Below are positions 1 to 64,000 of a DNA stretch of 64,000 bases, piece after piece. The notes under the pieces are model-generated. The model was not told the DNA's origin and searched no databases. It saw nothing but the letters and a program-made list of their open reading frames with translations. Every line of letters starts with the position of its first letter. Position 1 is the stretch's first letter. The translations under genes were made by a program, and so were the position numbers. Source of the stretch: an archaeon (GTDB lineage Archaea > Thermoproteota > Nitrososphaeria > Nitrososphaerales > Gagatemarchaeaceae); contig JAKAUC010000018.1 in the NCBI GenBank assembly GCA_021827865.1, positions 40,125 to 104,124 on the forward strand, read 5' to 3'.

Positions 1-205
1 TAACCAGCGTCGACTCGGGCTGCATCCCAGGCCATCGGCAGAGCCGACAGCGAGAGAGCTGAGACTGTTCTGGTGCGGGTCGCTGTTATCTTAGCTTGAC
101 TCTTGTTGCTGACAAAGAGCGAATATTCTTTTGACCACTGCATCGTCCTGCGGAAAGCGCGTGAGTTTCCCGAAGTCGCGACCCTCTGGGTCGGTCTACT
201 GAAAG

Positions 206-721
206 ATGACACCGGGTGGAGCGTGCTTGAGCCCAAAGATGATATCTGCCCGCGGCCCCGGCCTTGGCATGGCCGAATCTGCGGTTCACAGATCTATGAA
301 GGCCATAGTCAGGCGGGAGCTCGAGCGCGAGCGCTTCGCGGTGGTGGAGGAGCCGGTCGTCCCTCCAGGTCGCAGGGTGTCCTGGACCGCCTATCGTCCG
401 GATCTTCTCGGATATAGGTCGGAGGGCGGGAAGGAGGAGGTCGTCCTCGTGGAATGTGAGACGCGCCCCCTGATGCGCAGGCTCGAAGCCAAGAAGTGCT
501 CGACGGTGTGGTTTCAGCCGCGCGTCTATCGGGGCGGGTCCGTCAGGAAGATACTCGCCGTGCCGCAGGGCAGGCTCCATCGGGTCGACATGAGAATCAG
601 GCGCAGCTGGGACATCTGGGTCCTCGGCCGAGACGCGACCATGGCGAAGTTTCCGGCCGTTCAGGAGAGTGCCGCCTGCGAGCCACGTTTCTCAAAATCG
701 ATAATCGAAGCAAGCGATTAA
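206..721 (+). CDS. Conserved hypothetical protein, possible PD-(D/E)XK-like nuclease fold
   Basis: ORF track; motif RPDLLGYR..VVLVECETRP resembles D-x(n)-ExE core. Start uncertain (internal Met codons at 242, 269, 296 also possible). Confidence 0.55.
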   Translation: MTPGGACLSPKMISARGPGLGMAESAVHRSMKAIVRRELERERFAVVEEPVVPPGRRVSWTAYRPDLLGYRSEGGKEEVVLVECETRPLMRRLEAKKCSTVWFQPRVYRGGSVRKILAVPQGRLHRVDMRIRRSWDIWVLGRDATMAKFPAVQESAACEPRFSKSIIEASD

Positions 722-779
722 TATGCGTCGTGTGTTTAACAAACCACTCGTCCGGCCAGGAGAAGGATGGATTCGCGGA

Positions 780-1000
780 GAAGAAGAGGTGCCGGGGAAA
801 GCCTCGGCGCCTGGTACCATCCGCGAGCGGGATGGTGGCGCGTAGAGCCGGGGAAACCCGGACTTCAACGAAGGCCAAACCGAGGGCGAACCGGGACGGC
901 GGCGGTGAAGGAACGCTACGAAGCCGCCGTCGGAGGAAAGCCACATCCCTCCTGAGAGCCGGGCGAGGCAACCAAATATCAGCCGGTTCTCACCTCTAGC
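780..1000 (+). ncRNA. Candidate structured RNA or 5' leader
   Basis: Consecutive perfect or near-perfect hairpins: 787-797/802-812, 816-822/830-836, 848-852/857-861 (GAAA loop), 895-903/923-931, 932-936/948-952, 953-962/983-992; alternative pairing 786-791/991-996. Overlapping ORFs do not look like proteins. Confidence 0.5.
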
Positions 1001-1014
1001 GGGGGACTTCGGAG

Positions 1015-1659
1015 ATGCTCTACAAGGACCGGGCGGACGCAGGAAAGCGCCTCGCGGGGGCCCTCCTGCATCTCAGGGGCGAGGACTTGGTCGTGCTCGG
1101 GATACCGAGGGGAGGCGTGGTGGTGGCGAACGAAGTTGCCAAGACGCTGGACGCCCCGCTGGACGTCGTGGTGACCAAGAAGATTGAAGCGCCAGGGGAA
1201 CCAGAGTATGCCCTCGGAGCGGTCACCCAGGAAGGAGAAGTGATGATGGACAGGCAGGCTGCGGAGTCCTTGGGGGCCAGTGCGGCGTACCTTGACTACC
1301 AGATTCGACTCAAGCGGGAAGAGGTGAAGGACAGGATGCAGAAGCTGCGGGGGTCAGCCCCCTACCCTAGACTGGAAGGCAAGGTGGTGGTCATAGTGGA
1401 CGATGGCATAGCCACCGGGAGTTCGGTGAGCGCGGCCGTGATGTCGGTGAAGAAGCGGGGCCCGAAGGATGTCATCGTCGCGGTTCCGGTGGCGCCGGCG
1501 GACGCGGTGCAGGCCCTCTCCGAAGACGGAACCAAGGTCGTCTGTGTTTCGACCCCAGGACCGTTCCTGGCCATAGGGGAGTTCTATGAAGACTTCGGGC
1601 AGGTTGAGGACATCGAAGTGAAGAGAATCCTTGACGAAAACGCTGCAAGGCGCCGCTGA
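1015..1659 (+). CDS. Phosphoribosyltransferase family protein
   Basis: PRPP-binding loop VVVIVDDGIATGSSVSAAV; N-terminal GIPRGGVVVANEVAK. Confidence 0.85.
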   Translation: MLYKDRADAGKRLAGALLHLRGEDLVVLGIPRGGVVVANEVAKTLDAPLDVVVTKKIEAPGEPEYALGAVTQEGEVMMDRQAAESLGASAAYLDYQIRLKREEVKDRMQKLRGSAPYPRLEGKVVVIVDDGIATGSSVSAAVMSVKKRGPKDVIVAVPVAPADAVQALSEDGTKVVCVSTPGPFLAIGEFYEDFGQVEDIEVKRILDENAARRR

Positions 1660-1701
1660 GGCCCCACGCCCTTAGCATCCAGGGGGGAGCGAGGCCGAGC
1701 T

Positions 1702-2376
1702 TTGGACGTCCGCAAGTTCGAGGGCGACCTCTACGAGCTCGCCGGCAGGGCCTGCCACGTCGACACCGAAGAAGTAAGATCCAAGGTGTTTGCCATCGCC
1801 GACGTCCTGGTCAACCTTTACAAAAAGAACCTCGTGAAGATCAACCATTCGGCCCTGGAGTTGGTGTGCGCCAGGGGCCTGATAAAGCAAGGCTACGATG
1901 TGAAAGTAGAGCACAGGCTGGACAAGATCCTGGTCTGCGATGTGATGGGGTCGAGGGGGGACGGGCCCCTCATAGTCGAGATAGAGACCGGGTTCATACC
2001 GCCCGAAGCGGCCCTGGAACCTTCGGCGTATGCGCGGAGCCGGATTGCCAGCAAGATATCCAGGTACAGCAGGTATGCGGGGAAGTTCGCCCTGGGGACA
2101 ACTCCCTCGTACATTCTGGACATCCCCGGGTTCTTCATCGGGGCTCCACGGAACAGGACCCACGAAGAGGCCGCACGGATCAAAGAGCTCACCGACGTCG
2201 CCTACAACAAGCCCGAGATCTCCATAGACGACCTTATGCAGGCGAGGCTTCACGCCGTGTTTCTGATAGATGTCGACTCCGGGGGTGTACAGGAAATCGA
2301 CCCCGAGGCCTACGATAGGATGGCGCTGGCCGTCCTGGATTGGCGCCGGAGTGTCCAAGGCTTAAATCCGCGCTGA
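1702..2376 (+). CDS. Conserved hypothetical protein, possible restriction-endonuclease-like fold
   Basis: TTG start; VCDVMGSRGDGPLIVEIETG resembles the motif in the 206-721 ORF. Confidence 0.6.
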   Translation: MDVRKFEGDLYELAGRACHVDTEEVRSKVFAIADVLVNLYKKNLVKINHSALELVCARGLIKQGYDVKVEHRLDKILVCDVMGSRGDGPLIVEIETGFIPPEAALEPSAYARSRIASKISRYSRYAGKFALGTTPSYILDIPGFFIGAPRNRTHEEAARIKELTDVAYNKPEISIDDLMQARLHAVFLIDVDSGGVQEIDPEAYDRMALAVLDWRRSVQGLNPR

Positions 2377-2450
2377 AACGCAACACAGCGCGGGTTCAAT
2401 TTCGCAAGCGCGTGCAGGCTGACAGGACCCGTGTTTTGGAGGGGTGATTC

Positions 2451-3068
2451 TTGCCGGACCAGGTGAGCGGCCGGGTCGCCCTCGCAAACGCCCTCTTCCG
2501 GATAGGAGCCCTCCGGTTCGGGAAGTTCAAGCTATCCAGCGGCAAGGTCAGTTCCTACTATCTGGACCTGAGGGTCGTTCCGAGCGACCCTGAAGCATAC
2601 GGTCTCGCTATATCGGCCTATCTTGCTGCTGCGAAGGGAATCGGAGAATCCAGCTTCGACGTAGTGGCGGGCGTCGCTACGGCTGGGGTGACCATCTCAT
2701 CTCCCCTCGCCTACGTCCTCAAGAAGCCGATGGTCTACGTGAGGAAGGAGGAGAAGGGGCACGGCCTCGGGAAGCTGGTCGAAGGTGCGGTCAACCCGGG
2801 ATGGCGGGCCTTGGTCATCGACGACCTGGTGACTACAGGAGGGAGCGTCATCTCGTCGGTGGAAGCGCTGAGAAGCGTGGGGTGTGTGGTCAGGGACGCC
2901 TTAGTTCTTGTGGACAGGCTGGAAGGAGGAGGGGCGAACCTCGCGCGGGCAGGGGTCAGGCTCAGCGCCTTCGCAGACATCACGGAGCTTGTCGAGACCC
3001 TCCACGGCCAGGGGAAGATCACCAAGGCGGACCTCCAGGCTGTGCTCAAGCAGATGGAAGGAAAATAG
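2451..3068 (+). CDS. pyrE: Orotate phosphoribosyltransferase
   Basis: FKLSSGKVSSYYLDLR and ALVIDDLVTTGGSV PRPP loop; operon with pyrD and pyrF. Confidence 0.92.
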   Translation: MPDQVSGRVALANALFRIGALRFGKFKLSSGKVSSYYLDLRVVPSDPEAYGLAISAYLAAAKGIGESSFDVVAGVATAGVTISSPLAYVLKKPMVYVRKEEKGHGLGKLVEGAVNPGWRALVIDDLVTTGGSVISSVEALRSVGCVVRDALVLVDRLEGGGANLARAGVRLSAFADITELVETLHGQGKITKADLQAVLKQMEGK

Positions 3069-3983
3069 ATGGAAGCTAGCGCAATCGAGGTACAAATGGG
3101 AAGTCTGCGCTTCGCCAACCCCACGGCGCTGGCCTCGGGCGTGCACGGAAGCTCCCTGTCGAAGGTGTTGCAGGCACTGAAGATGGGAGCAGGTGCGGCG
3201 GTCACGAAGTCGATCGGAGTGGTGCCGCGAGAAGGTTACCCAGACCCGACCATGGTCGAAGTCGAGGGCGGGATGGTCAATGCAGCCGGGCTCCCTAACC
3301 CTGGAGCGGCGATGTTCTCCGAGCAGCTGGCCGAGGTGGAAGGAAAGAGCCTCCCGATTGTAGTCTCAGTCTTCGGAGCAGACGAAGCGGAGTTCACATC
3401 TGCGGTCAGGGCCCTGGATGGGAACGACTTCGTCGCCTATGAGCTCAACCTAAGCTGCCCGCACGTGTCGGGGGTCGGCATCGAGGTCGGGCACCTCCCC
3501 GAGGAGGTGAGCAGGGTCACCAAGGCCGTGAAAGCTGCCACGGGCAAGCCGGTGTTCGCCAAGCTATCCCCCAACACGGAGAGACTGGTCGAGGTCGCCC
3601 AGGCGGCGGTGGATGCGGGGGCCGATGGCCTGACGGCCATCAACACGGTGAGGTCGTTCCCAATTGATATCGTGAAAGGGGGGCCCGCCCTCTCGCATGG
3701 CTTCGGTGGCCTGTCTGGGGCGGCGATAAGGCCCATAGCACTGCGCTGCGTCTACGAGCTGAGGGAGCAGTTGGGCGTCCCCATCGTCGGGTGCGGCGGG
3801 GTGGGGACATGGGAGGACGCGGTGCAGTTCTTCCTGGCTGGTGCGAACATGGTCCAGCTAGGTACCTCGACAATCAAGAGGTTTGACAGATTCAACGATG
3901 TCAACCTGGGGATCATCTCTTACATGAAGAGGAAGGGTTTTGCAAAGCTTGAAGACCTTGTCGGGCGGGCGCACGCCAGATGA
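3069..3983 (+). CDS. pyrD: Dihydroorotate dehydrogenase
   Basis: ELNLSCPHVSGVG, FAKLSPNTERLVEVAQAAVDAGADGLTAINTV, GCGGVGTWEDAVQFFLAGANMVQLGT. Confidence 0.93.
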   Translation: MEASAIEVQMGSLRFANPTALASGVHGSSLSKVLQALKMGAGAAVTKSIGVVPREGYPDPTMVEVEGGMVNAAGLPNPGAAMFSEQLAEVEGKSLPIVVSVFGADEAEFTSAVRALDGNDFVAYELNLSCPHVSGVGIEVGHLPEEVSRVTKAVKAATGKPVFAKLSPNTERLVEVAQAAVDAGADGLTAINTVRSFPIDIVKGGPALSHGFGGLSGAAIRPIALRCVYELREQLGVPIVGCGGVGTWEDAVQFFLAGANMVQLGTSTIKRFDRFNDVNLGIISYMKRKGFAKLEDLVGRAHAR

Positions 3984-4726
3984 ATTCTGACAGGATGGCG
4001 CACAGCTTCAGAGAGCGGGTCCTTGAAGCCTCGCGGCGGAGGGGCTCGAAGGTCGTCCTCAACCTCGACTTCGCCGGCCCCTACGAAGGAAGGCTCGACA
4101 ATGCTGTGCGAGTGCTCAACGAGACCAAGGAGCACCTGGCCGCGGTCAAGGTGAACCACCACCTGCTGCTTCCGTTCGGTCTCCAGGGCATAAGGGCTGT
4201 CATCGACATCTGCAAGGAAGAAGGGCTCCCCCTGATCGCGGACCTGAAGATGAACGACATAGAGTCCACCAACCTGAACATAGTCGACTCGCTCCTCGGT
4301 TACGGCTTCGACGCCGTCATAGCGAACCCCTTCGTAGGGAAGGCAGAGGGCCTGGGAAAGGCGATCGAGAGGATCCACTCCAAGAACGGAGGGATACTCC
4401 TCCTGGTCTACATGAGCCACAAGGGGGCGGACGAAGGGTATTCACTCCGCCTCGAAGGGGGCGAACCGCTGTACCGGGTATTTGCCAGAAGGGCAAAGGA
4501 GTGGGGTGCGGACGGGGTGATAGTCTCCGCCAAGTCCGCAGAGAAGATAGTCGAAACCAGGCAGATCGTGGGGAGGGAGTGTCTGATATTCTCGCCCGGA
4601 GTCGGTGTCCAGGGGGGCGACGCTTCCGCAGGCATCGCGGCGGGCGCGGACTTCGTCCTAGTGGGGAGGACGATCACAGAGTCTCTCGACCCGGCGAAGA
4701 CTGCAGCCGAGCTGAAGTCGGTCTAG
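3980..4726 (+). CDS. pyrF: Orotidine 5'-phosphate decarboxylase
   Basis: LIADLKMNDIESTN catalytic motif; SPGVGVQGGDASAGIAAGADFVLVGRTI; ATGA overlap with pyrD. Confidence 0.92.
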   Translation: MNSDRMAHSFRERVLEASRRRGSKVVLNLDFAGPYEGRLDNAVRVLNETKEHLAAVKVNHHLLLPFGLQGIRAVIDICKEEGLPLIADLKMNDIESTNLNIVDSLLGYGFDAVIANPFVGKAEGLGKAIERIHSKNGGILLLVYMSHKGADEGYSLRLEGGEPLYRVFARRAKEWGADGVIVSAKSAEKIVETRQIVGRECLIFSPGVGVQGGDASAGIAAGADFVLVGRTITESLDPAKTAAELKSV

Positions 4727-4846
4727 GGCCGGGTCGCCCCGCTGCGCCAGCCTGAAGAGCAGCGCTCCATGTCGCCCGGGAAGCCGACAGCTAATGGCTG
4801 GGCCTGGTCCCTCGCGGCGCTCGAGGCGAACTGGCCGCGGGACTTA

Positions 4847-5311
4847 CTAGGTCGGGGCCTCGGAGGAGTAGTAGTCCCAGATTCGCTTCTGCGCCTCCTT
4901 GACGTAGTTCATCTCGGCCGCGGATAGCCGGGGGTCCGAAGCTCTGGAATAGGGACGCCTCAGCGACTGTGGGAGTTCGTCGTCGCAGAAGAAGCCCCCG
5001 CCTGGAAAACCGGTGTCCTTGCGGACGATGATGGCGGCGAAACCGGGAGCCCCCCTGGCGTATTCCTCCCTGTCCACCGCGACGATGGCGTCGAAGAGCG
5101 CCTTCCCCCTCGAAACCCCCATTATCTTCATCAGCTGCCCATAGGCGAGGGTCCCACGTGACCCGGCCGCCCTGACGAGTTCCCGCCTCAGTTCTCCCAG
5201 ATCGGGCGAAGCTATCCCTCCCCACTCATGGCCCCGGACGCCGCAGCGCCGCAGCATCTCACTACCAAACCATCGACCCTGTGCGACAATTCGTCCCCCA
5301 ATCTCCCTCAA
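4847..5311 (-). CDS. Conserved hypothetical protein
   Basis: Intact ORF with protein-like composition, convergent with pyrF. Confidence 0.6.
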   Translation of the reverse strand: MREIGGRIVAQGRWFGSEMLRRCGVRGHEWGGIASPDLGELRRELVRAAGSRGTLAYGQLMKIMGVSRGKALFDAIVAVDREEYARGAPGFAAIIVRKDTGFPGGGFFCDDELPQSLRRPYSRASDPRLSAAEMNYVKEAQKRIWDYYSSEAPT

Positions 5312-5348
5312 ATCATCCAGGGGCTTGCCAGTGGCGCCTGGGAGAAGC

Positions 5349-5861
5349 TCAGGACTCCAGGCTCTTGGCCACTTTGAACTGGTCGCCGACCACCGACCGC
5401 ATATTGAGCAGGCCGAGCGGCTTGCCGTGGTCGGTCACGAACAGCGTCCTTATCTTGCGCTTCGCCATCAGCTTAATTCCTTCGGACAGCGGCTCGTCGG
5501 CCTCGATGGAGACCATGGGGGAGGTCATTATCTTCCTCACGGGCACCACGGATGCGACCAGGTCGTCCGCCGCCACGTGGTTCAGTATGTCTCGTTCAGT
5601 CATAATCCCCTTCGGCTCTCCGTTCACGAGGACCAGTATGTTCCCTGCGCCCTTGTCGCGCATCTTCTGGGCTGCTCTCAGGACCGACTCGTTGGCGTCG
5701 ATCATCAGAGGGTCGGTTTTCACGAAGCTCCTGACGGTCGGGGCTTTGGTCTCGGCCGCTTCGATCCAGAATGTGAGCGAATACTGGCAGCTCGGGCACT
5801 CCTCGGGGGTTCTGTCTCCTTCAAAGACATACCCGCACCGGTAGCATTGCCACTTTGCCAT
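5349..5861 (-). CDS. Rubredoxin-like zinc/iron ribbon plus tandem CBS domain protein
   Basis: N-terminal WQCYRCGYVFEGDRTPEECPSCQ; CBS repeats with GIMTERDILNHV and RKIRTLFVTDHGKPLGLLNMRSVV. Confidence 0.85.
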   Translation of the reverse strand: MAKWQCYRCGYVFEGDRTPEECPSCQYSLTFWIEAAETKAPTVRSFVKTDPLMIDANESVLRAAQKMRDKGAGNILVLVNGEPKGIMTERDILNHVAADDLVASVVPVRKIMTSPMVSIEADEPLSEGIKLMAKRKIRTLFVTDHGKPLGLLNMRSVVGDQFKVAKSLES

Positions 5862-5889
5862 CCCTGAAAAAATGGCGGGCCGTAGTATA

Positions 5890-6201
5890 TTAAGAGCGTG
5901 GGGAGCCGCCGAGGGCAGCGTTTGGGGGGCCGTGCGCGTCGGGGCCGCTCGGCGTCTGGGCGATGAGCAATCTCGCCCTCCGCTGGCAGAGAGATGCTTT
6001 GTCGGTGTAGTCTCTCCATGTGGCGTAGTTCGCCTCCACCTTGGAGAGCAGCAGCAGGATCTCCGCGGCCTGAAGATAGCGCGCGGTCGCGGTCTCCTTA
6101 TCGCCGGCCTTCTCCGCGGCCTCCGCGTCAGAAATCAGCTGTTGTGCGTACCAACTCAGCTTCTGGGCGCGGCTCATCGGGGGCCTGGGGGCCGGTTGCA
6201 T
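5890..6201 (-). CDS. MIT-like domain protein (stand-alone)
   Basis: AQQLISDAEAAEKAGDKETATARYLQAAEILLLL...YTDKASLCQRRARLL three-helix MIT-like pattern. Confidence 0.55.
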   Translation of the reverse strand: MQPAPRPPMSRAQKLSWYAQQLISDAEAAEKAGDKETATARYLQAAEILLLLSKVEANYATWRDYTDKASLCQRRARLLIAQTPSGPDAHGPPNAALGGSPRS

Positions 6202-6283
6202 GTCCTCCGGATGGGATCGCAGGAGGCAAAAGAACGGCGTGTCGAATTCCTTAGACGATTGGGAGAAGTAGGCGAGTCATGCC

Positions 6284-6775
6284 TCAGCTGAACTTGATGG
6301 TCATGCCTACGGCTATCCCGTTGGCGGCCGCGAAGCCCCCCTGGGCTTCGATGACGTAGTTGGCCTCGGCGGTGGGCGTGTAGACTGTGCAAGTGCCGCT
6401 GTTGTAGCAGGGGGGAGCGGAAGCCACGAGGTAGACGACCTGACCGGAGTCCCCCGTTGCGTTTATCCAGATTATGTCGAGGCTGGTGTTGGTGTCGTAC
6501 ATCCAGAAGGCCCACTTGCCGTAGGTTGGGAACGCGAAGAGCATGGTGGTGGCGTCCGTCACCCTCCTGTTCATGAGCCCGGACTCCCTCTCCGCCTGCG
6601 TCGTTGCCGTGAAGTTGAATTCGAACGTCTTTCCATTGAGCGCGAAGGCCGAAGGCACAGGGGTGCTGACGCTCCCGGGCTGAGAGTACGTCGAATAGAC
6701 ATTGTAGGCCAGCAGGGCGACCCCGGAGACGCCCAGCAGGACTATCACCAGCAAGGCCGCCTTCACCCAGGACAC
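6284..6775 (-). CDS. DUF192 family protein with N-terminal TM anchor
   Basis: ERESGLMNRR...TMLFAFPTYGKWAFWMYDTNTSLDIIWIN...YVIEAQGGFAAANGIAVG. Confidence 0.85.
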   Translation of the reverse strand: MSWVKAALLVIVLLGVSGVALLAYNVYSTYSQPGSVSTPVPSAFALNGKTFEFNFTATTQAERESGLMNRRVTDATTMLFAFPTYGKWAFWMYDTNTSLDIIWINATGDSGQVVYLVASAPPCYNSGTCTVYTPTAEANYVIEAQGGFAAANGIAVGMTIKFS

Positions 6776-6903
6776 CGGGGAGGTTCGGCCAGAGGGGCTA
6801 TTTTATGCCGTTGGCGGAGGAGGTGGAAGTCTGACCCGGGAGCATGGCCACATCCCGCGCTTGTTTTTTAAGTGAGCATCGGGGAAACGGTCAGAGAGAC
6901 TCA

Positions 6904-7521
6904 ATGTCGGCCCGCGAGGACGGTCCTGTCGATGGTGGATTGGAGAACCCCAGAGACGCCGAAGTGCTGAGGACGATAGAGGACGAAAGGCTTGCAGTCT
7001 TCACCTTCGACGGGCTGAGACGAATCACCAGGACGCATCCGGAGACGCTCTCAAGGGCCTTGGAAAGACTGGAGGAGAGCGGCGCGATTGTGAGATCACC
7101 TGAGGGATATAGCCTCGCAGAGAAGGCGAAGGGGATGCCCCCTTTCAGGCGCGCAGCTGCGGGCTCCAAGAGCATACCTGTGCTGCACACCTATCTGCCG
7201 TACCCGGGTAGCGCCTCGAGGATTGCCGACGCCCTGAAGGGCAGGTGGTTCGACAACGCCAGGTGGGTCGGGATGGCGGAGGAAGACGGCGGGTTCGTCA
7301 TGAAATGGGTTACAGCCGATGGGACGGCTTTGATCGATGCGAAATTCACCTCGGGTCAGCTCGACATCGAAGCCAAGGTCTCGCGCGACTCTGACCTCCC
7401 CAAGGCGGTGCGTGCGGCCCACCAACTGGTAGGGAGGATCTCTAGGCTCTATGGCGGCGAGAGACCGGTGAACAGGACCGGGTTCATGCGCATAGGGCAC
7501 TTCGCGCCCTCCGCCATGTGA
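6904..7521 (+). CDS. Winged-helix hypothetical protein
   Basis: FTFDGLRRITRTHPETLSRALERLEESGAIVRSPEGY helix-turn-helix; start chosen at MSAREDG. Confidence 0.6.
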   Translation: MSAREDGPVDGGLENPRDAEVLRTIEDERLAVFTFDGLRRITRTHPETLSRALERLEESGAIVRSPEGYSLAEKAKGMPPFRRAAAGSKSIPVLHTYLPYPGSASRIADALKGRWFDNARWVGMAEEDGGFVMKWVTADGTALIDAKFTSGQLDIEAKVSRDSDLPKAVRAAHQLVGRISRLYGGERPVNRTGFMRIGHFAPSAM

Positions 7522-7575
7522 CCGGGTATCTTCCAAACCCCCTCAACAAGTAGCTCCCCCTCCTGAGCGACTGCG

Positions 7576-8508
7576 ATGATTCAAGACACCGTGAAAGGGA
7601 GCGGAGGAGAGCGGCTGCTGCAGTCGTTCTCGGAAGCTGTGACAGAGCTGGCAGAACGCGTCTCGCCGTCGGTGGTGAGCGTAGGCACAGGGGAGAGGAG
7701 CGGGAGCGGCGTCGCCTGGTCCGGAGAAGGTATCGTCGTCACCGCAAGCCATGTAGTTGGTCGTTCGGCTTCGCCCACCGTGACTCTGTCTGGGGGACGG
7801 AAGGCCCAGGCAAGCCTGGTGGGCTTGGACCCCTACCTCGACGTGGCGGCCCTGCGGGTCGATTCAGATGGGTTATCCCCGTTGGCCCGGGGGACCGCGG
7901 AAGGGGTCCGGGTCGGGCAATTCGTCCTCGCTCTCGCGAACGCCACAGGCAATGGAGTCTCTGCCACCTCAGGAATCGTCACTGGCGCCAGGAGGAGCGC
8001 TCGGGGATTCTGGGGCGTCAGGATAGACGACGCCGTGGTGACAGATGCGAGGCTGAACCCAGGCTATTCGGGCGGGCCGCTGGTAGACTCGTCGGGGCGC
8101 CTCCTCGGCTTGAACGTCGCCTACTTCGCCGGCCGGGGGGTCGCTGTGTCGGTGGACTCCTTGGAGGAGGCAGTGGCCAGGATGTCGAAGGACGGCGGCG
8201 CGAAGAGGGGCCGCCTGGGGGTCGTGGTCGAGCCCATAGAGCTTCCGCAAGGGGTGTCAAGACTGCCCGGGGTCGACCAGGACGAGGCGCTTCTCGTGAA
8301 GTCCGTGGAGCCTGGTTCCCCCGCCAGGGATTCGGGCGTGGCCCTGGGCGACATCATCCTCAGCCTCGGCGGGACCAAGGCCACTGACGAGTACTCTCTG
8401 TACAGGGCGCTCGGAGGGGACGTGGTCGGGAAGGGCGTGGCGCTGCGGATCCTGAGGGCTGAGAAGGTAGCCGAGCTTCAGGTGACGCCCAGGGAGGCCG
8501 AGGCATGA
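7576..8508 (+). CDS. HtrA/DegP-like trypsin-family serine protease with PDZ domain
   Basis: TASHVV (His), LDVAAL (Asp), NPGYSGGPL (Ser); PDZ-like SVEPGSPARDSGVALGDIILSLGG. Confidence 0.88.
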   Translation: MIQDTVKGSGGERLLQSFSEAVTELAERVSPSVVSVGTGERSGSGVAWSGEGIVVTASHVVGRSASPTVTLSGGRKAQASLVGLDPYLDVAALRVDSDGLSPLARGTAEGVRVGQFVLALANATGNGVSATSGIVTGARRSARGFWGVRIDDAVVTDARLNPGYSGGPLVDSSGRLLGLNVAYFAGRGVAVSVDSLEEAVARMSKDGGAKRGRLGVVVEPIELPQGVSRLPGVDQDEALLVKSVEPGSPARDSGVALGDIILSLGGTKATDEYSLYRALGGDVVGKGVALRILRAEKVAELQVTPREAEA

Positions 8509-8650
8509 CGCGTCGCGACTTCCTGGCATCGCTTCCGAAGGAACCCAGCTTCCCTCAGCCGGGAGGCCCCCGGGAGCCCCTCCCACCGCTCCGGCCGCCG
8601 TTCTAGACAGGCCCAGCGGGGTTGATTAGGGGGCTTAGCGGAAGGCACCT

Positions 8651-9109
8651 GTGAGCGAAATCAAGGCGAAGACGCCCCACGGCGAAATCACGATAGACCA
8701 GCTCGCGGCTATCCAGCCCGGGATGGCCGCCCTCATGAAGGAGACGGGGGACAGGTTCACGCAGACATATTATGCGGCAAAGGGAGGCAACTGGAAGCTG
8801 GCGGCCCACCACCTGAACCAGGTGAGGGCATCTTTCAGAACCGCGAAGGTGACCCGGCCCAAGTACGCGGAAGACCTCGCGGCGTTCGACAGCGAGTATC
8901 TCCTCCCCATTTTCCAGGCGATCCATGCCCAGGAGTGGGGGGAGTTCGAGAAGGCGTTCAGGAAGGGCGAGGTGGGCTCCGACATATACCACGACAAAAG
9001 AGGATACCCGCACATCAGATACGTACTCCCGAAGGATCCTCCGGCCAACTTGTACCTGGGCCCTCCCGAAAAGTTCAGGAGGGAGCAGGTCGACTCCGAA
9101 AGCTCGTAG
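8651..9109 (+). CDS. Conserved hypothetical protein
   Basis: Intact ORF, GTG start. Confidence 0.6.
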   Translation: MSEIKAKTPHGEITIDQLAAIQPGMAALMKETGDRFTQTYYAAKGGNWKLAAHHLNQVRASFRTAKVTRPKYAEDLAAFDSEYLLPIFQAIHAQEWGEFEKAFRKGEVGSDIYHDKRGYPHIRYVLPKDPPANLYLGPPEKFRREQVDSESS

Positions 9110-9191
9110 CCGAGTCTGCCGGCGCGGGAGATATTCCCAAGGCAGCGAAGGACGGGACCGGGCGGAACCGTATGGCCACATCAAGGCGGCA

Positions 9192-9204
9192 TATGTAATT
9201 TATA
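9192..9204 (+). promoter_or_regulatory. Likely TATA-box promoter
   Basis: AT-rich tgtaatttatagc about 27-35 nt upstream of the ATG at 9230. Confidence 0.5.
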
Positions 9205-9229
9205 GCGGCGAGACAGAGCAAACTCAGTA

Positions 9230-10768
9230 ATGCAGAGCTCGACTGTCGATACGGACCTCCTTCAAAGGTTCGATTCGGAGGTCATGGCCAGGGTTCCTCA
9301 GTTGAGGGATGGGACGGTTAGTAATCCCACCCCCCTGGTTGAGGTGACGGACGACTTCATCCGTTGCGCCGACTCGGAATACGGAGTGAGACTGAGTGGG
9401 AAGGGTGTCAGGGTGTTCCTCAAGATGGACTCCAAGCTCGTTGGGGGATCGGTCAAGGTCAGGCCCGCCGTCGCAATCCTGCGCGACGCGATAGCTTCGG
9501 GGAGGCTGACCAAGGGTCAGACCGTCTTCGAGGCGACGTCGGGCAACTTCGGCCTCGCCCTGGGCACCCTCAGCAGGCTCGGCCTGGACGTAGTAGTCCT
9601 AGTCTCGAGGAGGCTGCAGCAGGGGGTGATTGACGGTCTGCGCTCGAGCGGGGCCAAGCTTGTGAACCTGGACATAGACATCTGCCCTGCCCCTGGGCTT
9701 GGGGACGCGAACCTGGCCGCCGCGAAGGGCATCGCGTCCAGCGTCAGGCAGCAGCTCGCCGAGCTCGGGCTGGACCCGGCGAAGTTTGATGGGGCAAGGG
9801 GAGAAGTAGAAGGCTTGCTCGCAAGGCAGGACGCGATCGGGCTGGCAAAGCTGCTGGCCACGTCCTATGGCGGCTTCTGCACCGCGCAGTATGAGAATGA
9901 CCTGAATGTGGAGACCCATAGGATGGTGACCGGGCCGGAGATAGATATGCAGTTGCGGGAGAAAGGCGCCTCTCTTGGAGGGGCGGACTTCGTCTGCGCC
10001 TTCGGCACAGGGGGGACAGCAACCGGAGTGAGCAGATACGTCCGCGCCGAGCATCGGAGGAAGGGCGTCAGAGTGATCTTCCCGGTCGCTGGCCAGGACG
10101 TCGCCGGGATCAGGACCAGGGAGAAGGCGGCGGGCCTGAAGTTCTACGAACCTGACTCCTACGCTGGAGAGCACGAAGCGGACTTCGAAGAAGCGAGCAA
10201 GTTCTTCGAGTTCATGAACAAGAAGGGGCACGACATCGGTGAGAGCGGGGCGCTGGCGCTCTACGCGGTCATGCAGCTGGCGAACTTTGGGACCGGGACG
10301 AAGTTCGTGGTGATGGTTGCCGACGGCTCCTCCAAGTACCTCTCAGAGGTCAGCGCGGTGGCCAAGAGGGGCAGGAGGGACCAAGTCAGGCTGGACGAGG
10401 CTGCGTCGAGCATCAAGGAGTATGGAGGGATCGTCTGGGTCCACAACATGTTCGTGCCGAGGGACGAGGGGAGGAGCGTCATCGCCTCTGCCCTGGGGGT
10501 GGAGGAGGAGAGCATCAGGGTGGCGAACGTGAGGGACGTCCAGGCCGTGCTCAACGGGGTCGAGCCGTCAGAGGAGTTCGAAGGGCTGCTGCATGGAGAC
10601 GACAAGCCGCTCCTACTGGTATGCGTCGCCGGGAGCACGTCGATGATGATCGCCAAGGTGCTGGAGAGGAGGGGGGTCGCTGCCGAGAGCCTCGTCGGCG
10701 GCATATCAGGACTGCCTGGGTCCAAGGGGAGGCAGATGTTCGACCTCGTCCAGATTGCAGGGAAGTGA
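9230..10768 (+). CDS. PLP-dependent cysteine synthase-fold enzyme with C-terminal rhodanese-like domain
   Basis: GGSVKVRPAV (PLP Lys), ATSGNFGLALG, FGTGGTATGVSRY; C-terminal LLLVCVAGSTSMMIAKVLERRGVAAESLVGGISGLPG rhodanese-like loop. Confidence 0.82.
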   Translation: MQSSTVDTDLLQRFDSEVMARVPQLRDGTVSNPTPLVEVTDDFIRCADSEYGVRLSGKGVRVFLKMDSKLVGGSVKVRPAVAILRDAIASGRLTKGQTVFEATSGNFGLALGTLSRLGLDVVVLVSRRLQQGVIDGLRSSGAKLVNLDIDICPAPGLGDANLAAAKGIASSVRQQLAELGLDPAKFDGARGEVEGLLARQDAIGLAKLLATSYGGFCTAQYENDLNVETHRMVTGPEIDMQLREKGASLGGADFVCAFGTGGTATGVSRYVRAEHRRKGVRVIFPVAGQDVAGIRTREKAAGLKFYEPDSYAGEHEADFEEASKFFEFMNKKGHDIGESGALALYAVMQLANFGTGTKFVVMVADGSSKYLSEVSAVAKRGRRDQVRLDEAASSIKEYGGIVWVHNMFVPRDEGRSVIASALGVEEESIRVANVRDVQAVLNGVEPSEEFEGLLHGDDKPLLLVCVAGSTSMMIAKVLERRGVAAESLVGGISGLPGSKGRQMFDLVQIAGK

Positions 10769-10799
10769 GCAGGCCCGGTAGGGGAGCCCCGGGGCGGGA

Positions 10800-11339
10800 C
10801 TACCTCCGGCGTCTCACTCGGGGGCGGACCAAGACCTTCTTGGGCTTTGGACCTAGGGAGAGGACAGTCTTCTCGTAGTCGGACCACCTCACCCCGAGCT
10901 TCTGGGCTACCATCATCTCGATTGTCGTCGCGAACGCGTGCTCGTTCCTGTATGGAGCCTTTGGATGGTCCCCCGGCTCCGCGTCGATGGGGTGGAGGTT
11001 CATCTTGCGCTCGGCCTCGAAGCCGACGTCGAAGGCCACGACTTCCCTGTCGGTGATGCCGTGCATCTTGCACAATTCGTACTCTATCATCTCGTGCAGA
11101 GCCACCAGGAACACGTACCTCTGGTCCTTCATCCTGCTAACCATGATCTGGGCAGGCTTGCCTGGGATCCAGTCGCCTACAGTCTCATACCTCTGTTTCC
11201 TGTGCGGCACCTGGGCTATGGTGAAGATCGGTCTGACGCCGCCCTTCTTCCCCAGGCTCTGACGGAGGAGGGCAGGGGGGGCCCTGCGGGCGGGGCCGTC
11301 GGAGCGCATGGAAGGTCGTCGCAGGCCTTGGGAAGACAT
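10800..11339 (-). CDS. Conserved hypothetical protein with HExxE motif
   Basis: LVALHEMIEYELCKMHGITDREVVAFD. Confidence 0.6.
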   Translation of the reverse strand: MSSQGLRRPSMRSDGPARRAPPALLRQSLGKKGGVRPIFTIAQVPHRKQRYETVGDWIPGKPAQIMVSRMKDQRYVFLVALHEMIEYELCKMHGITDREVVAFDVGFEAERKMNLHPIDAEPGDHPKAPYRNEHAFATTIEMMVAQKLGVRWSDYEKTVLSLGPKPKKVLVRPRVRRRR

Positions 11340-11740
11340 GTTACTCAGAAAATCCCCCGTGGAAGGGCCCTAAGGGATAGGCTGTCAAAACGGCATCCCC
11401 TTTTGGTAAACCAAAATTAGCCAGCCCATCTGGCCACGTCTCTGGTTATCTACATCGTCGACCGCCGATGTGTTCTTTGGAGTTTGTTCGATGATTGCCA
11501 AACGGATTAACTAGGGGTCTCCGGAGGCGTGAAGGCGCCTCTGCCGGTCTGCGCCGGCCTTCCCTCAGCTATGGCCTGATCCCCGCGGTCGTGACCAACC
11601 AATGATTCCCCAGGCGTCTGACGCCTCTCCGGGCCTGGCCCTTTCGGCCTGGGGGGCGGAAGGCCCCAGATTCATTGCTCCCGCCTCGGGTGTACGGCTG
11701 TAGGCTGCGTCCACGTCGGCACCGCGGCTGCGACCGGAGC

Positions 11741-12130
11741 TCAGGCCTTCCTGAATTCCAAGGCCGCGGAGTTCATGCAGTAGCGGAGCCCGGTAGGCTT
11801 GGGGCCGTCGTCGAACACGTGACCCAGATGGACGCCGCAGTTGGCGCACGTAACCTCTGTCCTGGTCATCCCGAAGCTGCGGTCGGCCTCTTCCTTGATC
11901 GCGGTTTCTGAGACAGGCCGGAAGAAGCTGGGCCACCCCGTGCCCGACTCGAACTTGGTGTCCGAGCTGAAAAGCGGGGCGCCGCAGACCACGCAGTGAT
12001 AGACCCCGGCCTCGTGGCTGTCCCAGTATTTGCCTGTGAAAGGCGCCTCCGTCCCCTTGAGGAAGCAGACGTCAACGGCCTCCCGGTCCAGCTGAGCCTT
12101 CTTCTTCGCCATCTCCTCCTTGGTGAGCAT
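11741..12130 (-). CDS. msrB: Peptide methionine-R-sulfoxide reductase
   Basis: [25 protein letters not shown]...[32 protein letters not shown]. Confidence 0.96.
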
Positions 12131-12231
12131 CTACGCGAGGACAGGGGAGCAGGTATAAAATTGAAGCCGTCCCGCGTGACGCGGCCGGATATTCTTAAGA
12201 GGAGCCGCAGGATTCGACGGTTTGGCCCACC

Positions 12232-13134
12232 ATGGCGAAGTTCAGCTCGGCGCAGGAGAACTGGAAGGAGCAGACCGGGAGCATAGTGTCAGTCGAGATA
12301 TCGAAGCTGTTCGTTGGGAAGACCAACGTCCGCAAGTCGCCGGGGGACGTCGGAGACCTCGTAGACTCGGTAAAGGAGAAGGGAATCCTGGAACCCGTGC
12401 TCGCCAGGCCCATCGGCGGAAGGTACGAGCTGGTCGTCGGGTCGCGAAGGTTCGAGGCTGCGAAAATCGCCGGGCTCAAGAAGATGCCATCGATAGTGAG
12501 GCCCATGACCGATGAAGAAGCGATCATAGTCTCCCTCGTCGAGAACATCCAGAGGAGGGACATCGAGCCCGAAGAGGAGTACGACGCCATCCTGGCGCTG
12601 AAGAAAGCTAACCCGCGCGCCTATGGCACGTCCGAACAGGTCGCCAGGGCCCTCGGCAAGTCAAGGAGATATGTGGAAGACAGGATAAGCGCGGTCGAGG
12701 TCGTGCGCAACATAAGAAGGGAGACCAGAGCCGACATCACCGTCAAGCAGGCCCCCCTTCCCAAAGAGCGAAAGGAGGGTGTTTTGCCCGTGAGGCACGC
12801 GACGTTCCTCCACCGGGCCGAGGAGGCATCGACCGTCCAGGAGCTCCCCAAGAGGGAGAGGGCCACGCAGCTGAAGGAGCTGGCCGAGACCATCGCGCCG
12901 ATGACCACCCCCGAGGCAGAGAACGTGGTGAGTCACTTCGTCATGGCCCCGCAGCGCCCCGTGGAAGACATCAAGAAGGAAGCAGCGTACCTCCACGCCG
13001 TCAAGCTCGAAATCCTGCTGGACCCGAGGGTCGCCGACGGCCTTCGCAAAGCGGCTGAGGAGAGGAACACCACCATGGAGGCGGTGGCCACCCTCGCCAT
13101 ACATTCCTGGCTCAGGCAGCAGCGCTACGCCTAA
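12232..13134 (+). CDS. ParB-like nuclease domain protein
   Basis: NVRKSPGDVGDLVDSVKEKGILEPVLARPIGGRYELVVGSRRFEAAKIAGLKKMP..LVENIQRRD. Confidence 0.9.
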   Translation: MAKFSSAQENWKEQTGSIVSVEISKLFVGKTNVRKSPGDVGDLVDSVKEKGILEPVLARPIGGRYELVVGSRRFEAAKIAGLKKMPSIVRPMTDEEAIIVSLVENIQRRDIEPEEEYDAILALKKANPRAYGTSEQVARALGKSRRYVEDRISAVEVVRNIRRETRADITVKQAPLPKERKEGVLPVRHATFLHRAEEASTVQELPKRERATQLKELAETIAPMTTPEAENVVSHFVMAPQRPVEDIKKEAAYLHAVKLEILLDPRVADGLRKAAEERNTTMEAVATLAIHSWLRQQRYA

Positions 13135-13149
13135 TCTGCCGAGGCAGAC

Positions 13150-13528
13150 CGGCGGCCAGCCCGCCCGTCTCCGACTGGGTTGGCACACCGTGAAGTAACC
13201 GCCTGCGGACTGGAGGCAGCTCTTGTCCAAGCCCTTGACGTAGGCCAGGGCGCCTCCAGGCGGCGGGGAATGCCTTGCCAACGCCTGACTCTCGAACTCC
13301 TCGTTGGTCCACACATCCTGCCCACGGCTCCCGATTTGCCGCCTCGGTGAAGATCGACGCATTCATGCATCGGCTGAAGGGCGAGGCCCTTCGTTGCCGC
13401 CGAGAGAGCTCTCCGGGGGGTTTCCCGAACTTCTCCACGAAGGTCACAGTCGACAGCGGCTTCAGGCTCTTGCGGCCCGTGAGCTTCTTCCTAGGGTAGT
13501 CGAAGGCTACAACGGTCGTGGGGCTCAC
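13150..13528 (-). pseudogene. Probable frameshifted gene remnant of unknown family
   Basis: VAFDYPRKKLTGRKSLKPLSTVTFVEKFGKPPGELSR in one frame continues as DVWTNEEFESQALARHSPPPGGALAYVKGLDKSCLQSAGGYFTVCQPS in another. Confidence 0.35.
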
Positions 13529-13651
13529 GGTCTCTGGGAAGTCATTCTTCAGCTCCCGGGGCCACGCGCCGGTAAACGTGCCGTCCGCCGGCTGCCGGCC
13601 TCACCGCTCGGCTTCGGTATTTATCACAGGTTCCCGGCCCCCAGGCGGCCG

Positions 13652-13828
13652 ATGTCCCCAAGAGCCAAGCTCCTCCTCTCCCTGCCTGTCATCGCTGCCG
13701 CCGTAATCGTGCTCGTCTACTTCAGGCTCTTCGCGAGCCCGGTGGTAATCGCCGTCATCTTCATACTCTACGTCGTCGTAAGCCTCAGGAACAGGCGGAA
13801 GTTCAGGAAACAAGAACGGGGCGCCTGA
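13652..13828 (+). CDS. Small membrane protein
   Basis: 58 aa: MSPRAKLLLSLPVIAAAVIVLVYFRLFASPVVIAVIFILYVVVSLRNRRKFRKQERGA; two hydrophobic segments. Confidence 0.5.
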   Translation: MSPRAKLLLSLPVIAAAVIVLVYFRLFASPVVIAVIFILYVVVSLRNRRKFRKQERGA

Positions 13829-13862
13829 CCGAGCTCTGGCGCCAGACGAATGGGTCTTGATG

Positions 13863-14549
13863 TCAGGGCGAGAACCTGTCGTAGGGAGAGATGAGATCCA
13901 GCTCCCCCTCGAGGTCACGGAAGCCGGGGAGGAGGGCGCCGAGTCTCCTCCTGAAGGCGGTGGAATGGTTGAACTCGAGCAGATGGGTGAGCTCGTGCAG
14001 GACCACATACTCCCTGAGACGCTCAGGGAGGGCTATGAGCTGCCAGCTGAACGAAAGCCTGCCACCCCTGGTGCAGTAGCCCCACTTGCCCATCTCCCTC
14101 ACATCCACCCTAGCCGGCTTCGCGCCCACCCTCGGGGCCAGCTCGGCAACCTTCCGCACGACGTAGGCTGAAGTCTCGCGGAGGAACCACCTCCGGACGA
14201 GCTCCTTGAACCTCCTTCGGTCATCGGTGTAGACATCCACGACCCCCCGAGAGGGGTCCGGGACAAGCAAGTCCCCAGCGCGGTCGTGGAAGACTGCCGT
14301 GAGCATCTCCCCCCCGACCATTACAGCGTCGGGGCGGAGGATCTGCTTCGTCATGGCCATCCGTTCGTACTCCCTCCTCAGCCAGGGGGCTTTGTCTCTG
14401 ATGGCCTTCTCGACGTCCACCGTCCTCCCCCTCGGGAGCACCACTTCCAGGGTCAGGTCAGGTCGGAAGCGGAAGTAGGTGTATCTGTTGCTTGTCCCTT
14501 TCACCACTGAATACTCCACAGGATTCGGTCCGAGGATGTAGTGCGGCAA
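13863..14549 (-). CDS. YgjP-like metallopeptidase (DUF45)
   Basis: VVLHELTHLLEFNHSTAFRRRL HExxH motif and W-G-Y/C motif. Confidence 0.9.
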   Translation of the reverse strand: MPHYILGPNPVEYSVVKGTSNRYTYFRFRPDLTLEVVLPRGRTVDVEKAIRDKAPWLRREYERMAMTKQILRPDAVMVGGEMLTAVFHDRAGDLLVPDPSRGVVDVYTDDRRRFKELVRRWFLRETSAYVVRKVAELAPRVGAKPARVDVREMGKWGYCTRGGRLSFSWQLIALPERLREYVVLHELTHLLEFNHSTAFRRRLGALLPGFRDLEGELDLISPYDRFSP

Positions 14550-14587
14550 CTTGTCCTGCCTGGCATACAGTCAGATTGCGGCGGATT

Positions 14588-14815
14588 TCAAGTTGCTTGG
14601 AGTCGCGTAAAGGCCATCAGATAGCGTGAGCCGAAGTCAGCCGTCCTGACGACCTGGAACAGGCCCGAAGCGTCGACCGCGTGGACCTGGACGCTTTGTC
14701 CTCCATCGCCAGGGCGGCTGTCTCCTCTCTCCCCGCGCCTATGTCGAGTATCTTTTCCCCGGGGGAGCGGGGAGAGCATGCCGACGTCACTCCCCAGCGT
14801 CCGGAGTCGGTCGAA
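14588..14815 (-). pseudogene. Decayed SAM-dependent methyltransferase fragment
   Basis: GFDRLRTLGSDVGMLSPLP / GEKILDIGAGREETAALAMED / GQSVQVHAVDASGLFQVVRTADFGSRYL spread over two alternating frames; truncated after motif II. Confidence 0.6.
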
Positions 14816-14825
14816 GCCCCTTGCC

Positions 14826-15548
14826 TCAGGCGGTGCCGGCTCGCAACCTGCTCCTAGCCTGACTCGCGCCGACGATTATGAGCACTGGAGCGGCCAAGTT
14901 GAGGAAGGGGATGATGGTGAAGATGGCGCCCAGCTTGAGCAGCGTCTCGTTGTACCTGCTGCCCGCCCTCCAGAGCCCGAGGAGTTCCCCCCCGATGAAA
15001 CCGATCAGGGTCAGCAGCCCTCCGATCGCGAGCATGAAGAAGGCGATGAAGAGTGATGCCACGGCGGAAGAAAACTCTGCCGAGGAGAGCGACGCGGAAG
15101 CTGTCGGCGCCTGGGTTATGATGTTACTGACTGAGCCGAAGAAGCCGACCCCTCCAGCCACAGCCAGCCCCCCTCCCACTACCATGACAATGGTAAGGAT
15201 GGATGGCACCGAGAACGTCCGGTCGACCCTCCTGAGGCCCCAGAAGCCTATGGCGAGAATCGCGAGCGCGATTATTTCCACTGCGCCCGTGACCGGGAGG
15301 ACCAAGGTCATGCTCCGGATCGCCGGCCCCAGCGCCGCCGCGGTCTGGACCGAAGTCGCGTTCCGGACCTGGGGGAATGCGGTGAAGCTTGAGAACGCCC
15401 CCCCGAAGAGGTACAAGCTGGCGGCCCATCCGGCAACCAACCCCGCCAACTGCAGGACGCCGAACCAGAGCATCATCCCAAGAGCCGAGACTTCGCGCCC
15501 ATCGGCACTCTGCGGTGCAGCAGGTACCGAAGGAGGCTCCGTGGCCAT
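14826..15548 (-). CDS. Multi-pass membrane protein, DUF973-like
   Basis: Several hydrophobic helices; conserved-looking archaeal membrane ORF. Confidence 0.6.
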   Translation of the reverse strand: MATEPPSVPAAPQSADGREVSALGMMLWFGVLQLAGLVAGWAASLYLFGGAFSSFTAFPQVRNATSVQTAAALGPAIRSMTLVLPVTGAVEIIALAILAIGFWGLRRVDRTFSVPSILTIVMVVGGGLAVAGGVGFFGSVSNIITQAPTASASLSSAEFSSAVASLFIAFFMLAIGGLLTLIGFIGGELLGLWRAGSRYNETLLKLGAIFTIIPFLNLAAPVLIIVGASQARSRLRAGTA

Positions 15549-15609
15549 AGAGCGAAGGTGGCGTCTGAGTTATTTAAGTGGGGGAGGACTTCCGGCGACC
15601 AGTTTCAGC

Positions 15610-16023
15610 ATGCGGATCCCCGGACGCAGGCCCGTCAGGGTCTATGTCGACGCCAAGATTCTGAACATGCATGACCCGTCGCTACCGAAGGAAGCCTACG
15701 TCGGTTACGTGGTCGACGGCAGCGGGAGGAAGAACGTGAAGCGGGTGGAGGCCCAGGAGACCGATGACGCCGAGGTCCTGGCAATCCTCTTTGCGATCGA
15801 GGAGCTGGGGCTCCTAGGCAGGTTCACCGTTGTGTGCGACCATGAGTCGGTGGTCTCTGAGGCCAGGAGGGACAGGGCGAAGAACCCGAGCGAGCTTCTC
15901 CGGAGACTGCGGGAGACCCTGCGTTCGCATCCCAAGGTCAGGCTCGAAGCTTTACAGTCCAACCCTGCCCACCAGGTGGTCACGGAATATGTCAACGCCC
16001 TGAAGGCGCCCGCGGAGAGCTGA
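15610..16023 (+). CDS. RNase H-like fold protein
   Basis: VRVYVDAKILN...AYVGYVVDG...VEAQETDDAEVLAILFAIEEL...VVCDHESVVSEARR. Confidence 0.65.
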   Translation: MRIPGRRPVRVYVDAKILNMHDPSLPKEAYVGYVVDGSGRKNVKRVEAQETDDAEVLAILFAIEELGLLGRFTVVCDHESVVSEARRDRAKNPSELLRRLRETLRSHPKVRLEALQSNPAHQVVTEYVNALKAPAES

Positions 16024-16792
16024 CCGGCCGTGGCCTGCCGCTGACATGGACTCCGTATGGGCGGCTCCTGAAGTACCGGATGAGAGACACGCCATCCTTC
16101 GTCACCCTCAGATTCACCTGCCATCTCTCTACCCCAGCGTCCTCGGCCGACCTGGCGGCGGCCAGTATCCTGCTGTTCGAGTCGTTGGGCGGAGGAGGGC
16201 TGAAGGGCTCAGCGTCGTACAGATAACAGAGGACTATCTTGGCCCTCCTTCCGTCCGCGAGGGACCGTCTGAGGTCGCCCATGTGCCGGATCAGCCTGTC
16301 GAAGGAATCGAACCTGCTGCTCCTCTTCCTCGCGGCTCCGTCCCCCGCGGGGAGCGTTATCAGCGGAGTCTTCACTTCGACGTACGCGTCCCCGACCATG
16401 AAGTCGATGCGCGAAGACCCCAACACGACCTCCCTCCGAACACGGCCCGAGGCCAGATGGAAGAGGGACCCGCGCTTTAGGAAGAACTCGAAGTACCGGT
16501 TGGCGGCCGTCTGGTTGATGCCGATCCAGTCCCGTCCCCCTGTCGTGGAAATCGCTTCGACCGTGTAGGCGGTCTTGCGCTGCCTGTTTGAGGCCTTGGA
16601 GTAGAGGCATGGGAGCCCTGCGGGCTCAAGGTCGCCCAGCCTCCCCGTGGTGGGGCAGTGGCATCGGAGCACCTTCCCCCGGGACTTCACGAGCATGACG
16701 AACCTGTTAGGCCTCGACAGGATTGTCCCCCTCAGGAGTGGACTGGGGAACCTGTAGGCTGGTCTGGTGCCCATTGTCGTCCGGCAGGGCAA
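15992..16792 (-). CDS. sfsA: SfsA family protein
   Basis: NRFVMLV..GKVLRCHCPTTGRLGDL, RIDFMVGDAYVEVKTPLITL. Confidence 0.82.
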   Translation of the reverse strand: MPCRTTMGTRPAYRFPSPLLRGTILSRPNRFVMLVKSRGKVLRCHCPTTGRLGDLEPAGLPCLYSKASNRQRKTAYTVEAISTTGGRDWIGINQTAANRYFEFFLKRGSLFHLASGRVRREVVLGSSRIDFMVGDAYVEVKTPLITLPAGDGAARKRSSRFDSFDRLIRHMGDLRRSLADGRRAKIVLCYLYDAEPFSPPPPNDSNSRILAAARSAEDAGVERWQVNLRVTKDGVSLIRYFRSRPYGVHVSGRPRPVSSPRAPSGR

Positions 16793-16946
16793 TGACCGAC
16801 GTTATTAGCCGCGCGTGGCGCCCGCTCTGCCATGGCCGCGGAGGGGCTTCGGAAGGCCCTCCATGAAATCGAAGGGCAGCCTGGTGCGCTCGACGCCTCT
16901 TCGCGGGAGGAACTCTCCGAGGCGCCCCTGGCTGAGCGGCGCCGGG

Positions 16947-17492
16947 TCAGCCGTGGAACTTCCGCTCCCCCGCTCTCACTGCGACCTTGAGCCAGTTCTC
17001 CTGCGGCGGGAGGGGGCAGACGTAGTCGTCGGAATAGGCGCAATATGGGTTGTACGCGTAGTTGAAGTCGACCGCGTACTCGTCGTCGTGCTCAACCTCG
17101 AGGTCCAGGTAGCGGGCCGCCCCGTAGCTCTCCTCCCCCGACGTCGCGTCCCTGAAAGGGATGAAGAGGCTGGGCTCTTGCCGCTGGGCAGACTGGTAGG
17201 CGTGAATCCGGAACCCTCCACCCCCCACTGACAGGTCGAAGAAGCCCACCCTATTGAAGAGCTGGCGGGTCCCCTTGCTGGTTCCCATGACCACTCCATC
17301 AGGGCTGGGGTACCTCTGCAGCCTCGCTTCCATCCGATAGTCGGGGTCAGGCACGAAGTAGTTCAGCCCTGGGAAGGCGCGCTTCGCCTCCGGCGGGAAG
17401 GGCGAATCTGGGTCGGACCTGAAGAACTCGTCCTTTTCCTCCCTGAACCTGGCGAGCGCCCTCTTCCACGTCTCCTGGTCTTCCGGGGACAT
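16947..17492 (-). CDS. DUF1684 family protein
   Basis: GARYLDLEVEHDDEYAVDFNYAYNPYCAYSDDYVCPLPPQENWL. Confidence 0.88.
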   Translation of the reverse strand: MSPEDQETWKRALARFREEKDEFFRSDPDSPFPPEAKRAFPGLNYFVPDPDYRMEARLQRYPSPDGVVMGTSKGTRQLFNRVGFFDLSVGGGGFRIHAYQSAQRQEPSLFIPFRDATSGEESYGAARYLDLEVEHDDEYAVDFNYAYNPYCAYSDDYVCPLPPQENWLKVAVRAGERKFHG

Positions 17493-17579
17493 ATCCCCGC
17501 TCGGGGCCCAGGCCTGAGACTAGAACCTTGCGGACGTGGCAAACATAAAAAGTCCGGCCGGCGGACTGTCGGGGCAGCC

Positions 17580-19058
17580 TTGGCTCAGAATCCCATAGTC
17601 CGTGACATCCTGAAGAGGTACCAGCAGGTGTGGTCCCTCGGCCATTCCATGGCTGTGCTCGGATGGGACACGGAGACGCACATGCCCGAGTCCGGGGCGA
17701 AGGCGAGGGGGATCGCTTCGGGCCAGCTCGCCATGCTGGTCCAGAAGGCGACCGTCGACCTGGAAGGGCTGGTGAGGAAGGCGGAGAAGGCGAGAGACCT
17801 AGACGACATGGAGAAGGGGGTCGTCAGGGTGCTGAGGAGGAGCCTGGACTACTACCTGAAGGTCCCGCCGGAATTGGTGAACCAGCTCCAGAGGGAGACC
17901 ACGGAGGCGACCGTCGTGTGGAGGACGGCCCGCGAGCGGTCAGACTTCAAGTTGTTCAGACCCCACCTGGAGAAGATCGTCGAGCTCGAGAGGAAGGTGG
18001 CCGACAAGCTGGGCTACGCGAAGCACCCGTACAACGCGCTACTCGACCTCTACGAAGAGGGATTCACGGTGAAGGACGCCGACAAGGTCTACGCGGTGCT
18101 GATACCGGAGAGCAAGAGGCTCCTCAAGAGAGTCGCGGCCGACGGAGTGTACCCCTCGAAGCACCCGCTGGAATCGGTCACCTACGACACAGGGGCGATG
18201 CAGAAGGTGAACGAAGAGATCCTCGGGCTGCTGAAGATGCCCATGACGAGGTTCCGCATGGACGTGTCTACCCACCCGTTCACCACTCAGATCGCGCCCG
18301 ACGACGTGAGAATCACGACCAGATACGAGGGGAAGGACTTCAAAGCGTCGCTCTATTCGACGGTCCATGAGAGCGGCCACGCGATCTACGGGCTGGGGCT
18401 CGGGCCGAAGCTTGCCTACACCCCCGTGGGCGATGGGGCGTCCTATGGGGTGCACGAGTCTCAGTCTAGGTTTTGGGAGAACGTCGTGGGGAGGAGCAGG
18501 GATTTCGTCAAGCTTGTCCGCCCGATACTCAAGCAGAACCTCCCGTTCGTAGAGAAGTACGACGCGGAGGAGCTCTACCTCTACTTCAACACTGTCAGGA
18601 AGAGCCTCATCAGGGTGGACGCGGACGAGCTGACCTACAACTTCCACACCGCCGTGAGGTACGAGGTAGAGAAGAAGATCATCGGGGGCGAAGTGAAGGT
18701 CGCAGAGGTTCCAGAGGTCTGGAACGACACATTCGAGAGCTACCTGGGAATCCGGCCAGGAGGCGACGCCGAAGGCGCACTCCAGGACGTGCACTGGAGC
18801 GGAGGGTCCTTCGGCTACTTCGCCACGTACACCCTCGGGAACATCGTGGCGGCGATGATATGGCACAAGATGGGGAAGGGAGCGCTCGTGCAGGAGGCCT
18901 TGAGCGGGGGTGACGTCGACGAACTCAAGGAGTGGCTCGGGTCCAAGATCCACAGGTTCGGGGCCATCTATCCCCCAAAGGAGCTGCAGGAGAGGGTGTT
19001 CGGGGAGGCCTACAACGCCGAAAGGCTCCTGACCTATCTGAGCGAGAAGTTCGCGTAG
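17580..19058 (+). CDS. M32 family carboxypeptidase
   Basis: HESGHAIYGLGLG zinc motif; overall M32 pattern (DVRITTRYEGKDFKASLYSTVHESGHA, HESQSRFWENVVGRS). Confidence 0.95.
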   Translation: MAQNPIVRDILKRYQQVWSLGHSMAVLGWDTETHMPESGAKARGIASGQLAMLVQKATVDLEGLVRKAEKARDLDDMEKGVVRVLRRSLDYYLKVPPELVNQLQRETTEATVVWRTARERSDFKLFRPHLEKIVELERKVADKLGYAKHPYNALLDLYEEGFTVKDADKVYAVLIPESKRLLKRVAADGVYPSKHPLESVTYDTGAMQKVNEEILGLLKMPMTRFRMDVSTHPFTTQIAPDDVRITTRYEGKDFKASLYSTVHESGHAIYGLGLGPKLAYTPVGDGASYGVHESQSRFWENVVGRSRDFVKLVRPILKQNLPFVEKYDAEELYLYFNTVRKSLIRVDADELTYNFHTAVRYEVEKKIIGGEVKVAEVPEVWNDTFESYLGIRPGGDAEGALQDVHWSGGSFGYFATYTLGNIVAAMIWHKMGKGALVQEALSGGDVDELKEWLGSKIHRFGAIYPPKELQERVFGEAYNAERLLTYLSEKFA

Positions 19059-19075
19059 TCCTCGAGGCCGCGAGG

Positions 19076-19228
19076 GTGGCGAGTAGGTTTGGCGAGCTGG
19101 ACACCTCGAAGGTGCTTCCGCGCGTCCTTGACGAGCACGACAGAGGGGTGGCCCGCATCTCCGAGGCGCTCAATCTGGAGTACTCCGTCAGGCCCATCCT
19201 CGAGGAGCTGAGGGAGTTCCTTGAGTGA
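19076..19228 (+). CDS. Small hypothetical ORF
   Basis: GTG start; VASRFGELDTSKVLPRVLDEHDRGVARISEALNLEYSVRPILEELREFLE; protein-like composition. Confidence 0.3.
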   Translation: MASRFGELDTSKVLPRVLDEHDRGVARISEALNLEYSVRPILEELREFLE

Positions 19229-19244
19229 CGTCTGTGTTGCAACG

Positions 19245-19262
19245 AGCCGGCAGCTGCCGGCT
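19245..19262. repeat. 18-bp perfect palindrome
   Basis: AGCCGGCAGCTGCCGGCT. Confidence 0.7.
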
Positions 19263-19310
19263 GTATGTCTAAATCCATCCGTCTCCAGTGTGTTGCCAAG
19301 TGACCGATGA

Positions 19311-19751
19311 GTGACGTTCGATGACGAAGTGAAGAAGATCAACGAGAAGAAGTTCGAAGAGATGCTGAAGCGGACGAAGCCCCAGGCGGGCATTGCCGCG
19401 AACGACGGGAAGCCCGTCGAGTTGACGGACGCCAACTTCCGCGAGGTGGTAGGGAAGCACCAGGTGGTCGTGGTCGACTTCTGGGCTCCATGGTGCGGCC
19501 CGTGCAGGGTAGTTTCCCCGGTGCTTGAGGAGCTCGCGACTGAGATGGCGGGCAAAGCCACCTTCGGGAAGCTCAACGTGGACGACAACCCCCTGACCTC
19601 CCAGCAGTTCGGCATCCAGGGAATCCCGACAATCATGGTCTTCAAGGACGGCGAGCCCGTGGACGGCCTGGTGGGTGCCGCGCCGAAGCAGACGATTGAG
19701 GCCAGGATCAGGCCCTACGTCTCGGAGACCAAGGGCTCGCCGTATCAGTGA
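19311..19751 (+). CDS. trxA: Thioredoxin
   Basis: VVVDFWAPWCGPCRVVSPVLEELA; N-terminal extension of about 40 residues. Confidence 0.95.
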   Translation: MTFDDEVKKINEKKFEEMLKRTKPQAGIAANDGKPVELTDANFREVVGKHQVVVVDFWAPWCGPCRVVSPVLEELATEMAGKATFGKLNVDDNPLTSQQFGIQGIPTIMVFKDGEPVDGLVGAAPKQTIEARIRPYVSETKGSPYQ

Positions 19752-19757
19752 GCCCCG

Positions 19758-20460
19758 CTAGTCTTCCTGGGACGTGACGTAGGCAAGCCTGGCGTACGGC
19801 CTGACCGCCTGCAGTATCTTCAGCTCCGCCTTCCTGAGGTGCTCCTCGTAGGTAGACCTCTTCATCCCCTGGTTGGCGGCGATTTCATCCATGGTCGCGC
19901 CCTTGGGCATGCCATAGTATCCCATCTGCAGGGCGGTGACGAACGCTTCGAGCTGCTTCTTCGTCAGCGCCCCCAGGAACTCGTCCACAGGGACGGTGAT
20001 GGCCCCCCTCGCCGACTCTCTCGGCACCACCGACTTGTTCTCGACCTCGACCTTGGACACCTTCGAAAGCGCCTCCAAGGCGCCGTCCAACGTCCCCTTG
20101 GTGAAGGCGAGCAGGCGACAGTGCTCGAACCCTCCGCGGTAGTTTACAGGCATGACCGGTATGCACTCCGCCCATTCAATCATGGCGACTGTGGAGTTGT
20201 CCGTAGCGCACTTGCATCCGACCACCGCCTCCATGTTCTTGGAAGAGTACCTGTTGAACCGGATCAGGTGGGCGCCCAACGACTTCAGCATGTCGCCGAG
20301 GGCCCGCTCCAGCTTCCCGGCGTCCTCCTCTTTGGAGACCTGGAACTCCAAGATGTCGACCTGGAGGTTGCACCACCTTTGGATTCCCACGGTCGGGAAG
20401 AGCTTGGAGAAGTTGCAGAAGGGGAGAGAGTGGTCGAGTCTCAGGGATACATCAAACATG
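19758..20460 (-). CDS. Bat-type HTH (HTH_10) transcriptional regulator
   Basis: LTKKQLEAFVTALQMGYYGMPKGATMDEIAANQGMKRSTYEEHLRKAELKIL; start chosen at MFDVSLRLDH. Confidence 0.85.
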
Positions 20461-20602
20461 CCGGCACTTTGGCGAGGCTCCGCTAAATGGTTTCCACCGC
20501 GGCGCAAGGCGGCGCGCGCCTAGGCCTGCATCAGCAGACTCCGTCTGGCGTCAGGGGCGGTCATCGGCGGGCGCTCCTCCAGAGGTAAGGGGCCCTCCGG
20601 CG

Positions 20603-21064
20603 CTAGCCGTACCTGGAGACCTGACTCCTCTCCGTGGGGAATAGGTTTTCGTATGAAGGCATGTCGCCGCGTAGCATCCCCCCGGCATCCGTCCGCTCGC
20701 CCTCCCACATGGCCTCTGGTGGGAAGGGCCGAGACTCGAGGCCGGCCAGTATCATCCTGAGCCAGGCGACTGACATCGCCTGCCCCTGGTACCAGCCACC
20801 CCTCTCAATGGCGGTCCCCACGATGGCCTTGTAGTGTTCCTTCATGCCTAAATCGTTGGTCTCGCGTGTCCCGGTCGGCTTTTGAGCTGCCAGCAAGACT
20901 GCCGCTCCGCCTAGGAGCTCGGAGTCGCCTCTGAATTCCGGCTCGAATTCGTGCTCTATGCTCCAGGGGTCCTCGACCTGCCTGGAGAGCCTCCGCCTAA
21001 GTTCTCCAATCATCACCCATGGTGTCCCTGGGCTGGTTTTTGAAACGGCGGCTTTGAATGGCAT
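20603..21064 (-). CDS. Conserved hypothetical protein
   Basis: Intact ORF, protein-like. Confidence 0.55.
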   Translation of the reverse strand: MPFKAAVSKTSPGTPWVMIGELRRRLSRQVEDPWSIEHEFEPEFRGDSELLGGAAVLLAAQKPTGTRETNDLGMKEHYKAIVGTAIERGGWYQGQAMSVAWLRMILAGLESRPFPPEAMWEGERTDAGGMLRGDMPSYENLFPTERSQVSRYG

Positions 21065-21072
21065 GGCGGTCG

Positions 21073-21093
21073 CTGTTCAACCCCCTTGAACAG
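21073..21093. promoter_or_regulatory. Perfect 8-bp inverted repeat (hairpin or operator)
   Basis: CTGTTCAA-CCCCC-TTGAACAG between two minus-strand genes. Confidence 0.5.
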
Positions 21094-21141
21094 GCCTGAT
21101 TCAAAGGCGGGGCCCGGCTGCAGCCCCCTCGGAGGGCTTTG

Positions 21142-22107
21142 CTAGACCAGCGCCCGCCGGAGGGCGTCCTGGGAGACATTCCCCCCAGAGACCACGAGGA
21201 CGACCCTGTCCCCGAAGTCCCCCTTCCGGGACAGTAGCGGGGCGAGGGGGGCTGCCCCCGAAGGCTCGGCGAATATCCTCGCCGCCTTCGCCATCGCGCT
21301 GGTGGCGCCCATGATCTCCTCCTCCGAGACCGTCAGGGCGCCGTCGACGTATTTCGAGCAGGCTAGGTACGTGAGTTCCCCCAGGGCAGACGGGACGAGC
21401 CCGTCAGCGACTGAGCCTGCCGGCCTGACCCGCACCACCTTCTTGGCGGCGAGAGCGGCCGCGAGCTTCGGGGCCACAGCCGGCTCGACTCCGATCACCT
21501 TAGCAGCAACCCCCATCTCCTTCAAAGCGATGGAGACCCCCGATATCAGCCCCCCTCCGCCCACCGGAACGAGGACGGTGTCGAAATCCGCGATCTGCTC
21601 CGCGATCTCGAGGCCGCAGGTCCCCTGGCCCGCAATAACGTCGTGGTCGTCGAAGGGGTGCACGAAGGCTGAATCGTTGGCGCGCGCGATTTCTCTCGCC
21701 TTAGCCTCCCGCTCGTCGCTGAACCGGCCTGCCCTGACCACCTCGGCCCCACAGTCCTCGATCGCCTCGACCTTCTCCCGCACGGCGGTCTCGGGGACGA
21801 CGACAGTGCACTTCTTGCGCAGCAGCTGAGAGCTGTAGGCCACCGCTATCCCGTGGTTCCCAGAAGAAGCCGCGACCACGCCCTTCTCTTCCACCCTGGA
21901 CACCTTGTTGTAGGCGCCCCTGATTTTGAAGACTTTGACGGGCTGGAAGCATTCCAGCTTGAGGAAGACCTGCCGGCCGGTCAGTCTGGACAGAGGCCTG
22001 GATTCGACCAGCGGCGTCCGGCACGCGACCCCGGCTATCTGTCTGGACGCGTCTTCAATCTCCTTGACGCCCGGCAGACCGCCTTGGCGCATTCCCCTAG
22101 GCGTCAC
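21142..22107 (-). CDS. Threonine/serine dehydratase, PLP fold type II
   Basis: KLECFQPVKVFKIRGAYNKV, AASSGNHGIAVAYSSQ, VPVGGGGLISG. Confidence 0.93.
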   Translation of the reverse strand: MTPRGMRQGGLPGVKEIEDASRQIAGVACRTPLVESRPLSRLTGRQVFLKLECFQPVKVFKIRGAYNKVSRVEEKGVVAASSGNHGIAVAYSSQLLRKKCTVVVPETAVREKVEAIEDCGAEVVRAGRFSDEREAKAREIARANDSAFVHPFDDHDVIAGQGTCGLEIAEQIADFDTVLVPVGGGGLISGVSIALKEMGVAAKVIGVEPAVAPKLAAALAAKKVVRVRPAGSVADGLVPSALGELTYLACSKYVDGALTVSEEEIMGATSAMAKAARIFAEPSGAAPLAPLLSRKGDFGDRVVLVVSGGNVSQDALRRALV

Positions 22108-22190
22108 CCCGCCGTCCGTCGACCGAAGTCGGCCAAGTAGTAGGGCATCGTCTGACCCGGGCGCCCGGGGCTTTCGATAAGGGTTTCAGG

Positions 22191-22439
22191 TCACTTCTCG
22201 ACTTCTGCCTCGGAATAGCCGAGGACCTGGGTCGAGTTGGAGTCTATCTTGACCTGGACCATGTGGGGCTTGATCAGCAGGACCCCAGAAGAGAGCTTGA
22301 CGTTGGCCCTCACCGTCCAGACGTCGCTGTCCTTCAGCACCTCGACGAACTTCACCCTTCCGAGCCTCTTGCCATACTTCTTCTGCAGCCATGCCTTGGC
22401 CGCCAACTCGGCGTCGTCGGTGCTTGCCAGCAGAGACAC
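22191..22439 (-). CDS. Conserved hypothetical protein
   Basis: 82 aa intact ORF: AKAWLQKKYGKRLGRVKFVEVLKDSDVWTVRANVKLSSGVL. Confidence 0.6.
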   Translation of the reverse strand: MSLLASTDDAELAAKAWLQKKYGKRLGRVKFVEVLKDSDVWTVRANVKLSSGVLLIKPHMVQVKIDSNSTQVLGYSEAEVEK

Positions 22440-22645
22440 GCCCCGTGGTGCGGCCCTCTGGCCTATAGGGTCGGGTGCGTGATTGATTTGAACAAACGGT
22501 TAGGAAAACTGAACTACGCCCGGCGCGGCTCCACGACTGGCTGCAGGCAATGACGGGGTGACTTTGGCCCGAGCTCGGGCTTGTCGTTGTGGTGGGACGC
22601 TCGGTCGACGGCGAAGAACAGCTAGGAAAATACGGGAGGGCCAGT

Positions 22646-22825
22646 TCAGCTCCTTATCGCTGAACTGACCTTGTTGGCCACTTCTTGGGGGACAGTTTGC
22701 ATGTTGTGCGCGGTCTTGGCGTGCACGACGGCCAGTTGCATCGCCTCGTCCCTGGACGAGGCGCCCTTCACTTCGAACCCGCACTGCATGCCGATGTCCT
22801 TGCACTTGAACGCGTATGTCGTCAA
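22646..22825 (-). CDS. DUF1059-like small protein
   Basis: TTG start, missed by ORF track: LTTYAFKCKDIGMQCGFEVKGASSRDEAMQLAVVHAKTAHNMQTVPQEVANKVSSAIRS. Confidence 0.8.
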   Translation of the reverse strand: MTTYAFKCKDIGMQCGFEVKGASSRDEAMQLAVVHAKTAHNMQTVPQEVANKVSSAIRS

Positions 22826-22868
22826 GTCTTCTTCTTTCCCTATCCACTCCCGACTCTGTAAAAGGGTT

Positions 22869-22888
22869 CAGCCGGCAGGCGCCGGCTG
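22869..22888. repeat. GC-rich hairpin CAGCCGGC-aggc-GCCGGCTG
   Basis: Perfect 8-bp stem, 4-nt loop; resembles palindrome at 19245. Confidence 0.6.
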
Positions 22889-23101
22889 CTCCAATGCAGG
22901 CACGGGGTTTCAGCGGCGCAGGAACAGGGCGTATCCCGATGTCCGTGTTGTCTCACGGTCGCGTTCTGACTCTCTCTTCCTCTCCTCGTCGTCTTCTGGC
23001 ATGGGCGCGAGGTGGGTTCGCGATTCTAAATACCCAGGGCACGTTCAGTAATCACTTTAGGTGAGTCGCCAATATATCAGCGCCGTGGCGGCGAAGGCCC
23101 A

Positions 23102-24316
23102 ATGAGCGATTTTGAACAGAGGGTTGAACGCGGGAAGACGGCGACCATCTCAGAGGTAGAAGGCGACCTGCTCCTTGATGGCTCCACTGTGATTCCGTCA
23201 GGGAGGGAGGTGGTGGTGCGTGGGACCCTTGTGGTCAGGAGCCGGTCCGCGGTCAAGGGGAACTTGAGGGCGGAAGAGGTGAGGGGCGAGGGAGACCTCC
23301 TTGTGGAGGGTAATCTGGAAGCCAGTGACATCAGGCTTGAAGACGGCGCGAGCCTTGAGGTGAAGGGCGACCTGAAGGCGGACGATGTTGACGTGCCGAA
23401 CTCGGTCAGGGTGGGTGGGAGGACGGACGTAGACGACCTGCGGGTTGGCGGCACAGCGGTCCTGACCGGCGACGCCAAGGTGGATGACGTGAAGGTCGGC
23501 GGAACCTTGGAGGCGAAGGCGAGGCTGGAATCGGACGACGTCAGGGTCGGCGGCGCGCTCCAGGTCAGGACGTTGGTCTGCGAAGACGTCAAGGTGGGCG
23601 GTAGCCTGCGTGCTGAGACAGTCGAAGCTGAAGATGTGGACGTCGGAGGGACGGTCGAGGTCTCCGGCGAAGTGAAGATCGAAGACCTCACGGTGGGAGG
23701 CACCGCGGTGGTAGGCGGCGGAGGAGTGGAGGACGTAAGGGTCGGAGGAGAACTCAGGTCCGCGGGGGAGCTAGCCTTCGAAGAGATCCACGTCGGCGGG
23801 AGGCTCGCCATCGACTCTGGGAAAGGAGAGAAGATTTCCGTTGGCGGAATCATGGAGGTAGCCAGGGACCTGGCGCTCGGAGACGAGCTTTCTGTGGGAG
23901 GCAGGGCGAAGATTGGCGGGACAGTGGAAGCAGATTCCATTGGCGTAGGGGGGGAGCTCGAGGCGTCGAAGGCCTTGGCTGTAGGAAAGCTGGAGGTGGG
24001 CGGCGGTCTCTCCACCTCGGAGGGGTCGAGGGCCGGAGAGATCGACGTAGCGAGGAGGGCGCGAGTGAGAGGGCCGATCGTAGGAAAGACCGTCAGGATA
24101 GGAGAGAAAGCCGAGGCGGAAGACGTCTACGCGGACAGTCTCTGGGCCGAGGCCGGCTGCTCGCTCAGGAACGTCTACGTCAAGAACGCCGAGGTGGGCA
24201 GGGAGTGCAGGATATCAGGAGCGTTGCAGTACGTCGAAGACATCCGTCTGGGCAGGGATGTCAGCCTCGCCAGCCAGCCCGAGAGGGTCTCCACCCTCCC
24301 GTCCCCTCCGGTATGA
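23102..24316 (+). CDS. Bactofilin-like / polymer-forming beta-solenoid repeat protein
   Basis: Thirteen-odd xVGG turns with about 17-residue spacing across the ORF. Confidence 0.8.
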   Translation: MSDFEQRVERGKTATISEVEGDLLLDGSTVIPSGREVVVRGTLVVRSRSAVKGNLRAEEVRGEGDLLVEGNLEASDIRLEDGASLEVKGDLKADDVDVPNSVRVGGRTDVDDLRVGGTAVLTGDAKVDDVKVGGTLEAKARLESDDVRVGGALQVRTLVCEDVKVGGSLRAETVEAEDVDVGGTVEVSGEVKIEDLTVGGTAVVGGGGVEDVRVGGELRSAGELAFEEIHVGGRLAIDSGKGEKISVGGIMEVARDLALGDELSVGGRAKIGGTVEADSIGVGGELEASKALAVGKLEVGGGLSTSEGSRAGEIDVARRARVRGPIVGKTVRIGEKAEAEDVYADSLWAEAGCSLRNVYVKNAEVGRECRISGALQYVEDIRLGRDVSLASQPERVSTLPSPPV

Positions 24317-24597
24317 AGAAGGTCAAGAGGTCCAAGCTAGACATCTACAGCTCGCTGCTTCGGGCCATAGACTCCTACGGCGGGTCGGGGCGGATCACCC
24401 ACCTCTCCTACGCGTCCAACACGCCCCTGGATAGGACGAAGAGGTATCTGCAGTTCCTGGCGGACAAGGGGCTCCTCCGGGCGGAGGAGGGCGACGACGG
24501 GACAGACTACACGATGACCCCCAGAGGATACGAATTCCTGAGAGCGTATTCCGTCGTGGGAACCCTGATAGAGCGAGGGTCAGAGCGACCGGGCTGA
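24313..24597 (+). CDS. Archaeal winged-helix protein
   Basis: SKLDIYSSLLRAIDSYGGSGRITHLSYASNTPLDRTKRYLQFLADKGLLRAEE; ATGA overlap with upstream gene. Confidence 0.85.
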   Translation: MKKVKRSKLDIYSSLLRAIDSYGGSGRITHLSYASNTPLDRTKRYLQFLADKGLLRAEEGDDGTDYTMTPRGYEFLRAYSVVGTLIERGSERPG

Positions 24598-24692
24598 GGG
24601 GCCAGCTGACGCCGAAAGGAAGCCATGGGCCGGGCGCCCCAGGCTCCCGTGAAGGCTTAGGAGCCGCGGCGTCGCGGCATGGGAGCGCAGCT

Positions 24693-25547
24693 TTGGATTC
24701 CGGATCGATGGTCGGGAAGGTGTGCATGGTGACCGGAGCGAGCTCGGGCATCGGCAGGGCCACAGCAGGGAAGCTTGCCCGACTCGGCGCAACGGTGATC
24801 CTCGTCTGCAGGGACAGGGCAAGGGGCGAGAGGGCGATGGACTTCATCAGGCGGGAGAGCGGGACCAGGTCCGCGGAGCTCCTTCTTGCCGATTTCAGCT
24901 CCCTCCAATCGGTCAGGGAACTCGCTCGGACGTATCTGGGGAGCCACGACTCCCTGCATGTGCTCGTCAACAACGCGGGGATAGCCAAGCTGACCCGGTC
25001 GGTGACCCCCGACGGGTTCGAGACCACCCTCCAGGTCGACTACCTGTCGCAGTTCCTGCTGACCAACCTCCTCTTGGACGTGCTGAAGAAGAGCGCCCCC
25101 TCGCGCATCGTGTTCGTATCTTCCGTTTCGCACTATGGCGGGCGCATCGACCTGGGCGACATTCAGATGGAGAAGGGGTACAGTGTGATGAAGGCGTACT
25201 CGCGGGCGAAGCTGGCCCAGGTACTCTTCACCTACGAGCTCGCCGAGAGGCTCAATGGGACAGGGGTCACGGCGAACTGCCTCCACCCAGGCGCCGTGGC
25301 CACGAACATCTGGGGAAGGCCCCTCGGGCGTCTGTCCTTCGTGATGAAGGTCGCGAGGCTCTTCCTCATCAGCCCCGAAGAGGGGGCAGGGTCGCCCGTG
25401 TTCCTCGCTTCCTCCCCCGAGCTCGAAGGAGTGACCGGCAAATACTTCGACCGTAAGCGCGAGAGGAGATCGGCCGCGGCGTCCTACGACAAGACCCTCG
25501 CGCGAGACCTCTGGGACTTCAGCGCAGCCTCGGTCGGCCTGGCCTAG
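24693..25547 (+). CDS. Short-chain dehydrogenase/reductase (retinol dehydrogenase-like)
   Basis: VTGASSGIGRATAGKLARLGATVILVCRD, LVNNAGIA, YSRAKLAQVLFTYEL. Confidence 0.92.
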   Translation: MDSGSMVGKVCMVTGASSGIGRATAGKLARLGATVILVCRDRARGERAMDFIRRESGTRSAELLLADFSSLQSVRELARTYLGSHDSLHVLVNNAGIAKLTRSVTPDGFETTLQVDYLSQFLLTNLLLDVLKKSAPSRIVFVSSVSHYGGRIDLGDIQMEKGYSVMKAYSRAKLAQVLFTYELAERLNGTGVTANCLHPGAVATNIWGRPLGRLSFVMKVARLFLISPEEGAGSPVFLASSPELEGVTGKYFDRKRERRSAAASYDKTLARDLWDFSAASVGLA

Positions 25548-25804
25548 CCGACGACGCCTGCCCGTGAGGCCGCCGCTCCAGGGACCTGATCCCAGTCGTC
25601 AGAGTGGTCACAGGGCTCCACCCCCGACGCCGCCTCGAACATCGCCCTCAATCGCCTGCAGTCGGCGAGCCCCGGGACGCCAAAGCGCGCCCATCCACGT
25701 CGGCGTCGTACAGTCGATGATGAGGCGCCAGAGGTCCGCCATCGCCCGGCAGCTGGCGGCGGGGTGGACGCACCATAATAAGCACCAGGCCGCAGCTAAG
25801 AAAC

Positions 25805-26434
25805 ATGGCCGGAGCGAAGCCGCTGGGAGAGGAGCTCGCCCGCACCATCAGGAGGATGTACGAGCGGGGGCTGGTCTCCGGCGTAGGCGGGAATGCCAGC
25901 GCGCTCCTCGATGCGAAGGACCAGATTCTGATCACCCCGGCAGGCTACTTCAAGGGTGGGGTGGCCCGTGGCGACCTCGTCAGGGTGAGACTCGGGGGGA
26001 AGGTCGTCGGCAGGGGGAGACCGTCGAGCGAGCTCCCCACCCACCTCGCCGCCTACAGGGCCAGGGAAGACGTGAACGCCGTCGTGCATGGCCACCCGCC
26101 CAACGCCGTCGGGCTCATCAGCGCGGGGATGAAGGTACCCGTCATGACCCCTGAGCACGCGGTCATGATCAGGCAAATGGAAGTGGTGGATTACGCTGTG
26201 CCTGGGGAGGATTGTGCGAGGGCGATTGCGACCCAGCTGAAGAGGTGCGACGTGGTCGGGATAAAGAATCATGGGTTCTTCTCGATGGGGAGGGACCTGC
26301 ATGAGGCCGCGTCCAGGCTGGAGGTGCTCGAGGAGAGCGCCAAGATCTATCTGGCCGGCCGGTTGGTGGGGGGCGCGCCTGGATTGGGCGACGACGGGGT
26401 GAAAAAGACCAGAGAGGCGTACGGCCGCGAGTAA
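25805..26434 (+). CDS. Class II aldolase/adducin family protein
   Basis: GLVSGVGGNASALLDAKDQILITPAGYFKG...VNAVVHGHPPNAVGL...GIKNHGFFSMGRDLHEA. Confidence 0.9.
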   Translation: MAGAKPLGEELARTIRRMYERGLVSGVGGNASALLDAKDQILITPAGYFKGGVARGDLVRVRLGGKVVGRGRPSSELPTHLAAYRAREDVNAVVHGHPPNAVGLISAGMKVPVMTPEHAVMIRQMEVVDYAVPGEDCARAIATQLKRCDVVGIKNHGFFSMGRDLHEAASRLEVLEESAKIYLAGRLVGGAPGLGDDGVKKTREAYGRE

Positions 26435-26459
26435 CCATTCGGCGGACTCGCCTGTCGGC

Positions 26460-27665
26460 GTGGGGAAGACCAGAGCGCTGGTCTTCACATCCGTCGGGCA
26501 CTTCGTCAACGACGGCTCGGTGTTCCTGCTTCCGCTGATCGTCGACGTCCTCAGCAGCATGTATGGGGCGAGCCACGCGGAGGTGGCGGTCCTCCTCTTT
26601 CTCTTCTACCTCAGCTCGGGGGCGTTCAGTATCCTTGTCGGGAGCCAGGCCGACAAGACGGGCGAGACAGGGAGGCTGATGGCAGTTGGGATAGGGCTCC
26701 TGGGGATCGGACTGGTAGGTTTCTACACGTCGATGATCTACCTGAGGGGCCAGGACCTTTTCGCCGTCGGCCTCCTCTGTGACCTGGGGATGGGGTTCGG
26801 GAGCTCATTCTATCATCCACTCGGGGGGAGCATCCTGCAGTCGTCCTTCGGGCGCGGAACCGCTGGGCGCGCGCTTGGGCTCAACGGCGCCATGGGAAGC
26901 GTTGGAAGGGCGCTCTATCCGACTCTGTATGTCCTAGCAGCCGCTGCGTTCACCGTTCCGGGCTCCATGGGCTTCTTCGGGCTGCTTGGAGTCGCGGCTG
27001 CGCTTTTCATCTGGGCAGGGCTGGGGTCTGCGAAGGCAGCGGGGACCAGGAGGAACGCTGGGGCGAAGTCCATCCGCGGCGCGCTCACGGTGCCGATGGT
27101 AGCGCTCGTGGCAATATCCTTCGTGAGGTCGGCTGCGCTCTTCGGGATTGCTGCCTACATACCAACGTTCCTCACCCAGCAGCGGGGCCTCGGCCTGGGG
27201 GCATCCCTGGGCCTGACCATGACCGTGTTCTACGCTTCCGCCATCCTGGGCCAGCCCGCCTTCGGCAGGCTCGTCGAGAAGGTCGACCACAGGCTCGTGT
27301 TGGCGGCCTCCTCCCTGGGGGCAGCGGCTTCGATAGTGGGATACGTCAACGTCCAGGGGCTCCTGGGGGTCGCCCTGCTCTCCCTGTTTGGCGTCTTCGC
27401 CTACACCGGGTTTCCGGTGCTGATGTCTCTCGCGGCGGACTACGCTCCCGAAACCGCTTCGACCCTCAGCAACTCCCTCGTCTGGGGACTGGGAGCGACC
27501 GGCGGGAACGCTGTGGGCCCTCTGCTAATCTATGCGCTCATTTTCAACAACTACAACAGGCTTGGCCTCTCTTTCGAATACATGGCCCTACTGGCGGTGG
27601 CCTCGGCTGCGGGCGCCTTCTTGATACCGAAGCCGGCAGCAGACAAAGGCCCTGTTGCCGGCTAG
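26460..27665 (+). CDS. MFS transporter
   Basis: About 12 hydrophobic helices; GHFVNDGSVFLLPLIVDVL, QADKTGETGRL. Confidence 0.87.
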   Translation: MGKTRALVFTSVGHFVNDGSVFLLPLIVDVLSSMYGASHAEVAVLLFLFYLSSGAFSILVGSQADKTGETGRLMAVGIGLLGIGLVGFYTSMIYLRGQDLFAVGLLCDLGMGFGSSFYHPLGGSILQSSFGRGTAGRALGLNGAMGSVGRALYPTLYVLAAAAFTVPGSMGFFGLLGVAAALFIWAGLGSAKAAGTRRNAGAKSIRGALTVPMVALVAISFVRSAALFGIAAYIPTFLTQQRGLGLGASLGLTMTVFYASAILGQPAFGRLVEKVDHRLVLAASSLGAAASIVGYVNVQGLLGVALLSLFGVFAYTGFPVLMSLAADYAPETASTLSNSLVWGLGATGGNAVGPLLIYALIFNNYNRLGLSFEYMALLAVASAAGAFLIPKPAADKGPVAG

Positions 27666-27725
27666 GCTTGGACGAAGGGGTGGCCGCCTGCCCCGCACCC
27701 CTCGCGAGGCCGAGGCGCCCTCGAA

Positions 27726-28199
27726 TTATGATAATACGTACTTCTTCCGGATGAAAGGGGCGACGGACCGGCCATACCTGCGCTTCAGCTCCTTCGGAAG
27801 GAACCTGTACGCCCTTATCGTCCCTCTGCAGCGGTCGCTCCCGCACTTGCACTCCATCCTGAAACCGACCCAGTCGACGTCCGTGGAGTAGTCGAACGTT
27901 AGCTCCTCCCCCTTCTCTACCTCTCTCTCCGTGACGATGGATAGTCCGGACATCACGCAGTTCGGTTCACAGGAGTGGTTGATGTACCACCCTACGCCCT
28001 TCCTCCTGGGGACGACGTACCTGTCGTAGTCCACCTGGATAGCGTAGGGCCAAGCTTCCAGTGGGATATCCCAGATCCATCTTGGGGTTCCCCTGAAGGT
28101 CGTGATGGTCGTCGAGTGAGGGATCCGCCCCGCGGCGAACACCCCCCTGCCCTTCGGCCCGGCGTCCCCCACCCTCGTCCGGGCCGTGGTGGGGGTCAC
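27726..28199 (-). CDS. SET domain protein with post-SET cysteine motif
   Basis: YINHSCEPNC, GEELTFDYSTDVDW, CKCGSDRCRG. Confidence 0.9.
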   Translation of the reverse strand: MTPTTARTRVGDAGPKGRGVFAAGRIPHSTTITTFRGTPRWIWDIPLEAWPYAIQVDYDRYVVPRRKGVGWYINHSCEPNCVMSGLSIVTEREVEKGEELTFDYSTDVDWVGFRMECKCGSDRCRGTIRAYRFLPKELKRRYGRSVAPFIRKKYVLS

Positions 28200-29452
28200 T
28201 TCGTTCCTCCCTCAGCGCTGGCCGTCGGGCGTTCCGGCAGATACTTGAACATCAGGGCGACGCAGACTACTGTCCCCACCAAGCTGGCGATTATGGGGGC
28301 TTCATACCCGAGATATTGGTAGAGGAAGCCCCCGATTATGGGCGCAGGGAAGGCGACGAGACCCCTGAAGGCGGCCACCTTCCCCCCTACCCCTCCGCGC
28401 GTCTTGGGCGGGGCGTGAGTCATTAAGAGCGATGAGACCCCGGGGACCCATGTCGTGACCGACACCCCGAAGACCACGGAGAACGCGACGAACTCCGGGA
28501 GGGAGTTGGAGAGTGCCCACCCCGCCATCAGCACCGTCCCCAGCGCCTCCGAGGCCATCAAGGTCCTCTTCGGACCGATCTTGATCAGGACCCTCGTGGC
28601 TGGGTATTGGGAAGCGAGCATGGCGAGGTACCACACGGCGACGAGCAGGCCGACGTCGGAGGCGGTGAAGTGGAACTGGTCCTCGGCCATGGCGTAGATG
28701 ATGTTGGAGCTTATCCCAAAGGCGAAGGCGTCCATGGCGAGGGCCCCGTAATATCCCCAGGACGACCGCGGAAAGGTGAACGCTTCCCTCATGGAGAACC
28801 TGGACCCCTGCCCAGGCTCGGCTGCGAGCACGTGCTTGGTCTCCGAGAGCCTCGTCCAGTATATGTAGAGGTCCACGGACTCGAGAAGGGCGGCCACCGT
28901 GAATATCAGCAGGTAGCCGTAGGTCTCCGCCATCGCCCCCGCCAGGTAGGGGGAGACAACCCCCGGCACCGTCCCCAGGAAGAAGACCAAGCTGTAGGCG
29001 ACGTCCATCTGGTGGGGGTCCAGGTTGACAGACTCGGCCACCATGGCCTGAGAAGCGGGGCTCCCAAGTACGGACACCCCATACAGGACGAATGCGAGGA
29101 GGACCAGGTATCCGTCGCGCGACAGTGCCGCCCCCATGAAGCAGACCATGGAGGCAATCGTGGTGACGCTGCCGAGGAGGATGGACTGCTTCCGGCTGTG
29201 CAGGTCGGAGTGGTGGCCGGCCAGCGGCTGGACGAAGGTGGCCGCCGCCCCGGAGAACCTGTTGCCCAGGGCCTGGAGCACCCCGAGAGCCGCCACGCCG
29301 AACCCGAGGGTCCCGGGGAAGAGCTGGAGGGCGACGTTTAGCATCCCGATGTAGACCCCCGAGATCAAGCCCGTGACTGCGATGGCCCTGACGTTCCTGT
29401 TCAGCAGCAGGGATCTGGATAGGCTGAAAATCCCCCGGTCGCGCTCCGTCAT
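28196..29452 (-). CDS. MFS transporter
   Basis: Hydrophobic multi-pass ORF; PLAGHHSDLHSRKQSILLGS; start chosen at MTERDRGIF. Confidence 0.87.
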   Translation of the reverse strand: MTERDRGIFSLSRSLLLNRNVRAIAVTGLISGVYIGMLNVALQLFPGTLGFGVAALGVLQALGNRFSGAAATFVQPLAGHHSDLHSRKQSILLGSVTTIASMVCFMGAALSRDGYLVLLAFVLYGVSVLGSPASQAMVAESVNLDPHQMDVAYSLVFFLGTVPGVVSPYLAGAMAETYGYLLIFTVAALLESVDLYIYWTRLSETKHVLAAEPGQGSRFSMREAFTFPRSSWGYYGALAMDAFAFGISSNIIYAMAEDQFHFTASDVGLLVAVWYLAMLASQYPATRVLIKIGPKRTLMASEALGTVLMAGWALSNSLPEFVAFSVVFGVSVTTWVPGVSSLLMTHAPPKTRGGVGGKVAAFRGLVAFPAPIIGGFLYQYLGYEAPIIASLVGTVVCVALMFKYLPERPTASAEGGTK

Positions 29453-29520
29453 CCGGGCACCTCGGCCCCACGTGGTTAAATGAACCTGGGCCTCCCGTCG
29501 AAAGAACTTCGAAGGACTTA

Positions 29521-30234
29521 ATGCCGCCGATGATCGCCTCGGCGGCTCCAGGCATGGTCGCCGTCCCTGACGAAGCCGCCCAGGCCAGACGGGCCAGGTC
29601 CCTCTTCGTCCTGACGCTCGCACTCCTCGCCCTCTACGTCATCTTGGACGCAGTCGCACAGGCTCTCCCGCCGCACTACAGCCCCATCAGCCAGGCAGAG
29701 AGCGACCTCGCGGTCGGACCATATGGGTACGTCATGACCCTCAACTTTGTCAACCGTGGAGTGCTCTCCCTCTGCTTCCTGTTCGCCCTGGCTCTCGCTG
29801 CGAACAGCTCCGACACTACAGGCCTCCGTTTCAGGCGCGGAGGCTACTTCTTCGCGGCCTGGGCCGTGGGGTCTCTCCTGTTGGCGGCCTTCCCGACTGA
29901 CGTCCCGCCGACCCCCGTCTCGTGGCACGGGGCCGTGCACCTGTTGCTGGCGGTTGTCGCCTTCGCCGGAGCCGCGGTGGGGGCGCTATACATTTCGCTC
30001 GGGATGTCTGGGAACAGAGAGCTCTCCCGTGCGAGGGGGGTGGCGGTCCCTCTTGCGTATCTGTCGGCCTTCCTCTGTGCTGTCGAGCTCCTCGGCGCCC
30101 TCGTTGTCCCTGGCCTGTTCGCGCACTATGGGGGGTTGACAGAGAGGCTGTTCCTGGGGTCGGTGCTCGCCTGGATGGGAGCTGTGTCAGCGAGGATGCT
30201 GACGAAGCAGTCGGAACCCCCTCCAACTATATAA
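29521..30234 (+). CDS. DUF998 family membrane protein
   Basis: PISQAESDLAVGPYGYVMTLNFVNRGVLSL, AAFPTDVPPTPVSWHGAVHLLLA. Confidence 0.82.
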   Translation: MPPMIASAAPGMVAVPDEAAQARRARSLFVLTLALLALYVILDAVAQALPPHYSPISQAESDLAVGPYGYVMTLNFVNRGVLSLCFLFALALAANSSDTTGLRFRRGGYFFAAWAVGSLLLAAFPTDVPPTPVSWHGAVHLLLAVVAFAGAAVGALYISLGMSGNRELSRARGVAVPLAYLSAFLCAVELLGALVVPGLFAHYGGLTERLFLGSVLAWMGAVSARMLTKQSEPPPTI

Positions 30235-30282
30235 CTGGCCCCGCGGGAGCGGCTCAGAAAGCAGGGCTGCGATAAGATTCCT

Positions 30283-31314
30283 ATGACCGTCAAGATAGAT
30301 GAAAGGAAGGTGTTCGAGATCATCGAGGCAAAGAAGCCGAAGGTGGTGCTGGTCAACGCGCCCGGAGGGCTGCTCAGGCAGACCAAGGAGCTGATGGAGC
30401 ACGTGAAGGAGAGGTATGGGGTGACCGCCATAATGTCGGGGGACAGTTGCTTCGGGATCTGCGACACCGTCGATGACGACGCCGGGAAGCTGCAGGCCGA
30501 CCTGGCCCTGCACATCGGACACAACGCGTCGGTCGAAGAGGTGGGGGACTACACATACCTGATCGACGCGGTCGACGACGTGGAGTTCGGGGACGTCGTC
30601 GAGACCGCTGCAGAGCGGCTGGCCCCATACAGGCGGATAGGGCTCGCGACCTTCAGCCAGCACCTCCACCAACTCGGCCCTGTGAAGGAAAGGCTCGAGG
30701 CCAAGGGGTTCGAAGTGAAGGTCGGCAGAGGGAACAACCTCATGCTCGAAGGGCAGGTGTTCGGGTGCGACTTCTCCACGCCCTTCCCCATAAGAGACGA
30801 GGTGGATGCCTTCGCCTTCCTGGGGGAGAGCGAGTTCCATGCCGTGGGTCTGGCGCTGGCCATGGGGAAGCCCACATTCATGCTCGACCCATACATGAAC
30901 GAGGTGACGGACATGCAGGCGGCAGCGGACGAGAGGAGGAAGCGGGCCATACTGGCCGTCTACAAGGCCAGGGACGCGCGGGTGTTCGGGGTCATCACGG
31001 GGCTGAAGGAGGGGCAGAAGATGCTCGGGAGGAGCAACTGGATAGCGAAGCGCCTCGAGATGAGCGGGAGGAAGGTGGTCAGGCTCGCCATGAGAGACGT
31101 CACAGCAGAGCGGCTGGCCCCTCACAGAGAAATCGAAGCGTTCGTCCAGACCGCCTGCCCCAGGATATCGGTGGATGGGTTCACCTTCGACAGGCCGGTG
31201 CTGTCCATACCCCAGGCGGATGCCCTAGTCGCACTTATTGAGGGGAGGGAACCGGGGGAGTTCCTTGAGCGCGCGAAATGGATCGAACTCACGGTGGGAC
31301 TGATAAAGCGATGA
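30283..31314 (+). CDS. dph2: 2-(3-amino-3-carboxypropyl)histidine synthase (diphthamide biosynthesis)
   Basis: VLVNAPGGLLRQTKELMEHV, MSGDSCFGICDTVDDDA, NWIAKRLEMSGRKV, CPRISVDGF. Confidence 0.93.
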   Translation: MTVKIDERKVFEIIEAKKPKVVLVNAPGGLLRQTKELMEHVKERYGVTAIMSGDSCFGICDTVDDDAGKLQADLALHIGHNASVEEVGDYTYLIDAVDDVEFGDVVETAAERLAPYRRIGLATFSQHLHQLGPVKERLEAKGFEVKVGRGNNLMLEGQVFGCDFSTPFPIRDEVDAFAFLGESEFHAVGLALAMGKPTFMLDPYMNEVTDMQAAADERRKRAILAVYKARDARVFGVITGLKEGQKMLGRSNWIAKRLEMSGRKVVRLAMRDVTAERLAPHREIEAFVQTACPRISVDGFTFDRPVLSIPQADALVALIEGREPGEFLERAKWIELTVGLIKR

Positions 31315-31889
31315 AAGAGCGAAAGAAAACGCCGCTGGCCTTCCCCGGGGACAGGCTTGCTGTATCAGAGGAGTTCCTCCCCGGCCCGCACACCTACGAC
31401 TCCTCCGGGCAGATCAGGGCCCTGAGGGCCGGTTCGGTGGTGAAGGACATGAAGAGCATGGAGATTTCAGTCCAGCCTTTTGCCGAGCCCGAGCTGACCA
31501 GGGTCGACGACTGGGTCACAGGCCAGGTCGAGGGGTCACAGGCTAACTCCGCCAACGTCCACGTCTTCTTCCTCAACGGGAAGCCCACCTACAAGGACTT
31601 CTCCGGCATGCTCTCACTGAGGGGGCTGTCGGGGGGAGGCAGGGGGGAGAGAAGGACCACCCCGGTCAAGCCAGGAGACATCGTCAGATGCCGGGTCTTC
31701 AGCTTGGTTAACGGGATAATCCACCTCACCATAGACGAGCCAGACATGGGAGTCGTCGCCGCACTGTGCGGGAACTGCGGCAGGCCGCTTCTCAAGGGGA
31801 GCGCGACCAAGCTGAAGTGCGACGAGTGCGGCAACGTGGAGGAGAGGAAGATCGCCAGGGACTTCGGGAACACCCCCATCGAGCCGTAA
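31311..31889 (+). CDS. csl4: Exosome RNA-binding subunit Csl4
   Basis: PGDRLAVSEEFLPGPHTYDSSGQIRALRAG, S1-like region, CGNCGRPLLKGSATKLKCDECGNVEERKIARDFG. Confidence 0.93.
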   Translation: MKERKKTPLAFPGDRLAVSEEFLPGPHTYDSSGQIRALRAGSVVKDMKSMEISVQPFAEPELTRVDDWVTGQVEGSQANSANVHVFFLNGKPTYKDFSGMLSLRGLSGGGRGERRTTPVKPGDIVRCRVFSLVNGIIHLTIDEPDMGVVAALCGNCGRPLLKGSATKLKCDECGNVEERKIARDFGNTPIEP

Positions 31890-31967
31890 GCCTGGGCCCA
31901 AGCAAGCCGGTTGAGACGGACACCGCTATCTGTTTAATAACAAGAGTCCGACGGCCCGACAAGTAAA

Positions 31968-32255
31968 ATGCAGGTCCAGACCACGAGTGAAGACGAGAAA
32001 GGCCTCACGGTGGAAATCACCGGGGAAGACTACTCGTTAGCCGAGATCGTGCACCACGAGCTGCTGGAGGAGAAGAGCGTGACCTTCGCTGGCGTCCTCC
32101 CTCCCCACCCACTCCTCAAGAAGCTCGTTCTGAAGGTCAGGTCCCAGCGGATAAAGCCCGAGAAGGCGTTCGCCAACAGCGTCGACAGGGCCATGGAAAC
32201 CACCAAAGAGCTCTACGACGACGTGAAGAAGGCCCTCGGTGGTGGGTCGAGCTGA
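31968..32255 (+). CDS. rpoL: DNA-directed RNA polymerase subunit L
   Basis: GEDYSLAEIVHHELLEEKSVTFAGVLPPHPLLKKLVLKVRS. Confidence 0.92.
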   Translation: MQVQTTSEDEKGLTVEITGEDYSLAEIVHHELLEEKSVTFAGVLPPHPLLKKLVLKVRSQRIKPEKAFANSVDRAMETTKELYDDVKKALGGGSS

Positions 32256-32596
32256 AATTCTGCCCGAAGTGCGGCACGCGCCTCAAGCTGAAGCAGGTGA
32301 AGGGGGCCCGGGAAGTCTCCGTAACGTACAACTGTGACAACTGCGGATACTCAAAGAAGGAAGAGAACGCTCTGGTCCAGAAGACCGAAGAGGAGCTCTC
32401 CAACACCCCCCAGATCAAGATAGTGGGGGAGAAGGAGGAGAAGCTGAACTCCCTCCCGACGACGAAGATGGAATGCCCGAAGTGCGGGCACAACGAGGCG
32501 TTCTGGTGGTTCCTGCAGACGAGGAGTGGGGACGAGCCTCCCACGCAGTTCTACAGGTGCGTGAAGTGCAGCCACACCTGGCGGTCGTACAGCTAG
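32252..32596 (+). CDS. tfs: Transcription factor S (TFIIS-like)
   Basis: LKFCPKCGTRLKLKQ... and MECPKCGHNEAFWWFLQTRSGDEPPTQFYRCVKCSHTWRSYS; apparent CTG start overlapping rpoL stop. Confidence 0.9.
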   Translation: MKFCPKCGTRLKLKQVKGAREVSVTYNCDNCGYSKKEENALVQKTEEELSNTPQIKIVGEKEEKLNSLPTTKMECPKCGHNEAFWWFLQTRSGDEPPTQFYRCVKCSHTWRSYS

Positions 32597-32615
32597 GCCA
32601 CGCGCAAGACGCTCC

Positions 32616-33173
32616 CTAGACGTCGTCCCTGGTCGTCACTTCAATCGCGTCCCCGCCCGCTATCAGGATGTCCGCGCTGGCCGCGGGGATCGACGCCACG
32701 TCCTCCGGCTCGAAGGGGCCGTAGCGCCTCAGGTCCAGCCCCACCAACTCGTTGACGTGCTTCACGAACCTCACGGTGATGCTCCTCTGGTTCTCTGTCA
32801 TGTGCGCGAACTCGACGAACGATGGCTGACCAGCCGAGACTGCCTCGACGAGCGTCTGGAACCGCCTCTCGAACCTCTGCTCGGCGGAGCACACGTACCG
32901 CTCCTCGGGCAGGAGCTGGAGGACAGCGTTCTGCCTCATGGCCTTCCTCGTCCGGAGCTGCAGCAGCTGCCTCACCATTGATTCGATCAGCCTCCCCTGG
33001 ACCGCGGCCAGGCGCACGGCCATGTCGGACGCCCCAGAGCCCACGGACCTTTTCAGCTTCTGGCTGTACCCCGAGATGCCCGAGTAGAAATCGGCCGGCA
33101 GGGGGAGCAGCACCTCGGACAGCGCTTCCGAATCGAGCCTGCGCTTCAGGTACTCGAGTGTCCCCTCAGGCAC
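32616..33173 (-). CDS. GINS complex subunit (Gins51/Sld5-like)
   Basis: Position next to priS; LPLPADFYSG and helical region plus C-terminal VGLDLRRYGPFEPEDVASIPAASADILIAGGDAIEV. Confidence 0.8.
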   Translation of the reverse strand: MPEGTLEYLKRRLDSEALSEVLLPLPADFYSGISGYSQKLKRSVGSGASDMAVRLAAVQGRLIESMVRQLLQLRTRKAMRQNAVLQLLPEERYVCSAEQRFERRFQTLVEAVSAGQPSFVEFAHMTENQRSITVRFVKHVNELVGLDLRRYGPFEPEDVASIPAASADILIAGGDAIEVTTRDDV

Positions 33174-34259
33174 TCAGACCACCTCTCCCAGGCCTCTCGT
33201 CAGGATCTGTACTGCCGCGTAGGTTGGCAGCTCCACTGTGACAGACTTGTAAGGGCCAAAGTCCCTGTGCCGGGCCCTGAACTGGGGGTAAAAAGACACT
33301 GCGATGGTGACCGGCTTCGCGCTCAGGACGTAAGGGTCTTCCTGGGGGTCGAACCTGTCCACGGACACGACCTTCATCTTCGACATCCCCATCGTTCCGT
33401 GCAGCGTCCCTGCCAGCCTGAACACGCGGTGGATGTCGGTCGTCACCGAAGAGTCCACGAGGGCACGCTGGGACGCGATTGCTTCAGACACGAGTTTCTG
33501 CAGGGTGCCGTCGTAGTCCTCCCTGCGCGCGTCGGTGTACGTCGTTATGCGCCTAGTCCACCCCGCGCCGACGGCGCCGGTCTGGGTCCTGTGCCGGAGA
33601 GTCGAGGCGATCGTCTGGCTGAGAGGAAGAGATGACCCGCGGACATACTCGGCTATCTCGCCGCGGGCGAGCTGGTCCAGCGGATCGAACCTAGGGTCGT
33701 AGACGTGCAGGTGGTATCCCCGGTTGCCTGAGAAGTACACGCTAATCGCATCCCGGTCGACCCCGAAGTCCTCTGTGAGGAAGCCAACCGCCCTCATGGC
33801 GTGGTCCATGGCCGCACCCAGGCACGTCTCGCAGGTCCCATGGAACTGCGCGCTGGGCCCGCCGCACTTCGAGCATTTGGCCGGCCTGGGGAGCTTCCCT
33901 GAAGCGAAGCACTTCTCGCAGTACCAGAGATCGTGCCCCCTCTTGCATGTGGTGGGGATGTCGGTGGCGTCGATGTCGAAGATCAGCTCGGCTCCGAGCC
34001 ACCCCTTCTCATCTATCGGCCTGGCGGGGCTCTCGTAGCGGGCGTTGGAGCAGTAGACCGAGGACGGCGACTGCTTCAGGATCTCCGCGACCGCCTCCCC
34101 TTCGCTCCTGAACGACAGGTGGCGGACCATCCCCCCTCCGAACGGGATGTAGCCGAACTCCCTGGCCCCGACCTCGCGTGGGAACTCTATGGCACCCGCC
34201 CCGCGGAAGTAGAACTCCTTGTACGCGGACCTGAGGAAGTTCTTCGTGGCCTCGTTCAT
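33174..34259 (-). CDS. priS: DNA primase small subunit
   Basis: AELIFDIDATD catalytic Asp motif, FYFRGAGAIEFPREVGAREFGY, FSGNRGYHLHVYD. Confidence 0.95.
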   Translation of the reverse strand: MNEATKNFLRSAYKEFYFRGAGAIEFPREVGAREFGYIPFGGGMVRHLSFRSEGEAVAEILKQSPSSVYCSNARYESPARPIDEKGWLGAELIFDIDATDIPTTCKRGHDLWYCEKCFASGKLPRPAKCSKCGGPSAQFHGTCETCLGAAMDHAMRAVGFLTEDFGVDRDAISVYFSGNRGYHLHVYDPRFDPLDQLARGEIAEYVRGSSLPLSQTIASTLRHRTQTGAVGAGWTRRITTYTDARREDYDGTLQKLVSEAIASQRALVDSSVTTDIHRVFRLAGTLHGTMGMSKMKVVSVDRFDPQEDPYVLSAKPVTIAVSFYPQFRARHRDFGPYKSVTVELPTYAAVQILTRGLGEVV

Positions 34260-34430
34260 CTTGCGACTCTCACCTCAGACCCGGGAGATAAGAACACTAG
34301 GCCTTCGTCCGGCACCGCGGATGAGCCACCCCTGGGAGCCGGACTCCGCGCCTCGTCCGGTGGCGGCGCCCGACCGAAGTCGCGCCCCGGTCCGCGAAAC
34401 AGCTTTGAGGGGAGAGCCTGTGGAGCGTCC

Positions 34431-35345
34431 GTGGGCAACCAACGCATAGGGAGGGAGAGTTTCCACTATCTGTGGAGCAGGGAACACAAGCCGGTGATTA
34501 GTATTGAGCCGGGAGACGACGTCTCCTTCGACATCAACGACGTCAGTAGCTGGCAGGTGACGAAGGACACCCCGCCGGAAAGGCCCGGCTTCGACCCGTC
34601 CAAGCTTTACCCGCTGTCAGGCCCGGTATACGTCGTTGGAGCCGCGCCGGGGGACACCCTCGTTGTCGACGTCCTCGAAGTCGCGAGTGGGGACTTCGGC
34701 TGGTCTGCAATAATCCCCGGCGAAGGCCTGCTCGAGGAATTCCAGAGGCCCTACCTGTACAAATGGGACCTCGGCCGCAAGGACTTCGCACCCTTCGAGA
34801 AGGGGATCAGGATACCGCTCAGGCCATTCTGCGGGGTCATGGGTGTCGCCCCCGGGGAACCAGGGGGGCACGCGGTCATGCCGCCGGGAAGGCACGGCGG
34901 GAACCTCGACATCAAGCATCTGACGGCAGGGAGCCGCCTCGAGCTACCCGTCATGGTCGAGGGCGCACTCTTCTCTACCGGGGACCTCCACGCGGCCATG
35001 GGAGACGGTGAGGTCTGCGTAAGCGCCATCGAGTGCGCGGGGGAGGCGAGGTTCAGGTTCGACGTCGTGAAGGGGACCGGGCTCTCTTCCCCCCGATATT
35101 CCACGAAGGGAGAGCAGCCGCCGAAGAAGGGGTACTACGTCACCACGGGCATAGCGCCTGACCTGATGGCCGCGTCCAAGGAGGCCGTGCGTGGGATGAT
35201 CGAGCACCTCACGGAGAGATACGGCCTCGCGAAGGAAGAGGCGTACGTCCTGTGCAGCGTCGCCGTGGACCTGAGGATCCACGAGGTTGTCGACCAGCCC
35301 AACTGGGTGGTCGGCGCCATGATTCCGCTCGACATCTTCCCGTGA
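34431..35345 (+). CDS. Acetamidase/formamidase family protein
   Basis: GTG start; LSGPVYVVGAAPGDTLVVDVL, PGRHGGNLDIKHLTAGSRLELPVMVEGALFSTGDLHAAMGDGEVCVSAIECAGEA. Confidence 0.93.
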   Translation: MGNQRIGRESFHYLWSREHKPVISIEPGDDVSFDINDVSSWQVTKDTPPERPGFDPSKLYPLSGPVYVVGAAPGDTLVVDVLEVASGDFGWSAIIPGEGLLEEFQRPYLYKWDLGRKDFAPFEKGIRIPLRPFCGVMGVAPGEPGGHAVMPPGRHGGNLDIKHLTAGSRLELPVMVEGALFSTGDLHAAMGDGEVCVSAIECAGEARFRFDVVKGTGLSSPRYSTKGEQPPKKGYYVTTGIAPDLMAASKEAVRGMIEHLTERYGLAKEEAYVLCSVAVDLRIHEVVDQPNWVVGAMIPLDIFP

Positions 35346-35404
35346 GGACAGCCCCCGGGTCGGGCCGCCCTCTGACGCGGGCGTCTGGTAGCCCCGGACT
35401 CCGA

Positions 35405-35797
35405 CTAGCTCTGCCGTCCCTCTTCGTCAGGATAGACGGACTCGTATCTCTCGGTCTTCGGGATTATGCAGAGGAACTCCGCGTCTTCGTCCCCCGTGTT
35501 CTGGTACCAGTGCATGGTGCCCTTGGGGATGTAGATGGAGTCACCGGCCTTCACCTCGTGGACCTGCCCCCCGATACCCATCTTGTAACGCCCTCGGAGC
35601 ACGTACTGCTCGTGCTCTATCTCTGGATGGAAGTGCCTCGGTATGCTCCCACCAGGCCTGATCCTGAACCTCCTCATCTCGAAGTTGGGCGCGCCGTCGT
35701 GCCTGTCGACCAGCCACTCGATCTCGGTCTTGACGGCCCTCTCGACATTCTCGGGCTTCACTGACCCGTCTGGTTTCACTGTCATCGCGGGTGTCAT
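35405..35797 (-). CDS. Cupin domain protein
   Basis: FRIRPGGSIPRHFHPEIEHEQYVLRGRYKMGIGGQVHEVKAGDSIYIPKGTMHWYQN. Confidence 0.93.
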   Translation of the reverse strand: MTPAMTVKPDGSVKPENVERAVKTEIEWLVDRHDGAPNFEMRRFRIRPGGSIPRHFHPEIEHEQYVLRGRYKMGIGGQVHEVKAGDSIYIPKGTMHWYQNTGDEDAEFLCIIPKTERYESVYPDEEGRQS

Positions 35798-35843
35798 GCA
35801 CCCTCCGCCCGCTTTAAGATAACCGCCCCTTGGATGCGACCGT

Positions 35844-36314
35844 CTAGTACATGGCTGCCGGGGCGTACGTGGCTTCCCTCAGCATCATGAAGCCGTTGAT
35901 CGCCATGAGCCCCCCCACCAGGAGCATCCCGAAACCAGAGAGGGACTCCGGCCCCATGGCAGACGCCAGGCCCCCCATTGCGAACCCGACCAGCACCATG
36001 AGGAGCCCGTAGACGACCATGAGCGCCCCGAACGCCCTCATGTGGGCGGCTCCGAACACCGAGACGCTCGCCACCGAGGTGGAGGCGACCAGGACCCCCA
36101 ATGCGGCGACCCCTGCCCCCCAGGGGAGCCCGGAATTGACGTACTGGACGGCCGGCATCCCCACGCCAGAGGGAAGCGCGGAGCTCTGGGCCGACCCGGC
36201 GATGAGTTGATACCCCGAGTAGAAGTCCAGGGAGGCGCCCACCAGCCCGAGGATCAGCCCGAAGAGGGCGGACACGCTGTGGATCACAACTCCGCCGTAG
36301 CCACCGCGAAGCAC
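35844..36314 (-). CDS. Multi-pass membrane protein, hypothetical
   Basis: Hydrophobic ORF with about 4-5 TM segments. Confidence 0.6.
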   Translation of the reverse strand: MLRGGYGGVVIHSVSALFGLILGLVGASLDFYSGYQLIAGSAQSSALPSGVGMPAVQYVNSGLPWGAGVAALGVLVASTSVASVSVFGAAHMRAFGALMVVYGLLMVLVGFAMGGLASAMGPESLSGFGMLLVGGLMAINGFMMLREATYAPAAMY

Positions 36315-36440
36315 AGCCCGCTCCCCCGGCGCCGCTATTTCAGCCGTTCAACGCGTGGCCGCTCCCCGGGAGTCGCCGGTGAACGCCGGTCAGCCTGAGG
36401 GCCGCAAACCATCTAAGGCCCCGCGGGCCGGCCTTCGAGC

Positions 36441-37091
36441 GTGAAGCTAGGCGGTTGCGAGTACAGGGAGGACGTGCTGTACGATCCCGAGTTCGGGACG
36501 TGGGGGCGCCTCGAGGAGGGGCTTTGGAGAGTCGGCGTCACCCCCCTCCTCCCGTGGCTCTCGGGGGGGTTGACCGCGGTCACCTTCAAGCCTGCAGGCG
36601 CCCGAATCGCCCAGGGGAACTCCATAGCCTCCGTGGAGGGACCCAGGCACTTCGAAGTGGTCCGGGCTCCGTTCGATTGCGTCGTGAAGGAAACCAACGG
36701 GGCGCTCACAAAGGAACCGCGGACCGTCAACAGAGACCCCTTCGGCGATGGATGGCTCGCTCTGGTGGAGAAGGCGAGTCCGGGCTCGCGGTTGGAGCCC
36801 CTCGCTGGCGCCGCGCCGGCAATCGAGCAGAGGCACAGCTCCATGAAGGTGCGTTGCTTCGCCGCATTCCCGGACATCGAGCTCTACGAGGTCGGCACAG
36901 AGTGCTCTGCTGTGCTCTCGCGGTTGGATGAAGAGCTCGCAAATTCCCCCAGGGGGGCGGTCGTCCACCTCGTCTCCGACGACCCCACCGCCGAGATCGA
37001 GATGATGAGGTGGGAGGGCCAGACCGGGAACGCCCTCCTGGAGGTTCGCCCCGAGGGCGCCCTCCGCCACTTCATAGTGAAGAAGAGTTGA
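36441..37091 (+). CDS. GcvH-like domain (no lipoyl lysine) fused to TusA/SirA-like domain
   Basis: GNSIASVEGPRHFEVVRAPFDCVVKETN aligned to GcvH; C-terminal VVHLVSDDPTAEIEMMRWEGQTGNALLEVRPEGALRHFIVKK TusA-like. Confidence 0.7.
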   Translation: MKLGGCEYREDVLYDPEFGTWGRLEEGLWRVGVTPLLPWLSGGLTAVTFKPAGARIAQGNSIASVEGPRHFEVVRAPFDCVVKETNGALTKEPRTVNRDPFGDGWLALVEKASPGSRLEPLAGAAPAIEQRHSSMKVRCFAAFPDIELYEVGTECSAVLSRLDEELANSPRGAVVHLVSDDPTAEIEMMRWEGQTGNALLEVRPEGALRHFIVKKS

Positions 37092-37094
37092 GCC

Positions 37095-37946
37095 TTACTT
37101 CTCGATGGGGTAGAGGATAGAGTTGCCCCACTCGGTCCAGGAGCCGTCGTAGTTCCTCACCTCAGGATAGCCAAGCAGGTACTTCAGCACGAACCAACTG
37201 TGAGAAGAGCGCTCGCCGATCCTGCAGTAGGTGATCACCTGCTTGTCGCTGGTGACGCCCTTGGAGGCGTACAGCGCCTCCAACTCCCGCCTCGGCTTGA
37301 AGGTCCCGTCTGAATCGTTGACCGCCATGCCCCAGGGGATGTTCTTCGCGCCTGGGATGTGCCCTCCCCTCTGGGCTGCCTCGTTGGGGTACTCCGGCGG
37401 CGCCGTTATCTCGCCTGAGAACTCCTTCGGGCCCCTGACGTCGACGAGGACCCTGCCGGGTCCTCCGACCGCCGCCCTCACATCCTCCCTGTACGCCCTG
37501 ATCTTCACGTCGGGCTCTGCGACGCTGAACTTGGAGCTCGGGTAAGACGGGACGTCCTTGGCTATCGGCCTGTCCTCCAGCAGCCACTTCTTCCGCCCCC
37601 CGTCCATCAGCTTCACGTTTTCGACGCTGTAGTACTTGAGATCCCAGAAGGCGTAGGCCGCGAACCAGTTGTTGAAGTCGCCGTAGAGGACCAGGATGGT
37701 GTCGTTCGATACGCCGTTCCGCTGCAATAGCTCCCCCATCTGCTCCTTCGACAGGATGTTCCTGTTCAGGGGGTCGTTCATGTCTTTCTTCCAGTCGAAG
37801 AGGACTGCCCCCGGAACGTGCCCCTGGGTGTAGTTTGCCGCCGGGTCGTAGTCGACCTCGGCGACCCTGACCTTGGGGTCGTGCAGGTGCTCGGAGACCC
37901 ACTGGGTCGATACGAGGACCTCGGGATGCGAGTAGCTCTCGTCCAT
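37095..37946 (-). CDS. Two-domain thiosulfate sulfurtransferase (rhodanese)
   Basis: GHVPGAVLFDWKKDMND, VLYGDFNNWFAAYAFW, ITYCRIGERSSHSWFVLKYLLGYPEVRNYDGSWTEWGN. Confidence 0.95.
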   Translation of the reverse strand: MDESYSHPEVLVSTQWVSEHLHDPKVRVAEVDYDPAANYTQGHVPGAVLFDWKKDMNDPLNRNILSKEQMGELLQRNGVSNDTILVLYGDFNNWFAAYAFWDLKYYSVENVKLMDGGRKKWLLEDRPIAKDVPSYPSSKFSVAEPDVKIRAYREDVRAAVGGPGRVLVDVRGPKEFSGEITAPPEYPNEAAQRGGHIPGAKNIPWGMAVNDSDGTFKPRRELEALYASKGVTSDKQVITYCRIGERSSHSWFVLKYLLGYPEVRNYDGSWTEWGNSILYPIEK

Positions 37947-37976
37947 ATTATAACATATGTCATAATGGCGATTTAA
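37947..37976 (-). promoter_or_regulatory. Rhodanese promoter: TATA-like box and overlapping inverted-repeat operator
   Basis: Plus strand ATTATAACATATGTCATAAT (37947-37966; 9 of 10 base pairs symmetric) next to the ATG at 37946; atttaa at 37971-37976. Confidence 0.55.
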
Positions 37977-38042
37977 GGGTTCCTCCTGAGAAGCTAAGCT
38001 GGAAGTGGAGACGGGGGAGAAGACACCTGAGCCGGGGCAGCC

Positions 38043-39551
38043 CTATTCCCAGGCCGTCGTCGGCAAGTACTTCGGCGGGGCCCGGTGGCCGGTCGCCTGC
38101 TCGTACGCATAGGCGAGCCTGATCAGGGTCGGCTCGCTGTAAGCACGGCCCATGAAGGTGATGCCCACCGGGAGGCCGAAGACGAAGCCGGCAGGGACCG
38201 TGATCGCAGGGTAGCCCGCCAGGGCGGTGGGCTGCGACGACCCTCCGACGCCGTGGTCCCCGTCGACGTGGTCGACGACCCAGGGAGGCGAGTTGGTCGG
38301 CGCGACCAGGGCGTCCAGTCGGTGCTTGTCCAACGCGTAGTCGATCCCTTCCTTCCTCGACAGCAGGAGGTCCCTCTTCAACGCCTTCAGATACTTCCTG
38401 TCCTTCAGGCCGGGTGTCTCCTCCGCCTTGATGAAGAGGTCCTGGCCGAAGTACTTCAACTCCTTCCCCCTGTGCTTCTCGTTGAACGCTATGACCTCCT
38501 TGAGCGACCTCACCTTCGACGAGGCGAGCCCCGAGAGGTAGCGGTTCAGGTCGGCCTTGAACTCGTGCAGCAGGACTGTCATCTCGCCTTCGCCCATCTT
38601 CTTCGCCGTCGGGATGTCCGCAGGGTCCACGACGGTGGCGCCCAGCCTCCGCATCTTCCTTATCGCAGCCTCTGCGATGGCGTCGGCCGTGTCGCTGTAG
38701 CCGAAATACACCTCACGGGGGACCCCGATGCGGGCGCCCTTCATCCCGTCTCTCTCCAAGAACCTAGAGTAGTCGCGCCGGGACTTGGCCGCGCTCGACC
38801 TAGTCGACGGGTCGTCCCTGTCCACCCCCACCATGGCCCCCAAGAGGATGGCGGCGTCGGCGACGGTCCTAGCCATGGGGCCCACGGTGTCCTGGCTGTG
38901 GGCTATGGGCACCACCCCGGCGCGAGAGACGAGCCCTATGGTGGTCTTGATCCCGACGATGCCGTTGGCCGAGGACGGGCAGAGTACCGAGCCGTCGGTC
39001 TCGGTCCCCAGGGAGGCCGCCGCGAGGCTCGCGGCCACCGCCACCGCCGAGCCTGAGCTGGAGCCGCAGGGGGACCTGTCCAGTACGTAGGGGTTGCGGA
39101 CCTGTCCGCCCCGGGCGCTCCACCCGCTGGAAGAATTGTTGGAGCGGAAGTTGGCCCATTCGCTGAGGTTTGTCTTGCCCAGTATGACCGCCCCGGCGTC
39201 CCGGAGCATCCTGACTACGTAGGCCTCGCGCCTTGGTCTGGAGCCCACCAGAGCCAGGGAGCCTGCGGTGGTCTCCATCCTGTCGGTCGTGGCGATGTTG
39301 TCCTTCAGGACCACGGGGATCCCGTGCAGCGGGCCCCGGGGGCCCTTCCTCCGCCTCTCTTCGTCCAGGCGGCGCGCTATCTTGAGGGCGTCAGGGTTGA
39401 CTTCGATCACCGAGTTCAGCTTTGGCCCGGCCCTGTCGACCTTGGCGATCCTGTCGAGGTATCCCTGGACCAGGGCCCTGGAGGTGAGCTCCCCGGCCTC
39501 CATGGCCGCCTGCAGCTCAGATATCGTCGCTTCTTCAAGGCTCCTGGGCAA
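38043..39551 (-). CDS. Amidase (GatA-like amidase signature)
   Basis: GIPVVLKDNIATTDRMETTAGS, DRSPCGSSSGSAVAVAASLAAASLGTETDGSVLCPSSANGIVGIKTTIGLVSRAGVVPIAHSQDTVGPMARTV. Confidence 0.95.
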   Translation of the reverse strand: MPRSLEEATISELQAAMEAGELTSRALVQGYLDRIAKVDRAGPKLNSVIEVNPDALKIARRLDEERRRKGPRGPLHGIPVVLKDNIATTDRMETTAGSLALVGSRPRREAYVVRMLRDAGAVILGKTNLSEWANFRSNNSSSGWSARGGQVRNPYVLDRSPCGSSSGSAVAVAASLAAASLGTETDGSVLCPSSANGIVGIKTTIGLVSRAGVVPIAHSQDTVGPMARTVADAAILLGAMVGVDRDDPSTRSSAAKSRRDYSRFLERDGMKGARIGVPREVYFGYSDTADAIAEAAIRKMRRLGATVVDPADIPTAKKMGEGEMTVLLHEFKADLNRYLSGLASSKVRSLKEVIAFNEKHRGKELKYFGQDLFIKAEETPGLKDRKYLKALKRDLLLSRKEGIDYALDKHRLDALVAPTNSPPWVVDHVDGDHGVGGSSQPTALAGYPAITVPAGFVFGLPVGITFMGRAYSEPTLIRLAYAYEQATGHRAPPKYLPTTAWE

Positions 39552-39667
39552 CGGCTACGGGGCCGAGGCGGGGCGGTGGAAGGTAAAACCGTTTGTGTGG
39601 GCCCGGCGTCGGTCTCCCAGAGACCCGCCGTGGGCGCATCCCGGCCTCCGCCGTTCTGAGCGGGGCT

Positions 39668-40423
39668 TCAGTCGGACGAGACCCTCGGCGCGAGGAAGTA
39701 AGCCATCTTTGCGCCCTGGTCGTTCAGCTTCAGCATCAGGCGGACAGGCTTCTTGGTCGAGTACTCCAACTCGACGGTGTCGACGACCCCGCCCAGGGCC
39801 TTCAGGATTCCTGAAATGTAGTCAGTGGAGTATGTCGCCTTGCTCTCTGCGTTGGAAGTCAGTTCGAGCACGTCCGCGTCGTTCTTCGCGAGGGAGATCT
39901 CGGCCTTTCCGACGTCGCTCTTCCCTGAGAACGTCATCCTGTCCTTGGTCGTGTTGAGCGTAATCTGGTCGGAGACGACCGACACGTCCCCAAGCACCTT
40001 CTCCAGTATGGTCTTGGTCAGCGTCATCTTCGTGTCGAACTCTAGCTTCGGGAGGGGAGCCGACGCGGCGGTGCTCTCAATCAGGTGTATGTTGAACTCG
40101 CGCTTGTAACCGTTGGTGAATCGTATCATGATGCTGTCGTCCTCTCCGGACGAAATCTCCACGCTGTCTTTGGTCTCGGCCCGCCCTATGGTCCGGACCA
40201 AGTCTTCGACGCGGACGGAGAACCGGAACGGCTTGTCGCACTCGTAGGCGGCCCACGCTGAGACCGGCCAGGCGAGGTCTACCAGCGCGACGTGGGACGG
40301 GTCCATCGCCCGGAATGTGATTCCCTCGGAGTTCGCGTCGAACGTCGCCTCCTCGACGAGGGTCTTGACCGCGGCCGCTACTGCCCGCCACTCAACCGAG
40401 CTGGAGGTCTTTGCGTGGAACAA
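39668..40423 (-). CDS. pcn: DNA polymerase sliding clamp PCNA
   Basis: TTG start; ATFDANSEGITFRAMDPSHVALVDL, C-terminal VRLMLKLNDQGAKMAYFLAPRV. Confidence 0.95.
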   Translation of the reverse strand: MFHAKTSSSVEWRAVAAAVKTLVEEATFDANSEGITFRAMDPSHVALVDLAWPVSAWAAYECDKPFRFSVRVEDLVRTIGRAETKDSVEISSGEDDSIMIRFTNGYKREFNIHLIESTAASAPLPKLEFDTKMTLTKTILEKVLGDVSVVSDQITLNTTKDRMTFSGKSDVGKAEISLAKNDADVLELTSNAESKATYSTDYISGILKALGGVVDTVELEYSTKKPVRLMLKLNDQGAKMAYFLAPRVSSD

Positions 40424-40653
40424 GATTTGCCGGGTTCCTTCGTCCGGGTCAACCGGGATTGGATAATAAGCGTTGGCGGGAGAAGGTCGAGAAGAGGGGG
40501 CGCCTCCCGAAACTGAGGTCCGCGGACCAGCCGAGAGACGCCAACTGAGCGGAGGCGGGACCCGCCGGTGCCCTGCACGACCAGGATGAGGATTCGGCCA
40601 GGCCAAGCTTAAATGCATGAGCGGCAGCGGGGCAAATCCGACCCAGTGAGACA

Positions 40654-40932
40654 ATGAAGTTTCCAAAGGAAATGCGAACAAACTGTCCTTTTTGTCACAA
40701 GCACACGACGCACTCAGTGGCGCTGTACAAGAGAGGGAAGGAGCGCGCAGGGTCCTGGGGCGCCAGGAGGCAGGCCGGGAGGAAGCGCGGTTATGGTGGT
40801 CAGAAGTTCCCAGAACTGATCAGGACCGCCAAGACCACCAAGAAGGCCACGCTCCGCCTGAAGTGCCGTGAGTGCAACCGCGAGAGGATGCGCGACGGGA
40901 TCAGGCTCAGGAAGGCGGAGATAGCGGCGTGA
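40654..40932 (+). CDS. rpl44e: 50S ribosomal protein L44e
   Basis: MKFPKEMRTNCPFCHKHTTHSV...RRQAGRKRGYGGQKFPELIRTAKTTKKATLRLKCREC. Confidence 0.96.
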   Translation: MKFPKEMRTNCPFCHKHTTHSVALYKRGKERAGSWGARRQAGRKRGYGGQKFPELIRTAKTTKKATLRLKCRECNRERMRDGIRLRKAEIAA

Positions 40933-41126
40933 AGCGCGACAGGGAGCCGATACCCAAGACAAAGAGCGTCTTCCTTCTCGTGAAGTGCCCCGACTGCGGC
41001 GAGGAGCGGATCCTCTTCTCGAACTCTGCGAAGGACATCGGCTGCAGAGGGTGCGGGAGGAAGCTCGCCGAGAGCAGAGGGGGGAAGTCGGTGGTCCTGG
41101 CGACTGTGGTCAAGCGGCTGGGCTAA
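40929..41126 (+). CDS. rps27e: 30S ribosomal protein S27e
   Basis: GTG start; PKTKSVFLLVKCPDCGEERILFSNSAKDIGCRGCGRKLAESRGGKSVV. Confidence 0.95.
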   Translation: MKRDREPIPKTKSVFLLVKCPDCGEERILFSNSAKDIGCRGCGRKLAESRGGKSVVLATVVKRLG

Positions 41127-41161
41127 ACCGACAAATACCACCAGGGACGGCGGACGAAGAC

Positions 41162-41962
41162 ATGAGCGAAGACAGGTCCCTCCCCGATCCGGGGGAGATT
41201 GTCGTCTGCACGGTGAGGGAACTCACGTCGCACGGCATCTACGTCAACCTGGACCAGTACGACGGGACCAACGGGTTCCTGCACGTCTCTGAGATATCGA
41301 CCGGCTGGGTGCGGAACATCGACAGAGTGGCAAAGGTGTCACAGAAGCTCATCCTGAAGGTCATCAGGCTGAACAGGGCCCGCAGAGAAATCGACCTTTC
41401 TCTCAGGCAGGTGACCAACGAGGAGAGGCGCCAGAAGGTTATCGAGTGGAAGCGGGAGGAGAGGGCGCTTACGATTATCGATGCCGTGAGCAAGAAGATG
41501 GGGATAGACGACGCCCATGTGAAGGAGCTGAGGCATAAGCTCGAGGGGGAGTTCGGCACCCTGTACGCCGCCCTCGAGACGGCGGCGAGGAAGGGAGCAG
41601 AGGGGCTCTCCGGGGCCGGGCTCTCCGAGGAGGAGGCGGAGGCGGTGGCCGGGATCGCCGGGGAGAAAATCGTCCCGCCCAGGTATGAAATAGGGGCGCT
41701 GGTAGAGGTGTCCTCGAGGTCCCCCGAGGGGATAGAGCAGGTGAAGAAGACGCTCCTGGCGGCCGCGTCGGCCCCCTCCGCCGAGGTCCACATCACGTAC
41801 GCGGGGGCTCCCCACTACAGGGTGAGGATAACGGCAGACGACTACAAGCAGGCCGAGAAGGCTATGGACGTGGTCCTAGACAAGATCAAGGGCGAAGTGG
41901 GGAAGCATGACGCTTTCAGCTTCAAGCGGGAGATATCGAGGAAGTACGGCGGGTCGTCTTGA
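41162..41962 (+). CDS. eif2a: Translation initiation factor aIF2 subunit alpha
   Basis: PDPGEIVVCTVRELTSHGIYVNLDQYDGTNGFLHVSEISTGWVRNIDRVAKVSQKLILKVIRLNRARREIDLSLRQV. Confidence 0.96.
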   Translation: MSEDRSLPDPGEIVVCTVRELTSHGIYVNLDQYDGTNGFLHVSEISTGWVRNIDRVAKVSQKLILKVIRLNRARREIDLSLRQVTNEERRQKVIEWKREERALTIIDAVSKKMGIDDAHVKELRHKLEGEFGTLYAALETAARKGAEGLSGAGLSEEEAEAVAGIAGEKIVPPRYEIGALVEVSSRSPEGIEQVKKTLLAAASAPSAEVHITYAGAPHYRVRITADDYKQAEKAMDVVLDKIKGEVGKHDAFSFKREISRKYGGSS

Positions 41963-42120
41963 GGAGCCTGATGCTGAAGTGCGCCCAGTGCGGCAGGTAC
42001 ACCCTGTCTGAGAAGTGCCCCAGCTGCGGGACCAAGACAGTCACCGTCCACCCCGCCAGGTACTCGCCCGACGACAAGTACGCGAGGTACCGCAGCCCGC
42101 TGGCGTATGAAGAGCGGTAG
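41959..42120 (+). CDS. nop10: rRNA pseudouridylation RNP protein Nop10
   Basis: MLKCAQCGRYTLSEKCPSCGTKTVTVHPARYSPDDKYARYRSPLAYEER; TTG at 41959 or ATG at 41971; not in ORF track. Confidence 0.9.
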   Translation: MRSLMLKCAQCGRYTLSEKCPSCGTKTVTVHPARYSPDDKYARYRSPLAYEER

Positions 42121-42178
42121 CCGCCTGTTTTTCACCTCAAGAAGAGCGCTGGAATAAACGCCTGAACTCGGATCGGGC

Positions 42179-44629
42179 TCAGGAGGTGTAGTTGCCTGGG
42201 ACCACCTGGTAGACCAGGATGGTGTTGAAGCACTGGAGGGAGGTGTCTCCCGGGCATGGGTTGCCCGCTGAGGTCCCCGAGATGCCCTGCTGGGCCAACG
42301 AGAAGCTGGGGGAGATGTAGGCGAGCCTGAACGGGCCGGTGCTGTTGGATGGGTAGTTGAGGGTGCCCGGATACGCGAACGCCTGGTAGGGCGGGGCCCC
42401 GTTGCTCGCCTGCTGGTAGGTCGAGGAGAACGAACAGTAGAACAGGCTGGCGCAGACGGTCCCAGTGTTCGACGATGAAGGGACGAGCCACCCAGAGTAC
42501 TGGAACGGGAGGAGCTGGCCGAAGAGCGAGTTCTGAGTGGCGTAGGGGGTCAGGTTGAAGTCGTCGGCGCCGGTGCAGGGCGGGGCTCCCGCCGTCGGGC
42601 ACTCCAGATAGGTGGACTCGTTCAGCCCTCCGATGCGTATGAACCACTGCTTCTTGCTCTCATCTCCGCCCCCTGCGGTGAATCCTCCTCCGCTCGGGAC
42701 CTGCAGTACGTAGTAGTAGGAAGTCCCGGACGTCGATGATACAGGCACGATGCTGCCGGTGACGAAGATCGCGACGTAGGTGGGCCTGCCGTCGGTGTAG
42801 CTCTGGGCCATGGCGGCCGCCTGAGTGACGTTGGACATCAGCAGCCTGCCCACCTGCGCTATCCTGGAGCTGTTGAGCGTGGCGTTGTCAACCAGGGTGG
42901 TCCTGTTGCCCATGACCGTGATCCAGTAGCCGTAGTCCCACCAGGCGATTATGACGGAGTTCGCCGGGGTGTTCTGCCTCATCCATTGGAGCGTGTCTAT
43001 CCAGTCTGGGAACCCGCCGCGCGAGTAGATGGTCGCCCCGTTGGTGATGCTGACCCCCGCGTCGGCCGGGCTGTTGTCGCAGAAGAGCTGCCCGCTGGAA
43101 GTGCACTGGACCGGGTTGGGGATCCAGTACGTCCCGGCCGGGAGGACGAGTAGCGCAATCACCGCTATGGAGAAGACTACCTTCATCTCGTTGCGGGAGG
43201 TCGGCACCTGCTTCTTCTTGACCAGGGCTGTGGTGCTCGGCTTGACCAGGGCGAAGGCGAGTTCGGCGAAGCCGATGCCTCCCAGTATCCCCAGCGCCAG
43301 AGACGAATAGACCAGCAGACGCGAGAAAGATGCTGAGAAGTACAGGCCTGTCAGCCCGAACACCAGGGCGTAGATCATCGGGACGCCTCTCCTCTTGAAC
43401 GCCACCAGGGCCCCGACCATCCCGAAGGACATGAGGACCGCATACGAAGTGAAGTAGTCGGCTCCGGTGGGCATCGCCTGTTCCGCGACCGACTTCACGA
43501 GCTGGTCGGCGGCGGAGGTGCCCGACGCGACCAACCAGGGAGCCAGTACGGTGAGGTACCTCAGCGTCAGAGACCCCACCAAGCCGAAGCTCAGCAGCGC
43601 GAGCCCTCCGAGCGCGAATCCAAACAGGAGCTTGAGGAGCGTGGGCCTGAACTCCGTGGGCTTCGTCCATGTCTTGACCCACTGCGCTACCAGGAAGAAC
43701 ACCGTCCCTCCGATTATCGCGAGGCCGATGGGATCGGTGATGATGTGGACGCCGGGGAACGGGAAGATGGCGCTCATGAACAGTGTGGCCGCGGTGAAGG
43801 TGACTATGGCGGGCGAGTAGCCGCTGAGCTCGATGTTCAGGAAGGGGAGGACGAGGAAGATGAGCCCGAACGCGGCGGTAAAGTAGTTCCCGCCGCCCCA
43901 GGCGGTGTTGCCGTAGCCCAGCATGATCCCGGCGGCTAGGGCGCGCAGGACCCTGCCCCTGGCGGGCCTCTCCTTGTCGAAGATGGTGAGCACCAGGTAG
44001 CTGGCTGCGACGAAGAGCATTATCGTGAAGGGCTCGGACTTGTACCAGCCCAGGTTCCCTCTTTCGATGAGCGGAGGCGAGACTGCGAAGACGAGCGCCG
44101 CGAACAGGCCCGCGGCGTCTCCGGCTATCTTCCTCACCACGAAGTAGAACAGTACCGCGGTGATGGCGCCGAAGAACACGGGGAGGATGATCAGGAGGTC
44201 ATAGAGTGTTATCGGAACGCCGAAGACGTCATGGACCAACAGGTAGATCATGGCCCCGCCGATCTGGAGGCCGTCCTGAGACGTCGCGGCCACGTTCCGG
44301 CCTGTGGGGAACCAGGTCTGGATGTCGTGCCAGAAGAAGTATCCTTGGAGGTTGTGGCAGCTCGTGAGGACCGTCGGTCCGCACCCGGCGGGGTTCGCGA
44401 AGAAGGCGGCGTAGAGCCCCTCCTGGTGTGCAAGGTTCACGATGTGCTGGGCCGCATAGTAGTCGTAGTAGGGGTCGAACTCGTTCAGGTAGAAGCCGTA
44501 CTTCGCCGCGAAGGACCTCATGAGGACGGCTATGGAGAAGATGATCGCGAGCGCCATCGAAAGCATGACGGCCCTGCGCGACAGGGTCGGCCGCCTGATG
44601 GAAAGCCGTAGGGTGTCGAGTACGCCCAA
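42179..44629 (-). CDS. aglB: Oligosaccharyl transferase STT3/AglB
   Basis: Multi-TM N terminus, FDPYYDYYAA, WWDYGYWITVMGNRTTLVDNATLNSSRIAQVGRLL. Confidence 0.95.
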   Translation of the reverse strand: MGVLDTLRLSIRRPTLSRRAVMLSMALAIIFSIAVLMRSFAAKYGFYLNEFDPYYDYYAAQHIVNLAHQEGLYAAFFANPAGCGPTVLTSCHNLQGYFFWHDIQTWFPTGRNVAATSQDGLQIGGAMIYLLVHDVFGVPITLYDLLIILPVFFGAITAVLFYFVVRKIAGDAAGLFAALVFAVSPPLIERGNLGWYKSEPFTIMLFVAASYLVLTIFDKERPARGRVLRALAAGIMLGYGNTAWGGGNYFTAAFGLIFLVLPFLNIELSGYSPAIVTFTAATLFMSAIFPFPGVHIITDPIGLAIIGGTVFFLVAQWVKTWTKPTEFRPTLLKLLFGFALGGLALLSFGLVGSLTLRYLTVLAPWLVASGTSAADQLVKSVAEQAMPTGADYFTSYAVLMSFGMVGALVAFKRRGVPMIYALVFGLTGLYFSASFSRLLVYSSLALGILGGIGFAELAFALVKPSTTALVKKKQVPTSRNEMKVVFSIAVIALLVLPAGTYWIPNPVQCTSSGQLFCDNSPADAGVSITNGATIYSRGGFPDWIDTLQWMRQNTPANSVIIAWWDYGYWITVMGNRTTLVDNATLNSSRIAQVGRLLMSNVTQAAAMAQSYTDGRPTYVAIFVTGSIVPVSSTSGTSYYYVLQVPSGGGFTAGGGDESKKQWFIRIGGLNESTYLECPTAGAPPCTGADDFNLTPYATQNSLFGQLLPFQYSGWLVPSSSNTGTVCASLFYCSFSSTYQQASNGAPPYQAFAYPGTLNYPSNSTGPFRLAYISPSFSLAQQGISGTSAGNPCPGDTSLQCFNTILVYQVVPGNYTS

Positions 44630-44676
44630 GTCTGGGCTCCGATTTTCTCCGGGCTATTTTAACCGTGCCCTTTCTG

Positions 44677-45087
44677 CTACTTCTGCAGCAGGGTTTCCAG
44701 GTAGGCGGCGTAGCCCCTCGCGTCGAGGAGGGACTTGCGCTCGGCCGGCAGGTTCGACGGCTCGACCTCTACCAGCCATCCTTCGCCATAGGGCGACTTG
44801 TTGATTAGCTCGGGGTGGGAGTCGAGCACCCCGTTGACTTTCACGACCCTGCCTGAGATGGGTGCGTAGACCTCGGACACTGCCTTGATGGACTCGACGG
44901 TCCCCATCGACTTCGCCTGCTCGACCGCGCCGTTGACCTTCGGGGCGCTGACGTAGACCACGTCGTTGAGGGTCTTAGCCGCATAGTCGGTGATCCCAAT
45001 CCTCACGGCCTTCCCCTCTTCCTTGGCCCACTCGTGCTCCTTCGTGTACATCAGGTCGTCTGGAATGTGATATCCCTTGATCTCCAT
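44677..45087 (-). CDS. gcvH: Glycine cleavage system H protein
   Basis: SMGTVESIKAVSEVYAPISGRVVKVN with lipoyl lysine. Confidence 0.96.
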   Translation of the reverse strand: MEIKGYHIPDDLMYTKEHEWAKEEGKAVRIGITDYAAKTLNDVVYVSAPKVNGAVEQAKSMGTVESIKAVSEVYAPISGRVVKVNGVLDSHPELINKSPYGEGWLVEVEPSNLPAERKSLLDARGYAAYLETLLQK

Positions 45088-45111
45088 CAGGACCGGCGCC
45101 GCCCCGTGTGG

Positions 45112-46224
45112 CTAATTATCCTTCTGCCTCTTCCAGCCGTATGACCGCTCGTCATAGAACGGAGGTTTCGTGACGCTAGCCGGCTGGCTGGACCCCCTGA
45201 TGGTCACGCCGACCCTGGAGCCAGGCTCGGAGCTCCCCTGCGCCAAGTAGCAGAGAGCTATCCCCTTCCTGAGGACGGGGGAGAAGGTGCCGCTCGTGAC
45301 CACCCCCGCCGCGCCGGCGTCTCCCAGGACCTCGAAGCCGTGCCTGGGGATGCCGAAGTCAAGGACGAGCCCCCGCCTGACCTTGGATGGGGGCTGGGCT
45401 CCGGACGCTTCCAGGGCCTCCGAGCCCACGAAGCCGCGCTTCCCGGCGGCGATGACCCACGCGAGGTCAGCTTCGTATGGGTTGGTGCCCTGGTCCATGT
45501 CGGAACCGTGGAGTGGGAACCCCGCTTCCAGCCTCAGGGAGTCTCTGGCGCCAAGGCCGCAGGGAGTCGAGGTCTCGGCCAGCTTCTCCCACACCTTCAT
45601 CGCCCCGTCAGGGCGCTCGCTGGTGGCCCCGTAGACGATCACCTCGAACCCGTCCTCGCCCGTGTATCCGGTCCTCGAAACCAGCGCCTCCTCGCCTGCC
45701 ACCCTGGCTTCCGCGCACCTGAACCGCTTGAGCTGGCCCAGGTCCAGGTCGGTCAGGCGCTGGAGCGAGGAGACGGCACCGGGGCCCTGCACCGCGACCA
45801 TTGCCGTCGAGCCCGTCCTGTCGTCGATGACGAGGCCGCTGGGAGAGTGGGCGCGCATATGCTCCATGTCGGCCTTGGCGTTGGCGGCGTTGACCACCAC
45901 CAGGTACGATTCCTCCCCGAGTTTCTCGATGATCAGGTCGTCGATTATCCCGCCCCTGTCGTTGAGGAGGAGCGTATAGAACGCCTTCCCCGGTGGCTGG
46001 GTCTTCACGGCGGTTGGGACGAGCTCTTCCAGGAAACCCGTGGCCTTCTGGCCTTCCACGCGGAACCTCCCCATGTGGGAGACGTCGAAGATCCCTGAGG
46101 CGTTTCTGACCGCCATGTGCTCGGCCGCGGTAGTGGTGTACCAGAGCGGCATTTCGTAGCCTGCGAACTCCGTGAGCTTGGCGCGCTTCGAGTGGTAGCC
46201 GAAGAGCTGGGTGGTCTTGGGCAT
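45112..46224 (-). CDS. gcvT: Glycine cleavage system T protein (aminomethyltransferase)
   Basis: FDVSHMGRFRVEG, ARDSLRLEAGFPLHGSDMDQGTNPYEADLAW, VTSGTFSPVLRKGIALCYL. Confidence 0.96.
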   Translation of the reverse strand: MPKTTQLFGYHSKRAKLTEFAGYEMPLWYTTTAAEHMAVRNASGIFDVSHMGRFRVEGQKATGFLEELVPTAVKTQPPGKAFYTLLLNDRGGIIDDLIIEKLGEESYLVVVNAANAKADMEHMRAHSPSGLVIDDRTGSTAMVAVQGPGAVSSLQRLTDLDLGQLKRFRCAEARVAGEEALVSRTGYTGEDGFEVIVYGATSERPDGAMKVWEKLAETSTPCGLGARDSLRLEAGFPLHGSDMDQGTNPYEADLAWVIAAGKRGFVGSEALEASGAQPPSKVRRGLVLDFGIPRHGFEVLGDAGAAGVVTSGTFSPVLRKGIALCYLAQGSSEPGSRVGVTIRGSSQPASVTKPPFYDERSYGWKRQKDN

Positions 46225-46241
46225 GTGCTCGAGCGGGCCCC

Positions 46242-46254
46242 GACGCTATTTAAG
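46242..46254. promoter_or_regulatory. Shared AT-rich promoter element between gcvT and cofE
   Basis: cgctatttaagtg between divergent starts; same tatttaagtggg word occurs upstream of the 14826-15548 gene near 15571-15582. Confidence 0.35.
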
Positions 46255-46279
46255 TGGGCGACGTCGATGGCGGAGTTCG

Positions 46280-47047
46280 TTGCTCTCGCTACGCCCGGTG
46301 CGGGTCACTGCGAAGGGCGCCAAGTTCGACCTCATCGCGCTCATCGAAGAGGAAGTCGGCGCGGAGCTGAGGGACGGCGACGTGCTCGTCATCTCTAGCA
46401 AGTTCGTCGCCATGTCAGAAGGGAGGGTCGTCAGCCTCGGGGGGGTGAATCCAGGGGCGAGGGCGAGGGCGCTGGCGGCGGAGCACCACATGGACCCGAG
46501 GATCTGCGAGCTGGTCCTCCGCGAGTCCGACCGGGTGATTGGCGGAATACCCGGCTTCCTCCTCGCCAGCAAGGAAGGGCTCCTGACGCCCAACGCGGGC
46601 ATAGACAAGTCGAACGTCAGGCACGGAGCGGTGATCCTCTACCCCAGGAGGCCCGAAGCCGCCGCTCGGACGATCAGAGAGGCCCTGATGTTCTCCAGGG
46701 GCGTGTCCGTAGGCGTCGTGATATGCGACAGTAGGCTCTCCCCCACGAGGAGAGGGACCACCGGTGTGGCGGTGGGGTCGTCGGGGATCGAGGCGGTCCA
46801 AGACATGAGGGGGAGGAGAGACCTCTTCGGCAACGTGCTCAAAGTGACGTCCCAGGCGGTGGCCGATGACCTGAGTTCGGCGGCAGAGGTGCTGATGGGG
46901 GAGTCGGACGAGGCCACGCCCATGGTGCTGGTGAGGGGGCTGAAGAAGGCGCTGAGACAGGGTTCGGAGTACGGCCCGAGGAGGTTCGCGGTGGCGTTGG
47001 AGGAGGACGTCTTCCTCAGGAGCCTCGGATTCGCGGGGGGCGCATAG
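46280..47047 (+). CDS. cofE: Coenzyme F420-0:L-glutamate ligase
   Basis: GDVLVISSKFVAMSEGRVVSL, GFLLASKEGLLTPNAGIDKSN, CDSRLSPTRRGTTGVAVGSSGIEAV; TTG start inferred. Confidence 0.93.
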   Translation: MLSLRPVRVTAKGAKFDLIALIEEEVGAELRDGDVLVISSKFVAMSEGRVVSLGGVNPGARARALAAEHHMDPRICELVLRESDRVIGGIPGFLLASKEGLLTPNAGIDKSNVRHGAVILYPRRPEAAARTIREALMFSRGVSVGVVICDSRLSPTRRGTTGVAVGSSGIEAVQDMRGRRDLFGNVLKVTSQAVADDLSSAAEVLMGESDEATPMVLVRGLKKALRQGSEYGPRRFAVALEEDVFLRSLGFAGGA

Positions 47048-47079
47048 GCCTAAATGTCCGGGAAGAGCCGGCCTCGACG

Positions 47080-47256
47080 TTGACCTATGAGATTGTTTGT
47101 AACTCCTGCGGCGCTCCGCTGTACTCCGGGTTCGACCTAAGGTCGCCGGGGGACGTGCTGAAGGCCACCGACTACAGGTGCAGGAAGTGCGGTACCAAGC
47201 TCGCCCTGAGCAGGTTCCAGGTCGACGTCAGGAAAATCGACGGCTCCTTCGACTAG
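47080..47256 (+). CDS. Small zinc-ribbon protein
   Basis: TTG start: LTYEIVCNSCGAPLYSGFDLRSPGDVLKATDYRCRKCGTKLALSRFQVDVRKIDGSFD; not in ORF track. Confidence 0.75.
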   Translation: MTYEIVCNSCGAPLYSGFDLRSPGDVLKATDYRCRKCGTKLALSRFQVDVRKIDGSFD

Positions 47257-47306
47257 GGTTGACTGATAGGGCACCGCAAAGTCCTCAGGTCTGGGGCGAC
47301 CCGGCG

Positions 47307-49370
47307 GTGAGCGGTGGCTACACCCTCGTGGTCTGTGAGAAGCCCGACGCAGCGAAGAGGGTGGCCGACGCGCTCTCTGGTGGGAGGAGCGCGGCCTCAC
47401 AGGTGGAAGGGACGACAGTATTCAGCTTCGCGAAGGATGGAGAGGAGTTCGTGGTCTGCTCGGCCCAGGGCCACGTCTACGGCGTGTCTGACCCCGCGGA
47501 GGAGAGGACAGTCTATCCCGTCTTCGACGTTGAGTGGTACCCGCTCAACCTTGTGGAGGAAGAGAGTGCGTCAGCCGGGAGGCGCATCGCAGCGATAAGG
47601 AAGCTCGCGGCCGGGGCGGCCAGGTTCGTGAACGCCTGCGACTTCGACGTCGAAGGCGAGACCATTGGATTCAATCTGCTGAGGTATGCCTGTGGGGGGA
47701 AGGAGAAGGGGGCGCTCAGGGCGAGGTTCTCAACCCTCACGGAGGAAGACCTGAGGAGGTCCTTCGGCTCGCTGGAACCCCAGGCCGCTGATGGGCTGGC
47801 GAGGGCTGGCCGGGCGAGGCACGTGATCGACTTCCTGTGGGGGATCAACCTGTCGAGGGCGCTTTCCCAATCCCCGCTCGGCCTGGGGCACAGGTTCAGG
47901 ACCGTGAGCGTCGGCAGGGTCCAGGGGCCGACCCTCGGGTTCCTGGCAAAGAGAGAGCGGGAGATACGCGAGTTCGTACCCACACCCTACTGGAAGGTGA
48001 CGGGGGTGTTCGAGAAGGACGGCAGGGAGTTCTCCGCATGGTACGCCGAGGAGAAGGTCAGGACGAAGGCGCAGGCGGAGGAGGTTCGCGCCGCGTGCAG
48101 AGGTGGCACGGCCGTCGTCGTCGCCGTGCAGAGGAGCCAGGTCCAGGTTAGCCCTCCCCCGCCCTTCAGCCTCGGAGACCTTCAGAAGGAGGCGTACAGG
48201 GCGCTCAGGATTCCTCCGAGCAGGACGCTCCAGATAGCCGAGGGCCTATACCTGGCCGCCCTGATCTCTTACCCGCGGACCAGCAGCCAGAAGCTCCCTC
48301 CCTCCCTGGACCTAAGGAGGATTCTCGGCGGCCTTGGGAGGGTGCGCGCGTACTCGGACGCGGTCGAGGAGATACTGAAGTCGGGGTCCAGGACAGTCCA
48401 AGGGGCGAGGTCGGACCCCGCCCACCCGGCCATCCATCCAACCGGGGAGAGGCCTCAGAGGCCGCTGGATGGTCAGGCGGCCTCGCTGCTCGACCTTGTC
48501 GTCAGGAGGTTCCTCGCCGGCTTCGGGCCGCCGGCCAGGAGGGAGCTTGTCGACGTCTCGATGGACGTGGGGGGGCACCGGTTCAAGGCCTTGGGGAGCA
48601 GGACCACCTTCCCCGGTTGGATGGACTACTACGGCAGGTATGCCGGGCGCAGGGACCAGGAACCTCCTCCGGTAGCCGAAGGGGAAAGGGCGGGAGTCGT
48701 CAGCGTGACCGTCGAAGAGAAGTTCGAGCAGAGACCGCCGAGGTACAACCAGGGCAGCCTGCTGGAGAAGATGGAGAGCGAGGGTATCGGAACGAAGGCG
48801 ACCAGGGCAGACATGATCTCGACGCTGCTTTCGAGGGGGTACGCCTCTGGGGATAGCCTGACGGTGACAGACCTCGGGTTTGCGGTGGTGGAGGCCATGG
48901 AGAAGTACGCCCCCTCGGTGGTGAGCACCGAACTCACCCGGCATGTGGAGGAGATGCTGGAAGGGGTCGAAGAAGGGGCCGGGGGGGAGGCAGATGTCGT
49001 CAGGGAGACGGTACGAACGGCCGCCGAGCAGCTCGCAGAGCTCTTCGCCAACGAGGGAGAGGTGGGCAGGGTGATCGACGCGGCGATTGCCGGTGAGGCC
49101 TCGAAGGCAGGGGCCCTGGGAGGGTGCCCGGTCTGCAAGAGCGGAACCCTCAGGATCGTACGCTCCAGGACGACGAAGAAGAGGTTCGTCGGGTGCTCGA
49201 ACTACCCATCGGGGTGCCGGGCGTCGGCCCCCCTCCCCCAGCGGGGGACTCTCAGGCCGGCCGCGAAGCCCTGCGAGAAGTGCTCCTGGCCAGTGGTGTA
49301 CGTCTCAGGAGGGAGGCGGCCTTGGAAGCTCTGCGTCAACCCGGACTGCCCCGGACGGAGCAAGCCATGA
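47307..49370 (+). CDS. topA: DNA topoisomerase I (type IA)
   Basis: GGYTLVVCEKPDAAKRVADALSG, CDFDVEGETIG, LISYPRTSSQKLP active-site Tyr, C-terminal zinc fingers. Confidence 0.95.
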   Translation: MSGGYTLVVCEKPDAAKRVADALSGGRSAASQVEGTTVFSFAKDGEEFVVCSAQGHVYGVSDPAEERTVYPVFDVEWYPLNLVEEESASAGRRIAAIRKLAAGAARFVNACDFDVEGETIGFNLLRYACGGKEKGALRARFSTLTEEDLRRSFGSLEPQAADGLARAGRARHVIDFLWGINLSRALSQSPLGLGHRFRTVSVGRVQGPTLGFLAKREREIREFVPTPYWKVTGVFEKDGREFSAWYAEEKVRTKAQAEEVRAACRGGTAVVVAVQRSQVQVSPPPPFSLGDLQKEAYRALRIPPSRTLQIAEGLYLAALISYPRTSSQKLPPSLDLRRILGGLGRVRAYSDAVEEILKSGSRTVQGARSDPAHPAIHPTGERPQRPLDGQAASLLDLVVRRFLAGFGPPARRELVDVSMDVGGHRFKALGSRTTFPGWMDYYGRYAGRRDQEPPPVAEGERAGVVSVTVEEKFEQRPPRYNQGSLLEKMESEGIGTKATRADMISTLLSRGYASGDSLTVTDLGFAVVEAMEKYAPSVVSTELTRHVEEMLEGVEEGAGGEADVVRETVRTAAEQLAELFANEGEVGRVIDAAIAGEASKAGALGGCPVCKSGTLRIVRSRTTKKRFVGCSNYPSGCRASAPLPQRGTLRPAAKPCEKCSWPVVYVSGGRRPWKLCVNPDCPGRSKP

Positions 49371-49573
49371 AGTGCGCCGTCTGCGGCAGGGAGGGCGCGG
49401 GGAAACTCTGCCAGCGCCACGCTGTGGCGAAGGAGAGGCTGGAGGCGGCGTACCCTCTCTGGGTCAGGGCCTATGGGAGGATGAGTTGGGGAGACTACTT
49501 GGATAACGTTATACGCAACGTCCAGACGGGCCCATGGGCAAAAGAGGTAGCTGAAGCCCTGCGTGATAGTTAG
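49367..49573 (+). CDS. Conserved small zinc-finger protein
   Basis: MKCAVCGREGAGKLCQRHAVAKERLEAAYPLWVRAYGRMSWGDYLDNVIRN; ATGA overlap with topA. Confidence 0.75.
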   Translation: MKCAVCGREGAGKLCQRHAVAKERLEAAYPLWVRAYGRMSWGDYLDNVIRNVQTGPWAKEVAEALRDS

Positions 49574-49981
49574 ATGATCAGACAAGCAATCCAGTTGGCG
49601 TACAGGAGGAGCGTAGGCGCCGTGAAGGACTGGCTAGTGGGCTCTGTGTCCTCCGCCACCAGAGGTGGAGGCCTCGTCCAGGTGCTCTACGTCATCGTCC
49701 TCATCGGCCTCATGGCCGGGTTCGTCAGCGCGATCACCTACCCTGTGGCCAACGAGACCCTGATCCCCTACCCCAGCGGCGCGAACGAGACGGTCCCCGA
49801 AGCCGTGGTCGACGCCATGGTGATCATACTGGGGGGTGCGGGCATATACCTCACCTACTTGAGCGGCAGGCAGACGGTCAGGCCCAGGGCGGTCAACTTC
49901 TACCTCGCCCTTGCGCTGCTGCTGCTCATCGTTTCGCTGTTCATAGGGTTCAACCTCGCGATCCTCAAGGGATTCGGGTAG
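49574..49981 (+). CDS. Small membrane protein, hypothetical
   Basis: Three hydrophobic segments; co-directional with topA. Confidence 0.7.
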   Translation: MIRQAIQLAYRRSVGAVKDWLVGSVSSATRGGGLVQVLYVIVLIGLMAGFVSAITYPVANETLIPYPSGANETVPEAVVDAMVIILGGAGIYLTYLSGRQTVRPRAVNFYLALALLLLIVSLFIGFNLAILKGFG

Positions 49982-50561
49982 AGAAGACCCCGCCCGGCCA
50001 GGCCGAGCCCCTCTCAGTCCGCATCGACAGCTCGGACCCCTTCACCTCGACGGACGCCGCTATATCAGAGAGCCCCGATATCGACCTCGCCGTCCCGAGC
50101 CTCCCGAAGCCCTCGCGCCTGTACATGCCGAGGATGACGGCCTTCGAGTTCGTCTTGGCAAGGTATGACAGGCCGGCCAGCGCGAACCCCAACCGCCTGC
50201 CCCGGGAGCGGCCGTCGTCGAGGGAGAAGAGGTGGTAGAGGGTGTTGAGGCTGTCCAAGATGAGGGCGCCCTGGGGGGCGACGAAGAGCTGGGAGACCTC
50301 CGCTTCGATGTCAGAGCCCGGGGCGGGGACCCTCAGCGTCCACGAGTCGGCTTCGGCGGGGGAGGGCGTCAGGACCGAGTCGGCGTGGGAGGAGTAGAAG
50401 GCGTCGAGGTCCAAGACCGCGGCCGCCATCCCTGAAGCCCCCAGCAGGCCGGCGAGGGTCCTGGCGAAGGCTAGGTTGTCCTGCCTCTCTGCGAACAGAA
50501 AGGTGGCGGTCTTCCCCAGGAGCGGCTCGAGGAAAGACCGCGACCCCTGGGCTGCGCTCAT
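49965..50561 (-). CDS. RecA/KaiC-fold-like protein lacking Walker A
   Basis: APQGALILDSLNTLYHLF Walker-B-like; LTKNSKAVILGMYRRE-like region; no GxxxxGK[ST]. Confidence 0.45.
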   Translation of the reverse strand: MSAAQGSRSFLEPLLGKTATFLFAERQDNLAFARTLAGLLGASGMAAAVLDLDAFYSSHADSVLTPSPAEADSWTLRVPAPGSDIEAEVSQLFVAPQGALILDSLNTLYHLFSLDDGRSRGRRLGFALAGLSYLAKTNSKAVILGMYRREGFGRLGTARSISGLSDIAASVEVKGSELSMRTERGSAWPGGVFSTRIP

Positions 50562-50704
50562 TCGCGCCCTTCGATGATTGAACCGCTATAAGGCATCGCC
50601 GGGGTTCCTTCAATGAGGCCTGACTGAGTCGGTCGGCCAAGGGCCGCGTGACCCTGCGCGGCGTTCTGTCAGGACAAACGGCATAAATCACTGCGAGCGG
50701 GCCT

Positions 50705-52444
50705 ATGACGACCATGACAAAGAAAGTAGCAGACATCATCGTCGATTCTCTGGTTTCTCAGGGGGTGGAACGGGTGTACGGGGTGGTGGGCGACTCCCTC
50801 AATGGGATAGTCAACGCCATCCGCGCCAGGGGCGGCGAGATTGAATGGGTTGGGGTCCGCCATGAGGAGACTGCAGCTTTCGCTGCCGGCGCGGAAGCAC
50901 GCCTGACCGGGAAGCTCGCGGTATGCGCTGGGAGCTGCGGGCCGGGGAACATGCACCTGATCAACGGCCTCTACGACTGCTACAGGAACCGAGTGCCCGT
51001 CCTCGCCATCGCCTCCCACATCCCGAGCAGGGAGATCGGCAGCGGCTACTTCCAGGAGACGCACCCGGAGCTGCTGTTCAAGGAGTGCTCCCTATACTGC
51101 GAACTGGTCTCCCACCCCGAGCAGATCTGCAGGGTGCTCGAGATCGCGATGCGGACGGCTGTCGCCGAGGGAGGCGTGTCGGTGCTGGTGATTCCGGGGG
51201 ATGTAGCCCTCCTCGACTCGACGACCCAGCGGCCGGTCCCTTCCTTCGAAAGGCCGTCCCCGTCCGTCCGCCCCTCCGATGCTGAGCTACGTAAGGCCGC
51301 TGACATCCTCAACTCATGCTCGAAGGTCACGATCCTCGGAGGGGCGGGGTGCGAGGGGGCCCACTCCGAGCTGGTCGAAGTCGCTGGGGTGCTGAACGCC
51401 CCGATAGTGCACGCCATGAGGGGGAAGGAGTTCATCGAATGCGACAACCCCTACGACGTGGGGATGACCGGGCTCCTGGGGTTCTCGTCGGGGTACTACG
51501 CCATGATGGACTCCGACGCTCTCCTCATGCTGGGGACCGACTTCCCGTACCAGCAGTTCTACCCTCCCGGAGCTAAAGTGATCCAGGTCGACGTCAGGGG
51601 AGGGCAGATTGGGAGGAGGACCAAGGTCGACCTCGGCCTGGTGGGGGACGTCAGGACGACCCTCTCGGCGTTGAAGCCGCTTCTGTCTCCGAACAAGGGG
51701 GGAGAAGGTCACCTGAAGGCCAGCCTGGACCACTACCGGAAGGCCAGGGACGAGCTCGATTCCCTCGCCGTCGGGAAGCCGGGGAAGGCACCGATACACC
51801 CCCAGTACGTCGCGAGGGTGGCCAACGAGGTCGCGGCCGACGACGCCATATTCACCTGTGATGTGGGGACCCCCACCATCTGGGCGGCGCGGTACCTGAG
51901 GATGAACGGGAGGCGCAGGCTGCTGGGGTCATTCTCCCATGGCTCTATGGCAGCGGCCCTCCCACTGGCGATCGGGGCGCAGAAGGCGTTCCCTGGGAGG
52001 CAGGTGGTCTCCTTCTCGGGGGACGGGGGGATCGCGATGCTGCTGGGGGACGTACTCACCCTCAAGCAGCAGAGCCTCCCCGTGAAGGTGGTGGTCTTCA
52101 ACAATGGCGCCCTCGCCTTCGTCGAGCTCGAGATGAAGGCGGCAGGGATGCTGGAGCATGGTACTGAGCTCCTCAACCCTGACTTCGCTAAGGTGGCCGA
52201 GGCCGCGGGCCTTCTCGGCCTGCGAGCCGAGCTGCCGGAGCAGGTGGAGCCCATGCTGAGGCAGATGCTGCAGCACCCCGGTCCCGCGCTCCTCGACGTC
52301 GTGGTAAACCGCCAGGAGCTCTCGATCCCGCCGAGCCTGAAGCTAGAGGAGCTCAGAGGGATGACCCTCTACATGGCCAAAGCGGTCCTCAATGGGCGCG
52401 GGGACGAGGTCCTCGACCTGGCACGGACCAACCTCTTCAGGTAG
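50705..52444 (+). CDS. ThDP-dependent pyruvate oxidase/dehydrogenase-like enzyme (PoxB type)
   Basis: VYGVVGDSLNGIVNAIR, GVRHEETAAFAAGAEARLTGKLAVCAGSCGPGNMHLINGLYDCYRN, SFSGDGGIAMLLGDVLTLKQQSLPVKVVVFNNGALAFVELE. Confidence 0.92.
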   Translation: MTTMTKKVADIIVDSLVSQGVERVYGVVGDSLNGIVNAIRARGGEIEWVGVRHEETAAFAAGAEARLTGKLAVCAGSCGPGNMHLINGLYDCYRNRVPVLAIASHIPSREIGSGYFQETHPELLFKECSLYCELVSHPEQICRVLEIAMRTAVAEGGVSVLVIPGDVALLDSTTQRPVPSFERPSPSVRPSDAELRKAADILNSCSKVTILGGAGCEGAHSELVEVAGVLNAPIVHAMRGKEFIECDNPYDVGMTGLLGFSSGYYAMMDSDALLMLGTDFPYQQFYPPGAKVIQVDVRGGQIGRRTKVDLGLVGDVRTTLSALKPLLSPNKGGEGHLKASLDHYRKARDELDSLAVGKPGKAPIHPQYVARVANEVAADDAIFTCDVGTPTIWAARYLRMNGRRRLLGSFSHGSMAAALPLAIGAQKAFPGRQVVSFSGDGGIAMLLGDVLTLKQQSLPVKVVVFNNGALAFVELEMKAAGMLEHGTELLNPDFAKVAEAAGLLGLRAELPEQVEPMLRQMLQHPGPALLDVVVNRQELSIPPSLKLEELRGMTLYMAKAVLNGRGDEVLDLARTNLFR

Positions 52445-52513
52445 GGCCGAAGCCAGGATGGTCCGTCGCAACGCCGGCTAACATTCATAACCCCAGCTCC
52501 CCCGATTTCGGCC

Positions 52514-53497
52514 ATGGAGTTCGTCAGGATGGGCCAGACTGGCCTCAGGGTGTCGCGGATCTGCCTGGGGTGCATGTCGTTCGGAACGGGGGACGACTGG
52601 AGGGTCGACGGCGAGGCGGCGAAGAAGGTTCTCTCGCGCGCCTGGGACCTGGGGATTAACTTCTACGACACCGCGAACGTGTATTCGAACGGCAGGTCGG
52701 AGGAGATAGTCGGGGAGTTCCTCGACGGCCGCCGGGACGACGCGGTGCTGGCCACCAAGGTCCGCGGAGAGATGGGGCCGGGACCGAACCAGCACGGGCT
52801 GTCGAGGGCCCACATAATGTGGCAGCTGAGGGAGTCGCTCAGGAGGCTGAAGACGGACCACGTCGACCTCTACCAGATCCACAGGTGGGACTACGATACC
52901 CCGATCGAGGAGACGCTCTCGACGATGACCGACCTGGTCAGCCAGGGGAAGGTGCGGTACATTGGGGCTTCGAGCATGTGGGCGTGGCAGTTCGCCAAGG
53001 CCCTCTACACCAGCGATGTGAAGGGGTTCGCGCGCTTCGTCACCATGCAGGACCTCTACAACCTGCTCTACCGCGAGGAGGAGAGGGAGATGATCCCCCT
53101 CTGCAAGGCGGAAGGGGTAGGGCTCATCCCCTGGAGCCCCACCGCCGCAGGGATCCTCTCTGGGAAGTACTTCGAGAACGGGAAGCTGGTGACCAGGGAG
53201 GGCGACAGCAAGCGGATCAGCCCGGGGTCCATGGGCCACATGCGCTACGTCGGGAAGCCCCAGAACGACCAGATAGTGGGGAGGCTGGTCGAGCTCGCGA
53301 AGCAGAAGGGGGCGACCCCCAACCAGGTGGCCCTGGCGTGGCTGCTGAAGAAGGGGGTGACGGCGCCGATCATCGGCACGTCCAAGGTGGAGCACCTCGA
53401 GGAGATGGTCGGGGCCGTGGACGTGAAGCTCACAGACGACGAGGCGAAACACCTGGAGGAGCCCTATGTCCCCCAGCCAGTGATCGGGTTCACCTAG
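52514..53497 (+). CDS. Aldo/keto reductase
   Basis: GINFYDTANVYSNGRSEEIVG, VDLYQIHRWDYDTPIEETL, IPWSPTAAGILSGKY. Confidence 0.95.
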   Translation: MEFVRMGQTGLRVSRICLGCMSFGTGDDWRVDGEAAKKVLSRAWDLGINFYDTANVYSNGRSEEIVGEFLDGRRDDAVLATKVRGEMGPGPNQHGLSRAHIMWQLRESLRRLKTDHVDLYQIHRWDYDTPIEETLSTMTDLVSQGKVRYIGASSMWAWQFAKALYTSDVKGFARFVTMQDLYNLLYREEEREMIPLCKAEGVGLIPWSPTAAGILSGKYFENGKLVTREGDSKRISPGSMGHMRYVGKPQNDQIVGRLVELAKQKGATPNQVALAWLLKKGVTAPIIGTSKVEHLEEMVGAVDVKLTDDEAKHLEEPYVPQPVIGFT

Positions 53498-53521
53498 GCC
53501 TACGCATGGGTTGGCGGCCGG

Positions 53522-54337
53522 TCAGCCTCTTCTCCTGAGAACCACGAGCATGTGCTCGCTCACCCCGACGACCGAGGGGTGGGCGCAGGTCTTGTAGTGG
53601 GTCTCGAGCCAGACCCTCCACCTGCGGGGGTCCTTCGCCAGCCTGTTCACTTCTTCTCTGTGGACAGAGCCGACCCCTTCGAGCCCCACCATCGCCAGGA
53701 CCTCGACCCCCCTGACTCCCTCGGCCTCCGCTCTCAGCTCTTCGGGGAGGAAGAAGTGAGTCGCCGTGAAACCGCGCCCTCCGAGGTAGTCTCCGCTGTC
53801 TCGTATCTTCTTGAAGAGGGGGAGCTGGACTTCGTCCGGGAAGTACTTGAGCGCCGTGGCGATCATGGCCAGCCGGCTCATCACTGAGACGAAGATTGGC
53901 GAGCGGGCCTTCCCGACCCTGGCCAGCTCGGCCATCGCCTTCCTCCTGTCCTCGCCCTTCATCACGTGAGACAGCGGTCCACCGAGGCAGAGCACCGCGT
54001 CGAAGTAGCCGTCAGGGAACCGCGCCAGGTCCACTATGGACCCTTCCACGGCCGTGACCTTGCTGCCGAGCCCTTCTCTCCTGACCCGCCCCTCTGCGAA
54101 CCTGAGATTCGCAGGGGCGTAGTCGAGCAGGACAACGTCGTAACCCTTCCTGGCCAGCTCGATCGCGTACCTGCCGGGGCCGCCCCCTGCGTCCAGGATC
54201 AGCCCGTTCTTCGGCAGATACCTCCTGAGGAACTCCAGAGTCGTGTCGAACTCCAGCCGGTGGTAGGGGTCTGACTGGAGCCTGGCCCACTCCTCCTTCA
54301 CGTTCCCAGAGTAGAACCGTCTTACCGACCGCGTCAT
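53522..54337 (-). CDS. SAM-dependent methyltransferase
   Basis: GLILDAGGGPGRYAIELARKGYDVVLLDYAPANLRFAE. Confidence 0.9.
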   Translation of the reverse strand: MTRSVRRFYSGNVKEEWARLQSDPYHRLEFDTTLEFLRRYLPKNGLILDAGGGPGRYAIELARKGYDVVLLDYAPANLRFAEGRVRREGLGSKVTAVEGSIVDLARFPDGYFDAVLCLGGPLSHVMKGEDRRKAMAELARVGKARSPIFVSVMSRLAMIATALKYFPDEVQLPLFKKIRDSGDYLGGRGFTATHFFLPEELRAEAEGVRGVEVLAMVGLEGVGSVHREEVNRLAKDPRRWRVWLETHYKTCAHPSVVGVSEHMLVVLRRRG

Positions 54338-54454
54338 CGCGACGGCCTGGTTTCGGGACGGCCGTATTATAGGTGAATGAAGCGCGGGACGGCCTGGCTC
54401 TTCACCCCCTGACGAAATAGCTTTCCACCGCGTCCCCGGGCGTCACCGTCGCTC

Positions 54455-55042
54455 TTGGAGGTCTCCACACAGGGAAGGAACCTGACCGTGGCCGTCGTCG
54501 GAGGGCTCGCGCTTGGGACGGCGCTGGCGTTCGTGAGCGTGGATGGAGTGCCCCTGACGTACCTGCTCCTCCAGTTCAACGGCCTTGTGCTGAAGGGATG
54601 GGCGTGGCAGCTCGTCACGTCGATAATCGTCGCGCCCCCGACCTGGTCAGGCGTCCTAGATGTCGGATTCAACGCCATGGCGTTGGTCTGGCTCGACGGC
54701 TTCTTCACCCTGGCTTACAGCAAGAACCAGTACTACGCGGTCTTCCTGCTGACGGGAATCGCTGGCAACGTCGTGAGCCTTGCCAATGGGCCGAGGGCCG
54801 CGAGCTTCGGAGCCTCGGGCGGGATCTTCGGGCTCCTCGCGGGGGTCATCTCATTCGACGTGGTCACGAGCAGGAAGCCCGACTTCACCCTCATCGCCTG
54901 GTTCGTGGCCGTCTTCCTGGTCAGCAGCTTCCTGTTCGCCTCTGTGGACTGGCTGGCCCACCTGGGAGGGGCGCTGGTTGGACTTGGGCTGGGGTGCGTC
55001 ATAGGAGCCCGCAGAAGGGGAGACGAGCCTGGGTCCCAGTAG
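54455..55042 (+). CDS. Rhomboid family intramembrane serine protease
   Basis: FGASGGIFGLLAG and DWLAHLGGALVGLGLG; TTG start. Confidence 0.85.
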   Translation: MEVSTQGRNLTVAVVGGLALGTALAFVSVDGVPLTYLLLQFNGLVLKGWAWQLVTSIIVAPPTWSGVLDVGFNAMALVWLDGFFTLAYSKNQYYAVFLLTGIAGNVVSLANGPRAASFGASGGIFGLLAGVISFDVVTSRKPDFTLIAWFVAVFLVSSFLFASVDWLAHLGGALVGLGLGCVIGARRRGDEPGSQ

Positions 55043-55323
55043 CTGGCGCCCGGGAGGGCCATCGCACATGGGCGTCGGCTGCTAGGTCTCCGTCGGGTTA
55101 CTGAGCCCAGTTCCATGAGACGTCGGTCCCAGCGGTCGCGGCCTCCATGTTAGTCCGCGCGACATCAGCGGGCTATTCCATCGGGGTGCTCCGAATCAGT
55201 CCCGGCAGGCTTTCGTGGGACCTGGAACCATGCTCGCGCCTCGGTGGGGCGCGAGACCTGGAGAGTCCGGCCAGCCTCTGCTGCGGCGCTCACTTTTTCT
55301 ATCCGCAGGCGCCCCATCCCCCC

Positions 55324-55728
55324 ATGCGTTTTGAAGAGACGAAGAAGTTCGAAGGCGACCCTTCGGAAGTATGGAAGAGGGCGTCCACCATCGGCGACAT
55401 CCCGAAGTACTGGCATGGGACACGGACCCTCGAGGTGGTGGGGGAGGACGGAGGCGTTGCCCACGCGAAGATCAAGTTCGCTTTCGGCGGGTCGGGTGAG
55501 GCTGACATCTCCAAGGACGAGGGGAGACGGGTCCTGACCATCGCCTACACGTCGGGGCCGTTCACGGGGAAGCAGACTGTCGGAGTGGAAGGCGGACAAG
55601 TGGTCGCCGCCTGGGACGTCGAGTTCAAGGGGGTCTTCCGAATCGCGTCGAGATGGAACGAGGGCCACTTCAAGTCTGGGACGGTGCACGCTCTGGAGAG
55701 GCTGACCGGGCAGGAAAGCCCGGCGTAG
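55324..55728 (+). CDS. SRPBCC (START-like) family protein
   Basis: MRFEETKKFEGDPSEVWKRASTIGDIPKYWHGTRTLEVVGEDGG. Confidence 0.75.
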   Translation: MRFEETKKFEGDPSEVWKRASTIGDIPKYWHGTRTLEVVGEDGGVAHAKIKFAFGGSGEADISKDEGRRVLTIAYTSGPFTGKQTVGVEGGQVVAAWDVEFKGVFRIASRWNEGHFKSGTVHALERLTGQESPA

Positions 55729-56103
55729 CCCCGGACTACCAAACGGCCCCGGCCGCTAGCAGCGTGGACCGGTCGCCGATCGTTCGTCTCGGTATGGGAA
55801 GGGCAATGGCTGGCGACCCAGATTCCAAAGGTTGAGGCTCGCTTTACCTCTGAAGACGGGCATGTGAGCATCCCAGAGCACAGAGTCCCTGAGGCTCACG
55901 GCTGGCTCCTTGCGAAGTTCGCCCCCGCCGGCCCTCCCCTCCCGCAGGGGGCGGTCGCCCCTCCGAGGACCCGGCCTGTGTGACCCTGAAGATTTTGAAA
56001 GCCGTCGTCGGTGTTCACATCGCTCCTGAACAGCGCGACGTTGCTTCGTCCTTGCCCGAGTTTAGGCGAGGGTTCATCTACCGGCGCGGACATTCCGGAT
56101 GTC

Positions 56104-56478
56104 ATGGACGGTAAGATAACGCACTTCAACCTCGTGGTCAAGAGCCAGGACGCAGCCCTGGAGTTCTACACCAAGAAAGTGGGTTTCGAGAAGAAGTCTG
56201 ACGTGACCTCGCCGGAGGGGTACAGGTGGGTCACCGTGGGCCCGAGGGGGCAGGAGCTGGAGCTCGTCCTCACCCAGGCGGGGGCGAAGGACACTGTGAA
56301 GCCGGCTTTCGTCACCATGCAGGTGGACGACTGCCGCAGTGCCGCCGAGGAGCTGATGGCCCGGGGGGTCCAGTTCACGCAGGAGCCGGAGGAGAATCCC
56401 TGGGCCGTGTCGGCCATCTTCGCGGACCCCGACGGCAACCACTTCCAGATGAACCAGTACAATCAGAGGGGGGCCTGA
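56104..56478 (+). CDS. VOC/glyoxalase family protein
   Basis: [25 protein letters not shown]...[14 protein letters not shown]. Confidence 0.93.
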
Positions 56479-56483
56479 CCGGC

Positions 56484-56906
56484 ATGCCCACCCCGAAGAA
56501 GTCGAAGGGATTCACGGACGAAGAGAGGGCCGCTATGAGGGAGCGCGTGAAGGAGCTGAAGGGAGGCAAGGCCGGCGGCGAGAGCGAGGTCCTCGCCAAG
56601 ATAGCCGCGATGTCGGAGCCAGACAGGGCCCTGGCGAAGCGGGTCCACGGGCTCGTCAGGGCCAGCGCACCCTCGCTCACGCCCAAGACCTGGTATGGGA
56701 TGCCCGCCTACGCCGACGGGGAAGGGAGCGTGGTGTGCCACTTCCAGCCGGCCGAGAAGTTCAAGACGAGGTACGCGTCGCTGGGCTTCAGCGACAAGGC
56801 GCACCTAGACGAGGGCAACGTGTGGCCGAACTCCTTCGCACTGAAGGGGCTGACGGCGGCCGACGAGGCGAAGATCAGCGCGCTCTTGAAGAAAGCCGTG
56901 GGCTGA
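56484..56906 (+). CDS. DUF1801-like protein
   Basis: [46 protein letters not shown]. Confidence 0.78.
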
Positions 56907-57106
56907 GGAAGAATCAGAACCCGCGTCCATTCCAGAAGGTGTGGCCCCCTTGCGGGAGATGGATGAGACCGTCAGGGGCCGGGCGGACGGCTCGAAGAGA
57001 TGCTGGCTTGAGCATCGGACCCTGAAGCTCGTCTTCGCCACGGCGATGTAGTGTGGGAAGCTAAACCTGCACTTCGAAGCTGTCAGGCTGCCCGAGGCGG
57101 CTCCTC

Positions 57107-58363
57107 CTAGACCCTGAGCGAACGGACGTCTGAGAACAGGAGCAGGCCGAAGGCGAAGACGGCTGTGCCGACCGCGGCTAAGATGAAGTCGGCGTTGAGC
57201 CCATAGGCTGCGATGATCAGCCCGCCCGCCAGCTGCCCCGCCGGGCTCGCTGCGAAGCTGCCGACCTCGTCGATGCTCAGATACCTCCCCAGCACCTCGC
57301 GGGGGACGTAGCTCTGGACCCCGGTGAAGAAGGCGGTGTTGCCGAACCCCCCGAATGCCGTCCCCACAAAGAGGAAGGCTGCGGCCGTCACGGTCCCGGG
57401 GAAGAAGACCAGGCCGAGCATGGCCAGCCCGGTGACCCCCCAGGGGGCCGAGAACCAGACCCCGAAGCGCCGCTCCGGGTGGAGCCTGCCCACCAGGAGG
57501 GAGCCCAGGCCGAAGCCCGCGCCACCCGCTGCGCCCAGGATCCCGAAGACGAAGGCTGACTGGTGCAGGACGACTGTCACGTATATCACGAGGTACGTGA
57601 AGAAGAGGCTCAGGAAGAAGTTCGCACCGAAGGACGACAGCGTCAGCTTCAGGAGGCCCCGCTCCCCGTTGACGTAGGCGAAACCGCCCCTGAGCTGTTC
57701 CATGAACGGAGGTCTCTTCGCCTCGGCGGCCGCCCGCGGCGCGGCCTGGGACGAGAGCGAGACGGCGACGAAGACTATCATGAGGGCGGAGACGATGTAA
57801 CTGGCGCCGTTGAGGGCCAGGGTGGCGGCCACCCCGACCAGGGCGATGAGGATGCCCCCCAGGGGGCTCCCGGCGATGGAGGTGACCTCCTGTGCCGCGG
57901 TGAACAGGCCGTTGGCCGCCCCCAGCTGCTCCTTCGCCACGGCCTGGGGCAAGAAGGAGTTGATGGAGGGACGGAACAGGGACTGGCCCATCCCAAGGAG
58001 GAACACCGCGATGAGGACGACATAGAGGCTGAACCCGTAGATGGCAAGGGTGGCCGCGAAGGCTATCATCGTGGCGGCACGGAAGGCGTCTGCGACTATC
58101 ATGAGCCTGAGCTTGCTGTAGCGGTCTGCCAGGGTCCCGGTGAAGATGCCGAAGATGACCCTCGGGACCACCCCGGCGACCCCGACGAGCCCCACGTCGA
58201 GGGCAGAGTTCGTGACGGTGTAGACGAGCCAGTTTATGGCGAGGAGGCCGGCCGCAGACCCGACGGACGACGCCATGGAGCCGACCCACAGCCCGCCGAA
58301 GACCCTCTGGCGGAAGAGGGAGGGGCGCTTCCCGGCGCCTTCTGCGGCAGACTCGCTATCCAT
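57107..58363 (-). CDS. MFS transporter
   Basis: Multi-TM; GTLADRYSKLRLMIVADAFRA, PSINSFLPQAVAKEQLGAANGLF. Confidence 0.9.
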   Translation of the reverse strand: MDSESAAEGAGKRPSLFRQRVFGGLWVGSMASSVGSAAGLLAINWLVYTVTNSALDVGLVGVAGVVPRVIFGIFTGTLADRYSKLRLMIVADAFRAATMIAFAATLAIYGFSLYVVLIAVFLLGMGQSLFRPSINSFLPQAVAKEQLGAANGLFTAAQEVTSIAGSPLGGILIALVGVAATLALNGASYIVSALMIVFVAVSLSSQAAPRAAAEAKRPPFMEQLRGGFAYVNGERGLLKLTLSSFGANFFLSLFFTYLVIYVTVVLHQSAFVFGILGAAGGAGFGLGSLLVGRLHPERRFGVWFSAPWGVTGLAMLGLVFFPGTVTAAAFLFVGTAFGGFGNTAFFTGVQSYVPREVLGRYLSIDEVGSFAASPAGQLAGGLIIAAYGLNADFILAAVGTAVFAFGLLLFSDVRSLRV

Positions 58364-58464
58364 GGTCTCGTCCCCTCAGACTGCGGGGCATCGGAGCGTG
58401 AGGCCTGTCGGAGGGGGCAGATGAACCTCGCTGACAGACCGAGTGGGTTCAGCAGGCACCGCCA

Positions 58465-59029
58465 TCAAAGTGTGGGCAGCCTGTAGCGCGCACAGATCTC
58501 GACCGCCGCCTCCTTGGGCGTCAGGGCCGCGGTGTCGATGTCGAGGCTCCGGGCTCCTGGAACTTTCGCGTCGAGGTCGTAGCGAGCGAACATGTCGTCG
58601 AGTCCTGACTTCGAGGTCAGCTTACCCAGCTCGCTTCTGTCTTTGGCGCCTACCCGCCTCAGGAGCTCCGCCCGGTCGCAGCGGAGCCGGACAAAGCACA
58701 CGCTGCCGCTGTACGACTCGACGGTCTTCGTTACACCATCCACGAACTTGTCGTCAACCTCACCGCCATAGACGAAGGTGAATATCATGTCGACGCCTTC
58801 CCTTGCCGCTGCCTCGATGGCCTCCTTCCGAGACAGGTCCACCAGCCTCCAGAATGCGGGAGTCCCGAATTCGAACAGCGATCTGGCGAAGTCCACAGAG
58901 ATGTGGTTGTGGAACAGCTTGAATCCTGTCAGCCTGGAGAGCTCCTTTGAGACGGTTAGCTTTCCAACTGCGGGAGGGCCGTAGATGAAGACGAGTCTCG
59001 TGGGGTGCGTGTCCCCCGGGGCCGTGCAT
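58465..59029 (-). CDS. P-loop kinase-like protein (apparent frameshift near N terminus)
   Basis: RLVFIYGPPAVGKLTVSKELSRLTGFKLFHNHISVDFARS lies upstream of the ORF-track start at 58896; ATG at 59029 is one base out of frame across CCCCCGGGG. Confidence 0.7.
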
Positions 59030-59155
59030 AAAGATTGGTTGCCGTCCTCTCAGGCGAGTCGGCCTGCGACCCGTCGCCATCCTGGAATCGCCGGTTCGGC
59101 TTGACCAGCGTTTCCGACGCCAGTATGAGGGGCAGAATCTATGCCCTTTCCGGGA

Positions 59156-60589
59156 CTATTTCTCTACTATGGGGACGCTTACCAGCTCTTCCCTCGAGGC
59201 CTCTTCGAGAGACTGGTTCTTGGACTCCTTCAGACCGAGGGTCAGTAGGGCGCCCACGACGCTCACCACCGCGAGCATCTCAAGGATGCCCTGGACCCCG
59301 ATGCTCACCAGCAGAGCTGGGAAGAAGAACGTGGTTATCGCGGCCCCGGTCTTGCCTGCAGCCGCCGATATGCCGTGCCCCGTGGTCCTCCTCGCTGTTG
59401 GGTACACCTCAGCGGGTATCACGAAGGTGGTGGTGTTGGGGCCGAAGTCGATGAAGAAGAAGGACATCGAGTAGAGGGCGAGGGCGCCGATGGCAGGGAT
59501 GGCGAATCCTGTTATGCTGGTACCCTTGGTTATGGCGAGGCCGGCGACCGCTACGTAGAGCACTGCCATCATGGCGAAGCCCTGTAGCTGAGTGATCTTC
59601 CGCCCCAGCCTGTCCATCAATCCCACCGCTGTGAAGTAACCGAAGAAGCCGACGAAGTATGGGATGCCTGCCTCGAAGACCTTGGTGAAGAGCTGGGCCT
59701 GGGTCGGAAGGGAGGAGCTTATCGGGAGGATGGCAGAGACGATGGGTCCTGAGTAGACCCCGGTGCCGTAGAAGGCCATGTCAAGCAGGAACCAGGACCC
59801 TGCCGTGACGACAAGCGTCTTCCAGTACCTCCGGAAGAACTTCGAGAGGCTGGACGTCTTTGCTGTCACCTGGGTGTAGGTGATGTCCGTACCGAGCACC
59901 CTGGCTCCCCTCTCTGCTTCCGCTGCGTTCCCCTTCACGAGGAGCGAGTACCGCGGGGTCTCGGGGAGCTTCCTCCTAAGGTAGATGACCATGGCCGCGG
60001 GTATCGCGCCTGCCCCCAGCATCACCCTCCAGGCGAGGGTGGGCGGAAGGAACGCGACTGACGCGAGGCCGACGGCTACGGCTGCGACCGAGCCTATGCC
60101 CTGGTTGGAGAAGATCAAGGAGACGAGCCTCCCTCTGTTCTTCACGTTGGCGTACTCGCTCATGATCGTCGCGGAGATTGGGTAGTCCCCGCCTATGCCG
60201 ATCCCCTCTATGAACCTGAAGAGTATCAGGAGGTAGACGTTCGTCGCGACTGCGCTAAGCAGGGCGCCGACCACCAGGATGGAGGCTTCAATCCCGTAGA
60301 CCCTCTTCCTCCCTACCCTGTCGCCGAGGTATCCGAAGATTAGCTGCCCGAAGATGGCGGCGAATATGGCGGAGGAGCCGACGAAGGCGGCGGCCGACTG
60401 GCCGAGGATGCTGGTGCCCATGGAGAAGCCAGGGATCGAGTAGGCGCCGAAGATCAGGAGCGCGAACCCGATGATCAGAAGGTCGTAGGCGTCGGTGAAG
60501 AATCCCATCCCGGCGGTGAACCAGATCTTCAGGTGGCTCATCGACAGCGGCTTGCTGTCCATGGACGCGAAGGGCGTCCCGTTCCCCAA
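59156..60589 (-). CDS. MFS transporter, sugar/phosphate porter type
   Basis: GYLGDRVGRKRVYGIEA, RFIEGIGIGGDYPISATIMSEYANVKNRGRLV, PAEVYPTARRTTGHGISAAAGKTGA. Confidence 0.94.
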   Translation of the reverse strand: MGNGTPFASMDSKPLSMSHLKIWFTAGMGFFTDAYDLLIIGFALLIFGAYSIPGFSMGTSILGQSAAAFVGSSAIFAAIFGQLIFGYLGDRVGRKRVYGIEASILVVGALLSAVATNVYLLILFRFIEGIGIGGDYPISATIMSEYANVKNRGRLVSLIFSNQGIGSVAAVAVGLASVAFLPPTLAWRVMLGAGAIPAAMVIYLRRKLPETPRYSLLVKGNAAEAERGARVLGTDITYTQVTAKTSSLSKFFRRYWKTLVVTAGSWFLLDMAFYGTGVYSGPIVSAILPISSSLPTQAQLFTKVFEAGIPYFVGFFGYFTAVGLMDRLGRKITQLQGFAMMAVLYVAVAGLAITKGTSITGFAIPAIGALALYSMSFFFIDFGPNTTTFVIPAEVYPTARRTTGHGISAAAGKTGAAITTFFFPALLVSIGVQGILEMLAVVSVVGALLTLGLKESKNQSLEEASREELVSVPIVEK

Positions 60590-60896
60590 TTGCCTTGTGT
60601 TGTCCTCCAGGGCTCTCTGGGAGGACGTTCCCTCTGGGGTGTTTTATGACTGCCCGACTTACTCTCTATATGGAACAGAGAATAATGTGTCGGAGCCAAG
60701 GCGCCGCTCGCAACCCCCCTGGGCAGACTACACGGCGAAGACCCCAGGGCGAGCAGTGTGAGCCCTCCCCGAGCGCCGCGCTCAGCGGCACCCACTGCCG
60801 AACTCTGGAGCAAGGAGACCATGCCGGCTCGGGGGACCCGGGCCGTGTCCCCACAGCCTGTGAAGGATTAAACCAGCCCCGCGTCCGGCTGCGGCC

Positions 60897-61274
60897 ATGC
60901 GACTGCTGCACACTTCGGTGACCGTGAAGGACATGGACGAGAGCATCGCCTTCTACACCAAGCACTTCGGGATGGAACTCGTGAGCAGGAGGGAGATCCC
61001 ACAGAACAACGCGGAGATCGCGTTCCTGGCCCTGAAGGGCACGGACCACAGGATAGAGCTGACATGGTGGAAGGACAAGAAAGACTACGCGGAAGGGGAC
61101 CAGCTGGACCACCTGGCCTTCGAGACTGCTGACGTGAAGGAGGAGGTGGAGAAGCTGAGGAGGGCCGGCGTCGAGATAGCGAAGGAGCCCTACTCCCTCG
61201 GCCCGGGGTCGAGTGAGATCGCCTTCGTGAAGGACCCCAATGGCATCTGGCTGGAGCTCATCCAGCACAGGTAG
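60897..61274 (+). CDS. VOC/lactoylglutathione lyase-like protein
   Basis: LLHTSVTVKDMDESIAFYTKHFGMELVSRREIPQNNAEIAFL...FVKDPNGIWLELIQH. Confidence 0.94.
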   Translation: MRLLHTSVTVKDMDESIAFYTKHFGMELVSRREIPQNNAEIAFLALKGTDHRIELTWWKDKKDYAEGDQLDHLAFETADVKEEVEKLRRAGVEIAKEPYSLGPGSSEIAFVKDPNGIWLELIQHR

Positions 61275-61411
61275 CTCCTTCAGGGAAGCTAGGAACTCCC
61301 TGTTGGGTCTTTGCGGCCAGGACAGGGTCGATCGTGGCCTCGGCTCCTGTCGCGGCGGGACACGCCGAGCATCAGCTCAGGGACGATTCAACTGCGCGTC
61401 TTTCTGGAGCC

Positions 61412-61879
61412 CTAGACCCTCTCGGTGACGATCCTGCCGCAGATTCTGCAGCGGAATGTCCGCCGCTCAGAGGTGTTCCAGCCTATGTCCTGGGAGGGAT
61501 TCTCCAAGCTCCATTCTCTGAACCTGAACGGGTGGGGGCACCTCTTCGGGTCTCCTTGGAGCTCCGCCAGGAAGCGGGCCCGCTGCTTTCCGAATTCGAT
61601 TTCGTCCTCGGATGGGCCGGCGGGCGGCGCCTGACCGGGACCGGCCTCTTGCTCCCATCCTTCGCGCTCGGGCGCCGTGGGTCGTTCCTCTCCCCCGCCG
61701 TGCAAGCGGCCCTGGTGGGAGTGAGAGGTCGTCGCCCCGCCGTGACTTGTGACCGCTTCGGATGGTGCTGCGTCGGCAGAGAAGAGGAGCAGAACCCTTG
61801 CGCCGAGTCGTCGCTTGCGCTGCGGGATTATAATGTTCGTGCGACGCACCAGGGCCACAAATGCCCATCGCGCCTCCAC
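61412..61879 (-). CDS. Hypothetical protein with C-terminal zinc-knuckle-like motif
   Basis: C-terminal IGWNTSERRTFRCRICGRIVTERV; upstream half low complexity, start uncertain. Confidence 0.4.
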   Translation of the reverse strand: MEARWAFVALVRRTNIIIPQRKRRLGARVLLLFSADAAPSEAVTSHGGATTSHSHQGRLHGGGEERPTAPEREGWEQEAGPGQAPPAGPSEDEIEFGKQRARFLAELQGDPKRCPHPFRFREWSLENPSQDIGWNTSERRTFRCRICGRIVTERV

Positions 61880-61920
61880 CGGGAAACGCCTAACTCTCGT
61901 CGTTCAACTGGGCTTGTCGT

Positions 61921-62763
61921 TTGAGCTCGACCGCGGAGAGCACGCGGACCCTGGACATCCTGGCCAATCAGGCGCTGCCCAGACTGCGCGCGAAAGGCTC
62001 CTCCGAGAAGCCCAAGGCGGGCGAGTTGGAAGCGTTCTTCAGGAACGGGGGATCTTGGAAAGAAATCTTCGATGCTTCCGACGTCGGCGCGGAAAGGAAC
62101 CTGGTCGCCGACAGGTTCGCAGTCGAGAACATCAGTGTGCTCGACGTCGGCTGCGGCAGGGGCTTCTTCAGCTTCGCATGCGCTGCAAAGTCGGCCAGGG
62201 TGACCGCGATGGATCCTATGGACGGAGGTGGGAGAGCAGGATGGTGGGATGAGTTCAAGAGGTCCTCCGCCATCATGGGTCACGCCCATAGCGTGTGTGG
62301 AATCAGGGCCAGCGCGGATTCGGTCCCGCTCAAGAGCGGCTCCTTCCAGCTGGTCGCCTCCGTCCACTCTATCAGGAACTTCGGAAGTGTAGAGGAGATC
62401 AGAGGGCTCGTACGCGAAGCGAACCGGGCGCTGGGCAGCGGAGGGCGCCTGGTGATCGTCGAGTCCGACGTGAACGACCCCGGGAGTCGCGGATACCGGG
62501 CTTTCTACTCAATGAGGACGAAGTTGGGGTGGGAACTTGAGCTTCCGACCGGCGATGAGATGGCCAGCTTTCTCGAGGCCGAGGGGTTCGGCGATGTCTC
62601 GCAGGAGTTCATAGAGACCGACCTCGACTACGCGCCCATCCGCTTCCCGTACGACCCGTCGATGCCCAAAGGGATGGCAGACGAGTACAAGAAAGCGGAG
62701 AAGCAGCTCGAGGACGAAGTGGAGAGGCCTCCCCGGATCTGCATCGTCTCAGGAAGCCGCTAG
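61921..62763 (+). CDS. SAM-dependent methyltransferase
   Basis: VLDVGCGRGFFSFACAAKSARVTAMDPMDGGG...REANRALGSGGRLVIVES; TTG start. Confidence 0.9.
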   Translation: MSSTAESTRTLDILANQALPRLRAKGSSEKPKAGELEAFFRNGGSWKEIFDASDVGAERNLVADRFAVENISVLDVGCGRGFFSFACAAKSARVTAMDPMDGGGRAGWWDEFKRSSAIMGHAHSVCGIRASADSVPLKSGSFQLVASVHSIRNFGSVEEIRGLVREANRALGSGGRLVIVESDVNDPGSRGYRAFYSMRTKLGWELELPTGDEMASFLEAEGFGDVSQEFIETDLDYAPIRFPYDPSMPKGMADEYKKAEKQLEDEVERPPRICIVSGSR

Positions 62764-62841
62764 GTCGTGGTCTAGCCGTTGTCGCCGTGCACAATGGTTC
62801 GCTGCGCCTCTGCCGGGAACGACTCATCCTTCGGATGTGGA

Positions 62842-63597
62842 CTAAGGAGAGCACAGATTAGCCGGATACGACCCACCCAGGTTGTTCCCGATGCAGACAT
62901 TGTCTTGATAGGTGTTGGCAAACCCAACAACAGGTGGAGGAGGATAGTTGCAAGGGTTACCTTGCCCTAGATCACAAAAACCGTACCCTGCGTTGCCTTC
63001 TGCCAGGTTACCAACGAACTTGTTCCCTTGGTTCTGATAGGGGCTACCGGTATACACCACTGTGAAGCCGTTGTAGGGGTTCCCCACAGATGTATTGTTT
63101 TGAACCAGGTTGTTCGAGCTTGATTGGATGAGGAAACCAGATGATGAATCCCTGACGGTGTTGTTGATGAAGTGGCTTTCAGTTGATGAGAAGACCCAGA
63201 TGCCATATCCTGTGGCTGAATCGGCCACAGAGTTCAGAAGAGAAACCCGCGCAGAGGAGACGACCCCCACATCGAAATAGAACCCTATGATATGGCAGTT
63301 GTTGACGTGTACGTTGGTTGCACCCGCTACAAGGATGCCGAAACTGGATTGCGTCCCCGTTCCGGTTATGGTGTGTCCGGCACAGTTGATGTTAACGTTG
63401 TTCGCGGACACATCAAGACCGTCGCCGGCGCATGGGCCTATATCGTTGTGCAGCGTGACAGAGGAAGTTATCGCTTGTCCGCATCCCAGTAACTGCGCGC
63501 CTGGCGAGGTGGATTGAGCTACCCCGGAGAAGACAAGCGAAGCGACCAGAATCAATACGACTGCTAAAGGCGCAACTTTCACGGCGGCCAAGGTCAT
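62842..63597 (-). CDS. Secreted right-handed beta-helix (NosD/pectate-lyase-like) protein
   Basis: Signal peptide; repeats FINNTVRDSSSGFLIQSSSNNLVQNNTSVGN. Confidence 0.85.
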   Translation of the reverse strand: MTLAAVKVAPLAVVLILVASLVFSGVAQSTSPGAQLLGCGQAITSSVTLHNDIGPCAGDGLDVSANNVNINCAGHTITGTGTQSSFGILVAGATNVHVNNCHIIGFYFDVGVVSSARVSLLNSVADSATGYGIWVFSSTESHFINNTVRDSSSGFLIQSSSNNLVQNNTSVGNPYNGFTVVYTGSPYQNQGNKFVGNLAEGNAGYGFCDLGQGNPCNYPPPPVVGFANTYQDNVCIGNNLGGSYPANLCSP

Positions 63598-64000
63598 AAC
63601 TTGCTATTTATGCGTTCTAACAGCATCAAGGTTGGCATTTTCTCAAGAATTGAAGGCAGCCTATCTGATGCTGATGGGCCTTAAGGTCCACCGGAAAGTT
63701 CTGGTGCTGTCCCTCGACAATAGGAATCCTCTTGAGCAGCCTGCAATCCCTTCTTGACACACATTCCTTTCACTCAAAAGAGCCGAAGGAAGCACCATGA
63801 ACGTCAATCCAAGCATCAAGAAGGACGACCTCGGCAAGTTCGCTTGTATGAACGAAGCGCGCAGTCTGTACTGCCCCAGGGGGATAGGCAACATCTGGGT
63901 CAAGGGTTGGTCTCGACAGCCGCAGGAAGCTGAAAGGGGACATAGCTGAACAGCTGGTGAGGGAGCAACTCCTCCCCCAGCTTGGAATGACCCTCATAGC

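Follow-up and report, generated by a model that had tools for sequence, protein, structure and literature searches.

Computational analysis of a 64,000-nucleotide stretch of archaeal DNA (hereafter, the window) identified a gene for a structured noncoding RNA of about 222 nt (∼220 letters). It established how this RNA folds, that it is conserved, that it does not depend on the adjacent phosphoribosyltransferase (PRTase) gene, and that it is linked to, and shares absences with, c0, a gene for an uncharacterised protein. The existence of the structured RNA gene is close to certain, and there is good support for placing it in a new class of structured RNAs from archaea. Overall, the reading that we consider probable is that of a free-standing gene whose RNA is most likely a part or a regulator of a ribonucleoprotein containing c0. 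To our knowledge, few large structured noncoding RNAs have been described from archaea apart from rRNA, tRNA, RNase P, SRP and the modification guides. This element is a match for RNase P RNA in complexity, is encoded by a gene of its own, and reaches across the phylum that includes the ammonia-oxidising archaea. Since c0 provides a candidate protein partner, the function of the RNA is directly testable, through its binding by c0 and through cutting or protection of targets by the complex. Families (f), genera (g), genomes (G) and loci (L) are given anonymous labels throughout.

A sequence-only reading of this region had described positions 780-1000 as densely structured, with six consecutive hairpins and a complementary GAGGTG/CACCTC pair. 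All of these stems were found at their positions with full complementarity, and the interval 780-1012 folded better than dinucleotide shuffles (z = -4.3). The interval is therefore structured, but it cuts the element, as the RNA starts ∼35 nt further upstream and extends from P1 base to P1 base over 747-967. Folding of 746-972 gave a minimum free energy (MFE) of -128 kcal/mol as against -89 in shuffles (z = -8.7, with no shuffle as low), a far stronger signal because the earlier interval had omitted the 5′ strand (747-779). The MFE structure is a single closed four-way junction, in which a stem made of P1, P2 and P3 carries the arms P4/P5, P6 and P7 (Table 1).

Table 1. Features of the RNA locus, in coordinates of the window.
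Feature	Position	Strand	Basis or details
Candidate TATA box ATTAATAT	717..724	+	30-23 nt before P1, position conserved
Noncoding RNA gene	746..970	+	Covariance-model match 746-972, MFE fold z = -8.7, covariation
Closing stem, 5′ strands	747..769	+	Pair with 3′ strands 944..967
P1	747-756/958-967	+	Double changes in 7/10 pairs, sequence-only alignment
P2	757-762/949-954	+	Complementarity, MFE fold
P3	765-769/944-948	+	Complementarity, MFE fold
Arm P4 enclosing hairpin P5	772..827	+	P4 772-779/820-827, P5 787-797/802-812
Arm P6	828..882	+	828-830/880-882, 833-836/874-877, 841-852/857-870
Arm P7	885..942	+	Internal loop 885-892/935-942, stem 895-903/923-931
CCAAATATCA	972..981	+	Conserved only where the PRTase gene follows (alignment of f1 genomes)
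PRTase gene	1015..1659	+	Pfam Pribosyltran, E = 9e-20
c0, ∼220 aa, uncharacterised, candidate RNA partner	1702..2376	+	Predicted fold, linkage, joint presence/absence

Three of the six hairpins belong to this conserved fold: the first (787-797/802-812) is P5, the third (848-852/857-861) forms the end of P6, and the fourth (895-903/923-931) is the stem of P7. The other three are not conserved. The second (816-822/830-836) competes with the conserved P4 helix (772-779/820-827) and the fifth (932-936/948-952) with P2, P3 and P7, and both fail in several families, while the sixth (953-962/983-992) lies partly outside the RNA, with only 51% of cells pairing in relatives. A closing helix or switch through GAGGTG and CACCTC could not be sustained either, as it falls partly outside the RNA and the helices it needs are not conserved.

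We then searched 101 related genomes at the DNA level and recovered copies that were 86-95% identical in the genus of the window, 82% identical in another genus of the same family, and 62-68% identical in further lineages. Twenty homologues were aligned on sequence alone. Covariation, which had been proposed as a check on the structure, was evident in this alignment, with compensatory double changes in 39 of the 75 pairs compared to 18.0 (sd 2.8) in shuffles. Pairing was seen in 91% of cells, and dropped to 34-40% when the 3′ partner was slid. Double changes were found in 6 of 8 pairs in P4 and 9 of 11 in P5, whose cells were paired at 96% and 90%, respectively, and 92-96% of cells in P1 to P4 were paired in relatives. 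In 38 model-aligned copies, 65 of the 75 pairs showed double changes, a figure that leans towards the structure because this alignment was fitted to it.

The internal loop of P7, GGC-NAA-CC / GG-AAA-GCC, is near-invariant, with its GGC/GCC pairs intact in 99% of cells, and the tip of P5, GGGAAAGCC, is conserved. Across 44 homologues, the columns of highest conservation were the base of P7 (GGGC-NAA ... G-AAGCCAC-T) and the P5 tip; the length of P6 varies. A translated open reading frame was rejected as an account of this conservation, as elements from the same genus (225-228 nt) differ by indels of 1-2 nt and yet keep the fold.

A first covariance model, applied to 131 relatives, detected the RNA in 35. 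A second model, which took in copies of greater divergence, extended this to further members of f8, some of f10, and f18 (same class), as well as f38 and f32 from elsewhere in the phylum. Together, the covariance models place the RNA in at least 10 families within the order and class, plus two that belong to other parts of the phylum. The RNA is common to many members of the ammonia-oxidiser lineage of archaea and also occurs in distant relatives. Searches of more than 40 genomes used stricter filters in which weak matches were lost (the f8 genome G095 was missed by the first model and later found), and the absence of the RNA from most f10 genomes may reflect a limit of the second model. Divergent copies were present at three places in G147 and at two each in G293, G046 and G121, which suggests paralogues; none of the G147 copies is near c0. 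G104 also has two copies, but these are identical and sit on duplicated contigs.

The RNA is a free-standing gene, independent of the PRTase. Of 44 loci, 32 have a TATA-like octamer 19-34 nt ahead of the point where the match begins, most often at -30/-29; a control stretch gave such an octamer in 8 of the 44. The 3′ flank is T-rich: T makes up 46% of its first ten bases and about 28% beyond them. In f1, CCAAATATCA is conserved 3′ of the RNA, at a distance of about 33-43 nt from the ATG of the PRTase, and its conservation pattern suggests that it could be the promoter of the PRTase gene.

Clustering of the genes neighbouring the RNA revealed c0 as the sole recurrent neighbour. The c0 protein had no match in Pfam, NCBIfam or PADLOC, no sequence match in the PDB, and none among phage, plasmid or defence libraries. 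Its AlphaFold model (pLDDT 91.7) has an order of secondary-structure elements that fits an alpha-beta-beta-beta-alpha-beta core fold, and Foldseek returned nuclease matches with weak E-values, from about 2e-3 (best) to 0.1. We therefore predict a PD-(D/E)XK nuclease fold for c0. Residues D80, E93, E95 and K118 are invariant in 18 homologues, giving an E-x-E motif rather than the E-x-K of the catalytic D and (D/E)xK signature of the superfamily. In one genome (G013:C1:7724-8252), an in-frame TAA interrupts c0 and the RNA is intact.

The RNA and c0 are linked in seven families (f1, f2, f3, f7, f8, f9 and f32). They are adjacent or one gene apart in f1, f2, f3, f7 and f9, and one gene apart in the f8 genome G095; in the distant family f32, the six RNAs detected span three genera, and every one is tail to tail with c0. 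The arrangements are of at least four kinds, namely RNA-PRTase-c0 on the same strand (f1), a c0-RNA tandem on the same strand (f2 and f3), convergent genes (f7 and f9), and c0 separated from the RNA by one gene and directed away from it (f8). The 3′ ends of the convergent RNA and c0 overlap in f32 and f7.

The two also tend to be present or absent together. In g1, the genus of the window, 13 genomes carried both and 16 carried neither, in raw counts that ignore kinship and include some incomplete genomes; the lone mismatch, G026, has only the RNA, which is truncated at a contig end. Records that had been retrieved through the PRTase alone were informative. Six of these (L033, L034, L035, L037, L038 and L039) carry both the RNA and c0. 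In L036, whose PRTase is 77% identical, the order PRTase-pyrE-pyrD-pyrF is kept, and both the RNA upstream and c0 downstream are missing. A single deletion is unlikely to explain this, because the PRTase between the two has been retained. Our best current hypothesis, which these patterns of linkage and joint loss favour at somewhat below an even chance, is that the RNA works with c0. The RNA would be transcribed from its own TATA-box promoter, fold into the stem-closed four-way junction with its near-invariant internal-loop arm, and act in trans in a ribonucleoprotein with c0, either as its RNA component or as an RNA that regulates it, and c0 may itself be an active nuclease. More tentatively, we suggest an unrecognised archaeal ribonucleoprotein in which a ∼220-nt four-way-junction RNA might direct, activate or scaffold a PD-(D/E)XK nuclease. 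Such a particle would have been overlooked because neither the RNA nor c0 matches a catalogued family.

An alternative is that the RNA stands alone as a trans-acting housekeeping or regulatory RNA, like 6S or Y RNA, with other partners, and that its adjacency to c0 reflects inherited gene order. Some genomes do carry one without the other: the RNA was found with no c0 detected in G035, G060, G125 and G151, c0 was found with no RNA detected in most genomes of f10, f4 and f14, and the two are unlinked in f13, f18 and f10. An ancestral block, PRTase-LOG-HCDH-c0-RNA, is also visible in f3 and f8. We nevertheless regard this alternative as unlikely, though not greatly so, since linkage to c0 survives several arrangements and extends to a distant family, and both RNA and c0 are gone from around the retained gene in L036.

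The RNA might instead regulate c0, either as an antisense transcript at overlapping 3′ ends or as an RNA antitoxin for a nuclease toxin. The convergent genes of f32 and f7 would suit an antisense mechanism, but the RNA and c0 lie on the same strand in f1, f2 and f3, and most f10 genomes keep c0 with no detected RNA. Regulation of c0 is also at odds with the lack of phage, plasmid or defence-library matches to c0, and with an RNA that is not a repeat array. Type III toxin-antitoxin loci have a tandem-repeat RNA directly upstream of a ToxN-like gene, an organisation that was not seen here; the element is a single non-repetitive fold, with the PD-(D/E)XK-like protein in varying positions. Regulation of c0 by either route is thus improbable.

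Far less credible is a role in cis as a leader or riboswitch, either for the PRTase, as the sequence-only reading had envisaged, or for the pyr genes. This idea is prompted by the arrangement in f1, where the PRTase start is 48 nt downstream of the RNA and c0, pyrE, pyrD and pyrF come next. Outside f1, however, the RNA adjoins other genes. There is no PRTase near it in L018 and L020, and the one in L019 is encoded on the other strand. The RNA is located downstream of carB in f13, between genes for stress and CBS proteins in f17, and next to an apparent phosphate permease and PEP carboxylase in f38 (names read off the sequences), and it is tail to tail with c0 in f7, f9 and f32. A riboswitch or cis-leader would be expected at a constant 5′ UTR position before related genes, and the contexts here differ between families. 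The RNA has a TATA-like promoter of its own, and the helices of the supposed switch are not conserved. We rejected the PRTase leader because gene context varies; the PRTase is a neighbour rather than a target of the RNA.

Other neighbours of the RNA were also considered. Genes resembling pyrE, pyrD and pyrF lie 3′ of c0 (2451-4726 of the window, + strand), and carAB adjoin the RNA in f13. A link to pyrimidine genes would fit these two families, but other families break the pattern, and the association was judged probably coincidental. An association with tRNA genes was dismissed, with only scattered tRNAs around the RNA loci. In most g1 genomes, the RNA is immediately preceded by an open reading frame (206-721 of the window, + strand, 171 aa, no Pfam match) in which one segment, DLLGYRSEGGKEEVVLVECET, is PD-(D/E)XK-like; L036 lacks this frame. 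We discounted it as a partner of the RNA, as among the loci compared it occurs only in g1 and is in pieces in G028 and G029. Genes for PRTase, a LOG-like protein, a hydroxyacyl-CoA dehydrogenase-like protein and c0 surround the RNA in L176 (f8) and L116 (f3), in different orders.

Comparison with known RNA classes agreed with the earlier failure to place the element in a named family. Rfam 15 gave no gathering-threshold match in the whole window, no match at E ≤ 10 in 600-1200, and none within the element at E ≤ 5 in 12 homologue loci. The element was not matched by the archaeal RNase P model at E ≤ 10, by the Archaea_SRP model, or by any snoRNA model in Rfam for C/D or H/ACA guide RNAs. That the element is a permuted or variant form of RNase P RNA or SRP RNA is the least probable reading of all, as its sole attraction is a short word likeness (gaggaaag, ggccaaa) that had already been noted as coincidental and out of order, and the genome of the window has a canonical RNase P RNA (159 bits) on contig C11, apart from the element, and a canonical SRP RNA (118 bits) on another contig than the element. 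Separately, a weak, partial archaeal RNase P match of 19.6 bits, possibly due to chance, was seen at the start of the window's contig (G000:C7:54-102, L002), and in the f7 genome G064 about 0.9 kb separates the element from a canonical SRP RNA (L091:2617-2926, - strand). Among the results listed by a literature search, with subscription papers mostly outside its reach, none described an RNA of this kind.

Among known systems, archaeal RNase P RNA (RF00373) is similar in its size (about 220-290 nt), closing stem, multi-way junction and free-standing gene, and archaeal SRP RNA (RF01857) in being a free-standing structured RNA gene; in both cases, the element differs in having no covariance-model match while the canonical copy resides elsewhere. 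The PD-(D/E)XK proteins XisH, archaeal Hjc, NucS/EndoMS, Bax1 and Can2 share the predicted core fold of c0, which differs from them in lacking Pfam, NCBIfam and PDB sequence matches and in its weak structural E-values. We know of none of these proteins that is paired with a dedicated structured RNA. Also comparable are the orphan candidate structured RNAs, found by comparative genomics, with no assigned function and often trans-acting, in a 2010 survey that does not mention Nitrosopumilus or Cenarchaeum (PMC2864571). Unlike these, the element described here matches no Rfam model and comes with a candidate protein partner.
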